Assembly: GCA_003576905.1 (NCBI GenBank)
Contig: QEVG01000008.1
Coordinates: 1 to 64,000, forward strand
Direction of reading: 5' to 3'
Length of the DNA stretch: 64,000 bases
DNA from: Planctomycetota bacterium
Lineage (GTDB): Bacteria > Planctomycetota > Phycisphaerae > UBA1845 > UTPLA1
The notes beneath the pieces were generated by a model. The model ran no database searches. It saw only the letters and a list, made by a program, of their open reading frames with translations, and was not told where the DNA came from. Position numbers and translations under genes: made by a program. Positions 1 through 64,000 of the stretch are shown here, one piece after another (positions within the stretch are counted from its first letter, which is position 1; the number at the start of each line of letters is the position of its first letter).

Positions 1-805
1 TTTTTTATCCTGAAAAACCGCGTTCCTTGCGCAGGAAGGCTGAATGAAACCTGAACAACCTGAATGCGTTCAGGTTCGGGGCAGGGCGGGGCGCGAACGT
101 TGAGTTGCGGGTTTCGAGAGAGAAGCATCGGGGCGTCCTCCGGGCGTGGAAAGGACGGGGCGAGCGGCGCGGGGGCATCCGCGCGATCGCCGGGCGGCTC
201 TCGCGGGTTATGACCTTCCTCCTTGCTCGCCGTGCGCGCCTACTTGAATCGCCCAAATGGGGTCGAGAAAGGCGCGGAGGGTGGTGTGCGCGCGGAATCG
301 CGCCTGGTCCCAGGTGTCGGAATCCTCGATCCACGAGCCGCAATTCGCATTGACCTTGACCTGTCGAAGCTGGGCTTCGCCATGCAGCCATCCGATCAGT
401 ATTACCATCGGCCTGGCTGTCAAAGCCTTCGCGTGGATGCGCCGACTGAATTCAGTCTATCCCAGCGGATCCGCGGGGATAACGAGGAGAGGGAACCCTG
501 CAAGGTCTGCAATCCCGGCAAGATAGATCAACATAAGAGCGAATAGCGCCTTGAGCCTGTGGCCGCGGTATTGCCAACCAAAATGATTCCTAATCACAAC
601 TCGAGCGCCTGTTCCTATCACGAAGCGCACCCAGTCTACCTAATAGCTCCTTTCAAGTTCTGGAGCGGAGTGTATGCGTTGGGACTAAGGGCCGCGAATC
701 GCATCTCATTACCGTCCGGCCGCGCCGTGTAGGCCGAATGTGTATGAGCGGCCCTGGCGACGGCGAGCTTTTCCGGCGGGGCGGGGGCGGGAGTACAATT
801 GACGG
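1..805. other. Region without a confident gene; one short Cys-motif fragment
   Basis: No convincing full gene is visible. On the plus strand, 382-546 encodes a 54-residue piece reading YYHRPGC, then about 28 residues later REPCKVCNP. This H-x3-C ... C-x2-C arrangement resembles small zinc-ribbon tails on other bacterial proteins, so it may be a gene remnant. On the minus strand 208-423 encodes a 71-residue frame with no recognised family. A perfect 9-bp inverted repeat lies at 48-56 / 68-76 with an 11-nt loop. The stretch around 546-660 is less GC-rich than its surroundings, as expected for decayed or non-coding DNA. Confidence 0.35.
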
Positions 806-850
806 ATGTCGGTCGAACCCCGCGTTGCCGGGCGGCGGTACAATTCCTCC

Positions 851-1423
851 ATGCCGCACGAACTTCACCCTGCCGTGTTTCTCGATCGCGACAACACGCT
901 GATTGCGGACCCCGGCTATATCAGCGACCCGGCCGATGTGCGGCTGCTGCCCGGTGCGGCGGAGGCTGTTCGGCGCATTCGCGCGGCGGGCTATCGGGCC
1001 GTGGTCGTGACCAACCAGTCGGGGGTCGCCCGGGGGCGCATCACCGAGGCGCAGCTCGAGGCGGTGCATCTGCGGCTTCGCGCGCTGCTTCGCGGCGAGC
1101 GCGCCGAACTCGACGCCATCTACGTCTGCCCCTATCTCGACGGACCGGAGGCCGTCGTCGCCGCCTATCGCCGCGACAGCGACCTGCGCAAGCCGCGGCC
1201 CGGCATGCTGCTGCTCGCCGCGAGGGAGCTCGGCCTCGATCTGCCGCACTCGTGGATGATCGGCGACTCGCCGCGCGACGTCGAAGCCGGGCGCGCCGCC
1301 GGATGCCGGACGATTCTCATTTCCGCAGAGGCAAGACCCCTCCCGCCGGGCATGCCGCCGCCCGATCAGGTGGCGCGAGACCTCGCCGCGGCGGTGGGGT
1401 ACATTATCGCGCAGGGGGTCTGA
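851..1423 (+). CDS. gmhB: GmhB-like HAD phosphatase (D-glycero-D-manno-heptose 1,7-bisphosphate 7-phosphatase)
   Basis: A 190-residue HAD-superfamily phosphatase that probably removes the 7-phosphate of heptose bisphosphate during ADP-heptose synthesis for lipopolysaccharide. HAD motif I is FLDRDNTL near the N-terminus, followed by TNQSG (motif II), RKPRPGM (motif III lysine) and IGDSPRDVEAG (motif IV). This is the usual GmhB/HisB-N layout and length. An earlier in-frame ATG at 806 would add 15 residues unlike the family, so 851 is preferred. The zinc-binding loop of classical GmhB (C-x-H ... C-x-C) is largely missing: only VCPY is left. Substrate is inferred from family and from the Kdo gene kdsD elsewhere in the window. 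Another sugar-phosphate or histidinol-phosphate substrate is possible. Confidence 0.8.
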   Translation: MPHELHPAVFLDRDNTLIADPGYISDPADVRLLPGAAEAVRRIRAAGYRAVVVTNQSGVARGRITEAQLEAVHLRLRALLRGERAELDAIYVCPYLDGPEAVVAAYRRDSDLRKPRPGMLLLAARELGLDLPHSWMIGDSPRDVEAGRAAGCRTILISAEARPLPPGMPPPDQVARDLAAAVGYIIAQGV

Positions 1424-1443
1424 CCATCTCGGGAGATGGACCG

Positions 1444-1794
1444 ATGGATCACGACGGCCGCACCAGTGTCATGGAACCGCCCGCCCGAAACCCGCGAACG
1501 CCGGATGCGGCGCACCGCCCGGCGTCCGGCCCCTCGGCGACGCTCGACGACGTACTCGATGAACTGCGGATGCTTCGCCGCGAGCAGCAGCACGAGGACT
1601 TTTCGTTCGCGCGGCTTGCCGCCGCCGTCGCGCAGGCGTTCGCGCTGTGCGCCATCGGCTGGGGGCTTTTCGCGTGGATCGATGCCGCGCCGGACCAGAT
1701 CGGCCCGGCCGCGACGGCTGCGACGATCCGTCTCCTTGCGGGCATAGCGTTTCAGGTCATGGCCCTGACGCTGTTCGTCGCGTCGAAGAAGTAG
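1444..1794 (+). CDS. Small two-helix membrane protein of unknown function
   Basis: A 116-residue protein starting 20 bases after the GmhB-like gene on the same strand, so probably cotranscribed. The first 60 residues are polar and include a stretch compatible with a short coiled coil (LDDVLDELRMLRREQQHEDF). Two hydrophobic segments follow, roughly residues 62-82 and 93-113, ending in a Lys-Lys C-terminus. The pattern is a cytoplasmic N-terminus with a two-helix hairpin in the inner membrane. No family was recognised and no function is proposed. Confidence 0.6.
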   Translation: MDHDGRTSVMEPPARNPRTPDAAHRPASGPSATLDDVLDELRMLRREQQHEDFSFARLAAAVAQAFALCAIGWGLFAWIDAAPDQIGPAATAATIRLLAGIAFQVMALTLFVASKK

Positions 1795-1824
1795 CGCGCC
1801 GGCGGTGCGCCGCGGGGCGGGCGG

Positions 1825-1865
1825 CGCAGAAAGAAAGCCGCGTGCGACCAGGGTCGCGCGCGGCT
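1825..1865 (-). terminator. Intrinsic terminator downstream of rpmA
   Basis: Read on the minus strand, a long hairpin (arms AGCCGCG/CGCGGCT at 1836-1842 and 1859-1865, extended inward by GCGACC/GGTCGC) is followed directly by TTTCTTTCT. It lies 32 bases after the rpmA stop codon and between convergent genes. Confidence 0.65.
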
Positions 1866-1896
1866 GATCTGCGCAATTCACGTCGGATCGGGGGGC

Positions 1897-2151
1897 TTAC
1901 TTCGCCTCGATCGCCAGGGGCTCGATCGAGACTTTCCGGCCCTGGAAGATGACCTTGCCGTCGCGCAGGGCGAACAAGGTGTCATCGCGGCCGCGGCCGA
2001 CGTACATGCCCGGCTTGTAGGGCGTGCCGTTCTGGCGGACGAGAATCGTTCCGATGGTCACGAGTTCGCCGTCGTGCCGCTTGAGGCCGAGAAACTGAGG
2101 ATTGCTGTCCCGCCCGTTCCGTGTCGAGCCTTGTCCTTTTTTATGTGCCAT
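1897..2151 (-). CDS. rpmA: 50S ribosomal protein L27
   Basis: An 84-residue L27, the large-subunit protein whose N-terminus reaches the peptidyl-transferase centre. It starts directly with [10 protein letters not shown], so it needs no N-terminal processing of the kind seen in Firmicutes. The core [13 protein letters not shown] and [20 protein letters not shown] is typical and the length matches the family. The L21 gene rplU, its usual partner, is not adjacent: the upstream same-strand gene (2196-2924) encodes an unrelated secreted protein 44 bases away. A terminator follows. Confidence 0.97.
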
Positions 2152-2195
2152 GACCGTCTGTCCTTTTCAACATGTCTGCGTCGTGTCGACGCGGT

Positions 2196-2924
2196 CTAAC
2201 GCATAACCCAGGTCATCCGCCCGAGCACCGGCTGGGCATTGGCCCGCGTACGCACGTCGCCGGGCAGGGTGTATGGAATCGCCAGGGTCTTTCGAAGCAC
2301 AAACAGCTTCGGATTGCTCTCGTCATCGCCGCCGTGGCCGTTGCTCTGGCCTCCGCGCGACGCTGCTTTGGTTGCGTCGTAGGCCGGGTTCGGGCGGATG
2401 ATTTTTTCGCCGGACAACCCGCCGAAGTAGAACGTAAAGTTGCTCACGCGCGGATCCAACGCCGGAAAGACCGCCACGCTCGACCGCGCGTTGTCGCGTC
2501 CTTGAAGGAGCCGGCCGATCGCCTGAACGGGCGTCACCAGGAAGGGATGCGTTTTTGCGTGCCGCTGGGCAATCGCCTGATACACCCGCGCGCTGACTCC
2601 GACGATCGCCGGATCGACCGTCACTGTCGGGGCGGCGGTGGGCTGCTGGGAGACCTTTTCTTCGGGCAGCTCGGTATCAATCTCATTAACGCGGACGATC
2701 TCGGGCAGGAAGTCGATGTCCTGGCCGGTGTTGTTGGTGACGGTGTAGAGCATGTACCAGTAGTCGCGTCCGTCGACGTTGATCCGCATGGGGAGCGACG
2801 GTTCGAGGCTCAGCTCCCATGCCGACGGGATCGGATTGGGCTCCGGCGTCGCGCGGGCGGACAGTCCCACGGCGGCGACGACGATCGCGCAGAGAATCGT
2901 GTGACGAAGTCCCATGCAAGTCAC
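2196..2924 (-). CDS. Secreted protein of unknown function
   Basis: A 242-residue protein with an N-terminal signal peptide (hydrophobic stretch HTILCAIVVAAVGLSARA, likely cleaved after ARA). The mature part begins with a region rich in beta-prone sequence, DYWYMLYTVTNNTGQDIDFLP, which resembles domains that describe conserved tripartite N-T-G-Q-D motifs in bacterial surface proteins, but no family was assigned. A Gly/His/Asp-rich linker lies near residue 190. The gene is 44 bases upstream of rpmA on the same strand and could share a transcript with it. Planctomycete-restricted occurrence is a guess. Confidence 0.65.
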   Translation of the reverse strand: MTCMGLRHTILCAIVVAAVGLSARATPEPNPIPSAWELSLEPSLPMRINVDGRDYWYMLYTVTNNTGQDIDFLPEIVRVNEIDTELPEEKVSQQPTAAPTVTVDPAIVGVSARVYQAIAQRHAKTHPFLVTPVQAIGRLLQGRDNARSSVAVFPALDPRVSNFTFYFGGLSGEKIIRPNPAYDATKAASRGGQSNGHGGDDESNPKLFVLRKTLAIPYTLPGDVRTRANAQPVLGRMTWVMR

Positions 2925-3171
2925 GGTACGCCCTCGGATTACAGTACAGGCGAAGCGGCACCGGCCGGCGGCGTGTCGACAATCCTCGCCGGTGTCGCGG
3001 ACAGCGAACCCTACATGATAATACGCTCAGAAACCGTGTCAACGCAACCCGGCGCGCGGGGAACGCGGCCAGCGTCCGGTAAGGGCGGTCGCCGGTAACC
3101 TTTCATCGGAAAAGATATTGCGCGAGCGCCGCCCTGGTTGAGGCGGGCGTGATTCACAGCCCAGGCGGGGG

Positions 3172-5142
3172 CTAGGGGGCAGCGGCGGCCTGCTGGGGCC
3201 GGCCCGCGGCTTCGCTCTCCTTGATGGCGGCCTCCATGATCTTGTCGAGGATGTTGTCGCCTTCGCGCCACCATCGCGGGACATAGCGCTGGTTGACGTA
3301 GATGTATGGCACGGCCGAGAGGCCGAGCAGTTTCGCGGCTTCGCAGTCGTGGCGGATGCCCTCCTGCACCTCGGGGCTGTCCATCTTCACGAAGAGGGCG
3401 TCCGGTAGGTAGCCCATGCCCTTTACCGCCTCGCGCAGGGCATCGTCGCTGTAGTTGGCCTGGTTCTGCATGAGCCAGGTGTGCACCTGCCAGAAGGCGT
3501 CGGTGCCGAAGAGCATTCCCGCCGCCTCCGCCGCCGCGGCCATGCGGCACGCGCTGGGGTGCTTGGAGAGCTGCGACTTGGGATTGCACTGCTGGTTAAC
3601 CGGGTAATGGCGGAAGAGATACTGGGCGTTCTTCCGCCCGGAGATGAACTTCCGGATCTCGGCGTCGGCCTTGGCGGTGTTCGGTTCCTGGTAGTCGCCC
3701 CAGAGGACCACGTGTAGTGCCGAGCCGTTGTCACCCATCGGCCACCCGTACAGGTCCTCGCCGGGAAGCTGTTTTTCACCCTCCTGCCAGTCGGAGATGT
3801 ATTTTTCGGCGGCCGGTCCGGGCTGGTCGTTATCGCAGGTCGCCGCCGGGGGGTTCGTCGCGGCGATCTGCGCCACGGCGCGGCTCAGGGCTTCGTGCGC
3901 GAAGACGCCCTTCAGTTCCTTGCCGTTGATGAAGATCATGGGCGTGTAGTGCAGCCCGAGCCACACGGCCTCCTTGATGTCCTGCTGGACGAGGTCGAGC
4001 GTCGCCCTGGACTGCATGACGTCCACGAACTGTTTGCGGTCGTACTGGAGACGGTTGAGAAGCTCGTTGAACTCCTCGTTCGTGAAGCTCCCGCGCATCT
4101 CGAAGAGGCGCTTGTGCATTTCCCAGAAGCCTTCGGCGCCGCGAAGGATCCCCGCCGTTTCGGCCGCGCGGGCGGCCCAGCAGGCGTTCGGGTGAAGGTT
4201 TGTCTTGAGCCCGGGGTTGCAGTCGGTGCAGAACGGGAAGTGCTTTATGCTCACCGACACGTCGGTGCGCGCGTTCATCATCTGAATAAGGTCTTTTTCC
4301 GACCGGGCACAGTCGGGGCACTGGTAATCTGTGATCATCACGATGCGGATCGGGGCCACTTCGGGGCCCCAGCGATATCGTCCGGTGAAACCGCCCTTCC
4401 ACGGCCGGTCCGGCGCGGCGTCGGGTGTTACTGCGACGGTGCTCGTGTCGCTCTTCGCGGCGGGCTGCGACGCGGCCTCGATGATCTCCTTCGTCGATTC
4501 GGCGAGCTGCGCCTCCTGCCTGGCGCTCTCGGCCTTCTTGCCGCGCCACTCCGTTGCGCCCAGGGCCGCAGAGGCCAGCACGAACACGGCCGCCGTCGTC
4601 ATGACCGGGCGCCACATGACCGCCGACACCGGCCGCAGCCGCTCGACGACGATCCAGAAGAGCAGATTCGCCGCGTGCGTGCCGATGCAGTAGTAACAGG
4701 CGTGGCGGTTGACGACGAGCACGATCAGGTACATCACGGAAATCAGGGCTCCGAGTCGCACGAGCATCTTCAACTGCGCGGAGATTCCGCCCTTTGATGT
4801 CAGCCATGCAAGGAGCATTCCGATGAAGTACGCCAGCCCGACGAAGGACACCGGCCACGTCGTGCCCGGCACCTTGCCCCAGAAACTCGCCGCGGCCTGG
4901 TCGCAGGCGCCTCCCGGCCGGCAGCCCGGCAGGCTGAGACTTCCCAGGTGCCCGGCGACGAGCACGCCGGTTAGAACGACGGCCGCGAGCAGCAAGAGGA
5001 GGCCGATAAAGAAGAGTGCGTCCGGTATCGCCGTGCCCGCGTCTGGGCCTGTGCCCGGCGCGGCGGCGCGCGTTGTTTCCCGTGGGGCGGACTTCTTTGT
5101 GTGTTGTTCCTGATTTCTACGCTTCGACGCGCCTTTTGACAT
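3172..5142 (-). CDS. VKOR / DsbA / DsbA-like fusion (disulfide formation)
   Basis: A 656-residue membrane thiol oxidase. Residues 42-195 form a bacterial vitamin K epoxide reductase domain with about five transmembrane helices, the loop cysteines C74 and C80 and the CYYC quinone-reducing pair at C149/C152. A linker leads to a periplasmic thioredoxin-fold DsbA domain at about 255-430 with CPDC at 275-278 and the cis-Pro loop YTPM near 401. A second DsbA-like repeat covers about 473-645: it keeps the cis-Pro loop (AVPYIYVN) and the same conserved insert pattern but has EPNT at 486-489 in place of CxxC. The protein should pass electrons from secreted proteins through DsbA to VKOR and quinone. 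The inactive second domain may bind substrate. ATG start follows a Lys-rich cytoplasmic tail. Confidence 0.9.
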   Translation of the reverse strand: MSKGASKRRNQEQHTKKSAPRETTRAAAPGTGPDAGTAIPDALFFIGLLLLLAAVVLTGVLVAGHLGSLSLPGCRPGGACDQAAASFWGKVPGTTWPVSFVGLAYFIGMLLAWLTSKGGISAQLKMLVRLGALISVMYLIVLVVNRHACYYCIGTHAANLLFWIVVERLRPVSAVMWRPVMTTAAVFVLASAALGATEWRGKKAESARQEAQLAESTKEIIEAASQPAAKSDTSTVAVTPDAAPDRPWKGGFTGRYRWGPEVAPIRIVMITDYQCPDCARSEKDLIQMMNARTDVSVSIKHFPFCTDCNPGLKTNLHPNACWAARAAETAGILRGAEGFWEMHKRLFEMRGSFTNEEFNELLNRLQYDRKQFVDVMQSRATLDLVQQDIKEAVWLGLHYTPMIFINGKELKGVFAHEALSRAVAQIAATNPPAATCDNDQPGPAAEKYISDWQEGEKQLPGEDLYGWPMGDNGSALHVVLWGDYQEPNTAKADAEIRKFISGRKNAQYLFRHYPVNQQCNPKSQLSKHPSACRMAAAAEAAGMLFGTDAFWQVHTWLMQNQANYSDDALREAVKGMGYLPDALFVKMDSPEVQEGIRHDCEAAKLLGLSAVPYIYVNQRYVPRWWREGDNILDKIMEAAIKESEAAGRPQQAAAAP

Positions 5143-5402
5143 GCGGATACTCCAGCGTGCCGGCCCGCCCGGCGGCGGACGTTTGGATACGATTTTCGGC
5201 TTGGTGGTCGCCGGACATCAATATAGCGGCAGGCCGGACGGCGGGCCAAACCTCGCCGCCGCGGCGGCGGCATACTGCGGCGGCCGACCGACCGCGGGGA
5301 TTGCGCGGGCCGGCGTGCCGCGCCGCGATCGTTACAGAGGTGTTACCGGGGTCCTTTGGGGGGCGAGTTCCTCTGGGCCGCGCCCGGATGCGTGGGCGAT
5401 GC

Positions 5403-5408
5403 TAAGAT
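5403..5408 (+). promoter_or_regulatory. Possible -10 element of the RNase P RNA gene
   Basis: TAAGAT lies about 7-10 bases before the predicted 5' end of RNase P RNA. No clear -35 element is seen at the expected distance. Confidence 0.3.
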
Positions 5409-5414
5409 ATTGCC

Positions 5415-5885
5415 GGCAGCAGAGCGGGCCGGGCGGCCGCCCGGGGCATGATCTCCGGGAGGAAAGTCCGAACTGGCCAGGGCACGGTGATGGCTAACGG
5501 CCACCGGCAGCAATGCCAGGGAAAGTGCCACAGAAAAGACACCGCCGCCCGCGGGAAGGGTTTCGGCCCGACCGCGGAGGCAAGGGTGAAAAGGTGCGGT
5601 AAGAGCGCACCGCGCGTCCGGTGACGGGCGCGGCAGGGTAAACCCCACTGCCAGCAAGCCCGCGTAGGCAACGAAGAGGCGACGGCGCACCCGGATTCAC
5701 TGGGATCCCAGGCGCCGCCACGCTTCGCGAGGCGGCCCGTCTCGCGCGTCCGCGCCGCAGGTCGGCCGGGCGCATCGTTGCGGGTAGGGTGCAGGAGCCG
5801 GCGGGTAACCGCCGGCCTAGAGAAATGGTCGCCGCCCGCGCGCGAGCGTGGGAACAGAATTCGGCTTATGGCCCGCTCTGCCGCC
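5415..5885 (+). ncRNA. rnpB: RNase P RNA (M1, bacterial type A)
   Basis: The catalytic RNA that matures tRNA 5' ends. The diagnostic GAGGAAAGTCCGAACT block occurs at 5459-5474, followed by the CCACAGAAAA block near 5527. The 3' conserved core is TAGAGAAATGGTCGCC near 5818 and ACAGAATTCGGCTTATG near 5854. Helix P1 closes perfectly: 5421-5430 pairs with 5870-5879, and pairing continues outward with a mismatch. The molecule, near 465 nt, is longer than the usual 350-400 nt; most of the extra length appears to be GC-rich hairpin material between 5690 and 5790, in the P12 position. Both ends are approximate by a few bases. Confidence 0.96.
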
Positions 5886-5926
5886 TTCATGACGAATTCG
5901 CGACGCCGCGTCCGAGCCATGTGAAC

Positions 5927-7276
5927 ATGCCCGCACCCGACCTGCGAAAACCCGCCGATCGCTTTTATGCGCGCCTGCACTGGATCGCCATGGGGGTCAT
6001 CGCCCTCATCCTGCTGCACGGTTTCGTTCTGTCCCGGCTTGTCTCCACACCGCGCGGCGTCGGGTTCCGCCTCTTCATCCTCAACATGCTCTGCTTCAAT
6101 GTCCTCTGGTGGAGCATCGCCGACCGGCGCTTCGCGCGGTTTGTCGCGTCCGAAGGGTGGTCGCGCGGGCTGCGTATTGCGGCCGGCGGGTTTTCCCTCG
6201 CTCTCAACCTGCCGATCTTCTACATGCTCGCCACCGCCCGCGTCCCCCAGTTTCTCGGAAGCCCGGCGTGGGTCGCCGCCGGCGTCACGATCTGGCACAT
6301 CGGCCTCGTGCTGGTCATGCCCGCCGCGGCTGGCGTGCGCCTTGTCGCGCTGGGTGCCATGGCAGCGTCACATCGGCTTCGCCGCCGCCCCATGTCCGCG
6401 CCGCCGACCGGGCCGCTCTCCACGCGCCGCGCGCTGCTCAAGACCGCCGTCGCCACCGGGCCGATGCTCGCCCTCGCCGGAGCCATTGGCGCCAGCCGCG
6501 CCGCCGAGGGCCGTTTCGTCATCCGCCGTCACGAGGTGCCGGCCCCCTGGCTCCCGGACCGCCTCCGGGGCCTGACCCTTACGCACATCAGCGACTTTCA
6601 CGTGGGACGCCTCTACCGGCCCCACATGCTCGGCCGCCTGATCGACGCCGTGAACCGCCTGGACAGCGACCTGGTTGTCGTTACCGGCGATATCATCGAC
6701 AATTCCAACGACATGCTCCCCGCCGCCGTCGGCGCGATCCGCCAGCTTGCCCACCGCCACGGCGTTTTCCTGTGCATCGGCAACCACGACACCATCGACG
6801 ACGAAGCCGCCTTCATTGAGTACACGCGCGCTCGGCTGCCGCTGCTCATCAACGAGCGCCGGACCCTCGACATCGGCGGCGAGAAGCTCACCATTGCCGG
6901 CCTCGACTATGCCTCCTCGCGGCGACCCGACGGGCACAATCGGCGGGATCGCGCGAACGCCGAAATCATGCTCGCGGGCCACGACTCCGACCGCGAAGGC
7001 CCTGTCATCGCCCTCGCACACCATCCGCACGCGTGGGACGTTCTCCGCGAACAGGGCGTGCCCCTTACCCTCTCGGGACACACGCATGGCGGGCAGATCA
7101 TGTTCACGCCGCCCGACAATCCGGACGACCTTGGATTCGGGCGCGTTCTCTTTCGGTACATCCGCGGGTTCTATGACAACGCCGGCCAACGTCTTTTCGT
7201 GAACAGCGGAGTCGGCAACTGGTTTCCCGTCCGGATCAACGCCCCCGCCGAAGTCGTGCAGATTCAACTGGTGTGA
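5927..7276 (+). CDS. Membrane-anchored metallophosphoesterase (YkuE-like)
   Basis: A 449-residue protein. The first 145 residues carry about four hydrophobic helices. A Tat-like motif with a hydrophobic stretch follows at about 165-190 (STRRALLKTAVA ... LALAGAIGASRAAEG). From about residue 215 there is a calcineurin-type phosphoesterase domain with metal-binding motifs ISDFHVG, VVTGDIID, IGNHD, LAHHP and SGHTHGGQ, all intact. It probably hydrolyses a phosphoester or pyrophosphate at the membrane; YkuE-type relatives act on lipid-linked or cell-envelope phosphates, but the substrate is unknown. Start chosen at ATG 5927, 42 bases after the RNase P RNA end; an in-frame GTG lies two codons upstream. 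Upstream in-frame codons fall inside the RNA gene. Confidence 0.88.
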   Translation: MPAPDLRKPADRFYARLHWIAMGVIALILLHGFVLSRLVSTPRGVGFRLFILNMLCFNVLWWSIADRRFARFVASEGWSRGLRIAAGGFSLALNLPIFYMLATARVPQFLGSPAWVAAGVTIWHIGLVLVMPAAAGVRLVALGAMAASHRLRRRPMSAPPTGPLSTRRALLKTAVATGPMLALAGAIGASRAAEGRFVIRRHEVPAPWLPDRLRGLTLTHISDFHVGRLYRPHMLGRLIDAVNRLDSDLVVVTGDIIDNSNDMLPAAVGAIRQLAHRHGVFLCIGNHDTIDDEAAFIEYTRARLPLLINERRTLDIGGEKLTIAGLDYASSRRPDGHNRRDRANAEIMLAGHDSDREGPVIALAHHPHAWDVLREQGVPLTLSGHTHGGQIMFTPPDNPDDLGFGRVLFRYIRGFYDNAGQRLFVNSGVGNWFPVRINAPAEVVQIQLV

Positions 7277-7413
7277 CCGGGCGGTCGTCGCGCTCGCCGC
7301 GATCGGCGGAAATTGCGCCCCCATCTGTCGGCACCGGCCGCGGGGCGCACCCGTCGAAGTTCGGGTCGAGAGATCGCGCGTCGTTTGCCGTTGTACCAGT
7401 GTTGAAACGGGGT

Positions 7414-7442
7414 TTGACAGGGGTGCCGCGCCCGTCTAAAAC
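7414..7442 (+). promoter_or_regulatory. Sigma70-type promoter for the TolC-like gene
   Basis: TTGACA at 7414-7419, a 17-base spacer, then TAAAAC at 7437-7442. It sits about 95 bases before the start codon of the outer-membrane efflux gene in a 262-base gap that holds nothing else recognisable. Confidence 0.5.
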
Positions 7443-7538
7443 ACCGCTTCCGAGTATTCACAGGCTCGCCTCGGTGGCATTGGCGCGGCGGGGGCGGCCT
7501 CGGCTTTTAATGCTGTTAGCTCCGCTTCGGATCATTCC

Positions 7539-9350
7539 ATGCGAATACGCCCCGGTCTTGTTCGACGGCTCGCCCTGATCTTCGTTGCCGCCTGCTCCGG
7601 CCTCGCCGTCGGCCAGCGCGCCGACGGCCAGAACCCGGTCGATCCTGCACAGGTGGAGCGGTACGAACAGCGCATGGTTTCGGAAAAGCCGTTCGCGGAG
7701 GACGCCCCGATCCTGACGACGGTCGATCGACCGGCTCCCGTCGAGCTGGCCGGCCGCCGCTCGCCGATGGACTACTCGGTTGACACGACCATCTGGACCC
7801 AGCTTCCCGATCCGACGCGCGCGGAGGAGGCATTCCGGAAGCGCATCGAATCGACGCGTCTGAGCGACACGATCAAGCGCGAGTACATCCGCATCTACCG
7901 CGACGCGCTCAAGCGCATCGGCGAGATAAACCGGCCCGAGGTCCTTCGGCTCTCGCTTGGCGAGGCCCTTCGCCGCGCCCTGGTGAATAACTACCAGATC
8001 AAGGTTGACGGCTACGCCCCCGCGATCAGCACGGCCCAGGTCGTGCAGGCGGAGGCCGCCTTCGATCTCGCATTCTTTTTCAACGCCAGCCGAAACAACA
8101 CCGATCAGCCGACGCCCTCGCAGCTTCAGGCGTCGCAGACCGACACGACGATCGTCGCCGGCGGGATCCGAAAGCTGCTTGTCAACGGCGCCACGGTCAG
8201 CTTCAGCCAGCAGATGACCCGGATCGACAATCCGGGATTCGCGTTCCAGATTCTGAACCCGGCCTGGAGCCAGAACTTCGTCACCGAGCTGCGCCAGCCG
8301 ATCCTGCGCAATTTCGGGATCGACTTCAACCGGGCCCAGATCAACATCCGCAAGAACGAAGAGAAGATCAACGAGGAGCTCTTTCGCTCCCGCGTCATCA
8401 CCACGCTTAACGACGTCGAGCGCGCCTACTGGACGCTGGTGGGCGCGCGGCGCGACGTGGTCACCATCGCCGAAGTCGTCGCCGAGGCCGATCTGACTCT
8501 CGCCCAGATCGAGGCCCGGAAGGATTTTGACGCGTACCAGACTCTGCTCTTCCGTGCCCAGGCGGCGGTCAAGCAGCGCGAGTTTGAATTCATCGACGTC
8601 AAGAACCGGGTCCGAAACGCCGAGGACCAGCTCCTCAACTTGATCAACGACCCCGAGCTTCCGCTGTCGCGCGACTTCGAGATCATCCCCACCGACGAGC
8701 CCACGACCCTCGCCGTCGTTCGCGACCGGTTCAGTTCCGTGAAGACCGCGATCGAAAAGCGCCCCGAAGTCATGCAGGCGCGTTACGCGGTGGACATCAC
8801 GCGCCTCCAGCTCGGGATCGCGAAGAACCAGGCCCTGCCGCAGCTCGATGTCATCTGGCGCATGACACTCAACGGCCTTGGCGCGAGCGCCGACCAGGGC
8901 TTCGACCAGATGACGGGCGGAAACTTCATCGACCAGTTCGTCGGCGTCGAATTTCTATGGAACTTCGGCGAGCGTGCCGAACGCGCCGGTATCCGCATCG
9001 CCAAGCTTCAGCAGTCGCAGGCGGTTTACCGTTACAAAAAGGCCCTCGACGACGTAATCACCGACTGCCGCGTCGCCCTGCGCAATCTCGAAACGAACTA
9101 CGAGCAGATCGGAACGAGCCACGAGGGCGTCAACGCCGCTTCCGAGAACCTCCGATCGCTCCAGGAGCGCCAGGAGCGAAAAAGCCCCGCCGAACTCGAC
9201 ACCATCCTCAACGCCCAGGTCAACCTCGGCAGCGCCCGCCGCCAGCTCCTTAATTCCCTCGTGGCGTACAACCAGGGCATCGTCGACGTCGAACGGGCCA
9301 AGGGCACCCTCCTCGAGTACAACAACGTCATCCTCGCCCAGGAGCCATGA
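7539..9350 (+). CDS. TolC-family outer-membrane efflux protein
   Basis: A 603-residue outer-membrane channel of the TolC/OEP family, acting as the exit duct for an efflux or secretion pump. It has a signal peptide (RRLALIFVAACSGLAVGQ), a long N-terminal extension to about residue 135, then two OEP repeats with long alpha-helical coiled-coil stretches (for example NDVERAYWTLVGARRDVV and ERAERAGIRIAKLQQSQ). At 603 residues it is longer than E. coli TolC (about 490), mainly because of the N-terminal extension, a feature I have seen described for planctomycete-type OEPs only by inference. No inner-membrane pump or adaptor gene is adjacent, so the partner must be encoded elsewhere. Confidence 0.85.
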   Translation: MRIRPGLVRRLALIFVAACSGLAVGQRADGQNPVDPAQVERYEQRMVSEKPFAEDAPILTTVDRPAPVELAGRRSPMDYSVDTTIWTQLPDPTRAEEAFRKRIESTRLSDTIKREYIRIYRDALKRIGEINRPEVLRLSLGEALRRALVNNYQIKVDGYAPAISTAQVVQAEAAFDLAFFFNASRNNTDQPTPSQLQASQTDTTIVAGGIRKLLVNGATVSFSQQMTRIDNPGFAFQILNPAWSQNFVTELRQPILRNFGIDFNRAQINIRKNEEKINEELFRSRVITTLNDVERAYWTLVGARRDVVTIAEVVAEADLTLAQIEARKDFDAYQTLLFRAQAAVKQREFEFIDVKNRVRNAEDQLLNLINDPELPLSRDFEIIPTDEPTTLAVVRDRFSSVKTAIEKRPEVMQARYAVDITRLQLGIAKNQALPQLDVIWRMTLNGLGASADQGFDQMTGGNFIDQFVGVEFLWNFGERAERAGIRIAKLQQSQAVYRYKKALDDVITDCRVALRNLETNYEQIGTSHEGVNAASENLRSLQERQERKSPAELDTILNAQVNLGSARRQLLNSLVAYNQGIVDVERAKGTLLEYNNVILAQEP

Positions 9351-9434
9351 TCGATTTTCCGTCGGTTCGCCCCCCGCGCCCCGTCCCCGCGCCTGTCGCA
9401 TATCCCGTGTCGCTGATTAAGATTGCCCGCCGAC

Positions 9435-11270
9435 ATGAACCACCTTGCCGCACATGGCGACTGGCCTCTGCTCGCAGCGCTGTCGGACACGTTCGTCGCG
9501 CGCGACGGCGTCGTACTCGCCCTGATCGGCGGCGGGCTCGTGTTTCAGTTGATTCACCGCAGGCTGCCCCCGGGGCTTGGCACGTCGGTATTCGTCGGCG
9601 CGGTGAGCCTGGCCGCCGGGCGCTGGGCGTGGACGCACGGCCCCGGCGTCTGGAATCTCTATTTCGCGGCTCACATCACTTCCACCCTGTGCGTTTTATG
9701 GGCGGGATTCGGCTGGTTCACCGGGCTTTTCACGCACGCTGCGCGGCAGCGCTCGCCCACGTCGTCGGAGACTTTCTTTGCATGGTCCCTTGTCACCGGC
9801 GTGGCCGCCGCCGTCCTGTCGTTCAACACGCTGGTGACACTCACTCTGTCACGCGTCCTGAACCCTTCTTCGATGTACATCCAGATGCCCGGCGGCGCGG
9901 AATGGTGGGACCTCGCCGCCCTTTCGATCGCCGTGGCGTTTCGCATGGCCGCCGGGCTCCGGCCCGAACAGCCCGTCATGGTTCTCATCCTCGCCGCCCT
10001 GTTCGCCTGGTGGACCGGGCTCATGATCCCCTCGGTCCGGGGCGCGGACCCTGTCACCGGCTGGGCATGGGTCGACCACCGGCCGGGCTGGTGGAACTGG
10101 GAGTTCCAGTTGCAGGCGGGTTTCTCGTTCCTGCTTCTCGGCGCGGCAGTCGTTCAGGACCTGCGCTATCGCTCGCGTCGGAAAGCGGCCTGGCCCGACC
10201 GGCTCGACGACCTGCTCGAACCCTATGCGCGCTGGCCGATGTTCATCCAGGTCGAGGCCATCCTTGCCGCGTCGATCCTGATCCTTGGCGTGTACCAGGT
10301 CGTCCAGCGCGAGCCGATGACCTGGCCGCTTGCCCTGGCAAGCTGCATCTCGGCCCTCGTCGCCGGGTACACCTGCATGTTCATGACCTATCGCCGCTGG
10401 AGCGGAAACACCGCGTCCCTGGGCATCGCCCTTCTCACGCTCGCCGTCGTCCTGGCCGCCTGTTTCCTTGCCGCCGTGGCCGGCCTCGTCGCCCAGGCGG
10501 AGCCTTATGCCGAGCGCATCCCCGTCCTGTTTAATGCCATTCTGTTTGCACTCGCCCTCATGACCGTCCTCTGGCGATGGCTCGCCGGCGTCTGGGACCA
10601 GCAGCTCCTCGCCGGCGTCCCGTGGACCACGACCGGACGGCTCATTCCCTTCGCCCGGCGCGCCGCGTTCGTCATCGCCTCGCTCGCCATGCTTGCCGCC
10701 TTTCAGATGGCCCTCTGGCCCGAGCTGGTTTCGGCCAGCAGCGACGACAACCGGTGGGGTCGCGTCGTCTCCGGCTCGCTCGCCATTGCCTGGCTCATGG
10801 TCATCACCGCGAAAATCGCCCGGCGCGAGAACTCGCCCCAGGCCGCGACACTCTGTGTCGCGCTGCTCGCCGCGCTCGTCGCGTTTCTCTTCGTCCGAAT
10901 GCCCGCTTCCCCGCTGCGCGGCTGGCTAATCCAGTATCGCGCCGTCGTGCTCGCGTTCCTCGCCATGCCGATCCTCGTGGCCGCCGAGGCCCTGCCCAGG
11001 ACGAACTGGCGTTCCTTCGCGCCGCCCCTGTGGTTCCTCGGCCTGCTTCTTCTGCCGGCGGCGGCCCTGCTCAAGCTCCTTTCGCCGACGGCCCAGCCTG
11101 TCGAGTGGATCCGGCCGTTGACGCTCGCCATGCTCGGAGCTCTTTATTCCTTCGCCGGAAGCCGCGAGCACCGCAGGGCGCTGCTCGTCCTTGGGGCCGT
11201 GCTCCTGATCGCCGCCGTGAGCAGCCTGTACAATGCCTACGGGTCCGCTTTCTTCGGCGGCGCCGCGTAA
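9435..11270 (+). CDS. Large polytopic membrane protein of unknown function
   Basis: A 611-residue integral membrane protein with roughly 14-16 hydrophobic helices distributed over the full length and short polar loops. There are no recognisable catalytic motifs, nucleotide-binding sites or transporter signatures. Start chosen at ATG 9435 (MNHLAAHGDWPLL); a TTG four codons earlier is also in frame. It follows the TolC-like gene by 84 bases and precedes dtd by 31 bases, so it may sit in a loose operon. Two conserved-looking motifs, AEWWDLAALSIAVAFR and DHRPGWWNWEFQLQ, could help a profile search. Confidence 0.7.
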   Translation: MNHLAAHGDWPLLAALSDTFVARDGVVLALIGGGLVFQLIHRRLPPGLGTSVFVGAVSLAAGRWAWTHGPGVWNLYFAAHITSTLCVLWAGFGWFTGLFTHAARQRSPTSSETFFAWSLVTGVAAAVLSFNTLVTLTLSRVLNPSSMYIQMPGGAEWWDLAALSIAVAFRMAAGLRPEQPVMVLILAALFAWWTGLMIPSVRGADPVTGWAWVDHRPGWWNWEFQLQAGFSFLLLGAAVVQDLRYRSRRKAAWPDRLDDLLEPYARWPMFIQVEAILAASILILGVYQVVQREPMTWPLALASCISALVAGYTCMFMTYRRWSGNTASLGIALLTLAVVLAACFLAAVAGLVAQAEPYAERIPVLFNAILFALALMTVLWRWLAGVWDQQLLAGVPWTTTGRLIPFARRAAFVIASLAMLAAFQMALWPELVSASSDDNRWGRVVSGSLAIAWLMVITAKIARRENSPQAATLCVALLAALVAFLFVRMPASPLRGWLIQYRAVVLAFLAMPILVAAEALPRTNWRSFAPPLWFLGLLLLPAAALLKLLSPTAQPVEWIRPLTLAMLGALYSFAGSREHRRALLVLGAVLLIAAVSSLYNAYGSAFFGGAA

Positions 11271-11301
11271 CGCCGCCCACCGCCCGCCGGGAACGTTTGC
11301 C

Positions 11302-11760
11302 ATGCGTGCCATCGTCCAGCGCGTCAGTGCCGCATCTGTGACAGTCGAGGGCCGGGTCGTCGGCCGCATCGAGCGCGGCCTGCTCGTCTACTTCGGCGTT
11401 GCAAAAGACGACGGCCCCGCCGACGTCGATTACCTTGCCAACAAGGTCGCGTGGCTGCGCATCTTCGAGGACGAGGCCGGCAAGATGAACCTCGATGTCT
11501 CCGCCGTCGGCGGGGGGCTTCTCGTCGTCAGCAACTTCAGCCTTCACGCCGACACTCGCGCCGGGCGCCGCCCGGCCTTCGTCGATGCCGCGCCGGCCGA
11601 GACCGCCCTTGCCTATTACGAGTCGTTCTGCGCGAAGCTGCGTTCGTTCGGGCTTGCGGTTGAAACCGGCCGTTTCCGCGAGACGATGCGGATCGCCAGC
11701 GAGAACGACGGGCCGATCAACATCCTCATCGACAGTCGGGATGGCAGGCCCCGGGCCTGA
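11302..11760 (+). CDS. dtd: D-aminoacyl-tRNA deacylase
   Basis: A 152-residue Dtd that hydrolyses D-amino acids (and glycine) mischarged on tRNA. It starts with the classic MRAIVQRVSAASVTVEG. The active-site motif SNFSLHADTRAGRRP corresponds to the usual SQFTLYADTxKGRRP, and the cross-subunit Gly-cisPro motif is present as NDGPINILIDS. Length is typical. The ATG at 11302 is preferred because an earlier in-frame start would lie inside the previous gene. Confidence 0.95.
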   Translation: MRAIVQRVSAASVTVEGRVVGRIERGLLVYFGVAKDDGPADVDYLANKVAWLRIFEDEAGKMNLDVSAVGGGLLVVSNFSLHADTRAGRRPAFVDAAPAETALAYYESFCAKLRSFGLAVETGRFRETMRIASENDGPINILIDSRDGRPRA

Positions 11761-12095
11761 GGCCTGGCGCCGGACGCGGAAGGGGCCGAACGGAGACCCC
11801 GGAAAACAGGGGTTTTCGGCAGGCCGGACCGGCCGGCGCCTGGTAAAAAATTTCCGTGACAAAGGCCGTGCGAGGTGTTAGAATATGTGCAGATTCAGGT
11901 TTGGGGCGATTTCCGTAAACGAGTCACACGAACGCGGATTCCTGAAAAAATCGCCTATTTTCCGGTTTCTGGACGCACATCAGCAACGATCCGGGCGGGC
12001 GTCCGTTCGGTGAATCCTAAGCTTCCAGTCAAAGGGTACTTAGGTTTTTTGCCGAGTTTACGCCGAAGGGATTCGGCAGCCGCGCCGGTGATGGC
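11761..12095. other. 335-base gap holding the putative coaE-rho promoter and leader
   Basis: No gene is visible. The stretch carries a candidate promoter at 11856-11884 and about 200 bases of untranslated leader before the predicted coaE coding region. A weak imperfect inverted repeat (CCGGAAAAC ... GTTTTCGG) occurs near 11800-11820 after dtd and could be a poor terminator. Confidence 0.4.
11856..11884 (+). promoter_or_regulatory. Candidate sigma70 promoter upstream of coaE
   Basis: GTGACA at 11856-11861, a 17-base spacer and TAGAAT at 11879-11884. It would give a leader of roughly 200 nt before the coaE coding region. Confidence 0.4.
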
Positions 12096-12758
12096 ATTAC
12101 GGAGTCTGGCCCCACGATCCACGAAATCAAGAGAGCGAAACGAACCAAGCCGCTTGTCGGTCTCGCGGGCGGGATCGGTTCGGGCAAGAGCTGTGTTGCG
12201 AAGATCCTGAGCGAACTTGGGGCGGGTGTCATTGATTCCGACGCCCTGGGTCACCAGGAGATCAACCATCCGGAGGTCAAGGAGACTCTGTGCCGCTGGT
12301 GGGGCAGCGAGGTTCTCGCGGCCGACGGCAACGTGAGTCGTCGGCGCGTCGGGGCGATCGTCTTCGCCGACCCGTCGCAGCGGCACCGGCTTGAGGCCCT
12401 GCTTCATCCGCGCATCGCGGTGCGCCGCATAGACCAGGTCGCGTTGTATGAAGCGAACCCGCGCATCCGGATGGTGGTGCTCGACAGTCCGCTGCTTTAT
12501 GAGACGGACCTTGACCTCATCTGCGATGCGGTGATATTCGTTGACGCGCCGTTCGAGGATCGGCGTGCCCGGGTTGAGAGGGAACGGAAATGGCCGGAAG
12601 GAGAGCTTGCCCGGCGCGAAAAAATGCAGCAACCTCTGGACATGAAGCGTGCCAGAGCGGATTATATCTGTGAGAACAAGTCCTCACTGGCCGATCTGCG
12701 AAGGCAGGTCGAACACATTTTCTCCCAAATCGTTACGGAGTTCGGTCAGGCAAAATAA
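12096..12758 (+). CDS. coaE: Dephospho-CoA kinase with no canonical start codon
   Basis: Phosphorylates dephospho-CoA, the last step of coenzyme A synthesis. The frame carries the P-loop GGIGSGKS near residue 27, the substrate motif DSDALGH, the core SRRRVGAIVFADPSQRHRLEALLHP and LDSPLLYET, and ends ...VTEFGQAK, covering the full family. The frame is open from 12021, but no ATG, GTG or TTG occurs before 12333, which lies inside the domain. The start given is the ATT at 12096 (I-T-E-S-G-P-T-I-H), which gives 220 residues. The ATG at 12091 is in another frame, so a frameshift or sequence error is the main alternative. rho follows 155 bases downstream. Confidence 0.85.
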   Translation: MTESGPTIHEIKRAKRTKPLVGLAGGIGSGKSCVAKILSELGAGVIDSDALGHQEINHPEVKETLCRWWGSEVLAADGNVSRRRVGAIVFADPSQRHRLEALLHPRIAVRRIDQVALYEANPRIRMVVLDSPLLYETDLDLICDAVIFVDAPFEDRRARVERERKWPEGELARREKMQQPLDMKRARADYICENKSSLADLRRQVEHIFSQIVTEFGQAK

Positions 12759-12913
12759 GCATCGTCCCCCCGCAATCGTTACAAATGTGAGCCGGTCGGT
12801 GCCTCGTGCAATCGCCGGTTCGTGCGACGCTGATCGCCATACCGCTCGTCAGCGCATCGCCTTCAAGGTTTATCACCCTATGTTCATGCAGCGGAGTATT
12901 GGAGGCACCAGTC

Positions 12914-14419
12914 ATGCCTAAGCCCCAGGGAAGTCAGCGACCGTACAACAAGAAACCCCGAAGACCCTCCAACGGCGGCGGCGGCGCCCGGCGGATCGAG
13001 GAAGAAAACGAATCCGTGGCGACGACGGTCGCCCCCGAGCAGGAGGACTTCGCCGCCGGCGTCGTCGAGGATGCGCCGGCCGAGGCGGGGCAGGCGCCGC
13101 GCGCCGACAAGCCCGCCGGCTTCGACCGCGAGACGCACGAGCGTTACGAGAAGATCAAGAAGGGCGACCTCCACATCACCGAACTTCAGCGCATGGGAAT
13201 CCCCGAGCTTCACGAGGTCGCCAAGGCCGAGGGGGTCACCGACTACGCCGCCCTGAAGAAGCAGGAGCTCATCTTCAAGATCCTCAAGGAGCGCATCAAC
13301 AAGAACGGCCTGATGTACGGCGAGGGCGTTCTGGAGATACTGCCCGACGGTTTCGGTTTCCTGCGGAGCCCGGAATACAATTACGTTCCGTGTCCCGATG
13401 ACATCTACATCAGCCCCTCGCAGATACGCCGCTTCGGCCTGCGCAGCGGCCATATCATTGCCGGGCAGATTCGACCGCCCAAGGAGAGCGAAAAGTACTT
13501 CGCCCTCCTCCGCGTCGAGGCGATCTGCTTCGAAGACCCCGACAAGGTCACCGAGAAGGCCGTGTTCGAGGACCTCACGCCGCTGCATCCCACGCGGCGC
13601 ATCGTGATGGAGACGGCTTCCGACGAAATCAACATGCGCGTCATCGACCTGACCACGCCGATCGGCTTCGGCCAGCGCATGCTCATCGTGGCCCCGCCGC
13701 GCACCGGCAAGACCGTCCTGCTTCAGAAGATGGCCAACGCCATTACGACCAACCACCCGGACTCCTACGTCATCATCCTCCTTGTCGATGAACGCCCGGA
13801 GGAAGTGACCGAAATGCAGCGTCACACCAAGGCCGAAGTCGTGTCGTCCACCTTCGACGAGCCCGCCAGCCGGCACGTCCAGGTCGCCGAAATGGTCATC
13901 GAAAAGGCCAAGCGCCTCGTCGAGTACGGCCGCGACGTGGTCATCCTGCTCGATTCGATCACCCGTCTGGCCCGCGCGTATAACACCGAGGTGCCGCACT
14001 CGGGCAAGATTCTCACCGGCGGTGTGGACGCCAACGCGCTCCAGAAGCCCAAGCGATTTTTCGGCGCGGCCCGAAACATCGAGGAAGGCGGAAGCCTCAC
14101 GATCATCGGCACCGCCCTGGTCGATACCGGCTCGAAGATGGACGAGGTCATCTTTGAAGAGTTCAAGGGCACCGGTAACAGCGAGCTGCATCTTGACCGC
14201 CGCCTGGTCGATAAGCGCGTCTGGCCGGCCATCGACATCGCGGCGTCCGGCACGCGAAAGGAAGAGCTCCTGCTCGATCCGAAGGAACTCGAGCTTATCT
14301 ACAAGCTGCGGCGCGTCCTTGTCGACATGAACCCGGTTGAGGCCATGGAACTCCTCACGACGCGCCTGCGAAAGGTGCGCACCAACGCCGAATTCCTCAT
14401 GACGATGAACCTGGCCTAG
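12914..14419 (+). CDS. rho: Transcription termination factor Rho
   Basis: A 501-residue hexameric RNA helicase that ends transcription. Residues 1-75 are a Pro/Arg/Gly- and Glu-rich extension not found in E. coli Rho. The helical N-terminal domain follows ([21 protein letters not shown]), then the cold-shock RNA-binding fold ([17 protein letters not shown]), then the ATPase core with Walker A APPRTGKT near residues 260-267 and Walker B region [16 protein letters not shown]-loop and R-loop regions look intact. ATG at 12914 is preceded by a GGAGG ribosome-binding site (TTGGAGGCACC). An upstream in-frame ATG at 12806 has no such site. Confidence 0.97.
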
Positions 14420-14589
14420 TCGAGTCGGCCTGCGCCGGTCGAGCACCGGCGGTCAGCCCGCACCCGTCGATTCCAATAATCACCCGATGCCAAGGTGCGA
14501 ATTCCGCGCGCCCGCGTGCGCCCGCGCTCCGCGACACCATTCATCCAGTATAATGGCCGGAAGCGATCCCGCGCCGAAGGAGGCGTCCG

Positions 14590-15192
14590 TTGTCTCAGCC
14601 CGGCTCCGCACAATCGAGCGAGCAGACTCCGCCGCCTGCGGGGGCGGTCACGCGCGCCTTGCATGCCGCCGCCGGAGGAGGACAGGCCGCCGCGAACGAA
14701 CTGCTTCCGCTCGTCTATGACCAGCTCCTGGCCATCGCGCGGCACCGCATGCAGCACGAGAACCCGAACCACACGCTCCAGGCGACAGCGCTTGTCAACG
14801 AAGCATACATCCGCCTCGTCGGCTCGGAGCCGATGAGCTGGTCCAGCCGGGCACACTTTTTCCACGCGGCCGCCAAGGCCATGCGTCGCATTCTCATCGA
14901 CCATGCCCGGCGGCGCGGACGCGACAAGCGCGGCGGCGGCATGAAGCGAAAGCCCCTTGACGCCATCGACATGGCCCTGACCGACGACGAAGACCAGATT
15001 GTCGCTCTCGATGCCGCACTCGACCGGCTGGCTCGCGAGGATCCGCGGGCCGCCAGCATCGTCGAACTTCGTTTCTATGCCGGGCTCAGCGTCGAGGACA
15101 CTGCGGCGGCACTGAAACTGTCCGAACGAACCGTCAAGCGCGAATGGGCCTTTGCCAGGGCGTGGCTCTACCGCGCCCTCGAATCAACCTGA
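14590..15192 (+). CDS. ECF-type RNA polymerase sigma factor (kinase-linked)
   Basis: A 200-residue sigma factor of the ECF group common next to Ser/Thr kinases in planctomycetes and acidobacteria. Region 2 covers roughly 38-108 (LLPLVYDQLLAIARHRMQ ... MRRILIDHARRR) and region 4 covers about 135-195 with the helix-turn-helix VEDTAAALKLSERTVKREW. The start is TTG, supported by a strong AAGGAGG site 6-7 bases upstream and the absence of a better ATG. The kinase gene begins 45 bases downstream, so phosphorylation of this sigma factor or its partners by that kinase is the natural inference; no anti-sigma gene is present. Confidence 0.9.
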   Translation: MSQPGSAQSSEQTPPPAGAVTRALHAAAGGGQAAANELLPLVYDQLLAIARHRMQHENPNHTLQATALVNEAYIRLVGSEPMSWSSRAHFFHAAAKAMRRILIDHARRRGRDKRGGGMKRKPLDAIDMALTDDEDQIVALDAALDRLAREDPRAASIVELRFYAGLSVEDTAAALKLSERTVKREWAFARAWLYRALEST

Positions 15193-15237
15193 GCGGCCGC
15201 CGCGGGCCGCCCGACCCGACCGGAGACGCTTTTCCGC

Positions 15238-17862
15238 ATGTCCGACTGGCAGCGCGTCAAGTCGATTTTTGAGGAGATCATCGAGCTGCCGGAGCCGGAG
15301 CGCGAACCGGCACTTGAGAGATTCTGTTCAGGCGACGCCGCCGTGCGCGCCGCCGTCTCCGATCTGCTCGCGGCCCACGACAGCGCCGGGGAGTTCCTGC
15401 ATGCTCCGACGATGAATCCCGCGGGCGAAGAGCGCCTCGCCGCACTTGCCGGCGCGCCGCAGTGCCCGACGCCGACGCAGATCGGGCCCTACACCCTGCT
15501 GGAGGTCATCGGCGAGGGCGGATTCGGAACCGTTTACCGCGCGGAACAGCAGGAGCCTGTCCGCCGCGTCGTCGCACTGAAGGTCATCAAGCCCGGCATG
15601 GATTCGCGCGAGGTCATTGCGCGGTTCGAGGGTGAGCGCCAGGCCCTCGCGATGATGAATCACCCGCACATTGCCGCCGTGCTCGACGCCGGCGCGACGG
15701 CCGACCGGCGTCCCTACTTTGTCATGGAGTATGTACCGGGCAAGCCGATCACGCGCTACTGCGACGACCACGCCCTGTCCATCGGGGACCGCCTGGGGCT
15801 CTTCGTCCAGGTTTGCCAGGCCGTGCAGCATGCCCACCAGAAGGGCATCATTCACCGCGACATCAAGCCGAGCAACGTGCTCGTCGTGCCGGCTCCGGAC
15901 TCGCCGCAGCACAGTGCCGGACATTCGACACACTCGGGCTCCGCCGCCCGCGCCAAGGTCATCGACTTCGGCGTCGCCAAGGCCACCGACCAGCGCCTGA
16001 CCGAGCACACGGTCAACACGCAGCAGGGCATGTTTCTCGGAACGCCCGCCTACATGAGCCCCGAACAGGCCGGCGTCGGCCCGCTCGACATCGATACCCG
16101 TACCGACATCTACTCCCTCGGCGTTCTCCTCTACGAGCTGCTCACCGGCGCGCCGCCCTTCGATCCGCGCAGTCTGCTGGTCAGCAGTCACTCCGAGATT
16201 CAGCGGATCATCCGCGAGGTCGATCCGCCCCGGCCGAGCACGCGCCTTTCGACCCTCCGGGATAAGCCGGACGGCGGAGGCGATACGCCGGCATCTCCGA
16301 GCCGGATCGCCGCGCAGCGTCAGACCGACGCCCGGTCGCTGATCCGTCACCTCCGCGGCGATCTCGACTGGATCGTGATGAAGTGCCTCGAGAAGGACCG
16401 CGCGCGGCGCTACGAAACGGCCAACGACGTCGCCCTCGAAATCGAGCGCTATCTCAATCACGAACCCGTGAAGGCCGGCCCGCCATCGCTGACCTACCGG
16501 CTCGGCAAGTTCACCCGGCGAAACCGCGCCGCATTCATCGCGGTCACCGGCATCGCGCTCGCCCTGCTCGTTGGACTGGCCATCTCCATCGCGGGATTCC
16601 TCGCCGCCCGCCGCGCGCGTGACGTCGCCGATGCCCAGCGGGTTCTGGCTGTTCAAAGCGCCGAAGAGGCCCTTCGCGCCGCTCGAAAAGCCGAGACGGT
16701 CACCCAGTTTCTCCAGGAAACGCTCGCCGCAGCGGATCCCAAGGTCAGTGCCCGGCGTGACATGACCGTCCGCGAGGCGCTGAACCAGGCCGTCGCCAAG
16801 CTCGATGCAGGCTCGATGGGCGAGCAGCCCGAGACCGAGGCCGCGATTCGCATGACGATCGGCCGCGCCTGGATGGGCCTCGCACAGTACGCCGAGGCCG
16901 AGGAGCAAGTCGAACGCGCGCTGGCCCTGTACCGCGCGAAGCAGGGCGACGAGGGCTTCGACTCCGCCGAGGCCCTTCAGCTTCGGGGGAGCGTCCGCTC
17001 GCTTGCCGGCCGTCTGGAAGAGGCCGAGAGAGACTTCCGCGCGGCACTCGCCGCTCAGCGCGCCCGCCGTCCCGCGGGCCATGCGGCCGTCGCCGCCTGT
17101 CTCAACGACCTGGCGACGACGATCACCAGCCAGGGCCGCTACGACGAAGCCGCCGCCATGCTCACCGAGGCCCTTGAAATCTCGCGTCGCGCCGAGAATG
17201 AAAGGGAATCGGTCCTGCCCGAGGTCGTCAACAATCTCGGCCTCGTGTACCTTCTGCAAAAGAACTGGACCTCGGCGCAGCCGCTCTTTCATGAAGCCGT
17301 CAGGCTCAATCAGCGCCTCCTCGGCCGGCTTCACCCCAACATTGCCACCAACCTCGACAACCTCGCACAGTCCTACCAGGGCAAGGGGGATCTCGACAGC
17401 GCCGAGAAGCACTATCGCGAGGCGATCGCCATGCGCCGCGAACTCTTCGGTTCGGACCATCCCGACGTCGCCGCCAGTCTCCACAACATTGCCACGCTTC
17501 TATGGATTCGCGGCGACCGTGCCGGCGCTGAAAAGGCCGTCCGCGAATCGCTCGATATTTTTCGGCGCGTCCACGGTCCCGCGCACCCCGATGTCGTCCG
17601 CGTCGTTCACAGTCTTGTCAGCGTCGTGGGCGCACGCGGGCTCTACGACGAGGCGGATTCGCTGATGGCTGAGACTTTCGAGGCCGTTCGAAACGCGCCT
17701 GATGTCACGTTCGATGACAAACTCAGCCTTGCCAAGCGCCTGGTCGAGCTTCACGAGTTTCGAAAGGACTCCGAAAAGGCCGCAGAATGGGCGAGGAACG
17801 TGCGTGCCCTCCAGGCCACCACGCAGCCTGCGACTACCTCGATGCCCGGAGCCGCAGATTGA
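15238..17862 (+). CDS. Membrane Ser/Thr protein kinase with C-terminal TPR repeats
   Basis: An 874-residue Hanks-type kinase. The first 70 residues form the short helical domain often found before these kinases. The catalytic domain spans about 82-420: glycine loop GEGGFG, ALKVIKPG lysine, HRDIKPSN near 206, DFGVAKA and an APE-like SPEQAG. One hydrophobic helix lies at 431-457, then a helical linker and about seven tetratricopeptide repeats (for example RYDEAAAMLTEALEISRR, GDLDSAEKHYREAIAMRR), which likely face the periplasm and sense a partner. The layout matches planctomycete kinases encoded beside ECF sigma genes. Targets are unknown. Confidence 0.93.
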   Translation: MSDWQRVKSIFEEIIELPEPEREPALERFCSGDAAVRAAVSDLLAAHDSAGEFLHAPTMNPAGEERLAALAGAPQCPTPTQIGPYTLLEVIGEGGFGTVYRAEQQEPVRRVVALKVIKPGMDSREVIARFEGERQALAMMNHPHIAAVLDAGATADRRPYFVMEYVPGKPITRYCDDHALSIGDRLGLFVQVCQAVQHAHQKGIIHRDIKPSNVLVVPAPDSPQHSAGHSTHSGSAARAKVIDFGVAKATDQRLTEHTVNTQQGMFLGTPAYMSPEQAGVGPLDIDTRTDIYSLGVLLYELLTGAPPFDPRSLLVSSHSEIQRIIREVDPPRPSTRLSTLRDKPDGGGDTPASPSRIAAQRQTDARSLIRHLRGDLDWIVMKCLEKDRARRYETANDVALEIERYLNHEPVKAGPPSLTYRLGKFTRRNRAAFIAVTGIALALLVGLAISIAGFLAARRARDVADAQRVLAVQSAEEALRAARKAETVTQFLQETLAAADPKVSARRDMTVREALNQAVAKLDAGSMGEQPETEAAIRMTIGRAWMGLAQYAEAEEQVERALALYRAKQGDEGFDSAEALQLRGSVRSLAGRLEEAERDFRAALAAQRARRPAGHAAVAACLNDLATTITSQGRYDEAAAMLTEALEISRRAENERESVLPEVVNNLGLVYLLQKNWTSAQPLFHEAVRLNQRLLGRLHPNIATNLDNLAQSYQGKGDLDSAEKHYREAIAMRRELFGSDHPDVAASLHNIATLLWIRGDRAGAEKAVRESLDIFRRVHGPAHPDVVRVVHSLVSVVGARGLYDEADSLMAETFEAVRNAPDVTFDDKLSLAKRLVELHEFRKDSEKAAEWARNVRALQATTQPATTSMPGAAD

Positions 17863-18077
17863 CCCGCAGGGTACGCGCTCGGCACCGGTGTAATCGCCAC
17901 ATCCCCAATGAGTTGCGGATTTCTGGCCCCTCCGATCGCTTAATGGCGCGTATCTACCCGTTCGCGGATGGGTGTTCGCGGACGGCGCAACGCGACCCGC
18001 CCGGCCGCGATGTACGCCGCGCCTTTCGCCGGGCCGGGCGCCCGCGTCCCGCGCGGGCCGTCGAAGGAGGTTTGAGA

Positions 18078-18770
18078 ATGACGACATGTGTCAATCGAAG
18101 ATGGATGGCCGCGTGCATGGCTCTTGGCGCCGTCGCGATCATGAGTCCCGGTACTGCACAGGCCGGCGCTGTCCTGGAAGACTTCAACGAGCTGCTGAAT
18201 CCCGGTCCCTTCTACTGGGCTGCGCCGACCGGGAACATCGGCTGGTACTGGACGCCCTCCACCGACATGGAACTGCACGGTGTTCAGACCAAACTCGCGT
18301 CGGGCTTTTCCAACATCAACAACAACTTCACGTTCACAACCACGCTTTACACCGATCGGCCCGCGGCCGGCGGGACGGCGCTCGGCTCGTTTGCATGGAA
18401 CGGCGCGACGCCGGTCGACGGTGCGTGGCTCGGAGGCTCGTTTGCCAACTCGGTGGCACTGACGGGCGGCCAGACGTACTTCCTGGGCATGTCGGGCTGG
18501 GAGCAGGGACTGGCGCAGTTCGGCGGAACCGGCGGCAGCGGAGTGAACTGGATCGATCCTCCGAATCAACCCGGCGCCGAGACCCTGGGAGCCGGTTCCG
18601 GGTACACGGGTGTTGACTTCGCGATCCAGATGAATGCCGGATCGGAGCCGGTCAATGTCGATAGTCCGATCCTCCGGTTCATCGGACAACCCATCCCGGA
18701 GCCGGGCACGCTCGCGCTGCTCGGGCTTGGGGGTCTGGGCTTCGCATACAGGCGCCGCCGCGTTCGTTAG
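18078..18770 (+). CDS. PEP-CTERM sorted secreted protein
   Basis: A 230-residue exported protein that should be a substrate of the exosortase encoded at 34127-35140. It has a signal peptide (MAACMALGAVAIMSPGTAQA), a roughly 165-residue beta-rich domain of unknown function, and a C-terminal sorting tag made of IPEPGTLALLGLGG, a hydrophobic helix and the basic tail YRRRRVR. The start is ATG 18078, with a strong GAAGGAGG ribosome-binding site. The fold may be a sugar- or matrix-binding domain, but nothing specific is visible. Confidence 0.9.
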   Translation: MTTCVNRRWMAACMALGAVAIMSPGTAQAGAVLEDFNELLNPGPFYWAAPTGNIGWYWTPSTDMELHGVQTKLASGFSNINNNFTFTTTLYTDRPAAGGTALGSFAWNGATPVDGAWLGGSFANSVALTGGQTYFLGMSGWEQGLAQFGGTGGSGVNWIDPPNQPGAETLGAGSGYTGVDFAIQMNAGSEPVNVDSPILRFIGQPIPEPGTLALLGLGGLGFAYRRRRVR

Positions 18771-18822
18771 GCCATTGGCGCGACTCTCGCTGCGTACCAC
18801 ACCTTTCGGGCAGAGGGTTGAA

Positions 18823-18862
18823 GGGGCCGGTCCGGCACACCCGGGCCGGCCCCGGTGTTTTT
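18823..18862 (+). terminator. Intrinsic terminator after the PEP-CTERM gene
   Basis: An 8-bp perfect stem (GGGGCCGG at 18823-18830 with CCGGCCCC at 18846-18853) is followed by GGTGTTTTT. Confidence 0.7.
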
Positions 18863-18956
18863 CCTCGGATAGAGCAGAGCCCCTTGTATGTACGGGTCCG
18901 CAATAATCCACCCGTGCCGGTCGTTTGGCGAGGGGCGTACCGTGGGAGGAACTCAG

Positions 18957-20111
18957 ATGCCGCGATCCTTTTTCCCCGCTCTGACGTGTGCCCTCGCGCT
19001 CGCTGCTGTTTCTCGTTCCTTTGCCCAGGTTCAACCCACCTTCAACGATGTGGTTTTTGCCGTCGAGCCGACCGACGCCGGAGGCAGCGTCACTCTCATG
19101 ATGGACATCTACGTTCCGCCCGTCGGCAATCCGCCGTATCCGCTGGTGCTGTGGATTCACGGCGGCGGCTGGCAGAGCGGAACGTACAACAATACCGCCG
19201 GTCTCGCATTGCCCCTGCTCAATGACGGCGTGGCCGTGGCCAGTGCGCGTTACCGCCTCTCCGGCGAGGCGATCTTTCCCGCACAGATTCATGACGTGAA
19301 GGGCGCGGTGCGATTCCTTCGTGCCAACGCTGCGGCATTTCAGCTCGACCCCGCCCGTTTTGCCTCGTGGGGATCATCGGCAGGCGGCCATCTTTCCGCG
19401 CTGCTGGCCATGTCCGCCGGAGTCCCGGCTCTTGAAGGCGCGACGGGGGGCAACCTCGCCTTCTCCAGCGCGGTTCAGGTCTGCGTCGATTACTTCGGCC
19501 CGACCGACATACTCAACATCAATCTCGACATCACGAACCCGCCGGGCGGCTTCAACCACGACGACCCGAACTCACCCGAGTCCCGGCTTGTCGGCTGGGA
19601 CCAGCCGGGGCAAGGCATTGGCGACATTCGCGCCAACCTCACCAACCCCAGCGCGCCATACCCCGCACTTGTACAGCTCTGTAATCAGGTTAATCCAGTG
19701 ACCTGGGTCGCTTCCGGCGCCCCGCCCACATTCATCGCTCACGGCACGAATGACACCGCCGTGCCGATCATGCAGAGTACGCGCCTGGCTGACGCGCTTA
19801 CGTCCGCGTCCGTCCCCGTTCACTATGTGCAGGTAGCCGACGCGGGCCACGGCGGCTTTCCGCCCGCGACGCAGACCGCCGCACACGAGTTCGTCCTCGC
19901 CGCCTTCACAAGCGCCAAAGCCGCAGGCGATCTGAACTGCGACGGCGCGCGGAATCTCGACGACGTCGAACCCTTCGTCCTGCGCCTGATCGACTTTTCG
20001 GCGTACCAGTCTGTGGAACCGACATGCCACTCCCGAAACGCGGATCTGAACGGCGACGGTCAGGTCAATAGCCGCGACATCGCGGCCTTCACGGCGCTGA
20101 TCCTGTCGTAA
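18957..20111 (+). CDS. Secreted alpha/beta-hydrolase (carboxylesterase) with dockerin repeats
   Basis: A 384-residue secreted enzyme. A signal peptide (FFPALTCALALAAVSRSFAQ) is followed by an alpha/beta-hydrolase domain with the oxyanion motif HGGGW near residue 66, nucleophile elbow GSSAGGH near 139 and the catalytic His in DAGHGG near 300, as in the BD-FAE/hormone-sensitive lipase group. The last 60 residues contain two calcium-binding dockerin-type segments, DLNCDGARNLDDVEPFVLRL and DLNGDGQVNSRDIAAFTALI. It probably deacylates a polymer or ester outside the cytoplasm and may dock onto a cohesin-bearing surface partner. It overlaps the convergent gene at 20089 by 23 bases at the 3' end. Confidence 0.9.
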   Translation: MPRSFFPALTCALALAAVSRSFAQVQPTFNDVVFAVEPTDAGGSVTLMMDIYVPPVGNPPYPLVLWIHGGGWQSGTYNNTAGLALPLLNDGVAVASARYRLSGEAIFPAQIHDVKGAVRFLRANAAAFQLDPARFASWGSSAGGHLSALLAMSAGVPALEGATGGNLAFSSAVQVCVDYFGPTDILNINLDITNPPGGFNHDDPNSPESRLVGWDQPGQGIGDIRANLTNPSAPYPALVQLCNQVNPVTWVASGAPPTFIAHGTNDTAVPIMQSTRLADALTSASVPVHYVQVADAGHGGFPPATQTAAHEFVLAAFTSAKAAGDLNCDGARNLDDVEPFVLRLIDFSAYQSVEPTCHSRNADLNGDGQVNSRDIAAFTALILS

Positions 20112-20925
20112 CCGGATCAGCCGCCGCGCCCTTCGAGGCATCCGCCATCTCCGCCTGTAAGGCGATCATGGGGGCGTTGCTCACACGGAGCCATCCGCTT
20201 GTCACCCGGTCAAGGTCGGCGATGAGGAGGATGACCAGCGAGAACGCGAGCGCGAGCCCCGTGTTGACGACGAGATTCGACTTGCCGCTTGCCCCGAACT
20301 GGTATCCGACCGCCGCCATCGAGAGGATTGTCAGCGCTCCCAGGACGACCCAAATGACTTCGGGGATGCGGTAGAACCCGACCACAACCCGTTTCGTCTG
20401 GAGATCGATCATTTCGTTGAGCGAATCGATGAACAGCGACACGATGTCCGGATTCCTGAGGTCCGCGTCCGCCAGCGCCGTCGCATGTGCCCATAGCCGA
20501 TCCTGTATCTCTTTCGCTTCGCGGATGGATGCGTCCAGTTTTCCCGGATTCCCGGCGAGTTCCACGCGAATGTCCACGTACCTCCGCAGCAGTTTCCGCG
20601 CATCGCCGCGATGCGGCTCGGGAATCAGCGAGGCTCGAAGGTAGGTGGTCCCGATGGCGTTGACCTCGTCCAGAAGCAGGTCCCGCTTCGACTCGCGCCG
20701 CGACGCAGCGATCCCGAACGTGAATGCCAGTATGAACGCCAGCAGACCCATGCTTGCGCCTACTACCGAGCCGATCGGACCCTCTGAGTCCGCTCCATAC
20801 CGCCTGGCCCTTGCCCGGGCTATCAGCGCGCCGCCATGAACCGACAGCATGACTAGGGCGACACAAAGGAGATAAAGAAGGCCGATGGGTATTCGATCAA
20901 CCAGGGTCATTTCGTACATGGTCAT
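20089..20925 (-). CDS. DUF4239-like (bestrophin-like) membrane protein
   Basis: A 278-residue membrane protein. Two N-terminal hydrophobic helices (IGLLYLLCVALVMLSVHGG and VVGASMGLLAFILAFTFGI) frame a short loop; a central helical soluble region of about 130 residues follows (KRDLLLDEVNAIGTTYLRASL), then two more helices near the C-terminus. This is the arrangement of DUF4239 proteins, which have been compared with bestrophin channels. Function is unknown. ATG 20925 is chosen over an upstream start at 21051 that would add 42 unrelated residues; ATG 20919 is also possible. Confidence 0.7.
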   Translation of the reverse strand: MTMYEMTLVDRIPIGLLYLLCVALVMLSVHGGALIARARARRYGADSEGPIGSVVGASMGLLAFILAFTFGIAASRRESKRDLLLDEVNAIGTTYLRASLIPEPHRGDARKLLRRYVDIRVELAGNPGKLDASIREAKEIQDRLWAHATALADADLRNPDIVSLFIDSLNEMIDLQTKRVVVGFYRIPEVIWVVLGALTILSMAAVGYQFGASGKSNLVVNTGLALAFSLVILLIADLDRVTSGWLRVSNAPMIALQAEMADASKGAAADPVTTGSAP

Positions 20926-20969
20926 TTCGGAACCAGGCAGTTTGGAAAGTAAAGATCGATTTGACCGCT

Positions 20970-21383
20970 TTATGGTACCAGGGCAAAGGTTACGTTGAGT
21001 TCCGTTCCCGCCGGGTTCTGCGAAAACGTAAAGGTAATCGTCCGCCCGCATGAGAAATCATCCGGCTCCCGATAGACGTCCGATTCCGTCTCCGGACTGA
21101 CGCCGGGGGCGACCCGCATGTCGGCATCCTTGATGAAGATTGCCTGCAAATCCTCGCAGTCGCGGTTGAAAGAGAAACTCTGCCCGGCCGGAATCGAAAA
21201 CGTCACCTCGGTCCCCAGCACTTCGAGCCCCGACGCCGGAAGCGTCTGCTCCTCGTCGTAGAACAGTCGGCCGTCCACCGAATAATTGGTTGTGTTGATG
21301 AGAATGACATAGGTCTGTACCGTGCCGCAGCTTCCGCACAGCAGCACAGCGCCCAGGCACATAGCACGTTCTGCGATGCGCAT
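20970..21383 (-). CDS. Putative small lipoprotein of unknown function
   Basis: A 137-residue exported protein whose signal peptide ends in LLCGSCG, which fits a loose lipobox with the lipid attached to the second Cys. The mature part is beta-rich and contains two further cysteines (DCEDLQ and FSCGRT) that could form a disulfide. ATG 21383 is preferred because GAAGGGAG lies at ribosome-binding distance. The gene precedes the DUF4239-like gene on the same strand by 44 bases, so the two are probably cotranscribed. Confidence 0.65.
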   Translation of the reverse strand: MRIAERAMCLGAVLLCGSCGTVQTYVILINTTNYSVDGRLFYDEEQTLPASGLEVLGTEVTFSIPAGQSFSFNRDCEDLQAIFIKDADMRVAPGVSPETESDVYREPDDFSCGRTITFTFSQNPAGTELNVTFALVP

Positions 21384-21636
21384 AGTTGGCGACTCCCTTC
21401 GATGGAAATGGCTGCAAGGTCCGTGCCGCAACGCGACGGCGGCGGCACACTTTCGTCATCGTACCGGAATTCTCCTGCCGGGTGCAGGATGCCCTGATCG
21501 CTTTCCGACTCACCCCGCCCTTCGCGCCGATCGGGCACACCCAAGCCCTGGTAACTCTCAGCGGATCGTGCCCGCCGGCCCTGGATATCTCCGCTATAGA
21601 CGATACCGGAGGCGCTCGATTAGGCTTCCTCGCTGA

Positions 21637-22653
21637 ATGAGTGCGACGCGAACTTACCTGGCGCAGATGACCTTTTCGGCAATCCTTGCCGTTTCACCGG
21701 CGAGCGCCCGGGCGGATTCATTCGGAATCCCCCGTCCCGATCCGCCCGGCACGCGCACCCGCGTGGAATTCGGTGCATTCATTCTGGACGTCAGCAACAT
21801 TAACAGCGCCGACCAGACGTTTACCGCCGACGTCGGGCTTGTCCTGCGATGGCACGACCCCCGGCTGGTGACGCCCGGCGGGGCCGTGAAGGTCGTGAAC
21901 CGAACGGATGTCTGGAATCCGGATTTGTATGTCCTCAACCAGCGAAACGTGACCTTGCTGTTGCCGGATGTGGTCGACGTCAACCCGGATGGAATCATCT
22001 TGTATCGGCAGCGATTCTCCGGTCAGTTTTCGAACCGGATCCACGTCGGCGATTTTCCCTTCGACTCTCACCGCTTTCACGTGCGCTTTGTCTCGGGGCG
22101 ATACAGCATGGACGAACTGGAGTTTGTGAACGACGTCTTTAAGGATCGAACGGGCGTAACCGAAAAGCCGCTTGTCGTGGATTGGGTCATCACGTCGTGG
22201 AGGGCCCACGAGGAGGCCTTTACCGAGGGGATGCTGAGTTTCGCCCGGCCGTCTTTTTCAGTCGAATTCACGGCCGCGCGGCGCGCGGGCTTCTTCGTCA
22301 TGAAGCTTCTCCTCCCCCTTGGGCTGGTCGTTTTCATGTCCTGGGTCGTGTTCTGGCTGGACCCGGAACGGGTGGACGCGCAGGTGGGCATGGCGGCGAC
22401 CGCCATCCTGACGCTCATTGCCTATCGCTTTACGTTCGACAGCCTGCTGCCCCCGGTGTCCTATCTCACGCGCGTCGATCATTTCATCTCCGGATCGACG
22501 GCCCTCGTCTTCCTTTCGCTCCTTCAGGTCGTCATAACCGGCACGCTCGTCAGCCGCAACCGGATCCCGGACGCCCGGCGGCTCGACCGCTGGTCGCGCG
22601 CGGTGTTCCCCGCGCTGTTCGCCCTGCTTACCTGGTGGTCGTTTTTCGCATGA
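21637..22653 (+). CDS. Pentameric ligand-gated ion channel homologue (GLIC/ELIC type)
   Basis: A 338-residue prokaryotic member of the Cys-loop receptor superfamily, matching GLIC/ELIC in length. A signal peptide leads to a beta-sandwich ligand-binding domain (about 30-215) with VWNPDLYVLN, the YRQRFSGQF region and GDFPFDSHRFHV, the equivalent of the Cys loop without cysteines, as in other bacterial members. Four transmembrane helices follow: M1 near 219-240 with the conserved proline (KLLLPLGL), pore-lining M2 near 246-265 (VDAQVGMAATAILTLIAYRF), M3 near 282-303 and M4 near 320-337. It should form an inner-membrane ion pore opened by a periplasmic ligand. Ligand and ion selectivity are unknown. 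It converges with the SLC13-type carrier gene 12 bases away. Confidence 0.9.
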   Translation: MSATRTYLAQMTFSAILAVSPASARADSFGIPRPDPPGTRTRVEFGAFILDVSNINSADQTFTADVGLVLRWHDPRLVTPGGAVKVVNRTDVWNPDLYVLNQRNVTLLLPDVVDVNPDGIILYRQRFSGQFSNRIHVGDFPFDSHRFHVRFVSGRYSMDELEFVNDVFKDRTGVTEKPLVVDWVITSWRAHEEAFTEGMLSFARPSFSVEFTAARRAGFFVMKLLLPLGLVVFMSWVVFWLDPERVDAQVGMAATAILTLIAYRFTFDSLLPPVSYLTRVDHFISGSTALVFLSLLQVVITGTLVSRNRIPDARRLDRWSRAVFPALFALLTWWSFFA

Positions 22654-22665
22654 AGGGTGCGCGAA

Positions 22666-24009
22666 TCAGGACAACAGCCGATCGAGCGCCAGCACATACA
22701 GGGCCGACACCGCAAGCTGCGCCACCGTGATCGGCACGCCGTATCGCATGAAGCCGATGAAATTGACGCGATGGCCGTTTCGCTCGCAGATACCGACACT
22801 GACGATGTTCGCCGACGCGCCGACCATTGTCGCGTTTCCTCCCAGAGTCGCCCCGAACATCATCGCCACGAACACCGGCAACGTCGTCGTCGGCCAGTCG
22901 GTGAACTCGGCGGATAGGGCGATTTCTGGCACCGCCTCGGTCGCGACCATGTAGCCCTTAATCATCAGGATTGATGCGGCCACGACGGGGATGTTTGCGA
23001 TCAGACTCGAGAGCAGACCGATCCCAAGCAGCATGGCCAGCGCCACCATTGCGAAGTCCGCGCCGAACCACTCATAGACCTTCAGCGAAAGCCCCTGGAG
23101 CAGCCCCGACTTGCTCAATCCCCGCACCAGGACAAACACGCCCCCGAGAAAAACCAGCGTTTTCCAGTCGACCGCGCGCAGCACTTCGTCCACCGGTTCG
23201 ACCCGCGCCGTGTATACCGCCAATAGTGCCAGAGTCGCGGCAATGATCGCCACTGCCGGAGGGCCGATCCGCACCGGCAGTTCCTCCCCGAAGAGAAACA
23301 GCACGACCATGAGCGCAAGATCCGCCAGCGCCAGCACGGCGAACCACGGCCGGTCGATCCGCGCCGGCGACTGCGGCGCGGCCGCCTCGGGGCGCCGCGC
23401 CCGCCAGATATCCTTCATGAGGAGCGGCAGCATCGGGAGAATAATCAGCACCGAGAGCAGCCCGCCGAGGCTAACCTTTCTCAGATAGCCCGTGAACGAA
23501 AGTCCGATCGAACTTCCAACCAGAAACGTCGCGGGGTCGCCGACCAGGGTGAGCATGCCGGCCGAATTCGAAACGATCGCCGCCAGCACCATGGGAGCCG
23601 CAAAATCCACGTCCAGCGCCCTGGCGACCTGGATGATCACCGGTGCAAGCAGAATCACCGTCGTTGCATTGGGCAGAAGCGCGCACACCGGTGTGACAAG
23701 TAGGACCAGAATCAGGAGATAGCGCTTCCCGCTGCCCCGCGTGCATCGAAGGTAAGTCGCGCTGATTCGATCAAACATCCCCGTCTTCGACAGCACGCGC
23801 GCGACGATCATGCCGCCGAAAAGCAGGGCGAGGGGTCCGCCCGCGCTCTGCATCGACTCGGCCACGTCATGTTCATCGAGAATCCCCAGCACGATCAAGG
23901 CGCATGCACCGACCAGGACCGCGATGACCATGTCCAGGACGTCGAAGGCCAGCACGAGGATCACGGCAACGAATATGCCCAAGGTGAGGTAGGTCTGCGC
24001 GGGCGACAT
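22666..24009 (-). CDS. SLC13/ArsB/NhaD-superfamily permease
   Basis: A 447-residue secondary transporter with about 11-12 membrane helices and the two inverted repeats of the ion-transporter superfamily. Signature stretches are LLPNATTVILLAPV and SNSAGMLTLVGDPATFLVGS in the first half, and IANIPVVAASILM and FGATLGGNATMVGASANIV in the second. These are the re-entrant loops that bind substrate and sodium. Relatives transport dicarboxylates, arsenite, or exchange sodium for protons, so the substrate is not decided. It starts 21 bases after the AapJ-like gene on the same strand, which implies cotranscription with that binding protein. Confidence 0.88.
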   Translation of the reverse strand: MSPAQTYLTLGIFVAVILVLAFDVLDMVIAVLVGACALIVLGILDEHDVAESMQSAGGPLALLFGGMIVARVLSKTGMFDRISATYLRCTRGSGKRYLLILVLLVTPVCALLPNATTVILLAPVIIQVARALDVDFAAPMVLAAIVSNSAGMLTLVGDPATFLVGSSIGLSFTGYLRKVSLGGLLSVLIILPMLPLLMKDIWRARRPEAAAPQSPARIDRPWFAVLALADLALMVVLFLFGEELPVRIGPPAVAIIAATLALLAVYTARVEPVDEVLRAVDWKTLVFLGGVFVLVRGLSKSGLLQGLSLKVYEWFGADFAMVALAMLLGIGLLSSLIANIPVVAASILMIKGYMVATEAVPEIALSAEFTDWPTTTLPVFVAMMFGATLGGNATMVGASANIVSVGICERNGHRVNFIGFMRYGVPITVAQLAVSALYVLALDRLLS

Positions 24010-24030
24010 GGTGGGTGGAATCCCTTCCTG

Positions 24031-25065
24031 TTAATCAATCGGCGGAGCATACATGAGCCCCCCCTGGTTCCAGAGCCGGTTGAGTCCACGCTCCAGCTTG
24101 AGCGGACTCTTGCTGCCAAGATTGCGATCATACATCTCGCCGTAATTCCCCGCCGCCTTTACCGCGCGGATCGCCCAGCCCGCATCAACCCCCATGGCCC
24201 TGGTGAACAGGGCCTCTTCTCCCCGGACAAGCTTCCAGTCGGCGGTTTCGCGCTCGACTGCGATCTTGTCGATGTTTTCCTGCGTTACGCCTGTTTCCTC
24301 TGCCAGAAGGAGCGCGTACAGCACCCATCGCACCACCGTGGTCCATTCGTCATCCCCTCGCAGCACCGCCGGGCACAGCGGATCATGCGATATGCGATCA
24401 GGCAGAATCCGATAGGCATCGGGTCCGCCGGGCGCGCGCAATCGCATGATCGCCAGCTGGAAGGAGTTGGAGGAATACGCCTGGCATTGCCCGTTGAACA
24501 AGGCATCCGCTGCGCCGTCGGCGGAGTCAATGACCAGCGGCTTGACGGTCAGGCCGCGAAGTCGAAAGTAGTCGATAAGGTTCTGCTCGTCGGTGTTTCC
24601 TTTTTCCACGGCAATCGTCGCGCCGGCCAGATCGGCGCCGCTCTGGTACGGCGAATCCTTCGGTACCATGAACGCCTGGCTGTCGTAGAAGAGGATTCCA
24701 GGGAAATGAACCTTCAGCAGCGCCTCGCGCGTCAGGGTCCAGGACGTCTGCCGGAGGAGCAGATCGATTCGCCTCGCCTGAAGCGCCGGAAATCGTCCCG
24801 ACGCTTTTAGCGGAATGAATTCGACTTTCTCAGGATCACCCAGCACCGCCGCCGCTACGGCGCGCGCAAAGTCGACCTCCAGCCCGCTCCAGCGGCCGGA
24901 TGAATCCCGCACGGAGAAACCGGGTATCCCCTCGCTGACGCCGCATCGCAGCTTCCCGCGTGACTTGATCCCATTGAGGATCTCGCCTGCGTCCGAAGTC
25001 AGGCCCGGGACTCCCGTCACTGAGACGATAGCGAGTACGATCCTGGCAGACCGACCGCGACCCAT
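24031..25065 (-). CDS. AapJ-like periplasmic amino-acid-binding protein (orphan)
   Basis: A 344-residue type II periplasmic binding protein closest in pattern to AapJ/BztA, the general L-amino-acid receptor of ABC importers. It has a signal peptide, then GKLRCGVSEGIPGFSVRD, GLEVDFARAVAAAVLG, RIDLLLRQTSWTLTREA, the NTDEQNLIDYFR and RISHDPLCPAV regions and a C-terminal YGEMYDRNLG, all in AapJ order. ATG 25065 has a good GGGAGGAAAG site. No AapQ, AapM or AapP genes are nearby. The next gene is an SLC13-type permease 21 bases downstream. etfA is divergent, sharing a 162-base promoter region. Confidence 0.88.
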   Translation of the reverse strand: MGRGRSARIVLAIVSVTGVPGLTSDAGEILNGIKSRGKLRCGVSEGIPGFSVRDSSGRWSGLEVDFARAVAAAVLGDPEKVEFIPLKASGRFPALQARRIDLLLRQTSWTLTREALLKVHFPGILFYDSQAFMVPKDSPYQSGADLAGATIAVEKGNTDEQNLIDYFRLRGLTVKPLVIDSADGAADALFNGQCQAYSSNSFQLAIMRLRAPGGPDAYRILPDRISHDPLCPAVLRGDDEWTTVVRWVLYALLLAEETGVTQENIDKIAVERETADWKLVRGEEALFTRAMGVDAGWAIRAVKAAGNYGEMYDRNLGSKSPLKLERGLNRLWNQGGLMYAPPID

Positions 25066-25166
25066 GGCTTTCCTCCCGTTGGCGGACCACCGATCCCGCG
25101 CCGCAATCATCCTTCAGCCCGGTCGGTGGTCAAGGATGTGGCTCCCCCATTCGAAAGTGCCCCGGT

Positions 25167-25194
25167 TTGCCCTATTCCGCAAGCGCCTTATCAT
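25167..25194 (+). promoter_or_regulatory. Weak candidate promoter upstream of etfA
   Basis: TTGCCC at 25167-25172, a 16-base spacer and TATCAT at 25189-25194, placed about 34 bases before the etfA start. Confidence 0.3.
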
Positions 25195-25227
25195 GATGGC
25201 CCGTTTTTCAACCACAGCGAGGACACC

Positions 25228-26214
25228 ATGAACAAGGACATCTTCGTCTTCATCGAACAGCGCGGCGGCCAGGTTCTCCCGGCCGCGATTCAGGCCATCA
25301 CCGCCGCCACGCACCTGGCGGTCAAGACGGGCGGCAAGGCCGTCGCCGGCATCATCGGTCACAACCTTGGACCCGTCGCCGACCGGATTGACGGCACCGG
25401 CGTCGCGACCATCCTTGTTGCCGACGACGCTGCGCTCGCCATGTACAACCCTCTCCGGTACACGCGCGCCCTGACGGCGATGATCCAGAAGGCCGATCCG
25501 CAGATCGTCCTTCTTGCCGCGTCGTTCATGGGCCGCGACCTCGCCCCGCGCGCCGCGATGCGCCTGCATGCCGGGCTCGCCACTGACTGCACCGAGCTCG
25601 ACCTCGAAGGCGGCGCGCTGGTGGTCCGGCGGCCCATCTACAACGGAAAGGCCTTCAGCCGCGTGCACTTCAACGCCGGCCGGGTGCAGATGGCGTCGGT
25701 CCGGCCCAACACGTTTGCCGCGCCGGCCGGCGGGGGCGCCAGGGCCGAGCGCGTCGCAATCGCATTCGCCGCCGACGCGTCGGACGACCGCCAGACCACG
25801 AAGGAAATCGCGCGCACCGGCGGAAATGAAAAGGACGTGACCGAGGCATCAATCGTGGTTTCGGGCGGGCGCAGCCTGAAGAGCGAGGAGAATTTCAAGA
25901 TCATCTACGACCTAGCCCATGCACTCGACGGTGCGGTGGGCGCCAGCCGCGCGGCCTGCGACGCGGGCTATCAGCCGCACTCGCGGCAGGTCGGCCTGAC
26001 CGGCAAGACCGTCACGCCGCAGCTTTATTTCGCCTGCGGGATCAGCGGTGCAATTCAGCACCTCGCCGGCATGCGCGGCAGCCGCTGCATCGTGGCCGTC
26101 AACACCGACGCCGAGGCGCCGATCTTTAAGGTGGCGGACTACGGCGTCGTCGCCGACCTTTTCACGTTCGTGCCGCTGCTTACGGAGGAAGTGAAGAAGG
26201 TCCGCGCGCACTGA
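25228..26214 (+). CDS. etfA: Electron transfer flavoprotein alpha subunit
   Basis: A 328-residue ETF alpha subunit that holds FAD and passes electrons from acyl-CoA dehydrogenases to a membrane quinone reductase. The C-terminal FAD domain has the signature VVSGGRSLKSEENFKII, then GASRAACDAGYQPHSRQVGLTGKTVTPQLYFACGI and VAVNTDAEAPIFKVADYGVVAD, split here by ordinary family positions. The N-terminal domain is typical. ATG 25228 follows a GAGG site. The beta-subunit gene etfB, normally immediately upstream, is missing: the neighbour upstream is a divergent binding-protein gene. The membrane Fe-S oxidoreductase gene follows by 62 bases. Confidence 0.95.
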   Translation: MNKDIFVFIEQRGGQVLPAAIQAITAATHLAVKTGGKAVAGIIGHNLGPVADRIDGTGVATILVADDAALAMYNPLRYTRALTAMIQKADPQIVLLAASFMGRDLAPRAAMRLHAGLATDCTELDLEGGALVVRRPIYNGKAFSRVHFNAGRVQMASVRPNTFAAPAGGGARAERVAIAFAADASDDRQTTKEIARTGGNEKDVTEASIVVSGGRSLKSEENFKIIYDLAHALDGAVGASRAACDAGYQPHSRQVGLTGKTVTPQLYFACGISGAIQHLAGMRGSRCIVAVNTDAEAPIFKVADYGVVADLFTFVPLLTEEVKKVRAH

Positions 26215-26276
26215 CTTCCTGCCTGTGCCCCCGCTGACCGAACGCCGATTTCATTGACCATTCCGCGAGACGCTGC

Positions 26277-28352
26277 ATGAATCCGGTTGTCATGACGCTG
26301 CTTCTGGCTGCCGCCTGGGGCCTCTTCGCCTGGCAGATTTTTCGCCGATGGCGGTTGATGACCATTGGTCCGGGCGAAAACCGTTTCGACCAGATCGGCA
26401 CGCGCCTTCGGCGGACGTGGGAATACGCCTTTGCCCAGAAGCGCATGCGCCGCTACTGGTGGGCCGGAATCGCCCACCAGCTCATCTTCACCGGTTTCGT
26501 CGTTCTGCTGCTGCGGACGCTCGTCCTCTGGGGCCGCGGCTACAGCGAAGGCTTCAACCTCTGGGTCCTCGGGCTCGACCAGCCCCTCGGCAAGGTGTAT
26601 TCCTTCCTGAAAGACCTCTTCGCCGTTCTTGTGATCGCAGGCACGCTCGTCTTCTTCTACTACCGACTCGTCCTGAAGCCCGCGCGGCTCTCGAAGGGTT
26701 TTGAAGGCATCCTCATCCTGCTCATCATCTCAACGATGATGGTGGCGGACATCGTCTATGACGGCGCGTCGATCGTGCGGGATGCGCGCGCACAGGGCGG
26801 CGCGGTCGCATTTCATGGCGTCGAGCCGGCGGGGTCCGTCGCCGCCTTCGCGCTCGGCGGCCTTTCCGACGGCGCGATCAACTTTCTGCGCCACGCGGGT
26901 TTCTGGACGCACAGCGCGCTTGTGCTGATTTTTCTGAACCTCCTGCCGGTGTCGAAGCACTTCCACGTCGTCACGGGCATCCCGAATGTTTTCTTCCAGA
27001 ATCTTTCCCCGCGCGGGCGGCTGCCCAATGTGCCCGACATCGAGGGGAAGCTGGAGCGCGAGGAAACGCTCGGCCTGAAGCGCATCGAGCAGCTCTCCTG
27101 GAAGGCGGTGCTCGATCTGTACACCTGCACCGAGTGCGGGCGATGCACGGATCAGTGCCCGGCCAACAGCACCGGCAAGCTGCTTTCGCCCAAACAGCTC
27201 ACGCTCGATCTGCGGGATTATCTGTACAAGCACGAAAAGGCACTGGTAGGGGCCAAAGGAACGAACGGCCAGGGGGCCGAGGGTGCAGCAGAGGGTGGCA
27301 TGGCCGCGGTCTCCGGCAACGGCGAATTGCCGGAACTGGTGCCCGACATCATTAAGCCCGAGGTGCTCTGGGCCTGCACGACCTGCGGCGCATGCGAGAC
27401 GGAATGCCCCGTGTTCATCACCTATGTCGACAAGATCGTGGACATGCGGCGCAATCTCGTCATGGAGAAGTCGGAGTTTCCGGCTGAGTTGCAGAATGCG
27501 TTTCGCGGCATGGAGACGAATTCGAATCCGTGGAGCTTCCCGGCGTCGGACCGGGCCGCGTGGACCGAGGGGCTGGATGTCCCGCGCATGGCGGAGAAGC
27601 CCGACGCCGATGTGCTCTTCTGGGTTGGATGTTCGGCCTCGTTTGACGATCGCGCCCGCCGCATTGCCAGGGCGATGGCACAACTTCTCACCGCCGCCGG
27701 GGTCAATTACGCGATCCTCGGCGAGGAGGAGTGCTGCACTGGAGACCCGGCCCGCCGCGCCGGCAACGAGTTCCTCTTCCAGATGATGGCCCAGACGAAT
27801 GCCGAGATTCTCAACAACTACAAGCCCAGGACCATCGTCGCGAGCTGCCCGCACTGCTTCAACACGCTGGCGAATGAGTACCCCGACTTCGGCGCGAGGT
27901 TCCGCGTGGTGCACCACACGGAGTTTCTCGCCCAGCTCGTGGCCGAGGGGAAGCTCAAGCCGAAGAATCGGATCGATGCGAAGGTGGCCTATCACGATTC
28001 GTGCTACCTCGGCCGCTACAACGAGATCTACGAGCCGCCTCGCGACACCCTGCGGGCGATCCCGGGATTGACCGTCCTTGAGCCGACGGCGACGCGCGAC
28101 CGCGGCATGTGCTGCGGGGCCGGCGGGGCGCAGATGTTCAAGGAGGAGGAGCACGCGCGGGAGGGCGCGAAGGGCGAGCGTGTCAACGAGAAGCGGACCG
28201 ATCAGCTGCTGGAGACAATGCCGGACATGGTGGCGTCGAGCTGCCCGTTCTGCCAGAGAATGCTGATCGACGGCCTCGCCGGTCGGGGGCGCGAGGATGT
28301 GAAGCAGTTCGACGTTGCGGAGCTGCTGTGGCAGGCGGTGGGGGAGGCATAG
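26277..28352 (+). CDS. Membrane Fe-S oxidoreductase, ETF:quinone oxidoreductase type (EtfD/EMO-like)
   Basis: A 691-residue protein fused from a membrane b-type cytochrome-like part (about 5-6 helices in residues 1-245, similar to NarI) and a heterodisulfide-reductase-like Fe-S part. It has two ferredoxin motifs, CTECGRCTDQCP near residue 283 and CTTCGACETECP near 367, then two CCG domains with EEECCTGDPARRAGNE near 480 and MCCGAGGAQMF near 612. This architecture is that of EtfD of mycobacteria and the ETF:menaquinone oxidoreductase EMO of Geobacter, which move electrons from ETF into the quinone pool. Its position directly after etfA supports that role. Confidence 0.9.
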   Translation: MNPVVMTLLLAAAWGLFAWQIFRRWRLMTIGPGENRFDQIGTRLRRTWEYAFAQKRMRRYWWAGIAHQLIFTGFVVLLLRTLVLWGRGYSEGFNLWVLGLDQPLGKVYSFLKDLFAVLVIAGTLVFFYYRLVLKPARLSKGFEGILILLIISTMMVADIVYDGASIVRDARAQGGAVAFHGVEPAGSVAAFALGGLSDGAINFLRHAGFWTHSALVLIFLNLLPVSKHFHVVTGIPNVFFQNLSPRGRLPNVPDIEGKLEREETLGLKRIEQLSWKAVLDLYTCTECGRCTDQCPANSTGKLLSPKQLTLDLRDYLYKHEKALVGAKGTNGQGAEGAAEGGMAAVSGNGELPELVPDIIKPEVLWACTTCGACETECPVFITYVDKIVDMRRNLVMEKSEFPAELQNAFRGMETNSNPWSFPASDRAAWTEGLDVPRMAEKPDADVLFWVGCSASFDDRARRIARAMAQLLTAAGVNYAILGEEECCTGDPARRAGNEFLFQMMAQTNAEILNNYKPRTIVASCPHCFNTLANEYPDFGARFRVVHHTEFLAQLVAEGKLKPKNRIDAKVAYHDSCYLGRYNEIYEPPRDTLRAIPGLTVLEPTATRDRGMCCGAGGAQMFKEEEHAREGAKGERVNEKRTDQLLETMPDMVASSCPFCQRMLIDGLAGRGREDVKQFDVAELLWQAVGEA

Positions 28353-28442
28353 TCATTCAATCGTCGGAGTGGTATCGCCGCGAAGTGCCGCACCGACGCC
28401 TCAATCGCGGCCCGGTAGATGTCAATTCCTCGCCTTTCCGGA

Positions 28443-29189
28443 TCACTCTACCGATCGCCGAAGCCGTATAAGCAGGTCATTCAGTGCCGGGCGAGCCGTG
28501 GGTTCGTCGGGCAGCCCGCTCTCCACGCGGGCCTGCAGAAGCAGATCGGTCAGCCGGTCTCGTTCACCGCGATGAAACTCGATATCGGCATGCGGCAATT
28601 CCGAATGCTCCGGGCTTGCCGACTTCAAGGCGAGAAGGTCGGCGACATGGCTGAGCCGGAATGACTCGTTGAGCGTCACGAGGTTGGCCTCCACTGCGCC
28701 GGTACGCATCAAGTGTATTCCAGTGAGCAGGACGCGATAAACATAGAGCAATGGCTTGACGCGGCGCTGCTGCTCGAACAGCTTCCACTGTGTTTGAACA
28801 AAGCCCAGGTAGTGGTTCCCATGGTGTCGCGTGATGCAGCCTCTTGCGATCTCGCGCAGTTCCGCGTGCTCCGGCGTCGTATGCACGATCAGCGGGGAAT
28901 AGAGCTGCTCAAGAACGTATCCGTTTCGCTTGAGCAGCATCACGAAGAACTTCCGCACATCGTGTGTGACGATGTCCAGCTCGCGGCCTTCTTCGCGAAT
29001 CGACTCTTCTAACGTCTCACGCGGAGGCAGTAGCCCGAGCACTTCTTCTGCGGGCAAGATATGTACGCCCCGCAAATCGAAATCAGAATCGGGTGACGGG
29101 AAACCGTACAGATGCGCCCCGCTGAGCGTCGAGAAGATGAGTGGATACGGCTGGCGGGCTGTCACGCGGCGCAGCAGTTCATCCGCCAT
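28443..29189 (-). CDS. RlaP-type predicted nucleotidyltransferase (second of a tandem pair)
   Basis: A 248-residue DNA polymerase beta-superfamily nucleotidyltransferase of the COG3541/RlaP group. The active-site motif is GAHLYGFPSPDSDFDLRGVH (G-x3-YG then D-x-D), followed by the family's helical domain (FVQTQWKLFEQQRRVKPLLY and LYVYRVLLTGIHLMRTGAVE). RlaP proteins are found beside RNA ligases in RNA-repair operons, but no ligase or RtcB gene is nearby. The start codon at 29189 lies inside the end of the upstream paralogue (11-base overlap), so the two are translationally coupled. Confidence 0.85.
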   Translation of the reverse strand: MADELLRRVTARQPYPLIFSTLSGAHLYGFPSPDSDFDLRGVHILPAEEVLGLLPPRETLEESIREEGRELDIVTHDVRKFFVMLLKRNGYVLEQLYSPLIVHTTPEHAELREIARGCITRHHGNHYLGFVQTQWKLFEQQRRVKPLLYVYRVLLTGIHLMRTGAVEANLVTLNESFRLSHVADLLALKSASPEHSELPHADIEFHRGERDRLTDLLLQARVESGLPDEPTARPALNDLLIRLRRSVE

Positions 29190-30105
29190 GTTCCGCCCTC
29201 CAGCGCCGGGCCTTGATCAGTAGCTTGTTTGCTCGATTGTAGTCAGGCCGCTCGGGGAGTTTCGTCCGTGTGTAGGCCGCTTCAAAGTCTGCATGGAGAC
29301 GAAGCCGCCAAGCGTTCACCTGCTTCCAGGCAATCTCGCCGCGATTGATGGCTAACAACTCCTCTCGATGCTCCTCAACGCGTACCGGTACATGCCCATC
29401 GCGCAGAGCGATGATGCCCCCCAGCAGCAGGCGAATGAGGTGCATCGCGTGTTTCCATCGAAGCGCCCCCTGTGCGCGCATGTCCTGTTCCAGTCGCTTG
29501 AACTGCGAGAGCACATAGCCGTTGTAAGTCTGGTAGATCAGCCGTGAGAGAAAGGCCGAGCGCATGTCGAGAAGTTCCTGCGCAATCGGCGCGACCTCAA
29601 GCACGTCCGGTGTATACAGGCACTCGAGGATGTTCGGATTGGCCTTCAGCGCCAGCGTCAGAAACTTCTGCAGCTCCCAGTAGCACTCCTGCGTCTCGTC
29701 GGATTCCAGTTGCTCCGGCACGCCGAATAGCGACCAGTGGGCGTCTGCCGGCGGCAAAAAAACACCGCGAACGTCCGTATCAGACTCGCCATGTTCGAGG
29801 CCATAGGCGCGCGAGCCAATAACACATCGAAAGATCACATGGGAATCCAGCGAGATTGTCGGCGCAGGCTGCGTCGGGCTGTGCAATCCGGTCGACTGCA
29901 TCTCCTTGAGCACGGCGAACTCGGCACGGCGGAATGACTGCTCGGTATCGTCCACCAGCTTGATACGATACGCATGGAACGGGTCGACCGGACTGTTGAC
30001 AATCACGCCAACCGCCCCGGCTCGCGACTGCCCCGCGCGGATCACAACCTTCGTGCCCACCGGCAGGATCCGACGCGGTCCAAACTCGGATGGATCATGA
30101 AGCAT
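29179..30105 (-). CDS. RlaP-type predicted nucleotidyltransferase (first of a tandem pair)
   Basis: A 308-residue paralogue of the following gene. An N-terminal extension of about 85 residues (GTKVVIRAGQSRAGAVGVIV) looks like a small beta-barrel of SH3/KOW type and could bind nucleic acid. The catalytic motif is GSRAYGLEHGESDTDVRGVF. The helical domain resembles that of the paralogue (KRLEQDMRAQGALRWKHAMHL). The pair probably modifies RNA or another acceptor with a nucleotide; the substrate is unknown. A promoter was not obvious in the 162-base gap to hicB, and this pair may be a separate transcript. Confidence 0.85.
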   Translation of the reverse strand: MLHDPSEFGPRRILPVGTKVVIRAGQSRAGAVGVIVNSPVDPFHAYRIKLVDDTEQSFRRAEFAVLKEMQSTGLHSPTQPAPTISLDSHVIFRCVIGSRAYGLEHGESDTDVRGVFLPPADAHWSLFGVPEQLESDETQECYWELQKFLTLALKANPNILECLYTPDVLEVAPIAQELLDMRSAFLSRLIYQTYNGYVLSQFKRLEQDMRAQGALRWKHAMHLIRLLLGGIIALRDGHVPVRVEEHREELLAINRGEIAWKQVNAWRLRLHADFEAAYTRTKLPERPDYNRANKLLIKARRWRAEHGG

Positions 30106-30186
30106 GAAGCGACCCGTTCCCCATTATCTTAGCCGGCTTGTAGGCGGTCGCGTGGAATCTGAATGGGCAAAAGGTCTCGCGGTGAA

Positions 30187-30211
30187 CCGCGGTCGGGTGG
30201 CATGACCGCGG
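30187..30211 (-). terminator. GC-rich hairpin downstream of hicB (possible terminator)
   Basis: A perfect 8-bp inverted repeat CCGCGGTC/GACCGCGG with a 9-base loop lies between hicB and the nucleotidyltransferase genes. No T-run follows directly, so Rho-independent function is doubtful. Confidence 0.3.
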
Positions 30212-30267
30212 CCCCTTCAGCCACGGGTCCGACTTGGGGCGGCCATGTTCAGGCGTCAGGGCCGTTC

Positions 30268-30729
30268 TCACTTGCGCCGAGCGGCCGCTCGCCGTCTGGT
30301 TCGCGCTTTTTCGCTCGGACCATGTTTTGGCTTTGACTGGCGAACGTATTCTGTCACCGCCTTCACAAGGCACCCGGACCGCGTATCGCCCGTCTGGCGC
30401 GCGAAGCGGTCTACCTGGTCCAGCACGCGTTCCGGGATCGTGATGTTGATCCGCTTCGCGTTTGTCCGAAGCCGCGACGCATCAATCGACACGACTGCCC
30501 AGGTTCCGCCCGTGTTCGCCGGGTCTCGCGCATGGTCCTCGACCCGCCCCGCACGAGGAACGGGTTGTCCCTCCTCGATCAGCCCCTCGATGTGCAGTTC
30601 GATCGCCTCCCGTGCCATCGCAATGGCCTCGTCGAGGGTGGAGCCCGCGGAGAAACAGCCCGGCAGGTCGGGCACCGTCACGCCGTAATCACTGCGCCGG
30701 TCCTTGTGAATGACAATCGGATAGTGCAT
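30268..30729 (-). CDS. hicB: HicB antitoxin with ribbon-helix-helix DNA-binding tail
   Basis: A 153-residue antitoxin. The N-terminal HicB fold has the diagnostic YGVTVPDLPGCFSAGSTLDEA, a degenerate RNase-H-like domain that binds HicA. A linker of about 35 residues leads to the ribbon-helix-helix domain INITIPERVLDQVDRFARQT, and the protein ends in an Arg/Lys-rich tail. It follows hicA by one base, so the order is toxin then antitoxin. The RHH domain should bind the operator found in the hicA promoter and autoregulate the pair. Confidence 0.93.
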   Translation of the reverse strand: MHYPIVIHKDRRSDYGVTVPDLPGCFSAGSTLDEAIAMAREAIELHIEGLIEEGQPVPRAGRVEDHARDPANTGGTWAVVSIDASRLRTNAKRINITIPERVLDQVDRFARQTGDTRSGCLVKAVTEYVRQSKPKHGPSEKARTRRRAAARRK

Positions 30730-30730
30730 T

Positions 30731-30919
30731 TTACACCTCGTTCCAGCCGGCCTGCCGGAATATCGCCTTCAAAGTGCCTTTCGGAAAATCCTTCCGAGGA
30801 TGCGGAACGGTCACCAATCCCGGCCTCTCCGGATGTTTGAACTGCTGATGGCTGCCCCTGGTCCTGACGAGCAGCCAGCCCTCTCGTTTCAGCCGTCGAA
30901 TAACATCCGTGCTACTCAT
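30731..30919 (-). CDS. hicA: HicA toxin (mRNA interferase)
   Basis: A 62-residue double-stranded-RNA-binding-fold toxin that cleaves or blocks mRNA. It begins MSSTDVIRRLKREGW, has the catalytic GSHQQFKHPERPGLVTVPHP and ends KAIFRQAGWNEV, matching the family end to end. The ATG at 30919 lies about 8 bases after the -10 box, so the transcript may be almost leaderless. Longer starts would add residues across the promoter. Confidence 0.93.
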   Translation of the reverse strand: MSSTDVIRRLKREGWLLVRTRGSHQQFKHPERPGLVTVPHPRKDFPKGTLKAIFRQAGWNEV

Positions 30920-30926
30920 CCACTGT

Positions 30927-30955
30927 ATTATACACACTATGTGTATTCCTAGCAA
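30927..30955 (-). promoter_or_regulatory. hicAB promoter
   Basis: On the minus strand TTGCTA (30955-30950), a 17-base spacer and a perfect TATAAT (30932-30927). The predicted start of transcription falls at or just before the hicA ATG. Confidence 0.7.
30930..30946. promoter_or_regulatory. Inverted-repeat operator overlapping the hicAB promoter
   Basis: ATACACA-CTA-TGTGTAT is a perfect 7-bp inverted repeat with a 3-base centre. It covers the spacer and the first bases of the -10 box, a typical site for repression by a ribbon-helix-helix protein such as HicB. Confidence 0.65.
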
Positions 30956-31102
30956 GCCGCAGGCGATCTCCGTGTGGCCCAACGCCCATGCCGCAGCCTC
31001 CCAGCGCGTCCGGATGCACGGCCGCGCTTTCATGCGACCGTGTCCGCGGCAGCCAGATCAATTAAGAGTTATTCCCCATGGCCCGGGCGCGTCCCCGATG
31101 CG

Positions 31103-31831
31103 CTACGCCTGCGCGACGTGCATGGGATCGCGCGGATCCCCAAGCCCAATCGGCCGCTGCGTCGGTGCGAGCATCGAGGCAAATTCCGCGGCGGTGGGCG
31201 CGTCCTTGATTGCCCGTGCCGGGACGCCCACCACTGTCGTCATCGGGTCCACGTCCTGCGTCACGACTGCCCCCGCGCCGACGATCGCCTCGAAGCCGAT
31301 GCGGACGTTCTGCACGACCGTGGCGCCGATGCCGACGAATGCGCCGCTTTCCACGACAACGTGCCCCGCGAGTCGAACGCCGGGGCAGATGTGTACGCTC
31401 GTGCCGATCATGGATTCATGATCGACGATGCAGCCGGTGTTCAGAATCGCATAGTCGCCGATCTGGCAGTGCGCACAGACCAGCGCCCCGGCGGCGATCA
31501 CCACGCCCTTGCCCGCGCTGGCGTTCGACGCAAGCTGCGCGGAGGGATGAATCGCGCTGACAAGTTCAAGCTCCCCTGCTTCGACGCGGTCGCCCAGCGC
31601 GCGCCGCACGCCGTTGTCCCCGATGGCGATCACCGCGCCGCGCACCCCGCGCTGCCGTACTTCATCCAACTGATCGATTCCGCCGAGCACCGGCAGGCCG
31701 TCCACGCGCCGCCCGTGCAGGGCCGGGTTGTTGTCGAGGAATCCGATGGCCCGATGCGTGCGCGCCTGCTGAATGATGTCCAGCACGACCCGCCCGTGTC
31801 CGCCGGCGCCCAGTATCACGATATCCATCAT
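31103..31831 (-). CDS. NeuD/PglD-like sugar acyltransferase
   Basis: A 242-residue enzyme with an N-terminal nucleotide-sugar-binding subdomain (DIVILGAGGHGRVVLDIIQ) and a C-terminal left-handed beta-helix built from hexapeptide repeats (VVIAAGALVCAHCQIGDYAI). The catalytic His lies in VDHESMIG, as in PglD. It should acetylate an amino sugar on a nucleotide carrier, for sialic-acid-like or bacillosamine-like sugars used in surface glycans. The start is ATG 31831 (or the adjacent ATG 31828) after a GGAG site. It is divergent from the polysaccharide export gene, which fits a glycan role. Confidence 0.88.
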   Translation of the reverse strand: MMDIVILGAGGHGRVVLDIIQQARTHRAIGFLDNNPALHGRRVDGLPVLGGIDQLDEVRQRGVRGAVIAIGDNGVRRALGDRVEAGELELVSAIHPSAQLASNASAGKGVVIAAGALVCAHCQIGDYAILNTGCIVDHESMIGTSVHICPGVRLAGHVVVESGAFVGIGATVVQNVRIGFEAIVGAGAVVTQDVDPMTTVVGVPARAIKDAPTAAEFASMLAPTQRPIGLGDPRDPMHVAQA

Positions 31832-32405
31832 GTGTTCGCTCCGGCCGGAGGCCTCATTGCACGCGCCCGTGCCGCGCAAAAAAGCCCGCGTGTCCGCGCG
31901 GCGCTGTTCCGACCGCTACCCCGGGCGATCGATTCACCCGCGGCGGGTTCACCTTGCCTATCGGCGGGCACGGCCGCCGCGCTGAACACCGTCCGGCCCC
32001 AGTCCGAGCGTACCTTGCGCCCGCGCCGCCTCGCGCGGAAAACTCCGGCGCGCCGCCTTTCAGAATTGGCAGCCGGGGCCTTTCCGATTCGGCGCATGCA
32101 GCCCGGCGAGGTGATGCGAGATTATCGGCCGAAGCGGCGGATTTCTTCGGGCGACCGGCGATTCCTGCGTGCCGGCGGGCATCCTTAAAAGCGCCGTCAA
32201 ACCTCGCCAAATGCTGCAATTCCGGCGATTGAGTGTCGATAACAGCGATCGAAGTGGGGCCGCATTTTCGGTCCCGGCGCAAAGCGAAGGAGCACGGCAT
32301 ATGAGCGCGACATGCGGCGACCTGATCCCGAAGAGCTGCCGCCGCGCAGACCGGTCGCGGACGGCGATGCGCCCCGAGAGTCGCGAAACCCGTGGGGAAC
32401 ATGAC
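31832..32405. other. 574-base intergenic region between divergent acyltransferase and Wza genes
   Basis: No independent gene is visible. It should contain the promoters of both divergent genes. A strong AAGGAG ribosome-binding site at 32287-32292 precedes an in-frame ATG at 32301 that would lengthen the Wza-like protein by 35 residues ahead of its signal peptide. Confidence 0.4.
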
Positions 32406-34070
32406 ATGGCACGACCGAACTGGCAGACACCCGGACAGTCGACGCTGCGATCCGCGGCGATCGCGCTTCTCGCCGGGGCGATACTCCCGCTGTGCGGCTG
32501 CAAGGCCGGCGGCGAGAGCGCTCAGTGGCTTCTCAACGGCTTCCTCGATCCGACCCAGTCCGGGCAGTTCCTCGAGCCACGGCGCAACGAGATCCGCTCG
32601 TCGCTCAGTATCCTTGAGGAGCCGGTCGGGATTCAGGACGCGCAGGATCCCGGTCCACAGGACCTCGAGCCGGAATACGCCGAACACACAATCCTGCCCG
32701 GCGACGTACTCAATATCACGGTGTTCGAACTGCTTGTCCCCGGCCAGGCCACCTCCCAGCAGGTCGTGGTCAGCACGTCGGGGTTCGAGTCGCTGCCGTC
32801 GATCGGCCGGGTTCGCCTCGCGGGCCTGAGCCTGAGCCAGCTGGAAATGGAGCTGAAGGAGATCCTGCGCGAGCAGGACATCCTGCCTGATCCGGAAGTC
32901 CAGGTCTCGCTGCTCTCCACGCGCGGAACGCGCTTCACGGTCATCGGCAGCGTCAGCCGCCCCGGCACGTACGAGATCCCCCAGCCCGAGTACCGCCTCC
33001 TTCAGGCCCTCGCGGATGCCGGAGGGGTGTCACCCATTATTCCAAAGGTCTATGTCTTCCGCCGCGGGCCCGGCGACGGCGCGCTCGGCGACCCCGGCAT
33101 GACCACCCAGCCCTCCGGCCCCGGCGGCTATGACCCGAGCGGCGGATTCGGCGCGCAGCCCAGCTTCACCCTCTCGGACACCGCCTCGGGCCCGGCGTCT
33201 GCGCCGGCGTCGGCCCCGGCGACGCGGCCCTCCACCGCGCCGGCCTCGGCTCCGGGCTCCGCCGCCGCCCGGCCCATGGCCGCCGCGGCGTCCTCTCCTG
33301 CGGCTGCCAGACAGATGGCACCCGCGGGGAGCATCGACGAATTGCGCATCCTCGAGGGAAAGCCCACCTCGGCACCCCAGTCCATCTCCTGGGACCCCGA
33401 CCAGGGCTGGGTCATCAAGCCCATGCAGCCGGCCGCTCCGGCGACCACGCAGAGCATGCCCCCGGCTGCCGCGCGGCCCGCGCCCACCGGTTCAATGCCT
33501 GCCAGCCAGCCGTGGCCCGGCATGGAAGAAACCGGCTCGCCACAGCGCATCATCGAGATTCCGACAAAGGAACTCCTCGCGGGCGATCCCCGCTACAACG
33601 TCGTTATCCGGCCCTTCGACATGATCAGCGTACCCCCCGGCGCGGTCGGAGAGTTTTACATGATGGGCAACGTCTCCCGTCCCGGCGCCTATGATCTGAC
33701 CGGTCGGCGATTGACGGTCAAGGAAGCCATCGCGTCGGCGGGGGGGTTCGGCCCGCTGGCCTGGCCCTCCCGGGCGGATCTGATCCGCCGGGTCAGCCAG
33801 GATGAAGAGCAGATCATCCAGCTCGATCTGGATTCGATCTTCGCCGGCAACGCGCCGGACTTCTACCTGAAGCCCAACGACATCGTAAACGTGGGTACCA
33901 CCCCCGCCGCTCTCTTCCTGGCCGTCCTGCGAAACGCCTTCCGCTTCAGCTACGGATTCGGCTTCGTGTACGACCGGAATTTCGCGGACAGCGACACCTT
34001 TGCCGCGCGGGAACAGGTCAAGCAACGCCGCATCCAGGAGGCGCAGATCCGGGGCGTCCCGTTACAATAA
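32406..34070 (+). CDS. Wza-like polysaccharide export lipoprotein (SLBB domains)
   Basis: A 554-residue outer-membrane polysaccharide exporter. The signal peptide ends in a lipobox (ILPLCGC). The PES domain (YAEHTILPGDVLNITVFE) is followed by an SLBB domain (FTVIGSVSRPGTYEIPQP), then about 130 residues rich in Ala/Pro/Ser/Thr, then a second SLBB-like domain (EFYMMGNVSRPGAYDLTGR). The low-complexity insert is unusual for Wza. An upstream in-frame ATG at 32301 has the better ribosome-binding site, but would place the signal peptide 35 residues from the N-terminus. The gene opens a run of export and sorting genes through 43212. Confidence 0.9.
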   Translation: MARPNWQTPGQSTLRSAAIALLAGAILPLCGCKAGGESAQWLLNGFLDPTQSGQFLEPRRNEIRSSLSILEEPVGIQDAQDPGPQDLEPEYAEHTILPGDVLNITVFELLVPGQATSQQVVVSTSGFESLPSIGRVRLAGLSLSQLEMELKEILREQDILPDPEVQVSLLSTRGTRFTVIGSVSRPGTYEIPQPEYRLLQALADAGGVSPIIPKVYVFRRGPGDGALGDPGMTTQPSGPGGYDPSGGFGAQPSFTLSDTASGPASAPASAPATRPSTAPASAPGSAAARPMAAAASSPAAARQMAPAGSIDELRILEGKPTSAPQSISWDPDQGWVIKPMQPAAPATTQSMPPAAARPAPTGSMPASQPWPGMEETGSPQRIIEIPTKELLAGDPRYNVVIRPFDMISVPPGAVGEFYMMGNVSRPGAYDLTGRRLTVKEAIASAGGFGPLAWPSRADLIRRVSQDEEQIIQLDLDSIFAGNAPDFYLKPNDIVNVGTTPAALFLAVLRNAFRFSYGFGFVYDRNFADSDTFAAREQVKQRRIQEAQIRGVPLQ

Positions 34071-34126
34071 GGGCCCGGATCGGTTTCACGCACGCAGTCC
34101 AGTATGCCAGCGCAGAGGGTGGTCGC

Positions 34127-35140
34127 TTGGAAGTCAGCGGCGAGCAGTTGGGTAATCAAATCAGCACCGGCACCAGCGCCGCCACCGTGGCCGGAGGTGC
34201 CGGCGCGCGCAGACGCCGTGCCACCGTCGAACTGCCCACGTGGCGCGAAACGCTCGGAATCGGCGGCTTCATACAGGTCGCCGTCCTCGCCGCCCTTTTC
34301 ATCTGGCTCTACAAGGCCCAGTGCTACCGCCTCATCCGCATGTGGCAGAACCCCGACTGGTCGCATGGGTTCCTGATTCCCTTCTTCTGCATTTACATGC
34401 TCAACACCCGAAAGGCGGAGCTGCTCACGGGCAGCCACAAGGGGTCCCTCTGGGGCCTGCCCGTCATCATTCTGGGCATCCTCGCGTACGCCTACTTCAT
34501 CCGTATCAAGATCGGATACCCGCAGGACCTGTCCATGCTCATGGTCCTCGGAGGCCTCATCCTCCTGATGTGCGGGTGGCGCGTGCTCCGATACTGTCTT
34601 TTTCCGATCGGCTTCCTCCTGCTCGCAATTCCCCCGCCCGACTACGTTTACAAGAGCATTACGCAGCCCCTTCAGCAGATGGCGGCGTGGATTTCGACGA
34701 AGTTTCTCAACATGTTTCCCGGGGCCGAGGTCGAACAAGCGGGCATCAACATTGCGTATTACATGCGCGGGGGAAACTCCGGCGCGTTTACGGTGGCCGG
34801 CGCGTGCAGCGGCATGCGCTCGCTGCTGGCGTTTGTGGCCCTGGGCCTCGCCATGGCGTACTTCACGCCAAGGCCGACCTGGCACCGGGTGGCCATGGCC
34901 CTTTTCGTCGTGCCGGTCGCCCTGCTGTGCAACGTGCTCCGCGTCATCGCCACGGGGGCTTTTCAGATGTACGACTACGGAAACCTCGCGAGCGGAACAC
35001 CGCATACCCTGCTCGGCCTGATCATGTTCGCTACCGGCTTTGCCATCTACGGCGGCATTCTCTGGGCCCTGGATAACCTTTTTGTCGAAGAGACCGACGA
35101 TTCGGCCCGATCCGCGCCGACGGGAGGAGCCGCGGCATGA
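34127..35140 (+). CDS. Exosortase (EpsH/Xrt family)
   Basis: A 337-residue transpeptidase-like membrane protease that cleaves PEP-CTERM tags and couples protein export to surface attachment. About eight membrane helices carry the predicted catalytic residues C227 (in VAGACSGMRS), R272 (in NVLRV) and H293 (in GTPHTLLG). The family motif DWSHGFLIPFF is present near the N-terminus. The start is TTG at 34127 behind GAGGGTGG; no in-frame ATG lies close upstream. It overlaps the EpsI-like gene by 4 bases. The adjacent export genes match exosortase loci seen in biofilm-forming bacteria. The specific Xrt subtype was not determined. Confidence 0.93.
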   Translation: MEVSGEQLGNQISTGTSAATVAGGAGARRRRATVELPTWRETLGIGGFIQVAVLAALFIWLYKAQCYRLIRMWQNPDWSHGFLIPFFCIYMLNTRKAELLTGSHKGSLWGLPVIILGILAYAYFIRIKIGYPQDLSMLMVLGGLILLMCGWRVLRYCLFPIGFLLLAIPPPDYVYKSITQPLQQMAAWISTKFLNMFPGAEVEQAGINIAYYMRGGNSGAFTVAGACSGMRSLLAFVALGLAMAYFTPRPTWHRVAMALFVVPVALLCNVLRVIATGAFQMYDYGNLASGTPHTLLGLIMFATGFAIYGGILWALDNLFVEETDDSARSAPTGGAAA

Positions 35141-35913
35141 CCTCCTCGACCCGATCGCGTGTTCATTTTGTTCTCGCCCTGGTCGTCTTGGGCACCAGCG
35201 CCGCCATCATGCACGCGTCACAGAAGAGCGGGTGGCTGCAACTCGTCAAGAAGCCCCTGCCGATCCGCAAGAAGCTCGAAGACATGGAGCGCAGCGCGCT
35301 TGCGCCGCTGAGCTTCGTTGGCTCGCACAAGCTGCCCCCCGAGGTTGTCGAAGAACTCGGCACCGAGGAATACATCAACTGGATCCTCAAGGAGCCGACG
35401 TCCGCGCCGTACAAGGGCCGCGCGATCAACCTCGCCATCACCTATTACACGGGCGTGGTCGACCAGGTGCCCCACGTGTCCGAAGAGTGCATGACCCAGG
35501 GGGCCTTCACGCTCGACGACGACGAGATCGTGGAAATGGAGCTGCCGACCGCCGGCCTGAAGATCCCGGTGCACGTGCAGACCTACTACCCGCCGCGCGA
35601 CATGACCCTGCAAACCTACGTGTATTACACGTTTTCATCCAACGGCGATTTCTTCGCCACGCGAAACGGCGTCCGGCGGCGCAATGCCGACCTCTTCGAC
35701 ACGCACCTGTATTACTCCAAGATCGAAATCTCCTTCAAGGCACGGCCCAACGCCGACCGCTCGGAACTGGACCGCGTGGCCCGGGATACCCTTGATTCCG
35801 TCGTCACCGAACTCTTCAAATCGCACTGGCCGAAAAAGGGCTGGGAACGCGGCGGCCCCCGCCCGGAGGATTCGACCCCCGACAAGCCGCCGGCGGTCGG
35901 CGGCAGCCTGTGA
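35137..35913 (+). CDS. Exosortase-associated EpsI-like protein
   Basis: A 258-residue protein with one N-terminal hydrophobic helix (HFVLALVVLGTSAAIM) and a periplasmic EpsI/DUF3485-type domain containing AINLAITYYTGVVDQVPH and LQTYVYYTFSSNGDFFATR. EpsI proteins accompany or are fused to exosortases and probably assist in polysaccharide or sorting work. The ATGA overlap with the exosortase gene (35137-35140) shows translational coupling. The C-terminus is a proline-rich tail. A more divergent member than most, so the match rests on context as well as sequence. Confidence 0.8.
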   Translation: MTSSTRSRVHFVLALVVLGTSAAIMHASQKSGWLQLVKKPLPIRKKLEDMERSALAPLSFVGSHKLPPEVVEELGTEEYINWILKEPTSAPYKGRAINLAITYYTGVVDQVPHVSEECMTQGAFTLDDDEIVEMELPTAGLKIPVHVQTYYPPRDMTLQTYVYYTFSSNGDFFATRNGVRRRNADLFDTHLYYSKIEISFKARPNADRSELDRVARDTLDSVVTELFKSHWPKKGWERGGPRPEDSTPDKPPAVGGSL

Positions 35914-36005
35914 TTTCGGTATAATCCCGCCCTGCGCCGGACTGCCCGGCGCGGTTTGTTTTCGGCGTTTCACCGGGACTCTCGATTAGCTAAAGGCGTC
36001 TGGAT

Positions 36006-39000
36006 ATGGCGAAGAAACTCAATCGTAATCTGGTCGGTATTCTGACATTGGTGGGGATGATTCTTCTCGCGGTCACCGGGTTCGCCCTGCTCGCGAACCT
36101 GCCCGGGTCCGACCCTGAAATCTATGCCGCCGACGCGGCCAAGCACGAGGCCGAGAAGAAGTACGACATCGCCGCGCAGACGTACGTTCGCGCCTACCAG
36201 CGCGACCCGGCGAAGAACCCCGAGTACCTGGTAAAGGCCGCCCACTGCGCGCTTGAGGACGGCAAGATCGGTGGCGCTCGCGAGCTGCTTCGCAACGCCC
36301 TCCTCCGCAACACCACGCTCAAGTCGGCTCTCCAGATGGTGACCGACCTGGAGTTTGAAATCGCCCAGAAGTTCGGCAGCAGCCTTCAATGGAACCGCGT
36401 CCTCACCGAAGCCCGCAAGCTCGCCACCGTCGATGAAAACTCGGCCCTCGCCCAGCACGCCATGGGCGCCGCCTATCTCGCCCTCCAGGGCGAGGACGAG
36501 GCGAACCGCGCCCTCGGCGAAGAGGCCCTGAAAAAGGCCCACGAGCTTGACCCGACCAACGCCAAGGTCGTCGACCTCCTCGCGCGCCAGCTCTGGACCA
36601 ATGCCGAGCGCGACCGCGCCGCCGGACGCATCGACGAAGCCGAAGAGATCATCAGCGAGCGTGACGCCCTCATCGCCGCCACGCTCGAAAAGTGCCGCTC
36701 CGCCGCCCCGGATCAGGTCAACATCCTCCGCCAGCTCCAGTGCGTCTTTAAGATCGTCGCTGGCAAGACCGACGAGGGCATAAAGGAGCTGGAAGAAATC
36801 GCCGCCGCCGAAGTCGGCGCCACCGAGGCCCACCGTCTCCTTGCCCAAATCTATGCGGGCTCCCTGGGCGACCGCGTGAAGCCCGACCTCCAGAAGGCCC
36901 GCGAAACCCTCGAAAAGGCCCTCCGCGTCGACCCCGAGGCCGGCGACGTTTACCTCGAACTGGGGCGCATCTTCAAGCGGCTCCGCGATCAGGAAACGGA
37001 TTCCGCCAAACAGGACGAGTATCGCCAGGCCGAAGTCGCCGTGTATAAGCAGGGCCTCGACGCCATCCCGCGCAGCACGCACTTCCGCAAGCTTCGCAAC
37101 AACGTCGCCCGCATCGCCTTCTTCACCGAGCTTTTCCTCGCCGACCTCGGCCGGTTCGACATGGCCTCCGACCAGGCCGCGAAGGACAAGGCCCTCGCCG
37201 ACGCCGAGTCCTGGGTCGTGAAAATGAAGGACGAAGCCGACCCCGACTCGGTCGAAGTCCGCTTCCTTGTCGCCAATCTGCACACGGCCCGCGGCAATCT
37301 CGTCGACGCCACGAAGGAGGCCGAGGCCGCGGAGCGCGCCGCCGGCACGCGCGGGCACCTGGGCATCCAGATCCTTCTCGCCGAGCTGTACGGCCGCCAG
37401 CAGCAGTGGGGTGCCTCGGAGCAGGCACTCAAGAAGGCCATCTCCATGAATCCCGACTCCCCCGGCCTTCACCTTCGCCTCGCCCAGGTCCTTCTCCAGC
37501 AGAACAAGGCCACCGACGCCCTTGTCCTGCTGAAGCCCACCGACGCCAGCGCGCGCAGCAATTACCTCCGCACCGATCCCCAGGCCGCGCGCCTCCGCGT
37601 CGAGGCCCTGCGCCAGCTCGGCCAGTACGAGCAGGCCCTCGAAGAGACGAAGCGCGCCGGCGGCGCCGCGCCCGATGACGAGCTCCGCACCGCCCAGCTA
37701 CTCCTCATGGGCGAGAAATTCGACGAAGCCGAAGCCCGCCTCAAGGCCCTCCTCGAGAAGGACCCGAAGAACGTCTTCGTCGTCCGCACCCTCGCTAAGT
37801 TATATCACGACACGAACCGCAGGGACGAGGCCATGGCACTCGTCAAGAGCGCCCTCCAGGCCGACCCCGAAAACCGCATGCTCAAGCTCACCGAGCTGGA
37901 CATCATGGAGGGCGGAGACCCCGACGCCCGCAAGCAGCGCGCCCTCGAGATCATCCAGGAGGAGAAGGACGCCTTCGTCCGCACGACCTCCCTCTTCGAT
38001 TTCCACTTCAACAACGACAACAACGACGAGGCCCGCAAGGCCATCGACGCCGCCGAAAAGCTTCAGCCCGAAAACCCCGCCGTCATCGAGCGGCAGTTCC
38101 GCCTCGCCCTGGTCACCAAGGACTGGGCCCGCGCCGAGACCTACGCCAAGAAGAACGGCGAAAAGAACATCGACGGCACCGAGGGCGCCCTGGCCCTGGG
38201 CCGCCTCGCCCTCGCCAGGGGCGAAGTCGAAAAGGCCATCGACATCATCCGCGGCGGCCTCCAGAAGTACCCCAGCAATTCCCTCGGCTGGACCATCCTC
38301 GCCGAGGCCTACCAGCAGGCCGGCCGCGCCGCCGAAGCCAGGAACGTCCTGATCGAAGCCCTCCGCATCGACCCCACCAACGGCTTCGCCAACCGCAACC
38401 TCGCCGAGATCTGCCTCCGCGAGGGCAACGAGGCCGACGCCCGAAAGTACCTCGCCGCCGCCGAGCGCGCCCTGCCCAACGACCCCTTCGTCCGCCGCCA
38501 GCTCCAGATCATGCAGGAAAAGGAAAACCCCCGCGACGGCATCGCCTCCCGCGAACGCCTCCGCCAGGAGAACCCCAAGGACCTCCAGAACCTCGTCCTC
38601 CTCGCCCGCCTCTACGCCCTCCCCGACGTCGCCCAGTTCGACAAGGCCGCCGAAATCTACCGCGCCGCCCTCGATCAGGCCCCCGACGATCTCGCCCTCG
38701 CCTACGAACTCGCCTCCTTCCTCGGACGACCCGACGTCAACAGACCCTCCGAAGGAGACGCCCTCCTCGTCGAGCGCATGACCCGCGAGGAAGACAAATC
38801 CAAAAAGGCCCTCATCGCCACCTACCTCGGCCGCTTCTACGAATCACAGAAAATCCTCGCCACCGCAGACCGACACTTCCGACTCGCCGTCTCCCTCAAC
38901 CCCTCACAGGATATCCTCACCGCCGCCGGCGAATACTACGCCCGGACCAACCGCTTCCAGGACGCCATCGAGTACTACGACCGCACCCTCAAACAAATCG

Positions 39001-40547
39001 ACCCCACCGACCCCAAATCCGCCGAACAAACCCGCTCCCGAATCATCGCCCTCTGCCTCGCCATCGGAGACCTCGACCGCGCCCGCTCCGCCATCGACGA
39101 GTTCCTCGAAAAATACCCCGAAAACCAACAAGGCATGATCTATGAGGGCGCCTACCACCGCATCGCCGGAGACGTTCAGCAGGCGAAACGCTCCTTCGAC
39201 TCCCACCTCGAACGAAACCCCGACAACGCCGTCGCCCTCTGGCAACGCGGCGAACTCTTCCGCCTCATGGGCCGGTGGCAGAAAGCCATCGAAGACCTCC
39301 AGAAGGCCAAGACCTTCAACCCCAACGGCTTCTCCTACCAGCACCGAATCTCCCTCGCGGACACCCTCATGGAGATCAACCAGTCCGAAGCCGCCGTCTC
39401 CGAACTCCGCGCCATTCTCGACGAACACCCCGACGAAGAACCCGTCGCCGAAGCCCTCATCGACACCTACCGCCGCATCGGGCCCCAACGCTATCCTGAC
39501 GCCGAAACCCTCATCTACACGTACATGCAGAAGCGTCCGCGCGACCAGAAATGGCCCATGCTCCTGGGGCGCCTCGCCGAATCCGCCAAAGACCTCAACA
39601 AGGCCATCCAGGCGTACCAGAAGGCTGCTGAACTTTCCCGCTACTCGCGCGACTCCGTGGAGGCCCTCTTCCGTGTCTGCCGCGCGGCCGACCAGCCCAA
39701 AGTCATCATCGATTACGCCGCGGAGAAGCTCTCGTCCCGTCTCCTGAGCACGATGCCCTCGGCTCTGGCCACGGTTGCGTGGGCGTACCTCAAGACCGGA
39801 GACGAAGCCAAGGCGGTCGAGTTCTACGACCAGGCCCTCATCGCCGCCGACCGCGACTTCTCGGTTTACACCGCCGTCGTCGGCGAAATTGTCCGTGCCT
39901 TCGGCAAGGAGAAGGCCCTCGAACGAGAACAGAAGCGGGCCGATGCCGACCCCGAAAACGTGGAGCGCCTCAAAATCCTCGTTCACCTGCTCCAGCTGAA
40001 CGACAAAGTGCCCGAAGCCCTCGCCGCCTGCGAAAAGGTCGGGCAGATTTCCACAAAAGACACTGACATCGTTTTCAGCCTCCTCGGACAAGGCATGCTC
40101 AAGCAGCGCCTGGGCGAGTACGAGGCCGCGAGGGAGAAGTACGAGGCCGTTCTCAAGATCGCCCCGGAGAATCCGCTTGCTCTAAATAACCTTGCGTCAA
40201 TGCTTTGCGATGAATTGAACCGCCCGGCCGAGGCCCTTCCCTATGCCCAGAAGGCTCGCAAGGCGCGTCCCAACGATCAGGACATTCTTGACACCCTTGG
40301 GTGGGCTCTGACGCTTAATGACCGGACAGGCGAAGCGCTTGGCGTCTTTTTACGAAGCCTTGAAGTGAACCGCGAGCACGTGGTCACGCTATATCACCTT
40401 GGACTGCTCCATCAGCGTCGGAAGGAGTATGAAGAAGCGGAGCGGCGCCTCGACGCCGCAAAAAAGGCCGCTGAGGCCCAAGGCGGCAGTCCATATCTGT
40501 CGAATATAGACAAGGCACTGCAGGAGGTCCGCGCCGCCAAGGACTAG
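36006..40547 (+). CDS. Giant TPR-repeat membrane-anchored protein
   Basis: A 1513-residue protein with one N-terminal membrane anchor (LVGILTLVGMILLAVTGFALL) and then more than 25 tetratricopeptide repeats along nearly the whole length (for example RFQDAIEYYDRTLKQI, KDLNKAIQAYQKAAELSR). TPR proteins of this size sit beside exosortase genes (the PrsT-like class), where they are thought to hold export or sorting partners together. No enzyme domain is seen. Third codon positions are almost all C from about 38,300 to 39,500, then relax near the 3' end. The start at 36006 is an ATG; the upstream gap of 92 bases holds no other gene. Confidence 0.88.
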   Translation: MAKKLNRNLVGILTLVGMILLAVTGFALLANLPGSDPEIYAADAAKHEAEKKYDIAAQTYVRAYQRDPAKNPEYLVKAAHCALEDGKIGGARELLRNALLRNTTLKSALQMVTDLEFEIAQKFGSSLQWNRVLTEARKLATVDENSALAQHAMGAAYLALQGEDEANRALGEEALKKAHELDPTNAKVVDLLARQLWTNAERDRAAGRIDEAEEIISERDALIAATLEKCRSAAPDQVNILRQLQCVFKIVAGKTDEGIKELEEIAAAEVGATEAHRLLAQIYAGSLGDRVKPDLQKARETLEKALRVDPEAGDVYLELGRIFKRLRDQETDSAKQDEYRQAEVAVYKQGLDAIPRSTHFRKLRNNVARIAFFTELFLADLGRFDMASDQAAKDKALADAESWVVKMKDEADPDSVEVRFLVANLHTARGNLVDATKEAEAAERAAGTRGHLGIQILLAELYGRQQQWGASEQALKKAISMNPDSPGLHLRLAQVLLQQNKATDALVLLKPTDASARSNYLRTDPQAARLRVEALRQLGQYEQALEETKRAGGAAPDDELRTAQLLLMGEKFDEAEARLKALLEKDPKNVFVVRTLAKLYHDTNRRDEAMALVKSALQADPENRMLKLTELDIMEGGDPDARKQRALEIIQEEKDAFVRTTSLFDFHFNNDNNDEARKAIDAAEKLQPENPAVIERQFRLALVTKDWARAETYAKKNGEKNIDGTEGALALGRLALARGEVEKAIDIIRGGLQKYPSNSLGWTILAEAYQQAGRAAEARNVLIEALRIDPTNGFANRNLAEICLREGNEADARKYLAAAERALPNDPFVRRQLQIMQEKENPRDGIASRERLRQENPKDLQNLVLLARLYALPDVAQFDKAAEIYRAALDQAPDDLALAYELASFLGRPDVNRPSEGDALLVERMTREEDKSKKALIATYLGRFYESQKILATADRHFRLAVSLNPSQDILTAAGEYYARTNRFQDAIEYYDRTLKQIDPTDPKSAEQTRSRIIALCLAIGDLDRARSAIDEFLEKYPENQQGMIYEGAYHRIAGDVQQAKRSFDSHLERNPDNAVALWQRGELFRLMGRWQKAIEDLQKAKTFNPNGFSYQHRISLADTLMEINQSEAAVSELRAILDEHPDEEPVAEALIDTYRRIGPQRYPDAETLIYTYMQKRPRDQKWPMLLGRLAESAKDLNKAIQAYQKAAELSRYSRDSVEALFRVCRAADQPKVIIDYAAEKLSSRLLSTMPSALATVAWAYLKTGDEAKAVEFYDQALIAADRDFSVYTAVVGEIVRAFGKEKALEREQKRADADPENVERLKILVHLLQLNDKVPEALAACEKVGQISTKDTDIVFSLLGQGMLKQRLGEYEAAREKYEAVLKIAPENPLALNNLASMLCDELNRPAEALPYAQKARKARPNDQDILDTLGWALTLNDRTGEALGVFLRSLEVNREHVVTLYHLGLLHQRRKEYEEAERRLDAAKKAAEAQGGSPYLSNIDKALQEVRAAKD

Positions 40548-40659
40548 GCGACGACGGGCCACCCTCGCATTGATGTCGGCAGTTTTTGCGCCTCTGCGTC
40601 ATTACCGGGCGCGGGTCGCCGAAGATTGTAGTAGGAGTCAGCGCCAGGAACGTGATCGC

Positions 40660-43212
40660 ATGACCACGCTCACACCCGCACAAACACCCATGGCCACGGG
40701 CGGGATGCTCCCTGCGCCCATGGGACGCGGTCCGGCACTGGCGGCCGCCGCGGCCGGCACCGGGATGACCGGCGCGGATTTTCTTCGGGTCATTCGGCAG
40801 CGGCTGGTCCTCATCCTCTTTCTCTGGATCTTCTTCACCATCGTGACCGCCGTGGTCACCTGGCTGATGGTCAAGTACTACCCCAAGTTCCGCGCTACGG
40901 CCTATATCCGCGTTCAGTCCATCACGCCCGTCAACCCGATGGAGCCTCTCCAGACGCAGGAGACCCGGCAGGACGAGATCGAGCGCCTCCTCCAGGACCA
41001 GGCCATCGCGGTCAAGAGTCCGGAAGTGCTCCTCAAGGTCCTCGAAGACCCCGAAGTCCGCGGGACCGTGTGGTTCAAGGAGGCCGAGGAGGCGAAGCTG
41101 GCCAACCGCGACGACCCCCTCGACCTGCTCGATGAGCTGATCTCCGCCGAGCCTGTGCGCGAGTCGAACTACCTCGCGGTGTCGGCGGCGTGGAAGGTGC
41201 AGTCGGAGGTCGCCACGCTCGTCAATGAGACCGTTGATAAGTACATGGCGATGATCGAACGGCAGCAGAAGGACCGGATCCGCAAGGCCTTCGATCAGCT
41301 CAGCGAGGAACTCAACCGCGCGAAGACGCTTTACGAGGCCAAGCAGAAGGACATCGACACGTACCGGCAGAATGAGGAAGTCCTTGGAACCTCGCGCGAC
41401 GAGCTCAAGGAGAAGCTGCTCACTCTCACCGCGCTCGAGACCGAGCTTCAAATGGACATGCTCGGCAAGCGCACCCAGTACGAGCAGCTACAGGGCGCCC
41501 GGCCGGAGGATCTGCCGATCACTCCCGACCTCCAGGCCATGCTCAACGCCGATCCGCGCATCCTCCAGCTCGACGGCGCCCTCCAGCAGTCCGAGTCGGA
41601 GCTGAACCTTGCCAAGGAGCGCTTCGGCGAGAACCACCGTCAGGTGAAGGCCCTTCGCGCCGCGCGGGACGCCGCGGCCCAGCGCGTGCAGGAGGAGCGC
41701 AACGTCCGGACCCTTCAATACCACACCGATCAGATCGACCAGAGCCGTCGGAACTACCTGGAGTCGCAGCAGCAGTTGGTGGCGGTGAAGGAGCGGTTGC
41801 AGGAGGCCCGGGCGGAGCAGCAGGACAAGGACCAGAAGTACGCGGCGTACCTGCGTCTGGAGCAGGAGGCGGAGACCTTGAAGGCCCAGTACGAGCAGTT
41901 GGTGGAGCAGCGGAATCTGCTTCAGATGACGCTGGGCCTGGAGCGGACGGTGCAGATCACGGTGCAGTCCAGCGCGATCGAGCCGAAGAGCCGCGCGAGC
42001 CCGCAGTACTACATCTGGATCCCGGCGGGCGCGTTGTTGGGTTTGGCGCTGGCGGTGGGCTTCGCGCTGCTTCTGGAGATGGCCGACAAGTCGGTCCGGA
42101 CGGTTCGGGACGTGCAGCGCGCCGCCCTGCCGGTGCTGGCCAGCATCCCCGCCACCGAAGACGAGGAAATCGAGATCACGCGCGTCGAGACCGCCGCCCT
42201 TGACGCGCCGCACTCCATTACCGCCGAGGCCTTCCGCACACTCCGCGCCAATTTGTTCTTCAGCGCCCCCGCCGAGCAGCAGGGCGTTCTCCTGGTCACC
42301 AGCCCCAGCGCCGGGAATGGAAAGACGACCGTCGCCGTCAACCTCGCGATTTCCATCGCGCTGTCCGGCCGGCGCGTCCTGCTGATCGACGCCAACTTCC
42401 GAAGGCCGAGCCTGCCCAGGCTCTTTCCCGGTCTCGGCACAAACGGCCTCAGCAACATCCTGATCGGCCAGGCGCATCTCGACGATGTCGTCGCCCAGTC
42501 ATCGGTTCCGGGCATGGATGTCCTCGCGTCCGGGCCGCTGCCCCCCAATCCGGCGGAACTTCTCGGCGGCAGCTACCTTCGCGACATGTTCGCCGAGGCC
42601 CGGGGGCGGTATGACCAGATCATCATCGACGGGCCGCCGGTTCTCCTTGTAAGTGATGCCATGGTCCTGGCAGGCGTCGTCGATGGCGTGATCCTCGTCT
42701 GCCAGTACAGGGCCACCTCGCGCGGGGCGCTCCAGCGCACCCAGAACCAGCTCGAGGCCATCAGCGCGCGCGTCTTCGGAGCGGTTCTCAACAAGGTCGA
42801 AACGCGCGCCGGCGGATACTTCCGAAAGGCCTACCGCGAGTTCTACGAATACCACGAGCCCGTCGAGGAAGGTGGCGGGGACGAGACGAAGAAGATTGAG
42901 GGCGAAGTGGCAGGCGAACAACTCGAACAGGGCGGCGAAGCGCCGTCCGGCGAAGCCTCCGGCGCGACACCGGCCCTGGCCCAGGACTCCGCCGGGACGG
43001 CCGCACAGGCCGAAAGGGACGCGCTGGCGGCGATGGGGGGCGCGACGTCCGCGGAGGAGACCCCGGCAGGCGCCGAAGCCGAGTGGGGTGGAACGGATAT
43101 CGACACCGAGATCGCCAGCCTCGGCGGCGAGCGCATCCTCGACGACGACATCAACCTCGCCGGCGACGAAGAGCAACCGCGCAATCCCGACGAGCCCAAC
43201 CCGCGCGCCTGA
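40660..43212 (+). CDS. Wzz/Wzc-like chain-length determinant and tyrosine-kinase-type ATPase
   Basis: An 850-residue fused polysaccharide co-polymerase and BY-kinase. After an N-terminal helix (LVLILFLWIFFTIVTAVV) comes a long coiled-coil periplasmic segment to about residue 440, a second helix (YIWIPAGALLGLALAVGF), and a cytoplasmic ATPase with Walker A AGNGKTT near 553, Walker A' VLLIDANF near 572 and Walker B IIIDGPP near 655. Classical tyrosine clusters are scarce; only YFRKAYREFYEYHE is seen, before an acidic, Ala/Glu-rich tail of about 115 residues. ATG 40660 is preferred over 40570. It should control polymer length and export with the Wza-like protein. Confidence 0.9.
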   Translation: MTTLTPAQTPMATGGMLPAPMGRGPALAAAAAGTGMTGADFLRVIRQRLVLILFLWIFFTIVTAVVTWLMVKYYPKFRATAYIRVQSITPVNPMEPLQTQETRQDEIERLLQDQAIAVKSPEVLLKVLEDPEVRGTVWFKEAEEAKLANRDDPLDLLDELISAEPVRESNYLAVSAAWKVQSEVATLVNETVDKYMAMIERQQKDRIRKAFDQLSEELNRAKTLYEAKQKDIDTYRQNEEVLGTSRDELKEKLLTLTALETELQMDMLGKRTQYEQLQGARPEDLPITPDLQAMLNADPRILQLDGALQQSESELNLAKERFGENHRQVKALRAARDAAAQRVQEERNVRTLQYHTDQIDQSRRNYLESQQQLVAVKERLQEARAEQQDKDQKYAAYLRLEQEAETLKAQYEQLVEQRNLLQMTLGLERTVQITVQSSAIEPKSRASPQYYIWIPAGALLGLALAVGFALLLEMADKSVRTVRDVQRAALPVLASIPATEDEEIEITRVETAALDAPHSITAEAFRTLRANLFFSAPAEQQGVLLVTSPSAGNGKTTVAVNLAISIALSGRRVLLIDANFRRPSLPRLFPGLGTNGLSNILIGQAHLDDVVAQSSVPGMDVLASGPLPPNPAELLGGSYLRDMFAEARGRYDQIIIDGPPVLLVSDAMVLAGVVDGVILVCQYRATSRGALQRTQNQLEAISARVFGAVLNKVETRAGGYFRKAYREFYEYHEPVEEGGGDETKKIEGEVAGEQLEQGGEAPSGEASGATPALAQDSAGTAAQAERDALAAMGGATSAEETPAGAEAEWGGTDIDTEIASLGGERILDDDINLAGDEEQPRNPDEPNPRA

Positions 43213-43303
43213 TTCTTCCCCGTCCGAAGCGCACAATTCGCGCCGCCGCCGCCGCCGGTTATGCTACCCCTCTGACCCGACACAGCCCCGACCGGAGACC
43301 CGC

Positions 43304-44299
43304 GTGCGAGACCCCGTCGAACTGGCCCGGACCATGCTGAAGGAACAGGCACAGGCCGTCCTGGCCCTCGCCGATGCCGTCGGCGAACCCCTCAGAAAGG
43401 CCGTCTCGCTGATCCTTTCCACGCGCGACCAGGTGGTCGTCTCGGGAATCGGCAAGAGCGGGCTTATCGCGCGGAAAATCGCCGCCACGCTCGCCAGTAC
43501 CGGAACCCCGGCGATCTTCATGCACCCCGTGGAGGGCCTCCACGGGGACCTCGGCGCGGTCTCGCCGAATGCCGTACTTCTGGCACTCTCGAAAAGCGGC
43601 CACACCGAGGAGCTCGTCCGTTTCGTCGGCCACTTCCGACGGATCGGCGGACACGTCATCGCCGTCTGCGAGTCCGGCGCGGCCCCGCTCGCCGAGCCGG
43701 CCGACATCTGGCTCCCGATCCCCGCCCGGCCCGAGGCCGGACCGCTGGCTCTGGCCCCCACCACCAGTACCCTGCTCATGCTCGCCCTCGGAGATGCCCT
43801 CGCCATGGCCCTTCTTGACGCGCGGGGTTTCTCCGAGAAGGAATTCGCCCGCTACCATCCCGACGGAAGCCTCGGAAGACGGCTCCTGCTTCGCGCCGCG
43901 GATCTCATGCATACCGGGCATCAGATGCCCTGCGTTCCGCGCGCCGCATCGTTCAATGACCTGCTTCTCGAGATGACCGGCAAGCGTCTCGGCATGACCT
44001 GCATTGTCGATGAGAAGGGCGCGTTGATCGGCGTCTTCACCGACGGCGACCTCCGCCGCCTCCTGACCCGCTGCGAGACGCCTGGAAAGCTCACCGCCGG
44101 TGAGGCCTGGCGGCTCAGTCGCCGCGACCCGAGCGAAACCCCCGTCCGCTTCTCGACCGTTCAGCCGTCCACTCTCGCCGTGGACTGCCTCGAAATGATG
44201 CGTGAAAGCGAAATCACCGTTCTTGTTCTGTCGGAAGACGGGACGATACCCATAGGGATCATCCGGCTTCAGGACCTGGTTCGCGCCGGCCTCGGCTGA
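43304..44299 (+). CDS. kdsD: D-arabinose-5-phosphate isomerase (KdsD/KpsF family)
   Basis: A 331-residue enzyme converting ribulose-5-phosphate to arabinose-5-phosphate, the first step to Kdo for lipopolysaccharide. The SIS domain has VVSGIGKSGLIARKIA, the ALSKSGHTEELV loop and PTTSTLLMLALGDALA. Two CBS repeats follow from about residue 205 (ADLMHTGHQMPCVP and later IGIIRLQDLVRAGL). The length and order match KdsD/KpsF. The start is GTG 43304 with a GGAG site; a longer in-frame extension upstream is non-homologous. It follows the Wzc-like gene by 91 bases. Confidence 0.93.
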   Translation: MRDPVELARTMLKEQAQAVLALADAVGEPLRKAVSLILSTRDQVVVSGIGKSGLIARKIAATLASTGTPAIFMHPVEGLHGDLGAVSPNAVLLALSKSGHTEELVRFVGHFRRIGGHVIAVCESGAAPLAEPADIWLPIPARPEAGPLALAPTTSTLLMLALGDALAMALLDARGFSEKEFARYHPDGSLGRRLLLRAADLMHTGHQMPCVPRAASFNDLLLEMTGKRLGMTCIVDEKGALIGVFTDGDLRRLLTRCETPGKLTAGEAWRLSRRDPSETPVRFSTVQPSTLAVDCLEMMRESEITVLVLSEDGTIPIGIIRLQDLVRAGLG

Positions 44300-44338
44300 C
44301 GGCTCGCGTCGCCGACCGAATCAGCCCAGGGAAGGGAA

Positions 44339-44971
44339 ATGATCTTCACCAACAAACTGGAACTTCGAACTGATCGGCTCCTCGCCATGATCGAGCCGCA
44401 TATCGCCGGCTGGCCCCATGACGAGCTGGATGTCACGGTCCGCCCGAGCCGCGGCGCCGAGTTTTCCGGCACGTGCCGCTACGTCCCTCCGCGTATTTAC
44501 GTCAACATCGGGGCCGGGAACCGCTACCCCTATCTGATCACGACGCACATCGCCCCCGCACGGTCCGACCGGCGCTGCTGGTGGCGCGAGCTTTACACGG
44601 TCGAGCTTGCCGATGCCTACGAGTTGACGCTGTTCATCTTCCTCCATGAGTTCTACCATTGGCTGATCCGCAAGGCCCGCCGCAACGGCCGACAGAAGGA
44701 GGGCCGCTGCGACCGTTTCGCCACCCGTGCCCTTGTCGACGTGTACGGGGCTGTCGTCCGTGACTCCGCGGGTCGGCCCGTCCCCCGCGCGGCGTGGGAC
44801 TTCCAGGATCTGGATGGCTTCGTCGCCGCCGCCCGGCAGGCCGCGCGCCAACGGATTTCTCCAAGGCCCGTCGAGAAAGCGGCCCGCCAGCCATCGGCGC
44901 AGCCACCCAAGCCCCTGCCGGATGCCGTTCAACCGCCCCTTGACGGGCAGTTGCTGCTCTTTTCCATTTGA
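44339..44971 (+). CDS. SprT-like zinc metallopeptidase with C-terminal QLLLF motif
   Basis: A 210-residue putative metalloprotease. The zinc motif HEFYHWL lies near residue 104 in a hydrophobic helix, followed after about 17 residues by a Glu/Cys/Asp-containing EGRCDRFATRAL that could supply the third ligand. The overall arrangement recalls SprT/WLM zincins, though no member was identified with certainty. The last residues are DGQLLLFSI, which resemble the sliding-clamp binding consensus Q-L-x-L-F. ATG 44339 has a GGGAAGGG site. It is 39 bases downstream of kdsD and ends the operon. Confidence 0.7.
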   Translation: MIFTNKLELRTDRLLAMIEPHIAGWPHDELDVTVRPSRGAEFSGTCRYVPPRIYVNIGAGNRYPYLITTHIAPARSDRRCWWRELYTVELADAYELTLFIFLHEFYHWLIRKARRNGRQKEGRCDRFATRALVDVYGAVVRDSAGRPVPRAAWDFQDLDGFVAAARQAARQRISPRPVEKAARQPSAQPPKPLPDAVQPPLDGQLLLFSI

Positions 44972-45145
44972 CTCGTGACAATCGCCCGACCACAGTTAGC
45001 CCTTACGGGGCGGGCTTGCCGGCAAACGTGCCGTTCGGCGCACAACCGAGAGACATGTCGCCCGCTCAAGACCGGAGCGCCCTGGGGAGCCCGTCGGCCC
45101 GTCGTGAAGGTCTGTATTGTTGGTGCGAAACCGGCCCGCCAGCCA
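44972..45145. other. Gap upstream of the candidate RNA gene
   Basis: About 170 bases with no gene or clear terminator. Only short inverted repeats are seen. Confidence 0.3.
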
Positions 45146-45174
45146 TTGACACGTAAGGTTAAACGCTATATAAT
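45146..45174 (+). promoter_or_regulatory. Perfect sigma70 consensus promoter of a candidate RNA gene
   Basis: TTGACA at 45146-45151, exactly 17 bases, then TATAAT at 45169-45174. A perfect match to both boxes with ideal spacing is rare and usually seen at strong stable-RNA promoters. Transcription should start near 45181. Confidence 0.85.
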
Positions 45175-45180
45175 GTTAAC

Positions 45181-45428
45181 ATAGGATGGGCGAATATGTC
45201 CCTTCCTAGGGGGAATCCTCCCGGGGCGTGTGTTGGGCGGGGTTCATCCGGTTTGTGATTGGCGCGAGAAGAGAGAAATCGCGCCCTTTGCGGCATACGA
45301 TGAAATATCCAGCGTGAGTTCAACCGGCCGCAAGCCCCGGCCGATGCCACACTGGAGACAAATAAGCTTCCACTCGCTGCGGCACCCTTTGACCGCGCCA
45401 ATACCACGGGGTGCCGCACGCCTTTTTT
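45181..45428 (+). ncRNA. Candidate structured non-coding RNA, about 250 nt, 6S-like rod shape possible
   Basis: A transcript from the perfect promoter would end at the terminator at 45379-45428. The sequence lacks a sensible reading frame. A perfect 7-bp hairpin occurs at 45261-45267 / 45279-45285 (GGCGCGA/TCGCGCC). The two halves can pair as an irregular rod: 45228-45232 with 45348-45352, 45239-45242 with 45335-45338, and 45248-45253 with 45322-45327. A long irregular rod is a feature of 6S RNA, which mimics an open promoter, but the family could not be fixed by eye; tmRNA and SRP RNA signatures are absent. The core would be about 200 nt before the terminator stem. Confidence 0.6.
45379..45428 (+). 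terminator. Intrinsic terminator of the candidate RNA
   Basis: A perfect 9-bp stem (GCGGCACCC at 45379-45387 with GGGTGCCGC at 45409-45417) with a 21-base loop is followed by ACGCC and a run of six T at 45423-45428. Confidence 0.75.
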
Positions 45429-46079
45429 ACTCCTTTCGAAGTTGCTTTTGCGGGCCGCCTTTGTGACGGCTTGGATGCGCTCGCGTGCCCGCCGGCGGCA
45501 CGGGGATTCGATTACCGCCACGCAACGCGGTTCCGAAAGATCTATGCAATCCGGGGCGAAAAATCCCAGGCGGCATCCGCCTCGGCCACCATCGAGTACC
45601 CGGCAATTACGCAGCGGCCTTGGATCGGGTCCGGCGGCGTGTTGCCCGCGCACAATCGGCCGGGCGGCAGTTCGTGTCACTTGTCCGAGGTTCCTCGAAA
45701 TTCGAGCACGGGCTGCCCGCGGAGATGGTTTTTTCACTGTTCGGGGCGAATTCCTGAACCCGCCCGACTGCACGGCGCTATAAGTTCTCGCTTGAATCAC
45801 CCAGACTGGTTTGGCCGGGTGTGGGCCAGCGGCCGCCTCGCAGGTTGACCGGGCCAGCGCAGGGCCTTACGATCCCGCCTCGCCGAATCGCGGTTTCGGA
45901 GTGCATCCAACCTGCCGCGGTTGTGTGACCTGGAGTAAGTGCGGACCGGCGCGGTGTCCGCTAAGTTACGATCGTCCGCTCATCCGGCGGGCCGATCATT
46001 AAGAAGCAGCCCCGCCAGTAGACCGGCATCACGGCATAGCCTGTCCGCGGACGGCTGATGTGAATGGACAATTCCCAGA
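45429..46079. other. 651-base region without a recognised gene
   Basis: Several open frames occur but none has family-like sequence, a good ribosome-binding site or consistent codon use. A perfect 6-bp hairpin GCGGAC/GTCCGC sits near 45937-45962. The promoter of the desaturase operon should lie toward the right end; none stands out. Confidence 0.4.
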
Positions 46080-47132
46080 ATGAAAATCCCTCACGCTCTC
46101 GTTTCCGTCTGGCGCTGGTTTGACAATCAGGCCGCAGATATCACGGTCGATGACAATGAGCCGCTGACCACCGACTGGGTCCGCATCATCCCCTTTCTGG
46201 CCATGCACGCGATGTGCCTCGGCGTGATCTGGGTCGGCTGGAGCCCTGTCGCCGTCGGCGTGGCCATCGCCCTGTACTGGGTCCGCATGTTTGCGATTAC
46301 CGGGTTCTATCACCGGTATTTCTCGCACCGCACATTCAAGACGTCACGTTTCTGGCAGTTCATGTTCGGCCTTCTGGGCTGCACGGCGACGCAGAAGGGT
46401 CCGCTCTGGTGGGCGGCGCACCATCGCCACCACCACCGGCACTCCGACGATCCCGAAGACGTTCATTCGCCGCACACACACGGGCTCTGGTGGAGCCACA
46501 TGGGCTGGATCACATCGCGCAAGATGTTCCCCACGAACTACAAGGCCGTGCCTGATCTGGCGAAATTCCCCGAGCTGGTTTTCGTCAACCGCTTCGACCT
46601 GCTCATCCCGGTGCTCTTCGCCGCGTCGATCTTCCTTTTCGGCGTCGCGCTGAATTTCTTCTGGCCGCAGCTTGGGACGAGCGGATCCCAGATGCTCATC
46701 TGGGGCTTCTTCATCTCCACGGTGGTCCTCTTTCACTGCACCTGTACCATCAACTCGCTTGCTCATCTGATCGGCCGCCGGCGCTTCGCGACGAAGGATG
46801 AAAGCCGCAACAGCCTCTTCCTCGCGATCATCACCATGGGCGAGGGCTGGCACAACAATCACCACCATTACCCCGGCGCGGTCCGCCAGGGCTTCTACTG
46901 GTGGGAGATTGACATGACCTATTACATTCTCCGAGGCATGGAGAAGCTGGGTATCATCTGGGATCTGAACAAGGTTCCCGAGACGGCCCTGAACCTCAAG
47001 CGGCTCGACAACCCGGCAAGCCTGACCGACGACTCCGACGGCGCCCGCGAAACAAGCGACCACCGCGCCGGCGAGTCCTCCGGCTCCCTCGTCGACGCCC
47101 TGCCGCGTCTGCCCGCCGTACGCCCCACATGA
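46080..47132 (+). CDS. Acyl-CoA/acyl-lipid desaturase (Delta9 type)
   Basis: A 350-residue membrane di-iron desaturase that introduces a double bond into fatty acyl chains. All three histidine boxes are present: HRYFSH near residue 78, HHRHHH near 114 and HNNHHHYP near 258, between four main hydrophobic stretches. The acyl-CoA desaturase pattern GFYHRYFSHRTFKTSRFWQF is intact. The C-terminal 45 residues are polar and not conserved. It is the first gene of the seven-gene operon through 52888; the next gene starts inside its stop (ATGA overlap 47129-47132). Confidence 0.94.
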   Translation: MKIPHALVSVWRWFDNQAADITVDDNEPLTTDWVRIIPFLAMHAMCLGVIWVGWSPVAVGVAIALYWVRMFAITGFYHRYFSHRTFKTSRFWQFMFGLLGCTATQKGPLWWAAHHRHHHRHSDDPEDVHSPHTHGLWWSHMGWITSRKMFPTNYKAVPDLAKFPELVFVNRFDLLIPVLFAASIFLFGVALNFFWPQLGTSGSQMLIWGFFISTVVLFHCTCTINSLAHLIGRRRFATKDESRNSLFLAIITMGEGWHNNHHHYPGAVRQGFYWWEIDMTYYILRGMEKLGIIWDLNKVPETALNLKRLDNPASLTDDSDGARETSDHRAGESSGSLVDALPRLPAVRPT

Positions 47133-48373
47133 GAATCGCCGTCATCGGCGGCGGAATTTCCGGCATGGTCGCGGCTTACATTTTGTGCCGAGACCATGAC
47201 ATTACTCTCTTCGAGTCCGAAGACCGCATCGGCGGCCACACGCACACCGTCACCGTCCGCGAGGGCGGCCGCGCCCTCCCCGTCGACACCGGCTTCATCG
47301 TCTTCAACGACTGGACCTATCCCAACTTCTGCAAGCTGATCGACCGCCTCGGTGTCGCGTGGCAATACAGCGACATGAGCTTCTCCGTCACGTCCCGGAG
47401 GTCCGGCCTCGAATACCAGGGCTCCTCCCTCGGCGGCCTCTTCGCCCAGAGGGCCAACCTCCTCCGGCCGTCCTTTTATCGCATGCTCGCCGACATCCTC
47501 CGCTTCAACCGGCACGCCAAAGCCCTCGCTGATGCCCCCGGCGATGAACTGCCCCTGGCTGAGTTCGTCCGCCGCCACCGCTACGGCCGGGCGTTCATCG
47601 AGAATTATCTTGTGCCGATGGGCTCGGCCATCTGGTCCGCCGACCCCGCAGGGCTGAACGATTTTCCCGCCCGGTACATGGCCGGGTTCTACAAGAACCA
47701 CGGCATGCTCAACATCCGGCACCGCCCGCGATGGCGCGTCATCCAGGGCGGCTCGTGTCGCTACATCGAACCCCTCACCGCGCCGTACCGTGAACGAATT
47801 CGTCTCGGATGTCGGGTCGGATCCGTGACGAGGGCCGATGATCACGTCGAGATCAGGGGTGAACGATTCGGCACTGAACGGTTCGACGCCGTCATCCTCG
47901 CGTGTCACAGCGATCAGGCGCTCGCCCTGCTGAGCGATCCATCGCAGATGGAGCGCGAAATCCTGGGCGCGATCCCCTACCAGGCGAATGAAACTGTTCT
48001 GCACACCGACACATCGATCCTGCCGAAACGACGCAGGGCATGGGCCGCGTGGAACTATCTCATTCCGGAAAACATTCGCGGACGGGCGACCCTTACGTAC
48101 AACATGAACGTTTTGCAGACACTCCCGGCGCGCAAGACATACTGTGTGTCCCTCAACAGTCACGATCTCATCTCTCCCGCGGAAACCCTGCGCGCGATGA
48201 CCTATCATCACCCCGTCTACACGCTGGGCGGTGTAAGAGCCCAGCAAAAGCGCGACGAAATCAACGGCGTGCGCCGCACCTGGTTTTGCGGCGCCTACTG
48301 GGGATACGGGTTCCACGAGGACGGCGTGAACAGCGCCCTCGCCGTGTGCCGCGACTTTGGAAAAAGCCTGTAA
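47129..48373 (+). CDS. FAD-dependent amine-oxidase-like oxidoreductase (COG2907 type)
   Basis: A 414-residue flavoprotein with the dinucleotide fold GGGISGMVAAYIL at the N-terminus and the FAD-contact stretch ESEDRIGGHTHTV, typical of the protoporphyrinogen-oxidase/amine-oxidase superfamily. The C-terminal FAD-binding end is FCGAYWGYGFHEDGVNSALAV. Members beside DUF1365 and CFA-synthase genes are linked to modification of unsaturated acyl chains. Its immediate role is unknown: it may oxidise or isomerise an acyl double bond. It overlaps the desaturase gene by 4 bases. Confidence 0.9.
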   Translation: MRIAVIGGGISGMVAAYILCRDHDITLFESEDRIGGHTHTVTVREGGRALPVDTGFIVFNDWTYPNFCKLIDRLGVAWQYSDMSFSVTSRRSGLEYQGSSLGGLFAQRANLLRPSFYRMLADILRFNRHAKALADAPGDELPLAEFVRRHRYGRAFIENYLVPMGSAIWSADPAGLNDFPARYMAGFYKNHGMLNIRHRPRWRVIQGGSCRYIEPLTAPYRERIRLGCRVGSVTRADDHVEIRGERFGTERFDAVILACHSDQALALLSDPSQMEREILGAIPYQANETVLHTDTSILPKRRRAWAAWNYLIPENIRGRATLTYNMNVLQTLPARKTYCVSLNSHDLISPAETLRAMTYHHPVYTLGGVRAQQKRDEINGVRRTWFCGAYWGYGFHEDGVNSALAVCRDFGKSL

Positions 48374-48379
48374 GTAATC

Positions 48380-49159
48380 GTGCAAAGCTGTATCTACGAA
48401 GGCAGGGTCCGACACCGCCGCCATGCGCCTGTGCGCCATGCGTTCGACTACGGCCTGTTCCTGATGTACCTCGACCTGGCGGAACTGCCCGCGCTTTTTC
48501 GACGCCGCGCGCTGTGGTCCGTTGAACGATTCAATCTTGCCCAGTTCCGCCGGGGCGATCACCACGGAGACCCCGCCGTCCCGCTCGACACTGCCATCCG
48601 GAGCCTCGTCGAAGCGCGCACCGGGCGACGACCGGCAGGCCCGATCCGCATCCTCACGCACCTGCGCTACTTCGGCTACGTCTTCAACCCGGTCAGCTTC
48701 TACTACTGCTTCGATCCCGATGACCGCCGCGTCGAGACCATCGTCGCCGAGATCAACAACACCCCCTGGGGCGAGCAGCACTGCTACGTGCTGCCCGTCT
48801 CGTCCTCCGCGACCGCCGGCGCGCATCATCGATTCCGACTTCGCAAGGACTTTCACATCTCTCCGTTCATGGACATGAACCTCGCCTACGACTGGCGCTT
48901 CACCGAGCCGGGCCGCCGCCTCGCCGTCCACATGGAGAGCTACGACCGCGGGAAGAGCCTCCTCGATGTCACGATGTCCATGACGCGCCGCGCGATTTCC
49001 GGCCCCGCCCTGGCCCGCGTCCTGGCCAGATATCCCCTGATGACCGCCCGTGTCATCACCGCCATTTACTGGCAGGCCCTGCGCCTGCGCCTTAAGAAGG
49101 TCCCGTTCTTCGCACACCCGAAATATCGTCAACCCCCCCTGGAGGCTGGTTCCACGTGA
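48380..49159 (+). CDS. DUF1365 family protein
   Basis: A 259-residue DUF1365 protein. Conserved stretches are YEGRVRHRRHAPVRHAFDY at the start, LTHLRYFGYVFNPVSFYYC in the middle and the FHISPFMDMNLAYDW region further on. The family has no proven biochemical role but nearly always sits between an FAD oxidoreductase and a CFA-type methyltransferase, as here. The start is GTG 48380, 7 bases after the previous stop; the end overlaps the next gene by 4 bases. Confidence 0.92.
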   Translation: MQSCIYEGRVRHRRHAPVRHAFDYGLFLMYLDLAELPALFRRRALWSVERFNLAQFRRGDHHGDPAVPLDTAIRSLVEARTGRRPAGPIRILTHLRYFGYVFNPVSFYYCFDPDDRRVETIVAEINNTPWGEQHCYVLPVSSSATAGAHHRFRLRKDFHISPFMDMNLAYDWRFTEPGRRLAVHMESYDRGKSLLDVTMSMTRRAISGPALARVLARYPLMTARVITAIYWQALRLRLKKVPFFAHPKYRQPPLEAGST

Positions 49160-50481
49160 ACGACGCGATTCAGTCCCTGTCGGTCCCCCGCGCCGACCGC
49201 CGGCGCATCGGCCTGGTCGATAATCTCGCGCGCAAGCTCGTCCTGCGCATGCTCGCCAGCCTCGAGGAGGGCGAGGTCACGCTCATTGACCGCGCCGGCC
49301 GCCACGTCTTCGGCAGGCCGTCCGCCGATTTCCCTCTCGCGGTCACCGTCCGGATCGACGACCTTGGCGTCTATCGCCGCCTCGCCTTCGGCGGCAGCAA
49401 CGAACTCTTCGAAGCATTCATGGAGGGCCGCTGGACGTGCGACGACCTGACCGCCCTTGTTCGCCTCTTCGTCCGCAACATAAGTGCGATGCGCGCCACC
49501 GACGGCGGTTTCGCCCGGGTGGCGACGATCCTTCAGTCCTTCGTCTCGGCGCTGCGCCGAAACAACCGCCGCCGCGCCCGTGCCTGCATCGCCGCCCACT
49601 ATGACCTCGGCAACGACTTCTTCGCCGAGTTTCTCGACGACACGATGATGTACTCCAGCGGCATCTTCGAGCGCGCTGACGCCACCCTTCGTGAAGCGTC
49701 CATCGCGAAAATCGACCGCATCTGTAGAAAGCTCGAACTCGAACCCGATGACCACCTGCTCGAGATCGGCACCGGGTGGGGGGGCTTCGCCCTGCACGCC
49801 GCGGCGCACTGCGGCTGTCGCATCACCACCACGACCATCTCGCGCGAACAGTTCGACCTCGCCTTGCGCCGCATCAGAGATGCCGGCCTCGCCGATCGTG
49901 TCACCGTCGTCATGCAGGACTACCGCGACCTGCGCGGCGCGTTCGACAAGATCGTTTCCATTGAGATGATCGAGGCCGTCGGCCACGAGTACCTTGACGC
50001 CTTCTTCCGCCAGTGCGGCCGCCTCCTGCGCCCCGGCGGTATGATGCTTCTTCAGTCCATCGTCATCGGCGACCAGGTCTACGACCGCGCCCGCCGCGCG
50101 CCGGACTTCATCAAGAAATATATTTTCCCGGGAAGCTGCATTCCCTCGATCGCGCGGATGCTCGACTGTGTGCGGCGCACGACCGACCTGCGTCTCACCC
50201 ATCTCGAAGACTTCGGCCCGCATTACGCCCGGACCCTCGCCTGCTGGCGCGAACGCTTCCTCGCCAACCGCGATCGCATCCGTTCGCTCGGCTACGGCGA
50301 CGAATTCCTTCGCGCCTGGGAGCTTTACTTTTCCTATTGCGAGGGCGGCTTCGCCGAGCGCTACATCGGCGTCAACCAGATGCTTTTCGCCAAGCCGCGC
50401 TGCCGGCGGGAGCCGATCCTGGCGAACCTGGACCCGAGCCCGGCCGCGCGCCGGCGCGTCCTGTCGGCCTGTACGCGATAA
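49156..50481 (+). CDS. Cyclopropane-fatty-acyl-phospholipid synthase family methyltransferase (first copy)
   Basis: A 441-residue SAM-dependent methyltransferase of the CFA-synthase family, which adds a methylene or methyl to the double bond of acyl chains in phospholipids. The N-terminal lipid-binding domain is followed by YDLGNDFFAEFLDDTMMYSS and the SAM motif LEIGTGWGGFALHAA near residue 201, then SIEMIEAVGHEYLDAFF and QSIVIGDQVYD. Length is like E. coli Cfa plus some 60 residues. It starts with GTG in a GTGA overlap with DUF1365. A second, shorter homologue lies in the same operon at 51842. Confidence 0.93.
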   Translation: MNDAIQSLSVPRADRRRIGLVDNLARKLVLRMLASLEEGEVTLIDRAGRHVFGRPSADFPLAVTVRIDDLGVYRRLAFGGSNELFEAFMEGRWTCDDLTALVRLFVRNISAMRATDGGFARVATILQSFVSALRRNNRRRARACIAAHYDLGNDFFAEFLDDTMMYSSGIFERADATLREASIAKIDRICRKLELEPDDHLLEIGTGWGGFALHAAAHCGCRITTTTISREQFDLALRRIRDAGLADRVTVVMQDYRDLRGAFDKIVSIEMIEAVGHEYLDAFFRQCGRLLRPGGMMLLQSIVIGDQVYDRARRAPDFIKKYIFPGSCIPSIARMLDCVRRTTDLRLTHLEDFGPHYARTLACWRERFLANRDRIRSLGYGDEFLRAWELYFSYCEGGFAERYIGVNQMLFAKPRCRREPILANLDPSPAARRRVLSACTR

Positions 50482-50496
50482 CTGCCGGAGTCATTC

Positions 50497-51051
50497 ATGG
50501 GAACCCTGGCCATCAACATCGTCGCCTTCCATGTCTTCTGGTTCGCCTGCGTCCTGGGCGGCGCATGGAACCGAGGCTGGTACGCGCCCGCCGCACTTGC
50601 GGCCATCGTAGCCGTCCACCTGCTTCACGCCCGCGACAAGAACCGCGAGTTCGAGCTCCTCGTCGCCTGCGGCGCATTCGGCACGGCCGCCGACACCCTC
50701 CTGATGTACGCCGGCATGATCGCCTTTCCCGCCGGTTCATGGGTGCCGTGGCTTTGTCCCTTCTGGATGACCGCGCTGTGGATCGGCTTCGCCACGCTTC
50801 TCAATGTCTCCCTCGCGTGGCTGCGAGGCCGCTTCCTTCTCGCCGCATTCCTCGGGTTTTTCGCCGGGCCGCTCAGTTATTACGCCGGCTCGCGTCTCGG
50901 CGCCCTCTCGCTTTCCGAAGGCGCCGCCGTCAGCCTCGCCGTCATCGCCGTGGAATGGGCCGTCGCCATGCCGATCCTGCTCCTTCTCGCCGCCCGCGCC
51001 GACCGCGGCCGAACCGCATCGTCCCGCTTCGCCGAGGCCGCCGCATCATGA
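50497..51051 (+). CDS. DUF2878 family membrane protein
   Basis: A 184-residue protein with about five to six helices. The family motifs ACGAFGTAADTLLMYAGMI and CPFWMTALWIGFATLLNVS fit DUF2878, which is regularly found in CFA/DUF1365/DUF1295 gene runs. No enzymatic role is known. It starts 15 bases after the first methyltransferase gene and ends in an ATGA overlap with the DUF1295 gene. Confidence 0.85.
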   Translation: MGTLAINIVAFHVFWFACVLGGAWNRGWYAPAALAAIVAVHLLHARDKNREFELLVACGAFGTAADTLLMYAGMIAFPAGSWVPWLCPFWMTALWIGFATLLNVSLAWLRGRFLLAAFLGFFAGPLSYYAGSRLGALSLSEGAAVSLAVIAVEWAVAMPILLLLAARADRGRTASSRFAEAAAS

Positions 51052-51845
51052 CGCCCACACCCGTCAACCTCGCGCTTCTCGGCTGGCTCATCATGGCCGC
51101 CGTCATGCTCCTGCTCTGGATCTTCCAGCGCGCCCGCAACGACGCGGGGATCGTCGATGTCGGCTGGGCTGCCGGGCTTGGGATCCTCGCCATTCTCTAT
51201 GCCGCCCTCGCCGACGGGCATCCCGGCCGGCGCGCGCTGGTCGCTGCGCTCGTCGCCGCGTGGTCCTTCCGCCTCGCGATCTATCTGCTTTTCAATCGCG
51301 TCGTCGGAAAACCGGAGGACGGCCGCTACCAGACGCTGCGAAAGAACTGGGGGGGGAGGGTGCAGCCCTTCTTTTTCGTGTTCTTCCAGGCCCAGGGCCT
51401 GCTCGATGTCATCCTCTCGCTCTGTTTTCTCGCTCCGATGTTCGAAAAGCGATCGGACTTTCTCGCCCTTGAATACGTCGCCGTCGCCGTCTGGCTCGTT
51501 TCCGTGATCGGCGAATCGATCGCTGATGCCCAGCTTGCCCGCTTCCGCGCCGATTCCACCAACCGAGGCCGTACCTGCCGCGACGGGCTCTGGAAATACT
51601 CCCGCCACCCGAACTACTTCTTCGAGTGGTTGCACTGGTGGACGTATGTGCTGATCGGCCTCACGGTGCCGTATGGATGGCTCGCCTTCCTCGGTCCGGC
51701 GCTGATGCTTTTTCTCATTCTCAAGGTCACCGGAATCCCGCCGACCGAGGAGCGCGCCCTCGCGGGCCGGGGCGACGACTACCGCGCCTATCAGCGCACC
51801 ACCAGCGTGTTCTTTCCCTGGTTTCCGAAAAAGGATCTCGCATGA
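51048..51845 (+). CDS. DUF1295 membrane protein (steroid 5-alpha-reductase-like)
   Basis: A 265-residue integral membrane protein of the DUF1295 family, related to steroid 5-alpha-reductases and isoprenylcysteine methyltransferases. The C-terminal signature [19 protein letters not shown] is intact and marks the NADPH- or SAM-binding region of this superfamily. In this context it may reduce or otherwise process an unsaturated acyl chain; that is inference. It is coupled by ATGA overlaps to the genes on both sides (51048-51051 and 51842-51845). Confidence 0.9.
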
Positions 51846-52888
51846 GCGCTACCGCCACCGCCATCTCCGCCATGGAACGGGGACTCGTCCCCGACTTTCT
51901 CATTCGCGCCGGCATCCGCCGCCTTCTCGCCGACCGCCTCGCCCGGTGCGCTGCCGGCGACGAAGCTTCCCGCGAGGCGGAGAAACTCCGCTTCATCGAG
52001 GAGATGTGCGCCGGGCCTGTCGCCCCCGTCCCCGAGAAGGCGAATGCGCAGCACTACGAAGTTCCGCCCGGTTTTTTCGAGAGAGTTCTCGGTCCCCGGC
52101 TTAAGTACAGCAGTTGCTACTTCGCGAACGACAATGCCGCGCTCGGCGAGGCCGAGGAGGCTATGCTCGCCCTCACCTGCGCCCGCGCCGAAATCGCCGA
52201 CGGTCAGTCCATCCTTGAACTCGGCTGCGGCTGGGGCTCGCTCACCCTCTGGATGGCCGAAAAATACCCCGGAAGCGCCATCACCGCCGTCTCCAACTCC
52301 GCTCCCCAGCGGGCCTTCATCGAAGACCGGTGCCGACGCCTTGGCCTCCGAAACGTCCGCGTCCTGACCGCCGATATGAATGACTTTGCCGCGCCGGGCA
52401 TCTACGACCGCGTCGTTTCCGTCGAAATGTTCGAACACATGCGCAACTGGCGCGAACTGCTGCGGCGGGTCCGTGCTTGGCTGGCCCCCGAGGGGAGGGC
52501 GTTCATTCACGTCTTCTCCCACCGGCGGTTCGCCTATGCGTTCCAGGATGACGGCGAAGACGACTGGATGGGCCGCCACTTCTTCACCGGGGGCATCATG
52601 CCCTCCGACGATCTGCTTCCGCGATTCGATGCGCACTTCCGCTGCGCGGCGCATTGGTCCGAAAGCGGTCGGCACTACGCCCTCACGGCCGAAGCGTGGC
52701 TGAAAAACCTCGATGCCCGCCGCGCCGAGATTCTGCCGATCCTCGCCGCCTGCAACGGCTCCGATGATGCCAGAATCTGGCTCCAGCGGTGGCGCATCTT
52801 TTTCATGGCCTGCGCGGAACTTTTCGGCTATCGAAATGGAACGGAATGGATGGTGTCGCATTACCGTCTCGTCCGACGAGACAGTTAG
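51842..52888 (+). CDS. CFA-family SAM methyltransferase (second copy)
   Basis: A 348-residue methyltransferase related to but clearly different from the copy at 49156. It lacks the long N-terminal domain and has [20 protein letters not shown], the SAM motif [20 protein letters not shown] near 124, and [20 protein letters not shown]. Two non-identical methyltransferases in one operon suggest two methylation steps or two substrates. It ends the operon; a small gene on the other strand overlaps its 3' end by 4 bases. Confidence 0.9.
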
Positions 52889-53223
52889 GCGGCTTCCTGC
52901 CCGGCCCCTGATACGATCTCGGCGATGGACCGCGCCCGAGTGGCCCGCCGCAGAAGGTACGCCAGCGCTACGATATTTCCCAAGAGAAGCATGGCAACCG
53001 TCCATGCCGCCGCGACGCCTGCCCTGCGCTCCACGTGAAAAACCCACGCGGCCAGCACGAACAGCCCGACATAGGCATCGAGCAGTGTTACCACTGCCCA
53101 CGGCTCGCGCATCATCTCCCGCAGGCCGTCGTCGATACCCTTGATTCGCCCGGCCCATACGAATGACCCTGCCAGCGCAAGTATTCCCAACACGCACAGC
53201 CCGCGCAAGATGCGGATGTTCAT
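52885..53223 (-). CDS. Small membrane protein of unknown function
   Basis: A 112-residue protein with three hydrophobic helices ([53 protein letters not shown]) and a basic-acidic C-terminal tail. ATG 53223 is preceded by GGGAG at a good distance and is preferred over an upstream ATG at 53244. It converges with the methyltransferase gene with a 4-base overlap. No family was recognised with confidence. Confidence 0.65.
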
Positions 53224-53389
53224 GGCGCTCGCTCCCGGCGGCACGCCTGAACGGCGCGCCGGTCCGTCACGATCCTAGCGCCGCCGGCGCGAGCCGGTCG
53301 ATTGACAACAAGGCAAAACCGCCGGTACCGGATGCAACTCGCGGAAGCTGCATCGCGGCCCGGCGTAACTCCGCCCGCCTGAAACTTAT

Positions 53390-53797
53390 TCACGTCTTGC
53401 TGACCAGCAGTTCGGGCTCAACGGCCGCGCGCCGGTGCAGAAAAATCAGTCGCTTTCCGCCCCGATCGTCGCTGCAGGGCATCAGTGCCGCCTCGGCGTC
53501 CCTCGCATACCGGTCGAGTTCCTCCATCGCGTCGTCCCAGTCTCCGTCGACAAACGCGGTCCGCGTGAAGTCGAACGTGACCGATCGCGGGAATCCCGGT
53601 TCGCGCATCATTCGCAGCCGATTCAGAAAGAACCGCAGCGACCCGATTTCCACCTGGTCCCGCCGTGGCTCGACGTAGACGTGCCCCAGGCTCGACACCG
53701 CGTACGACCACGTCTCCAGGAACCGCCGAATCTCGTCCAGCGTCGCCGGCCATTCGTTTCCGCCGCTTCGGGCTGCCTCCCGCTCTGCCATGATCAT
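53390..53797 (-). CDS. Small soluble protein, paralogue of the 59107-59550 product
   Basis: A 135-residue cytoplasmic protein with alternating beta and helix segments. The stretch GHVYVEPRRDQVEIGSLRFF then LNRLR lines up with GCLWIEARAGEVKLSDFCVL then VKRVR in the product of 59107-59550, and both are followed by a (V/I)(T/V)F(D/H)F strand and a long helix. This defines a two-member local family of unknown function with a layout faintly like STAS domains. No catalytic residues stand out. Confidence 0.6.
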   Translation of the reverse strand: MIMAEREAARSGGNEWPATLDEIRRFLETWSYAVSSLGHVYVEPRRDQVEIGSLRFFLNRLRMMREPGFPRSVTFDFTRTAFVDGDWDDAMEELDRYARDAEAALMPCSDDRGGKRLIFLHRRAAVEPELLVSKT

Positions 53798-53858
53798 CGG
53801 GCCCCACTTCCCTGACGACGCCCCCGACCGCCCGCATCGCGCTGAACCTGCTACGTCC

Positions 53859-54974
53859 TTACCACTGAACGGCGAATCCCGCCGTCATCCACTTGCTTGA
53901 CTCGACCGCGTGCACCATCACGAGCTCGCCCGGCTTGAGTTCGCCCGATCGCGCCATCTGATCGAGATGCACCAGCGTCGCGGCGCCGCCGACGTAGCCG
54001 ACACGCGCACAGCGGAACTGAATCTGCTCGCGCGAGATCCGCAGCTTGTCGAGAAACTTCGGAATGTGATCGTCGTACAGCTTTTGCGTCGGAATCGACA
54101 CCACGTAGTGATTCACCGCCGACGTGTCGATGCCCGCGCGCGTTGCAAAGGTGTACAACCCTTCAAGCAGCAGGGGGGCTGCGTAGTCGTTGACCGCGTT
54201 GAAGTCCTGCCACAGGTGATGCTTTCCGTCGCCGTACAGCTCCGGGATCTGGCGATTCGACTGCATCAGGTCCGCCGCCGCGCCGCCCGCCGTCATGCCC
54301 GCATGCCGCCCGCCGCCGACCGATTCCACGAACGTATCGAGGATTCGATGCCCCGCGGTCCCGTTTTCAGAGGCTCGCAGCACGACCGCCCCCGAGCCGT
54401 CGGCCAGAATCCACCGCAGCGCCGCGTTCACCTTGTCCATCTTGCCCTGGTTGAAGTAGCAGCTCCGCAGGTACACCGAGGAAAGCTGGCTGTAACACAC
54501 CAGCGCCGTCCGGTACCGTCCGCCGCGCAGCGCATCGAACGCTACCTGCACACCCTTGCCGACACCCGAACAGTTCGAGTGAATCTCCATCTCCGCGCAG
54601 GTCTGGATGCCCAGCCGCTCCTGCAGCAGCGCGCTTGTCGGCGGCGTGCTCTGGTCATAGGACGGGCACGCGATAATGAGCAGATCAACTTCCTGCGGCG
54701 TGATCCGAGCCATCTCCAGGGCGTTGCGGCACGCGACCTCCGCCAGCATGCTGAACGAATGCGTCATGTCGCCGGTGTCGGGGTCGATCGCGAAATGCCG
54801 CGTCTGAATCCCGCTGCGCTCCAGCATGCGCGGCCCCATCACCTCGACGAAGCTCCGGACCTTCGCCGGGGCCCCTTCGAGAGACCCGAGGATTGATTCG
54901 AGCCTGTCGTTCGGGACCGGCCTGCCCGGCAGGCAACTCCCGGTGCCGATGATATGTACCGTTCTGTCGCTCAT
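53859..54974 (-). CDS. KASIII-like (FabH-family) protein with altered active site
   Basis: A 371-residue thiolase-fold protein. The nucleophile is present in SNCSGVGKG (C135). The His of the usual HQAN motif falls in the stretch HYVVSIPTQKLYDDH, where the aligned position is Ile or Ser, and the Asn of the GNTSAAS motif is replaced in RVGYVGGAATLVHL. Without this His/Asn pair, decarboxylative condensation is unlikely, so acyl transfer or another thioester reaction is plausible. ATG 54974 has a GAGGAAA site; the upstream ATG at 55100 adds 42 unrelated residues. Its nearness to lipid genes suggests a role with unusual acyl chains. Confidence 0.85.
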   Translation of the reverse strand: MSDRTVHIIGTGSCLPGRPVPNDRLESILGSLEGAPAKVRSFVEVMGPRMLERSGIQTRHFAIDPDTGDMTHSFSMLAEVACRNALEMARITPQEVDLLIIACPSYDQSTPPTSALLQERLGIQTCAEMEIHSNCSGVGKGVQVAFDALRGGRYRTALVCYSQLSSVYLRSCYFNQGKMDKVNAALRWILADGSGAVVLRASENGTAGHRILDTFVESVGGGRHAGMTAGGAAADLMQSNRQIPELYGDGKHHLWQDFNAVNDYAAPLLLEGLYTFATRAGIDTSAVNHYVVSIPTQKLYDDHIPKFLDKLRISREQIQFRCARVGYVGGAATLVHLDQMARSGELKPGELVMVHAVESSKWMTAGFAVQW

Positions 54975-55216
54975 AGGTATTTTCCTCGGCGGCTCTTGCC
55001 GCCCGTCCGTCCATTCAGCGGGCGTGGTGTCCGATTCCTCGCGGCAAGGGGCGCCCGCCTTCGGAGGGTCGGCGAGTCGCCCCTCGATCCGCGTGAACAA
55101 CCTGGATGGAGTCCGCGTCGCCGGAGAGTCGGTGCGCGCGGCTCATGAAAAAATGCGTTTGAGTGAAAGGGTATGGGCGCCGGCCGCTCCGCCGCCGGCG
55201 CCCCGCGGCGCTGCCA

Positions 55217-55360
55217 TCAGCCACCGAAGCCGGGGATCAGGCTTGTCACGTTCGGGACCAGGCTCTGGATCTGCTCCAGAAAATTGCAGCCGGCCACCTG
55301 GAACGCGAAAAGACCGCTCGCCGCAAGCATCAGACTCTTCAACCGATTCGTTCGCTTCAT
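55217..55360 (-). CDS. Small lipoprotein
   Basis: A 47-residue peptide with a signal sequence (LKSLMLAASGLFAFQVAGC) ending in the lipobox VAGC. The mature part is only 24 residues (CNFLEQIQSLVPNVTSLIPG and a few more). ATG 55360 follows AAGGAG at the right distance. Tiny lipoproteins of this pattern are seen in planctomycete genomes, but function is unknown. Confidence 0.65.
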   Translation of the reverse strand: MKRTNRLKSLMLAASGLFAFQVAGCNFLEQIQSLVPNVTSLIPGFGG

Positions 55361-55569
55361 AAAACGGACTCCTTGTTGCGTCCGCAGGGCCGCGCCGGCG
55401 CTGCCGAAGAACCATTCTCCGACATGCCTCACTCACTCATGCGCCGGGTGCGGCCTCTTTGGACCCCGGGATGAACGCGACGCCCTCCCGGCCCGCCCGC
55501 AGCGGTTTTTCACGCAATTTTCGCGAAATTCCGGTTATCGGAGCCCGTTGGTCCGTGGAAGTGAACGGT

Positions 55570-58326
55570 TTACGCGGTCGCCCGGCCCGCGTGCATGAAT
55601 CCGAACAGCGCGACCGCCAGCGTCGCTGCCATCGCAAACAGGCCGAATCCCGCGTACCACTGCTGCAAGTCGAGCGTCAGCGGAAAGGACGACAGCATGT
55701 GGGCGATGAAGACACCGGTCACCGCGGCCAGCAGCCCGAAGCGCACCATGACCACGGCCGCGAGCGCCACGATGCCCAGTCCGATGCACAGCCACGCGGT
55801 AAGCGGATGACACCCGGCCGGCACATACATCGGAATCGCCACAAGACACACCATCGCCGCCGCCGCCGCCTCATGCCGCGCGACACGCCGGGCCGCCACG
55901 AGAATGATCAGCAGCGTCAATCCCTGGTACACCGCCGTCTGCAACAGGTCGATGCCCGTCGCCACCGCGAATCGAGTCCCGAAGAGAAGCCCCGGCGTCG
56001 TCAGGACCCGAAGCGGTTCGCGCTCGTGCCAGCCCAGCCAGGCCGGCAACTGACGGTCCAACAAGCCCAGCGCCGCCCACCCCGCCCCGAACACCGCGCC
56101 GATCAGAACATCTCGCCCGACGAAGGGATCGCGCAGCCGGCCGGACAGCGCCCGGGACCATCCCATCAGCGTCTGCGGCCAGATGCGCCGTACGTGCGAC
56201 TCCAGCGCCAGGTACAGCACGCCTATGACCAGCGCCTCGCACAGCGCCGCGAGCGCCGCGGCCGCGATGATTCCCACTTCCTCCGCGTAACCGCGCACGT
56301 GCTCGGCGGAAAGAAAGTTAGACGCCAGCCGCAGTGCCAGTATCGCCGCCGAGAGCCGCACCGCCCCGCGCACGTCTCCGCCGCACCTCCAACTCCAGAC
56401 CGCCGCCGGAAGCGCTGCCGCGAGCAGCAGCAGAAACACCGTGTTGCGAATCGACACGACCATCGCCCGGCGATCCGCGGCGCTCCGCGCCCCTGCCGCC
56501 GCCGGGGCGGCCGACTCCCGCCACATGACGTACTGGTACACCCGCCCCCCGAGCATCGCGGCCTCAATCGTCACCGCGGAACCGTCCGCCGCCGTCCCCG
56601 CATATGCTGCTCGCCGTTCGGCGTAGACATCCTTCAGCAGCCTCGACGGGGCGGGGCTCATCGCCTCCAGGTCCATTCCCGACGTCTTGACCAAGGCCGC
56701 AAGATCGGGTTCGCCCGCCGCCCGCTCCTCGAAATACGTCGGCGTCGCCTCGAGCATTACCAGCCGCCCGTCCGCGCTTAGCACCGCCGTCACCTGCCCC
56801 GGCGGCGCCTGCCCAATGTTGATCTCCCGGGTCAGCGACGCGACGAACGGCAAGGGGAAAACAGGCTCCTCCGCCTCGCCCGCGTAGCGCTCGCAATACT
56901 CGAAAAGCAGCCCCGTGCGGTTTACTCCCGGAAACGCCCACTCGCCCGACCGGTACATCCGCTCCGCGGCGGCCATTCCCCCCTCGGCCTGGACAAATCG
57001 CGCGCATGTGTCCACGGCCGGTTGATTGAAACCCGCCAGGCCGCACACCTCGCGACTCCGATCTCGCAGCCAGTCCGGCGTGCGCGCCGCCGCCGACCGC
57101 ATGACCGGGTGCGCCCCACGTCCGACGCCGACCGCCACCGCCATCAATCCGAGGAATGCCGCAAGCAGCACCGTCATCCGCGCGCGGGAGATGTGCATCC
57201 CGGCCGCCGCCGAGGCCACCAGAGACGGAGACGGTATCTGCCCCGTCGCCAGCGCCGCTGTCAAAAGGTCATTTCCCGGAAGCGCCGCGGCAACGGCCAG
57301 TGCCGACTCCGGCCGCGCCGCCGGATCTTTGGCCAGGCACTGCATGATGATCGCGTCCACATCCCGATCGATGTCCGGCACGATGGTCGCCGGCGAAGGC
57401 GGCATCATCCTGGCATGCTGCTCCGCGAATCCGGCAAGATCCTTGGCATCGAACGCCGCGCGCCCTGTGAAGATTTCGTAGAGGAGAAGCCCGAGTGAAT
57501 AGATGTCGCTGCGCTCCGTCACCGCCGATCCGGCCAGTTGCTCGGGCGCCATGTACCGCGGCGTACCCGAGCGAATCTCCGACTGGGGTACCTGCCCGGC
57601 AAGACCGGCAAGCCCGAAGTCGGTGATGCACACGCGGCCCCGCGCATCCAGCATCACGTTCCCCGGCTTCAGATCGCGGTGCAGAATCCCCCGGATGTGC
57701 GCCGACGCCAGCCCCACGCAGAGCTGCCGTGCGACGTCCACCGCCTTGTCGCCCGCCAGCCTGCCGACCTTTCGAAGCAGCGACGAAAGGTCTTCCCCGT
57801 CCACGTACTCCATCGAGATGAACAGCGCTCCGTTCGCCTCGCCGATGTCATATACGCGGCAGATGTTCGGATGGGCGATCTGCCGCGCGAGCCGCACCTC
57901 GGCCTCGAACCGGCCGCGCCAGACCGGATCGCGGCAGCGGTCGGGAGGCAGAAACTTCAGCGCCACGGTCTGCCGAAGGCGCAGATCGTCCGCCCGGTAC
58001 ACGCGGCCCATCGCCCCCTCGCCGGCCAGGGCGACAATGCGATAGCGATCGGCAACGACGTGGCCGGCCGTGAAGACCGGGGCCTCGTCCATCTTCGCCG
58101 CGAGAATGGCCCCCTGCGCCACGGCCGTCGCCAGCCCCCGTCCGTCGGTCCGCACTGGGGCCTCCGCCGGCCGCGTCTGGTGATGCGAGAGCATGCGCTC
58201 GACCTCGCGGCGGAGTGCCTCGTCTCCGGCACAGGCCTCGGCCACGAACGCCGCCCGATCGCCCGGCGACTTGGCGCAGGCCGCCAGGAAGACCTCCTTG
58301 ACTCGCGCGTATTCTTCCGGGGTCAC
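55570..58326 (-). CDS. Ser/Thr protein kinase with polytopic membrane C-terminal half
   Basis: A 918-residue kinase. After a short N-terminal domain (MTPEEYARVKEVFLAACAKS) the kinase spans about 92-355: GEGAMG, ALKFLPP lysine, HRDLKPGN, DFGLAGL and MAPEQLAG. A helix near 385-405 and an extracytoplasmic domain of about 200 residues follow, then roughly ten helices to the C-terminus. The membrane part might sense a signal directly; it lacks the EExxxR motif of CPBP proteases. The start is GTG 58326, overlapping the sigma-factor stop by 4 bases, so kinase and sigma factor are translationally coupled. Confidence 0.92.
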   Translation of the reverse strand: MTPEEYARVKEVFLAACAKSPGDRAAFVAEACAGDEALRREVERMLSHHQTRPAEAPVRTDGRGLATAVAQGAILAAKMDEAPVFTAGHVVADRYRIVALAGEGAMGRVYRADDLRLRQTVALKFLPPDRCRDPVWRGRFEAEVRLARQIAHPNICRVYDIGEANGALFISMEYVDGEDLSSLLRKVGRLAGDKAVDVARQLCVGLASAHIRGILHRDLKPGNVMLDARGRVCITDFGLAGLAGQVPQSEIRSGTPRYMAPEQLAGSAVTERSDIYSLGLLLYEIFTGRAAFDAKDLAGFAEQHARMMPPSPATIVPDIDRDVDAIIMQCLAKDPAARPESALAVAAALPGNDLLTAALATGQIPSPSLVASAAAGMHISRARMTVLLAAFLGLMAVAVGVGRGAHPVMRSAAARTPDWLRDRSREVCGLAGFNQPAVDTCARFVQAEGGMAAAERMYRSGEWAFPGVNRTGLLFEYCERYAGEAEEPVFPLPFVASLTREINIGQAPPGQVTAVLSADGRLVMLEATPTYFEERAAGEPDLAALVKTSGMDLEAMSPAPSRLLKDVYAERRAAYAGTAADGSAVTIEAAMLGGRVYQYVMWRESAAPAAAGARSAADRRAMVVSIRNTVFLLLLAAALPAAVWSWRCGGDVRGAVRLSAAILALRLASNFLSAEHVRGYAEEVGIIAAAALAALCEALVIGVLYLALESHVRRIWPQTLMGWSRALSGRLRDPFVGRDVLIGAVFGAGWAALGLLDRQLPAWLGWHEREPLRVLTTPGLLFGTRFAVATGIDLLQTAVYQGLTLLIILVAARRVARHEAAAAAMVCLVAIPMYVPAGCHPLTAWLCIGLGIVALAAVVMVRFGLLAAVTGVFIAHMLSSFPLTLDLQQWYAGFGLFAMAATLAVALFGFMHAGRATA

Positions 58327-58904
58327 GATCCGCCTTCCGGCCCAAGCTCGCCCCGCAGCCAGGCCCGCGCGCAGGTCCAGTCTCCCTCGACGGTGCGTTT
58401 CGAGACGCCCAGCACCGTGCAGATTTCCTCCATGCTCAGGCCCGCGAAAAGGCGCAGTTCCACGACGCGCGCCTGCCGCGCGTCCAGCCGCGCCAGCTTC
58501 GCCAGGGCGTCACGGAAGTCCAGCAGGTCCACGTCCAGAAGCGCGAGTTCCGACACGACCTGGTCGAACGCCACGCGCCGCCAGTCCTTGCCGCGCTTCG
58601 TCCGCCGCCGCGCCCGCGCATGATCGATGAGAATGCGGCGCATCGCCTCGGCGCACACCGCGTAGAAATGCGTCTTGCCCTGCCAGTCCACCCGCGACTG
58701 ATCCACCAGCCGCATGAACGCCTCGTGAACCAGCGCCGTCGGATCGAGCGTGTGCCCCTTGCGCTCCCGGCGAAGGTAGCCCGCCGCGAGCCGCCTCAGC
58801 TCGTCATAGACCAGCGGAAGGAGCTTCGCCGCCACCACCGACGGGTCTTCCGACCCCGCGCCGGCGAGAATCTGTGTCGCGTCGCTCGCCGGCTGCCCGC
58901 TCAT
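58323..58904 (-). CDS. ECF-type RNA polymerase sigma factor (second, kinase-coupled)
   Basis: A 193-residue sigma factor of the same kinase-linked ECF class as the product of 14590-15192. Region 2 has LLPLVYDELRRLAAGYLRRE and AMRRILIDHARARRR; region 4 has MEEICTVLGVSKRTVEGDW. ATG 58904 is chosen because the upstream frame to 58979 has no family residues. Its end overlaps the kinase start by 4 bases. No anti-sigma factor gene is next to it. Confidence 0.9.
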   Translation of the reverse strand: MSGQPASDATQILAGAGSEDPSVVAAKLLPLVYDELRRLAAGYLRRERKGHTLDPTALVHEAFMRLVDQSRVDWQGKTHFYAVCAEAMRRILIDHARARRRTKRGKDWRRVAFDQVVSELALLDVDLLDFRDALAKLARLDARQARVVELRLFAGLSMEEICTVLGVSKRTVEGDWTCARAWLRGELGPEGGS

Positions 58905-59106
58905 AGCCGCTTCGCATCGTGGTAATTCGGAATCCTTGCCACAAGGGGCAATTCTGCGGCTCGGAATGAGAAAACTCAAGCGGGAAAGAGAAGCGGCCGC
59001 CCCGGCTTGGGCGCTTTGGGTAGGACCGGGGCGGCCGCAAAGGGCCTGTCACGACCGGGCATTTCAATCCATGGCGCCCGGCCGCGTCGTATTTCAGATA
59101 GTCCGC

Positions 59107-59550
59107 TTATGCAGCGGCAGCGTCCTGCCGGTTTCCAAATCGCTCGATTGCGATGCACGTGCCCTCAAGACGGATCCGGCGAAGCGCCGCCGCGTTCGTT
59201 CTTGCCGCGGGCGGCCCGCCACTCTGCGACGCCGGCCTGTCCTGATGAATGAGCTTGAGGGTGCCCTGCATCGTCCGCGCCAGCCCCGCCACCATGTCGA
59301 CAAACACCGGCCACAGCGACACCGGCACCAGCACATTGTCAAAATGAAAGACAATCGCCCGGTAGCGGCCCGGCTGAACGGCCCGCCGAACCCGTTTGAC
59401 CAGCACGCAGAAGTCGGACAGCTTCACTTCGCCTGCCCGCGCTTCAATCCAGAGGCACCCGTTCGCGGAAGCCGAGAAGTGCCAACGGCCCAAAAAGCAC
59501 ATCGCATCTTCCAGCTCGTGCGTCACCGGGGGATTTCGGAACAGTGCCAT
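59107..59550 (-). CDS. Small soluble protein, paralogue of the 53390-53797 product
   Basis: A 147-residue protein that shares the G-x-[VL]-[YW]-[VI]-E-x-R pattern and the following (N/K)R(V/L)R helix with the product of 53390-53797, and has the later strand IVFHFDNVLVPV. ATG 59550 follows AGAGG. It lies between the second sigma-kinase pair and the TMTC-like gene, divergent from the latter. Function unknown; no close family recognised. Confidence 0.6.
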   Translation of the reverse strand: MALFRNPPVTHELEDAMCFLGRWHFSASANGCLWIEARAGEVKLSDFCVLVKRVRRAVQPGRYRAIVFHFDNVLVPVSLWPVFVDMVAGLARTMQGTLKLIHQDRPASQSGGPPAARTNAAALRRIRLEGTCIAIERFGNRQDAAAA

Positions 59551-59785
59551 CGCAACACCTCTCGGCCTGCGGCCGTGTCTGCCTGAGCGAATGAAAGGAA
59601 CCGCGGCATGCCGGCCCGGCATGCCCGTCCAATATCTAACGCGTCGCCCGGTGCAGAATCCGCAACGGGCCGGACAGCGATTTCGGCCGATCCGCCCGAA
59701 ATGACGCCCGCAGGCCATTGTGATATTCTCCAAGCTCGCGGCGAGCGGACGCCGCGATTCCATCCCAGAGAGGTGCCCGGCCCGC

Positions 59786-61672
59786 GTGACCCCGCGCCGC
59801 ACATTTGAAGCCCGCTGGAGCCTGATCGTCCTCGGCGTCGCGGCCGTCCTTGTCGCCGCGGCATATGCCAATGCCCTGCGCTGCGAGTTCGTCTACGACG
59901 ACAAGTACGAAATCGTCGCCAACCCCTACATCCAGCAGAACCAGTACTTCGTGAAGGCTCTGACTTCCGACGTCTGGGCTTTTCACGGCGACCGCGGCCG
60001 GGCCTGGAGCAACTACTGGCGGCCGCTTTTCATCACCTGGATGGCGGCCAACTACCGCCTCTTCGGCCTGCAAGTCATCGGCTGGCACGTCGCGAACATC
60101 GTCGCCCACTTCGCCGTCGTCGTCCTGATCTGTTTCGTGCTCCGCGCCCTGGACATCCGTCCCGTCGTCCGCGCCGTCGCCGTCTGGCTCTTCGCCGTTC
60201 ACCCCACCCACGTCGAATCCGTCACCTGGGCCTCCGGCGTTCCCAACATGCTCATGTCCGCCTTTCTGTTCGCCGCGTATCTCTGCCACCTGCGCGGGCG
60301 TGCGCGCGGCGGGCTCGTCTGGTACGCGCCGGCCACTCTGCTCTACCTTTGCGCCCTGCTCAGCAAGGAAGGCGCGGTCGCCTTCCCGGCCATCGTCTTT
60401 CTCTCAGAAATCGCCCTCGCTTCGACTCCGCGCGCCGGCGCTGCGACCCTGCGCCTGTCCATTCGGCGCGCGGTACCTTACCTCGCCATCGCCCTGCTCT
60501 TTGTCGGCGTCCGGTATCGCGTCCTCGAAACGATGCGCATCCTTGCCCCCGGCGCGCCGGGCATCGCAGGGGTCGTGGCCACCGCGCCGCTCGTTCTGAC
60601 CTTCTATCTCAAGCAGATGCTCTGGCCCGTCACGCTGGGTATGGCGTACGGCGTCCGCGCCGTCTCCGGCGCGAATTACGGCTTTGCCAACTTCTGGCTG
60701 CCCCTCGCTGCCCTTGTGCTGCTCGGCCGCGTCGTCGCCGCCCTTTGGGGCCGCGCTCCGGCCTATCGCCTGGGAGCAATCTGGTTTTTATGTGCCATCG
60801 CCCTCGCACTCGATATCCGCGTTTTTCTCCCGGAGGAGATCGTCCACGACCGCTATCTTTACCTTCCCCTCTTCGGAGGCTTGCTTTTCGTGGCGGAGGC
60901 GGTCGGCGACATCGCGCGCCGCTTCGCGGCGAGCCCCCGCGCCGGTCGGGCGATCTCTCTGCGGCTGGGCGCGGCCGCCGCGATCGCCTTTGCCGTCGCC
61001 ACGTCGCTCTACAATCGAATCTGGGCCAACGAAGTGACACTCTGGCAGCGCGCCGCCGCCACCGACCCTCTCTCGGCCAATGCCGCGGGCGAGTACGGCG
61101 AGGCCCTCCGCAAGGCCGGCCACCTCGTCGAGGCCCGCGCCGAGCTCGAGCGTGCCCTGACCCTGAACCCCGACGCCCGGACCCCCCACCTCGCCCTCGG
61201 CATGGTGGCCTTGGCGGAGCGAAGCTTCGGCGAGGCCGAGGAGCGGCTCGGCCGGGTGCTCGAGGCCCTTCCCGACGACCCGGTCGCCCGCGAACAGCTC
61301 GCCCTCTGCCGGCAGCTTCAGGGCCGCTACGGAGAGGCGATCCGCCTGTTCGATGAGGGCCGGGAGCGCCTGCCTCACAAGCGGCTGGTCTATACCGTGA
61401 ACATCGCTGTCCTGCACAAGCTCGAGGACCGCCCTCGGCAGGCGATCGCCGAGCTGGAGCCGATCCGCGCCGAGATGAACGGCAGCGCCGACCCCGCCGT
61501 GATTCAGGGCCTCTATTACCTGGCCGAACTGTACCTGGAGGTTGACGAGCGCGTCAGCGCCCTGGCACTCTACGGCGAATACCTCGCCCGGACCGAACGT
61601 GCCGTGGACGCCCGGACGCTCGAGATCCGCCGGCTCGTCGAAGAGACCATCGGCCGGCTAAGCGGGCGCTGA
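59786..61672 (+). CDS. TMTC-like polytopic TPR protein (putative O-glycosyltransferase)
   Basis: A 628-residue protein with about ten to eleven helices in the first 410 residues and three tetratricopeptide repeats after that (LVEARAELERALTLNPDA, RSFGEAEERLGRVLEALP, RYGEAIRLFDEGRERLP). The first loop carries CEFVYDDKYEIVANPYIQ, the double-Asp motif of protein-O-mannosyltransferase/TMTC-type GT-C enzymes, and WASGVPNMLM further on. It may transfer a sugar from a lipid carrier to a secreted protein. The start is GTG 59786; a GTG at 59720 is possible. Confidence 0.82.
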   Translation: MTPRRTFEARWSLIVLGVAAVLVAAAYANALRCEFVYDDKYEIVANPYIQQNQYFVKALTSDVWAFHGDRGRAWSNYWRPLFITWMAANYRLFGLQVIGWHVANIVAHFAVVVLICFVLRALDIRPVVRAVAVWLFAVHPTHVESVTWASGVPNMLMSAFLFAAYLCHLRGRARGGLVWYAPATLLYLCALLSKEGAVAFPAIVFLSEIALASTPRAGAATLRLSIRRAVPYLAIALLFVGVRYRVLETMRILAPGAPGIAGVVATAPLVLTFYLKQMLWPVTLGMAYGVRAVSGANYGFANFWLPLAALVLLGRVVAALWGRAPAYRLGAIWFLCAIALALDIRVFLPEEIVHDRYLYLPLFGGLLFVAEAVGDIARRFAASPRAGRAISLRLGAAAAIAFAVATSLYNRIWANEVTLWQRAAATDPLSANAAGEYGEALRKAGHLVEARAELERALTLNPDARTPHLALGMVALAERSFGEAEERLGRVLEALPDDPVAREQLALCRQLQGRYGEAIRLFDEGRERLPHKRLVYTVNIAVLHKLEDRPRQAIAELEPIRAEMNGSADPAVIQGLYYLAELYLEVDERVSALALYGEYLARTERAVDARTLEIRRLVEETIGRLSGR

Positions 61673-61809
61673 CGCCCGCGCGCCTTCGCGTTCATGGGGG
61701 CTCAGCGGCGTGCGTGTAGTGGCGGTGGAGTCATGCGCCCCCGGTCAGCATGATGTACTTGCGGCACTTCGACGACACGATGCGATAGGGTTGCATGAGG
61801 CGATGCGCG

Positions 61810-64000
61810 TCACGGTGTGGCGGATCGCGGGGCCGGGCTTGAGGGCGCGGAGGCAAGGCGGCTGGCGGGTTTGCTCGGGCCGGCCTTGCGAAGGGCCTCT
61901 TCCACGATGCCGGGCGTGAGCAGTTCCGGGAGGACCTGGGGCGAAGCCGCCTGGCCGGGACTGTAGACGAGATAGAGGGGCACGCCCGCCCGGCCGTGGC
62001 CGGCGAGCACGCGTTTCAGTTCGGGGTCCTGCCGCGTGTAGTCGGCTTCGAAGGGTACGACACCGAGTTCGCGCAGGAGCTTTCGCGTGTTTTCGATGTC
62101 GATGGAAGACTTGAGGTTGGCCTTGCAGCTTGCGCACCAGTCGGCGGTGAAGTCGACGAAGACGGTGTAGCCGGCCTCGACGAAGCGGCGGACGAGCGCT
62201 TCGTCGTAGGGCACCCAGGGGATTTCGCCGTTTTTCTCTTCCCAGACGGCGGGGTCCCATGTGACCGCGCCGGTGGAGGGGCCGGTGAGGCGGGCCTGTT
62301 CCGCCAGGGCGAGGAGCCTGGCCCGGTCGCGGTGCCCGGTTTCGAGCTTTTCGATGGTGGAGATCCAGCGGAAGGGTACGAGCCAGGCGAGGGCGAGCAT
62401 CGCGACGACGGCGACGTGCAGGGCGAGCCGGCGGGCCGGCGGGTCGCCCCACTTGATCCTTCCCTTGATCCATGCCGCAATGCTGACACCCAGCAGGTAG
62501 ATCAGGGTGAGGAAGAGGCCCCAGTCGCCGAGCTGTCCGCTTATGGGGTAGAGGAGCCAGATGACGGTGCCGAGCAGCAGGAAGCCCATGAGGGCTTCGA
62601 AGACGCCCATCCACGGTCCGGGCCGCGGGACGAAACGGAGCCAGGCGGGGTTCGCGGCGAGGACGAGGAACGGGAGTGCCATTCCTACGCCCACAGCCAT
62701 GAAGATCCACGCGCCCTGCGCGGCGGGGAAGCGGCTGGCCGCGCCGACGGCGGCGCTGAGAAAAGGGGCGGTGCATGCGGTGCCGAGGATCGTCGCGAGG
62801 ACGCCTGTGAAAAAGGCGGAGGGCAGTCCTTCGCGGGCCTCGGCCTTCTCGCCGAGCTTGTTGACGACCTGGGGCGTGAAGACGGCGAAGACGCCGAAGA
62901 GGCTCAGGGCGAATGCGGTGACGAGTCCGGCGAGGACGAGGATGACCACGGGATTCTGGAAGTGTTCGCCCCAGCCGCGGCCGGACGTGGCGAAGAGGTA
63001 GGCGATGACGCCGAAGAATGTCAGGATGCCGGCACAATAGGCCAGGCCGAGCAGGAAGATGCGGGCGCGGTCCTCGTGTGCCTGGCGGACGAAGGAGAGG
63101 ATCTTGAGCGAGATGACGGGCAGGACGCAGGGCATGAGGTTCAGGATCATCCCGCCGAGCGCTGCCAGGATGATGACACCGATGAAGCCGCGGGCGATGA
63201 ACCACTGCTGCACCCGGTCGAGGACGCCGCCGTCCACGCCGGCGGAGGGCGCCGCGGGCGCGCCGGCGACGGGTTCGGCTGGGCGGGGCGCCTCAGGGGC
63301 TTCGACGGAGGGCGGAGGCGACGGGACGCCGGCAGATGCGCCGGCCTTTGCGCCGCCCTCGACCTGCACGGGGATGCTCACCTCAATGTACTGCGGCGGG
63401 AAGCAGGTGCCGGCGTCGTTGCATATCTGGTACTGAAGCACACCGCGGAGCGCCTTCGGCGCGGCGTCGATGTCCTCTGCGACGGTGAAGGGAATCCGGA
63501 TCTCGACCTTGCCGCCGTACTCGCTGAGTTTGCCGAGGAACTTGTCTTCGCGCAGGTGGGCCCTGGGGTACTTGATCTCGCCGAACTCGAGCCCCTCGGT
63601 GCGCTCGACGAAGAACACCGTCGGGATGAAGTCCTCCGACGTCGGCTTGTTCGACTGCATATGGTGTTTCGCGGCGATGTCGAGCACGATCGCCGCCGCG
63701 GCCGTGTCGCCGGGCCGGACCGGCGTCTTGTCGACGCGGCCGCCGATCTTGACGAACTCGGCCTTCGTAAGCGGCTCAGGGAAAGAGCCCGTCGCCTTTT
63801 TTAAGACGGCTTCGTTCGCCGGTTTCGCGGGCTCGGTATGTGCGATGACGGGCAGCGCGACGGCCAGCTCGACCTCGCCCGGGATGCACTCCTTCTTACA
63901 CGCGAGCCAGCTTGCGTTCACCGTGATCGGGAACTTCGATCCGACCGCCGCCGACTCGGGGACCTTGACGGGGGTAAGGAAGATGGACTCCCCTTCGAGG
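61810..64000 (-). CDS. dsbD: DsbD-like thiol:disulfide interchange protein, 5' end outside window
   Basis: A partial reading frame of 730 codons in the window, open through its right edge. The N-terminal DsbD-alpha-like domain has NASWLACKKECIPGEVEL with a Cys-Lys-Lys-Glu-Cys pair. The membrane domain (about eight helices) carries the two electron-carrying cysteines in MPCVLPVI and TACTAPFLSAAV. The C-terminal thioredoxin domain has DFTADWCASCKANLKSS. The protein moves electrons from cytoplasmic thioredoxin to periplasmic thiols. A tail rich in Ala/Ser/Pro ends it. It is the reducing counterpart of the VKOR-DsbA fusion at 3172-5142. Confidence 0.95.
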   Translation of the reverse strand, partial: LEGESIFLTPVKVPESAAVGSKFPITVNASWLACKKECIPGEVELAVALPVIAHTEPAKPANEAVLKKATGSFPEPLTKAEFVKIGGRVDKTPVRPGDTAAAAIVLDIAAKHHMQSNKPTSEDFIPTVFFVERTEGLEFGEIKYPRAHLREDKFLGKLSEYGGKVEIRIPFTVAEDIDAAPKALRGVLQYQICNDAGTCFPPQYIEVSIPVQVEGGAKAGASAGVPSPPPSVEAPEAPRPAEPVAGAPAAPSAGVDGGVLDRVQQWFIARGFIGVIILAALGGMILNLMPCVLPVISLKILSFVRQAHEDRARIFLLGLAYCAGILTFFGVIAYLFATSGRGWGEHFQNPVVILVLAGLVTAFALSLFGVFAVFTPQVVNKLGEKAEAREGLPSAFFTGVLATILGTACTAPFLSAAVGAASRFPAAQGAWIFMAVGVGMALPFLVLAANPAWLRFVPRPGPWMGVFEALMGFLLLGTVIWLLYPISGQLGDWGLFLTLIYLLGVSIAAWIKGRIKWGDPPARRLALHVAVVAMLALAWLVPFRWISTIEKLETGHRDRARLLALAEQARLTGPSTGAVTWDPAVWEEKNGEIPWVPYDEALVRRFVEAGYTVFVDFTADWCASCKANLKSSIDIENTRKLLRELGVVPFEADYTRQDPELKRVLAGHGRAGVPLYLVYSPGQAASPQVLPELLTPGIVEEALRKAGPSKPASRLASAPSSPAPRSATP

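Follow-up and report, generated by a model that had tools for sequence, protein, structure and literature searches.

A candidate regulatory RNA of one Planctomycetota order with complementary sites between mraZ and rsmH

We analysed a 64-kb stretch of planctomycete DNA (the window, 64,000 nt) and followed up a segment at 45146-45428 on its forward strand. Judged from the sequence, 45181-45428 is an RNA gene with a promoter and a terminator of its own, and its predicted transcript comprises a variable 5' domain and a conserved 3' module. The features are as follows.

45146..45151, + strand: -35 box TTGACA, exact consensus; the promoter recurs in homologues
45169..45174, + strand: -10 box TATAAT after a 17-nt spacer, exact consensus; the promoter recurs in homologues
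45181..45428, + strand: predicted transcript of ~248 nt, its start deduced from the promoter and its end from the T6
45181..45366, + strand: variable 5' domain, which folds; its sequence and rod are without clear conservation
45367..45375, + strand: conserved linker CTTCCACTC preceding the hairpin, from an alignment of 85 distinct sequences
45368..45378, + strand: proposed seed TTCCACTCGCT, complement of AGCGAGTGGAA sites in the mRNAs of relatives
45376..45387, + strand: 5' arm of the terminator stem, from alignment and pairing analysis
45391..45401, + strand: loop segment GACCGCGCCAA containing the invariant ACCGCGCC (45392-45399), from invariant columns; possible second seed
45409..45421, + strand: 3' arm of the terminator stem with 45419 bulged, from alignment and pairing analysis
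45423..45428, + strand: T6 of the intrinsic terminator, from the sequence

An earlier, sequence-only reading of this DNA had described an exact-consensus promoter here, and this was borne out: TTGACA-17-TATAAT at 45146 is the sole exact match on either strand of the window, where 0.0004 would be expected from base composition, and no other site on either strand lies within one mismatch of the consensus promoter at spacer 17. The GC stem with T6 that it named as terminator is also present, as a 12-bp stem (45376-45387 with 45409-45421, 45419 bulged) followed by T6 at 45423-45428. As to the roughly 250 nt that it described as lacking a sensible reading frame, one forward frame is open across the segment, with no stop past the first codon, but single-base differences in loop length among the conserved modules of relatives argue against a conserved protein and a coding role. 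The description as a self-contained RNA gene agrees with what we found, namely an own promoter, an own terminator and no Rfam match.

The identity of the RNA was examined with covariance models, as the sequence-only reading had proposed, and no Rfam family matched 45146-45428. In the whole window, only an RNase P class A RNA (5421-5883, + strand, 236 bits) reached its gathering score. Within 45000-45600, three matches at E<=10 were obtained, all to animal or archaeal families and far below the cut-offs, with none to 6S RNA (RF00013) at this threshold, and the models of tmRNA (RF00023) and SRP RNA (RF00169) gave no match at the locus. The window genome has all three elsewhere: a 6S RNA matching RF00013 at gathering score on another contig (G000:C48:9418-9614), SRP RNA on contig C33 and tmRNA on contig C35. 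The reported absence of tmRNA and SRP RNA signatures was thus correct, and 6S, tmRNA and SRP RNA were rejected as identities of the locus, which matches none of the three; each is found elsewhere in the same genome. 6S matches (E<=1e-3) were found in 34 of 61 genomes examined, and in three relatives (G001, G002 and G003) the match lies far from the place of this RNA.

Homologues were searched with 45146-45440 as query in 200 genomes including the window's own, matches at E<=1e-6 being taken as strong. Strong matches came from 101 of the order's 114 genomes (G000-G113; the order belongs to Planctomycetota), and the other 86 genomes gave none at E<=1e-3. Nine genomes behind named loci were examined too, and three of them matched strongly. 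Outside the window, the matches were confined to query positions 208-294, that is, to the 3' end. A covariance model of the module, run on 392 genomes of the phylum, gave one strong match, that of the window itself, and two weak matches (E 0.002 and 0.008); this search scored 13 candidates per genome, and weak homologues may be missed. The collection of loci numbered 105, with a single locus from each of the 101 genomes and, in addition, four that are second copies or fragments. We aligned 103 of them (the contig-edge fragments L189 and L194 were left out), which gave 85 distinct module sequences. The 3' 62 nt (45367-45428) are almost invariant across the order and consist of the linker CUUCCACUC, the 12-bp terminator stem, a loop with the invariant ACCGCGCC and usually a T tract. 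Pairing is kept in 99.9% of the alignment cells of the stem, and five cells in two pairs are compensatory; covariation is thin because the stem sequence hardly varies. The RNA is single-copy in most genomes. Diverged second copies of the module lie beside a closer one in three genomes, at L190 (G113), L191 (G022) and L195 (G093), and in L195 a C-G pair of the stem has become U-A.

The 5' domain behaves differently from the module. The window RNA has a predicted fold of -102.3 kcal/mol (z -2.19; 5 of 200 shuffles equal or better), in which the irregular rod of the sequence-only reading does appear, with 41 pairs. In two congeners, however, only 19 and 20 of these pairs can form, against 10-18 for slid-partner controls, so that the rod lacks clear conservation. 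The check which that reading had put forward, whether relatives keep the stems, came out positive for the terminator stem and not for the rod. Over 85 loci, the 5' domains are on average more stably folded than their shuffles (mean z -1.96, with 42 of 85 below -1.64; the window's own is -1.51), and their sequence aligns poorly even inside the family. A 5' hairpin common to the genus had no support against slid controls. Averaged over the predicted folds, the module is exposed at the linker and the loop, with a mean unpaired probability of 0.51-0.75 for the linker and 0.78-0.99 for ACCGCGCC; the window RNA itself is predicted to have the TTCCA of its linker largely in pairs (unpaired 0.09-0.29) and the loop open. 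By eye, we also spotted a possible pseudoknot of the loop with ATTGGCGCG in the window's 5' domain.

The promoter is a general feature of the homologues. A search with a sigma-70 matrix placed a sigma-70-like promoter (score >=11) at most 300 nt upstream of the module in 86 of 103 homologues; among control windows, the same score was reached by 4 of 102 taken further upstream and by 2 of 98 taken downstream. L189 was left out of this count, as was L184, whose upstream part is short. Between the best-scoring promoter and the module there are roughly 40-260 nt, and the predicted RNA length over 85 loci is 99-321 nt (median 132). Neighbour genes, called here and around the sites below with crude callers of our own, are common within families and different between families, on either strand, the pattern expected if the gene was inherited vertically and has changed place. 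Four loci of genus g19 in family f8 (L007, L008, L010 and L020) share an upstream stretch GGTGGGCAA ... TTGCCAATCACC and have a sigma-70 score <10; their RNAs may be longer or differently controlled.

In several relatives, the homologue search gave a second, short match limited to the linker and the 5' stem arm, and most of the twenty weak second matches that we examined were of this kind. At these places the mRNA strand carries the linker's complement close to genes, in repeated cases in the mraZ-rsmH gap or ahead of genes for polyhydroxyalkanoate (PHA) storage. Across 113 genomes of the order, CCGCAGCGAGTGGAAG with at most one mismatch has 315 matches, about 100 of which are the RNA genes themselves, against 61 for the reversed word; we give this excess no weight because coding sequence contributes to it. 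We annotated 97 sites, made up of 17 second-match loci and 80 sites among the CCGCAGCGAGTGGAAG matches listed, which run into family f8 and end before f1 (L236-L238 were left out of the site table). Of these, 53 lie in coding sequence, 10 antisense to coding sequence and 34 between genes, while 6 of 30 control sites were intergenic. Among the 34 intergenic sites, 16 adjoin mraZ and five are in PHA loci. Proteins sampled at the mraZ loci were confirmed as MraZ (PF02381) and MraW/RsmH (PF01795); those sampled at the PHA loci were acetyl-CoA acetyltransferases and class III PhaC, and the PhaR matches were weak and below cut-off. By our gene calls, the site ends 23 nt (L224), 22 nt (L233) and 29 nt (L378) before a thiolase start; for the PhaR-like gene of L337 the distance is 45 nt and for phaC of L230 it is 79 nt. 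At L223 the site lies about 190 nt before phaC within a called upstream ORF; all PHA sites were drawn from site-selected loci alone. Sites in nrdJ (L219, L358, L364, L366, L367 and L370) and in genes of TPR-type proteins are in-frame coding sequence, and we rejected them, by eye, as protein-motif coincidences. At L311 (G068), a seed complement follows a GroEL-like gene and precedes a DnaJ-like gene by 119 nt, both genes being named by eye.

Regions downstream of mraZ were then collected independently of any site. A protein-family search found MraZ in 105 of 113 genomes, from which we took the best 30 by MraZ score and 20 from further down the list; several genomes whose mraZ regions were already known to bear a site were skipped among the added 20, and this selection therefore works against the hypothesis. 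The region was defined as the 420 nt downstream of the mraZ stop, and 49 were usable; L396, with 74 nt left on its contig, was dropped, and it also holds a seed complement. The commonest 9-mer in these regions is AGCGAGTGG, the seed complement, present in 15 of 49 on the mRNA strand and in 0 of 49 on the opposite strand, and the next three commonest overlap it. None of 2000 permuted 9-mers reached this count. In a background of 1240 windows from the flanks of the RNA loci, AGCGAGTGG occurred in two (Fisher p 6e-21, uncorrected for relatedness; the genomes are related, and p values here are too small). Matches of at least 13/15 to the seed were found in 17 of 49 mraZ regions vs 1 of 1240 background windows, and those of at least 12/15 in 19 vs 11; duplexes with p<=0.05 by shuffling were also obtained in 19 of the 49. 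The sites of at least 12/15 lie at +21 to +61 in family f8 (8 of 15 regions), at +235 to +251 in f4 (6 of 17) and at +83 to +185 in f5 (3 of 4), and f1 has them in 2 of 10; the same mraZ-rsmH gap is matched at different places in different families. No such site was found in the single genomes of f3, f6 and f7.

The terminator loop gave a weaker signal. Its complement GGCGCGGTC is present in 7 of 49 mraZ regions vs 17 of 1240 background windows (p 2e-5), and one permuted word reached 8; the excess is weaker than that of the linker because GC-rich words vary more. The GGCGCGG words in f1 lie partly inside local hairpins, as seen by eye, and reversing GGCGCGG gives the same word, hence no control. 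In f4, mraZ-rsmH regions such as L401, L397 and L403 have loop complements GGCGCGGT at +321 to +326, near the predicted rsmH start.

The pairing signal is not uniform. No site was found in 30 of the 49 mraZ regions. Conversely, six genomes have an mraZ site and no detected RNA (G048, G057, G107, G060 at L359, G081 at L375 and G098 at L369); several of these assemblies are incomplete, with listed completeness of 72, 55, 87, 84, 89 and 76%, respectively.

Taken as a whole, the sequence evidence points to a trans-acting, base-pairing small regulatory RNA of one Planctomycetota order that targets mraZ-rsmH, in the division and cell-wall (dcw) cluster, and PHA messages; we consider this reading likely, and hold the PHA messages less surely as targets than mraZ-rsmH. 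A sigma-70-type promoter would give an RNA of ~248 nt ending in the almost invariant 3' module. Its linker, running into the foot of the stem, would pair as a seed with AGCGAGTGGAA sites in mRNAs, which in relatives occupy the mraZ-rsmH gap, at the start of the dcw cluster, and are also found ahead of genes for PHA storage (thiolase, phaC and a PhaR-like gene). By pairing close to start codons or between mraZ and rsmH, the RNA would affect the translation or the decay of these messages, and repression is our guess for the sign of the effect. The linker appears to be the best-supported seed, the loop may serve as a second one, and the 5' domain would be free to change. We advance only tentatively the fuller model that the linker and the terminator loop act as separate seeds coupling division and wall synthesis, through mraZ-rsmH, to PHA storage, with the seeds frozen while the 5' domain, the genomic place and the target positions drift.

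Other explanations account for parts of these data. The module might mainly be a protein-binding site, in an order-specific scaffold or protein-titrating RNA for which mRNA pairing is secondary. The stem arms and the loop are almost invariant, beyond what pairing of the linker requires, and one copy per genome is the rule, both of which would suit such an RNA; protein binding alone does not, however, predict that the commonest 9-mer downstream of mraZ should be the seed complement, on the mRNA strand only, and we regard this explanation as unlikely. The direction of control could also be reversed, with the mraZ-rsmH transcript and other leaders acting as a sponge that titrates or degrades the RNA, whose real targets would differ. 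This would fit the f8 sites, which lie just past the mraZ stop and often far from rsmH, where a block of initiation is unexpected, but the PHA-locus sites 22-79 nt before start codons are placed as in direct regulation, and the sponge appears somewhat less probable still.

Two further possibilities concern the locus itself, and we give both very little credence. A cis-acting leader or terminator of a neighbouring gene would be compatible with the next gene in the window, a fatty acid desaturase at 46080 on the same strand; it is very improbable given that neighbours vary between families and lie on either strand while the module stays unchanged and has its own promoter and terminator. Slightly more improbable is the divergent 6S RNA of the sequence-only reading, or a second 6S RNA that would mimic a promoter and bind RNA polymerase. 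The length is similar to that of 6S RNA, and the strong promoter and partly rod-like predicted fold would fit, but the separate 6S gene in the same genome and in relatives, the lack of a family match at E<=10 and the absence of clear conservation of the rod all speak against it. The RNA is thus probably a gene regulator and not 6S.

Known systems resemble the proposed base-pairing RNA by target class only. StsR of Rhodobacter sphaeroides is reported as a trans-acting sRNA of 72 nt under RpoHI/RpoHII control that influences division by binding both UpsM and the 5' UTR of dcw (PMC8307010, PMC5089854). The window RNA and its homologues are likewise predicted to act in trans at the head of the dcw cluster; StsR binds the 5' UTR upstream of mraZ, whereas the sites seen here in relatives lie in the mraZ-rsmH gap, and the promoters here are sigma-70-like. 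MmgR of Sinorhizobium meliloti, of the alpha-r8 family, is described as limiting PHB storage post-transcriptionally and affecting phasin levels (PMC8401924). Carbon-storage messages are putative targets here too, but the sites precede thiolase, phaC and a PhaR-like gene, and the phyla are unrelated. By analogy, the RNA most likely works like StsR and possibly like MmgR. The table of a 2022 review counts eight distinct annotated sRNAs for the whole Planctomycetes-Verrucomicrobia-Chlamydiae group (PMC9029176), and neither this RNA nor any sRNA with its target in bacteria of this kind was described in the portions of the open-licence PubMed Central literature consulted. A small RNA found across an order, whose proposed seed has hardly changed and whose complementary site recurs at the head of the division cluster, offers a testable entry to the post-transcriptional control of division, and perhaps also of storage, in uncultured planctomycetes.

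In the window's own genome, the mraZ gap (L422) has no site, the best match being 9/15. With two mismatches allowed, the genome holds 17 seed complements, including the RNA itself, vs 11 for the control, a slight excess, and its sole intergenic match with a single mismatch (L430) lies 144 nt before a gene. The two f1 sites at mraZ are both from the window's genus, in G001 (13/15, duplex p 0.01) and G002 (12/15, duplex p 0.31). The window genome's mraZ locus (G000:C45) and other f1 mraZ loci show, by eye, a stem-loop GCGGAAGGAG ... CTCCTTCCGC about 50-95 nt past the mraZ stop. It recurs in f1 genomes without a seed site and is perhaps another control element of the dcw cluster.
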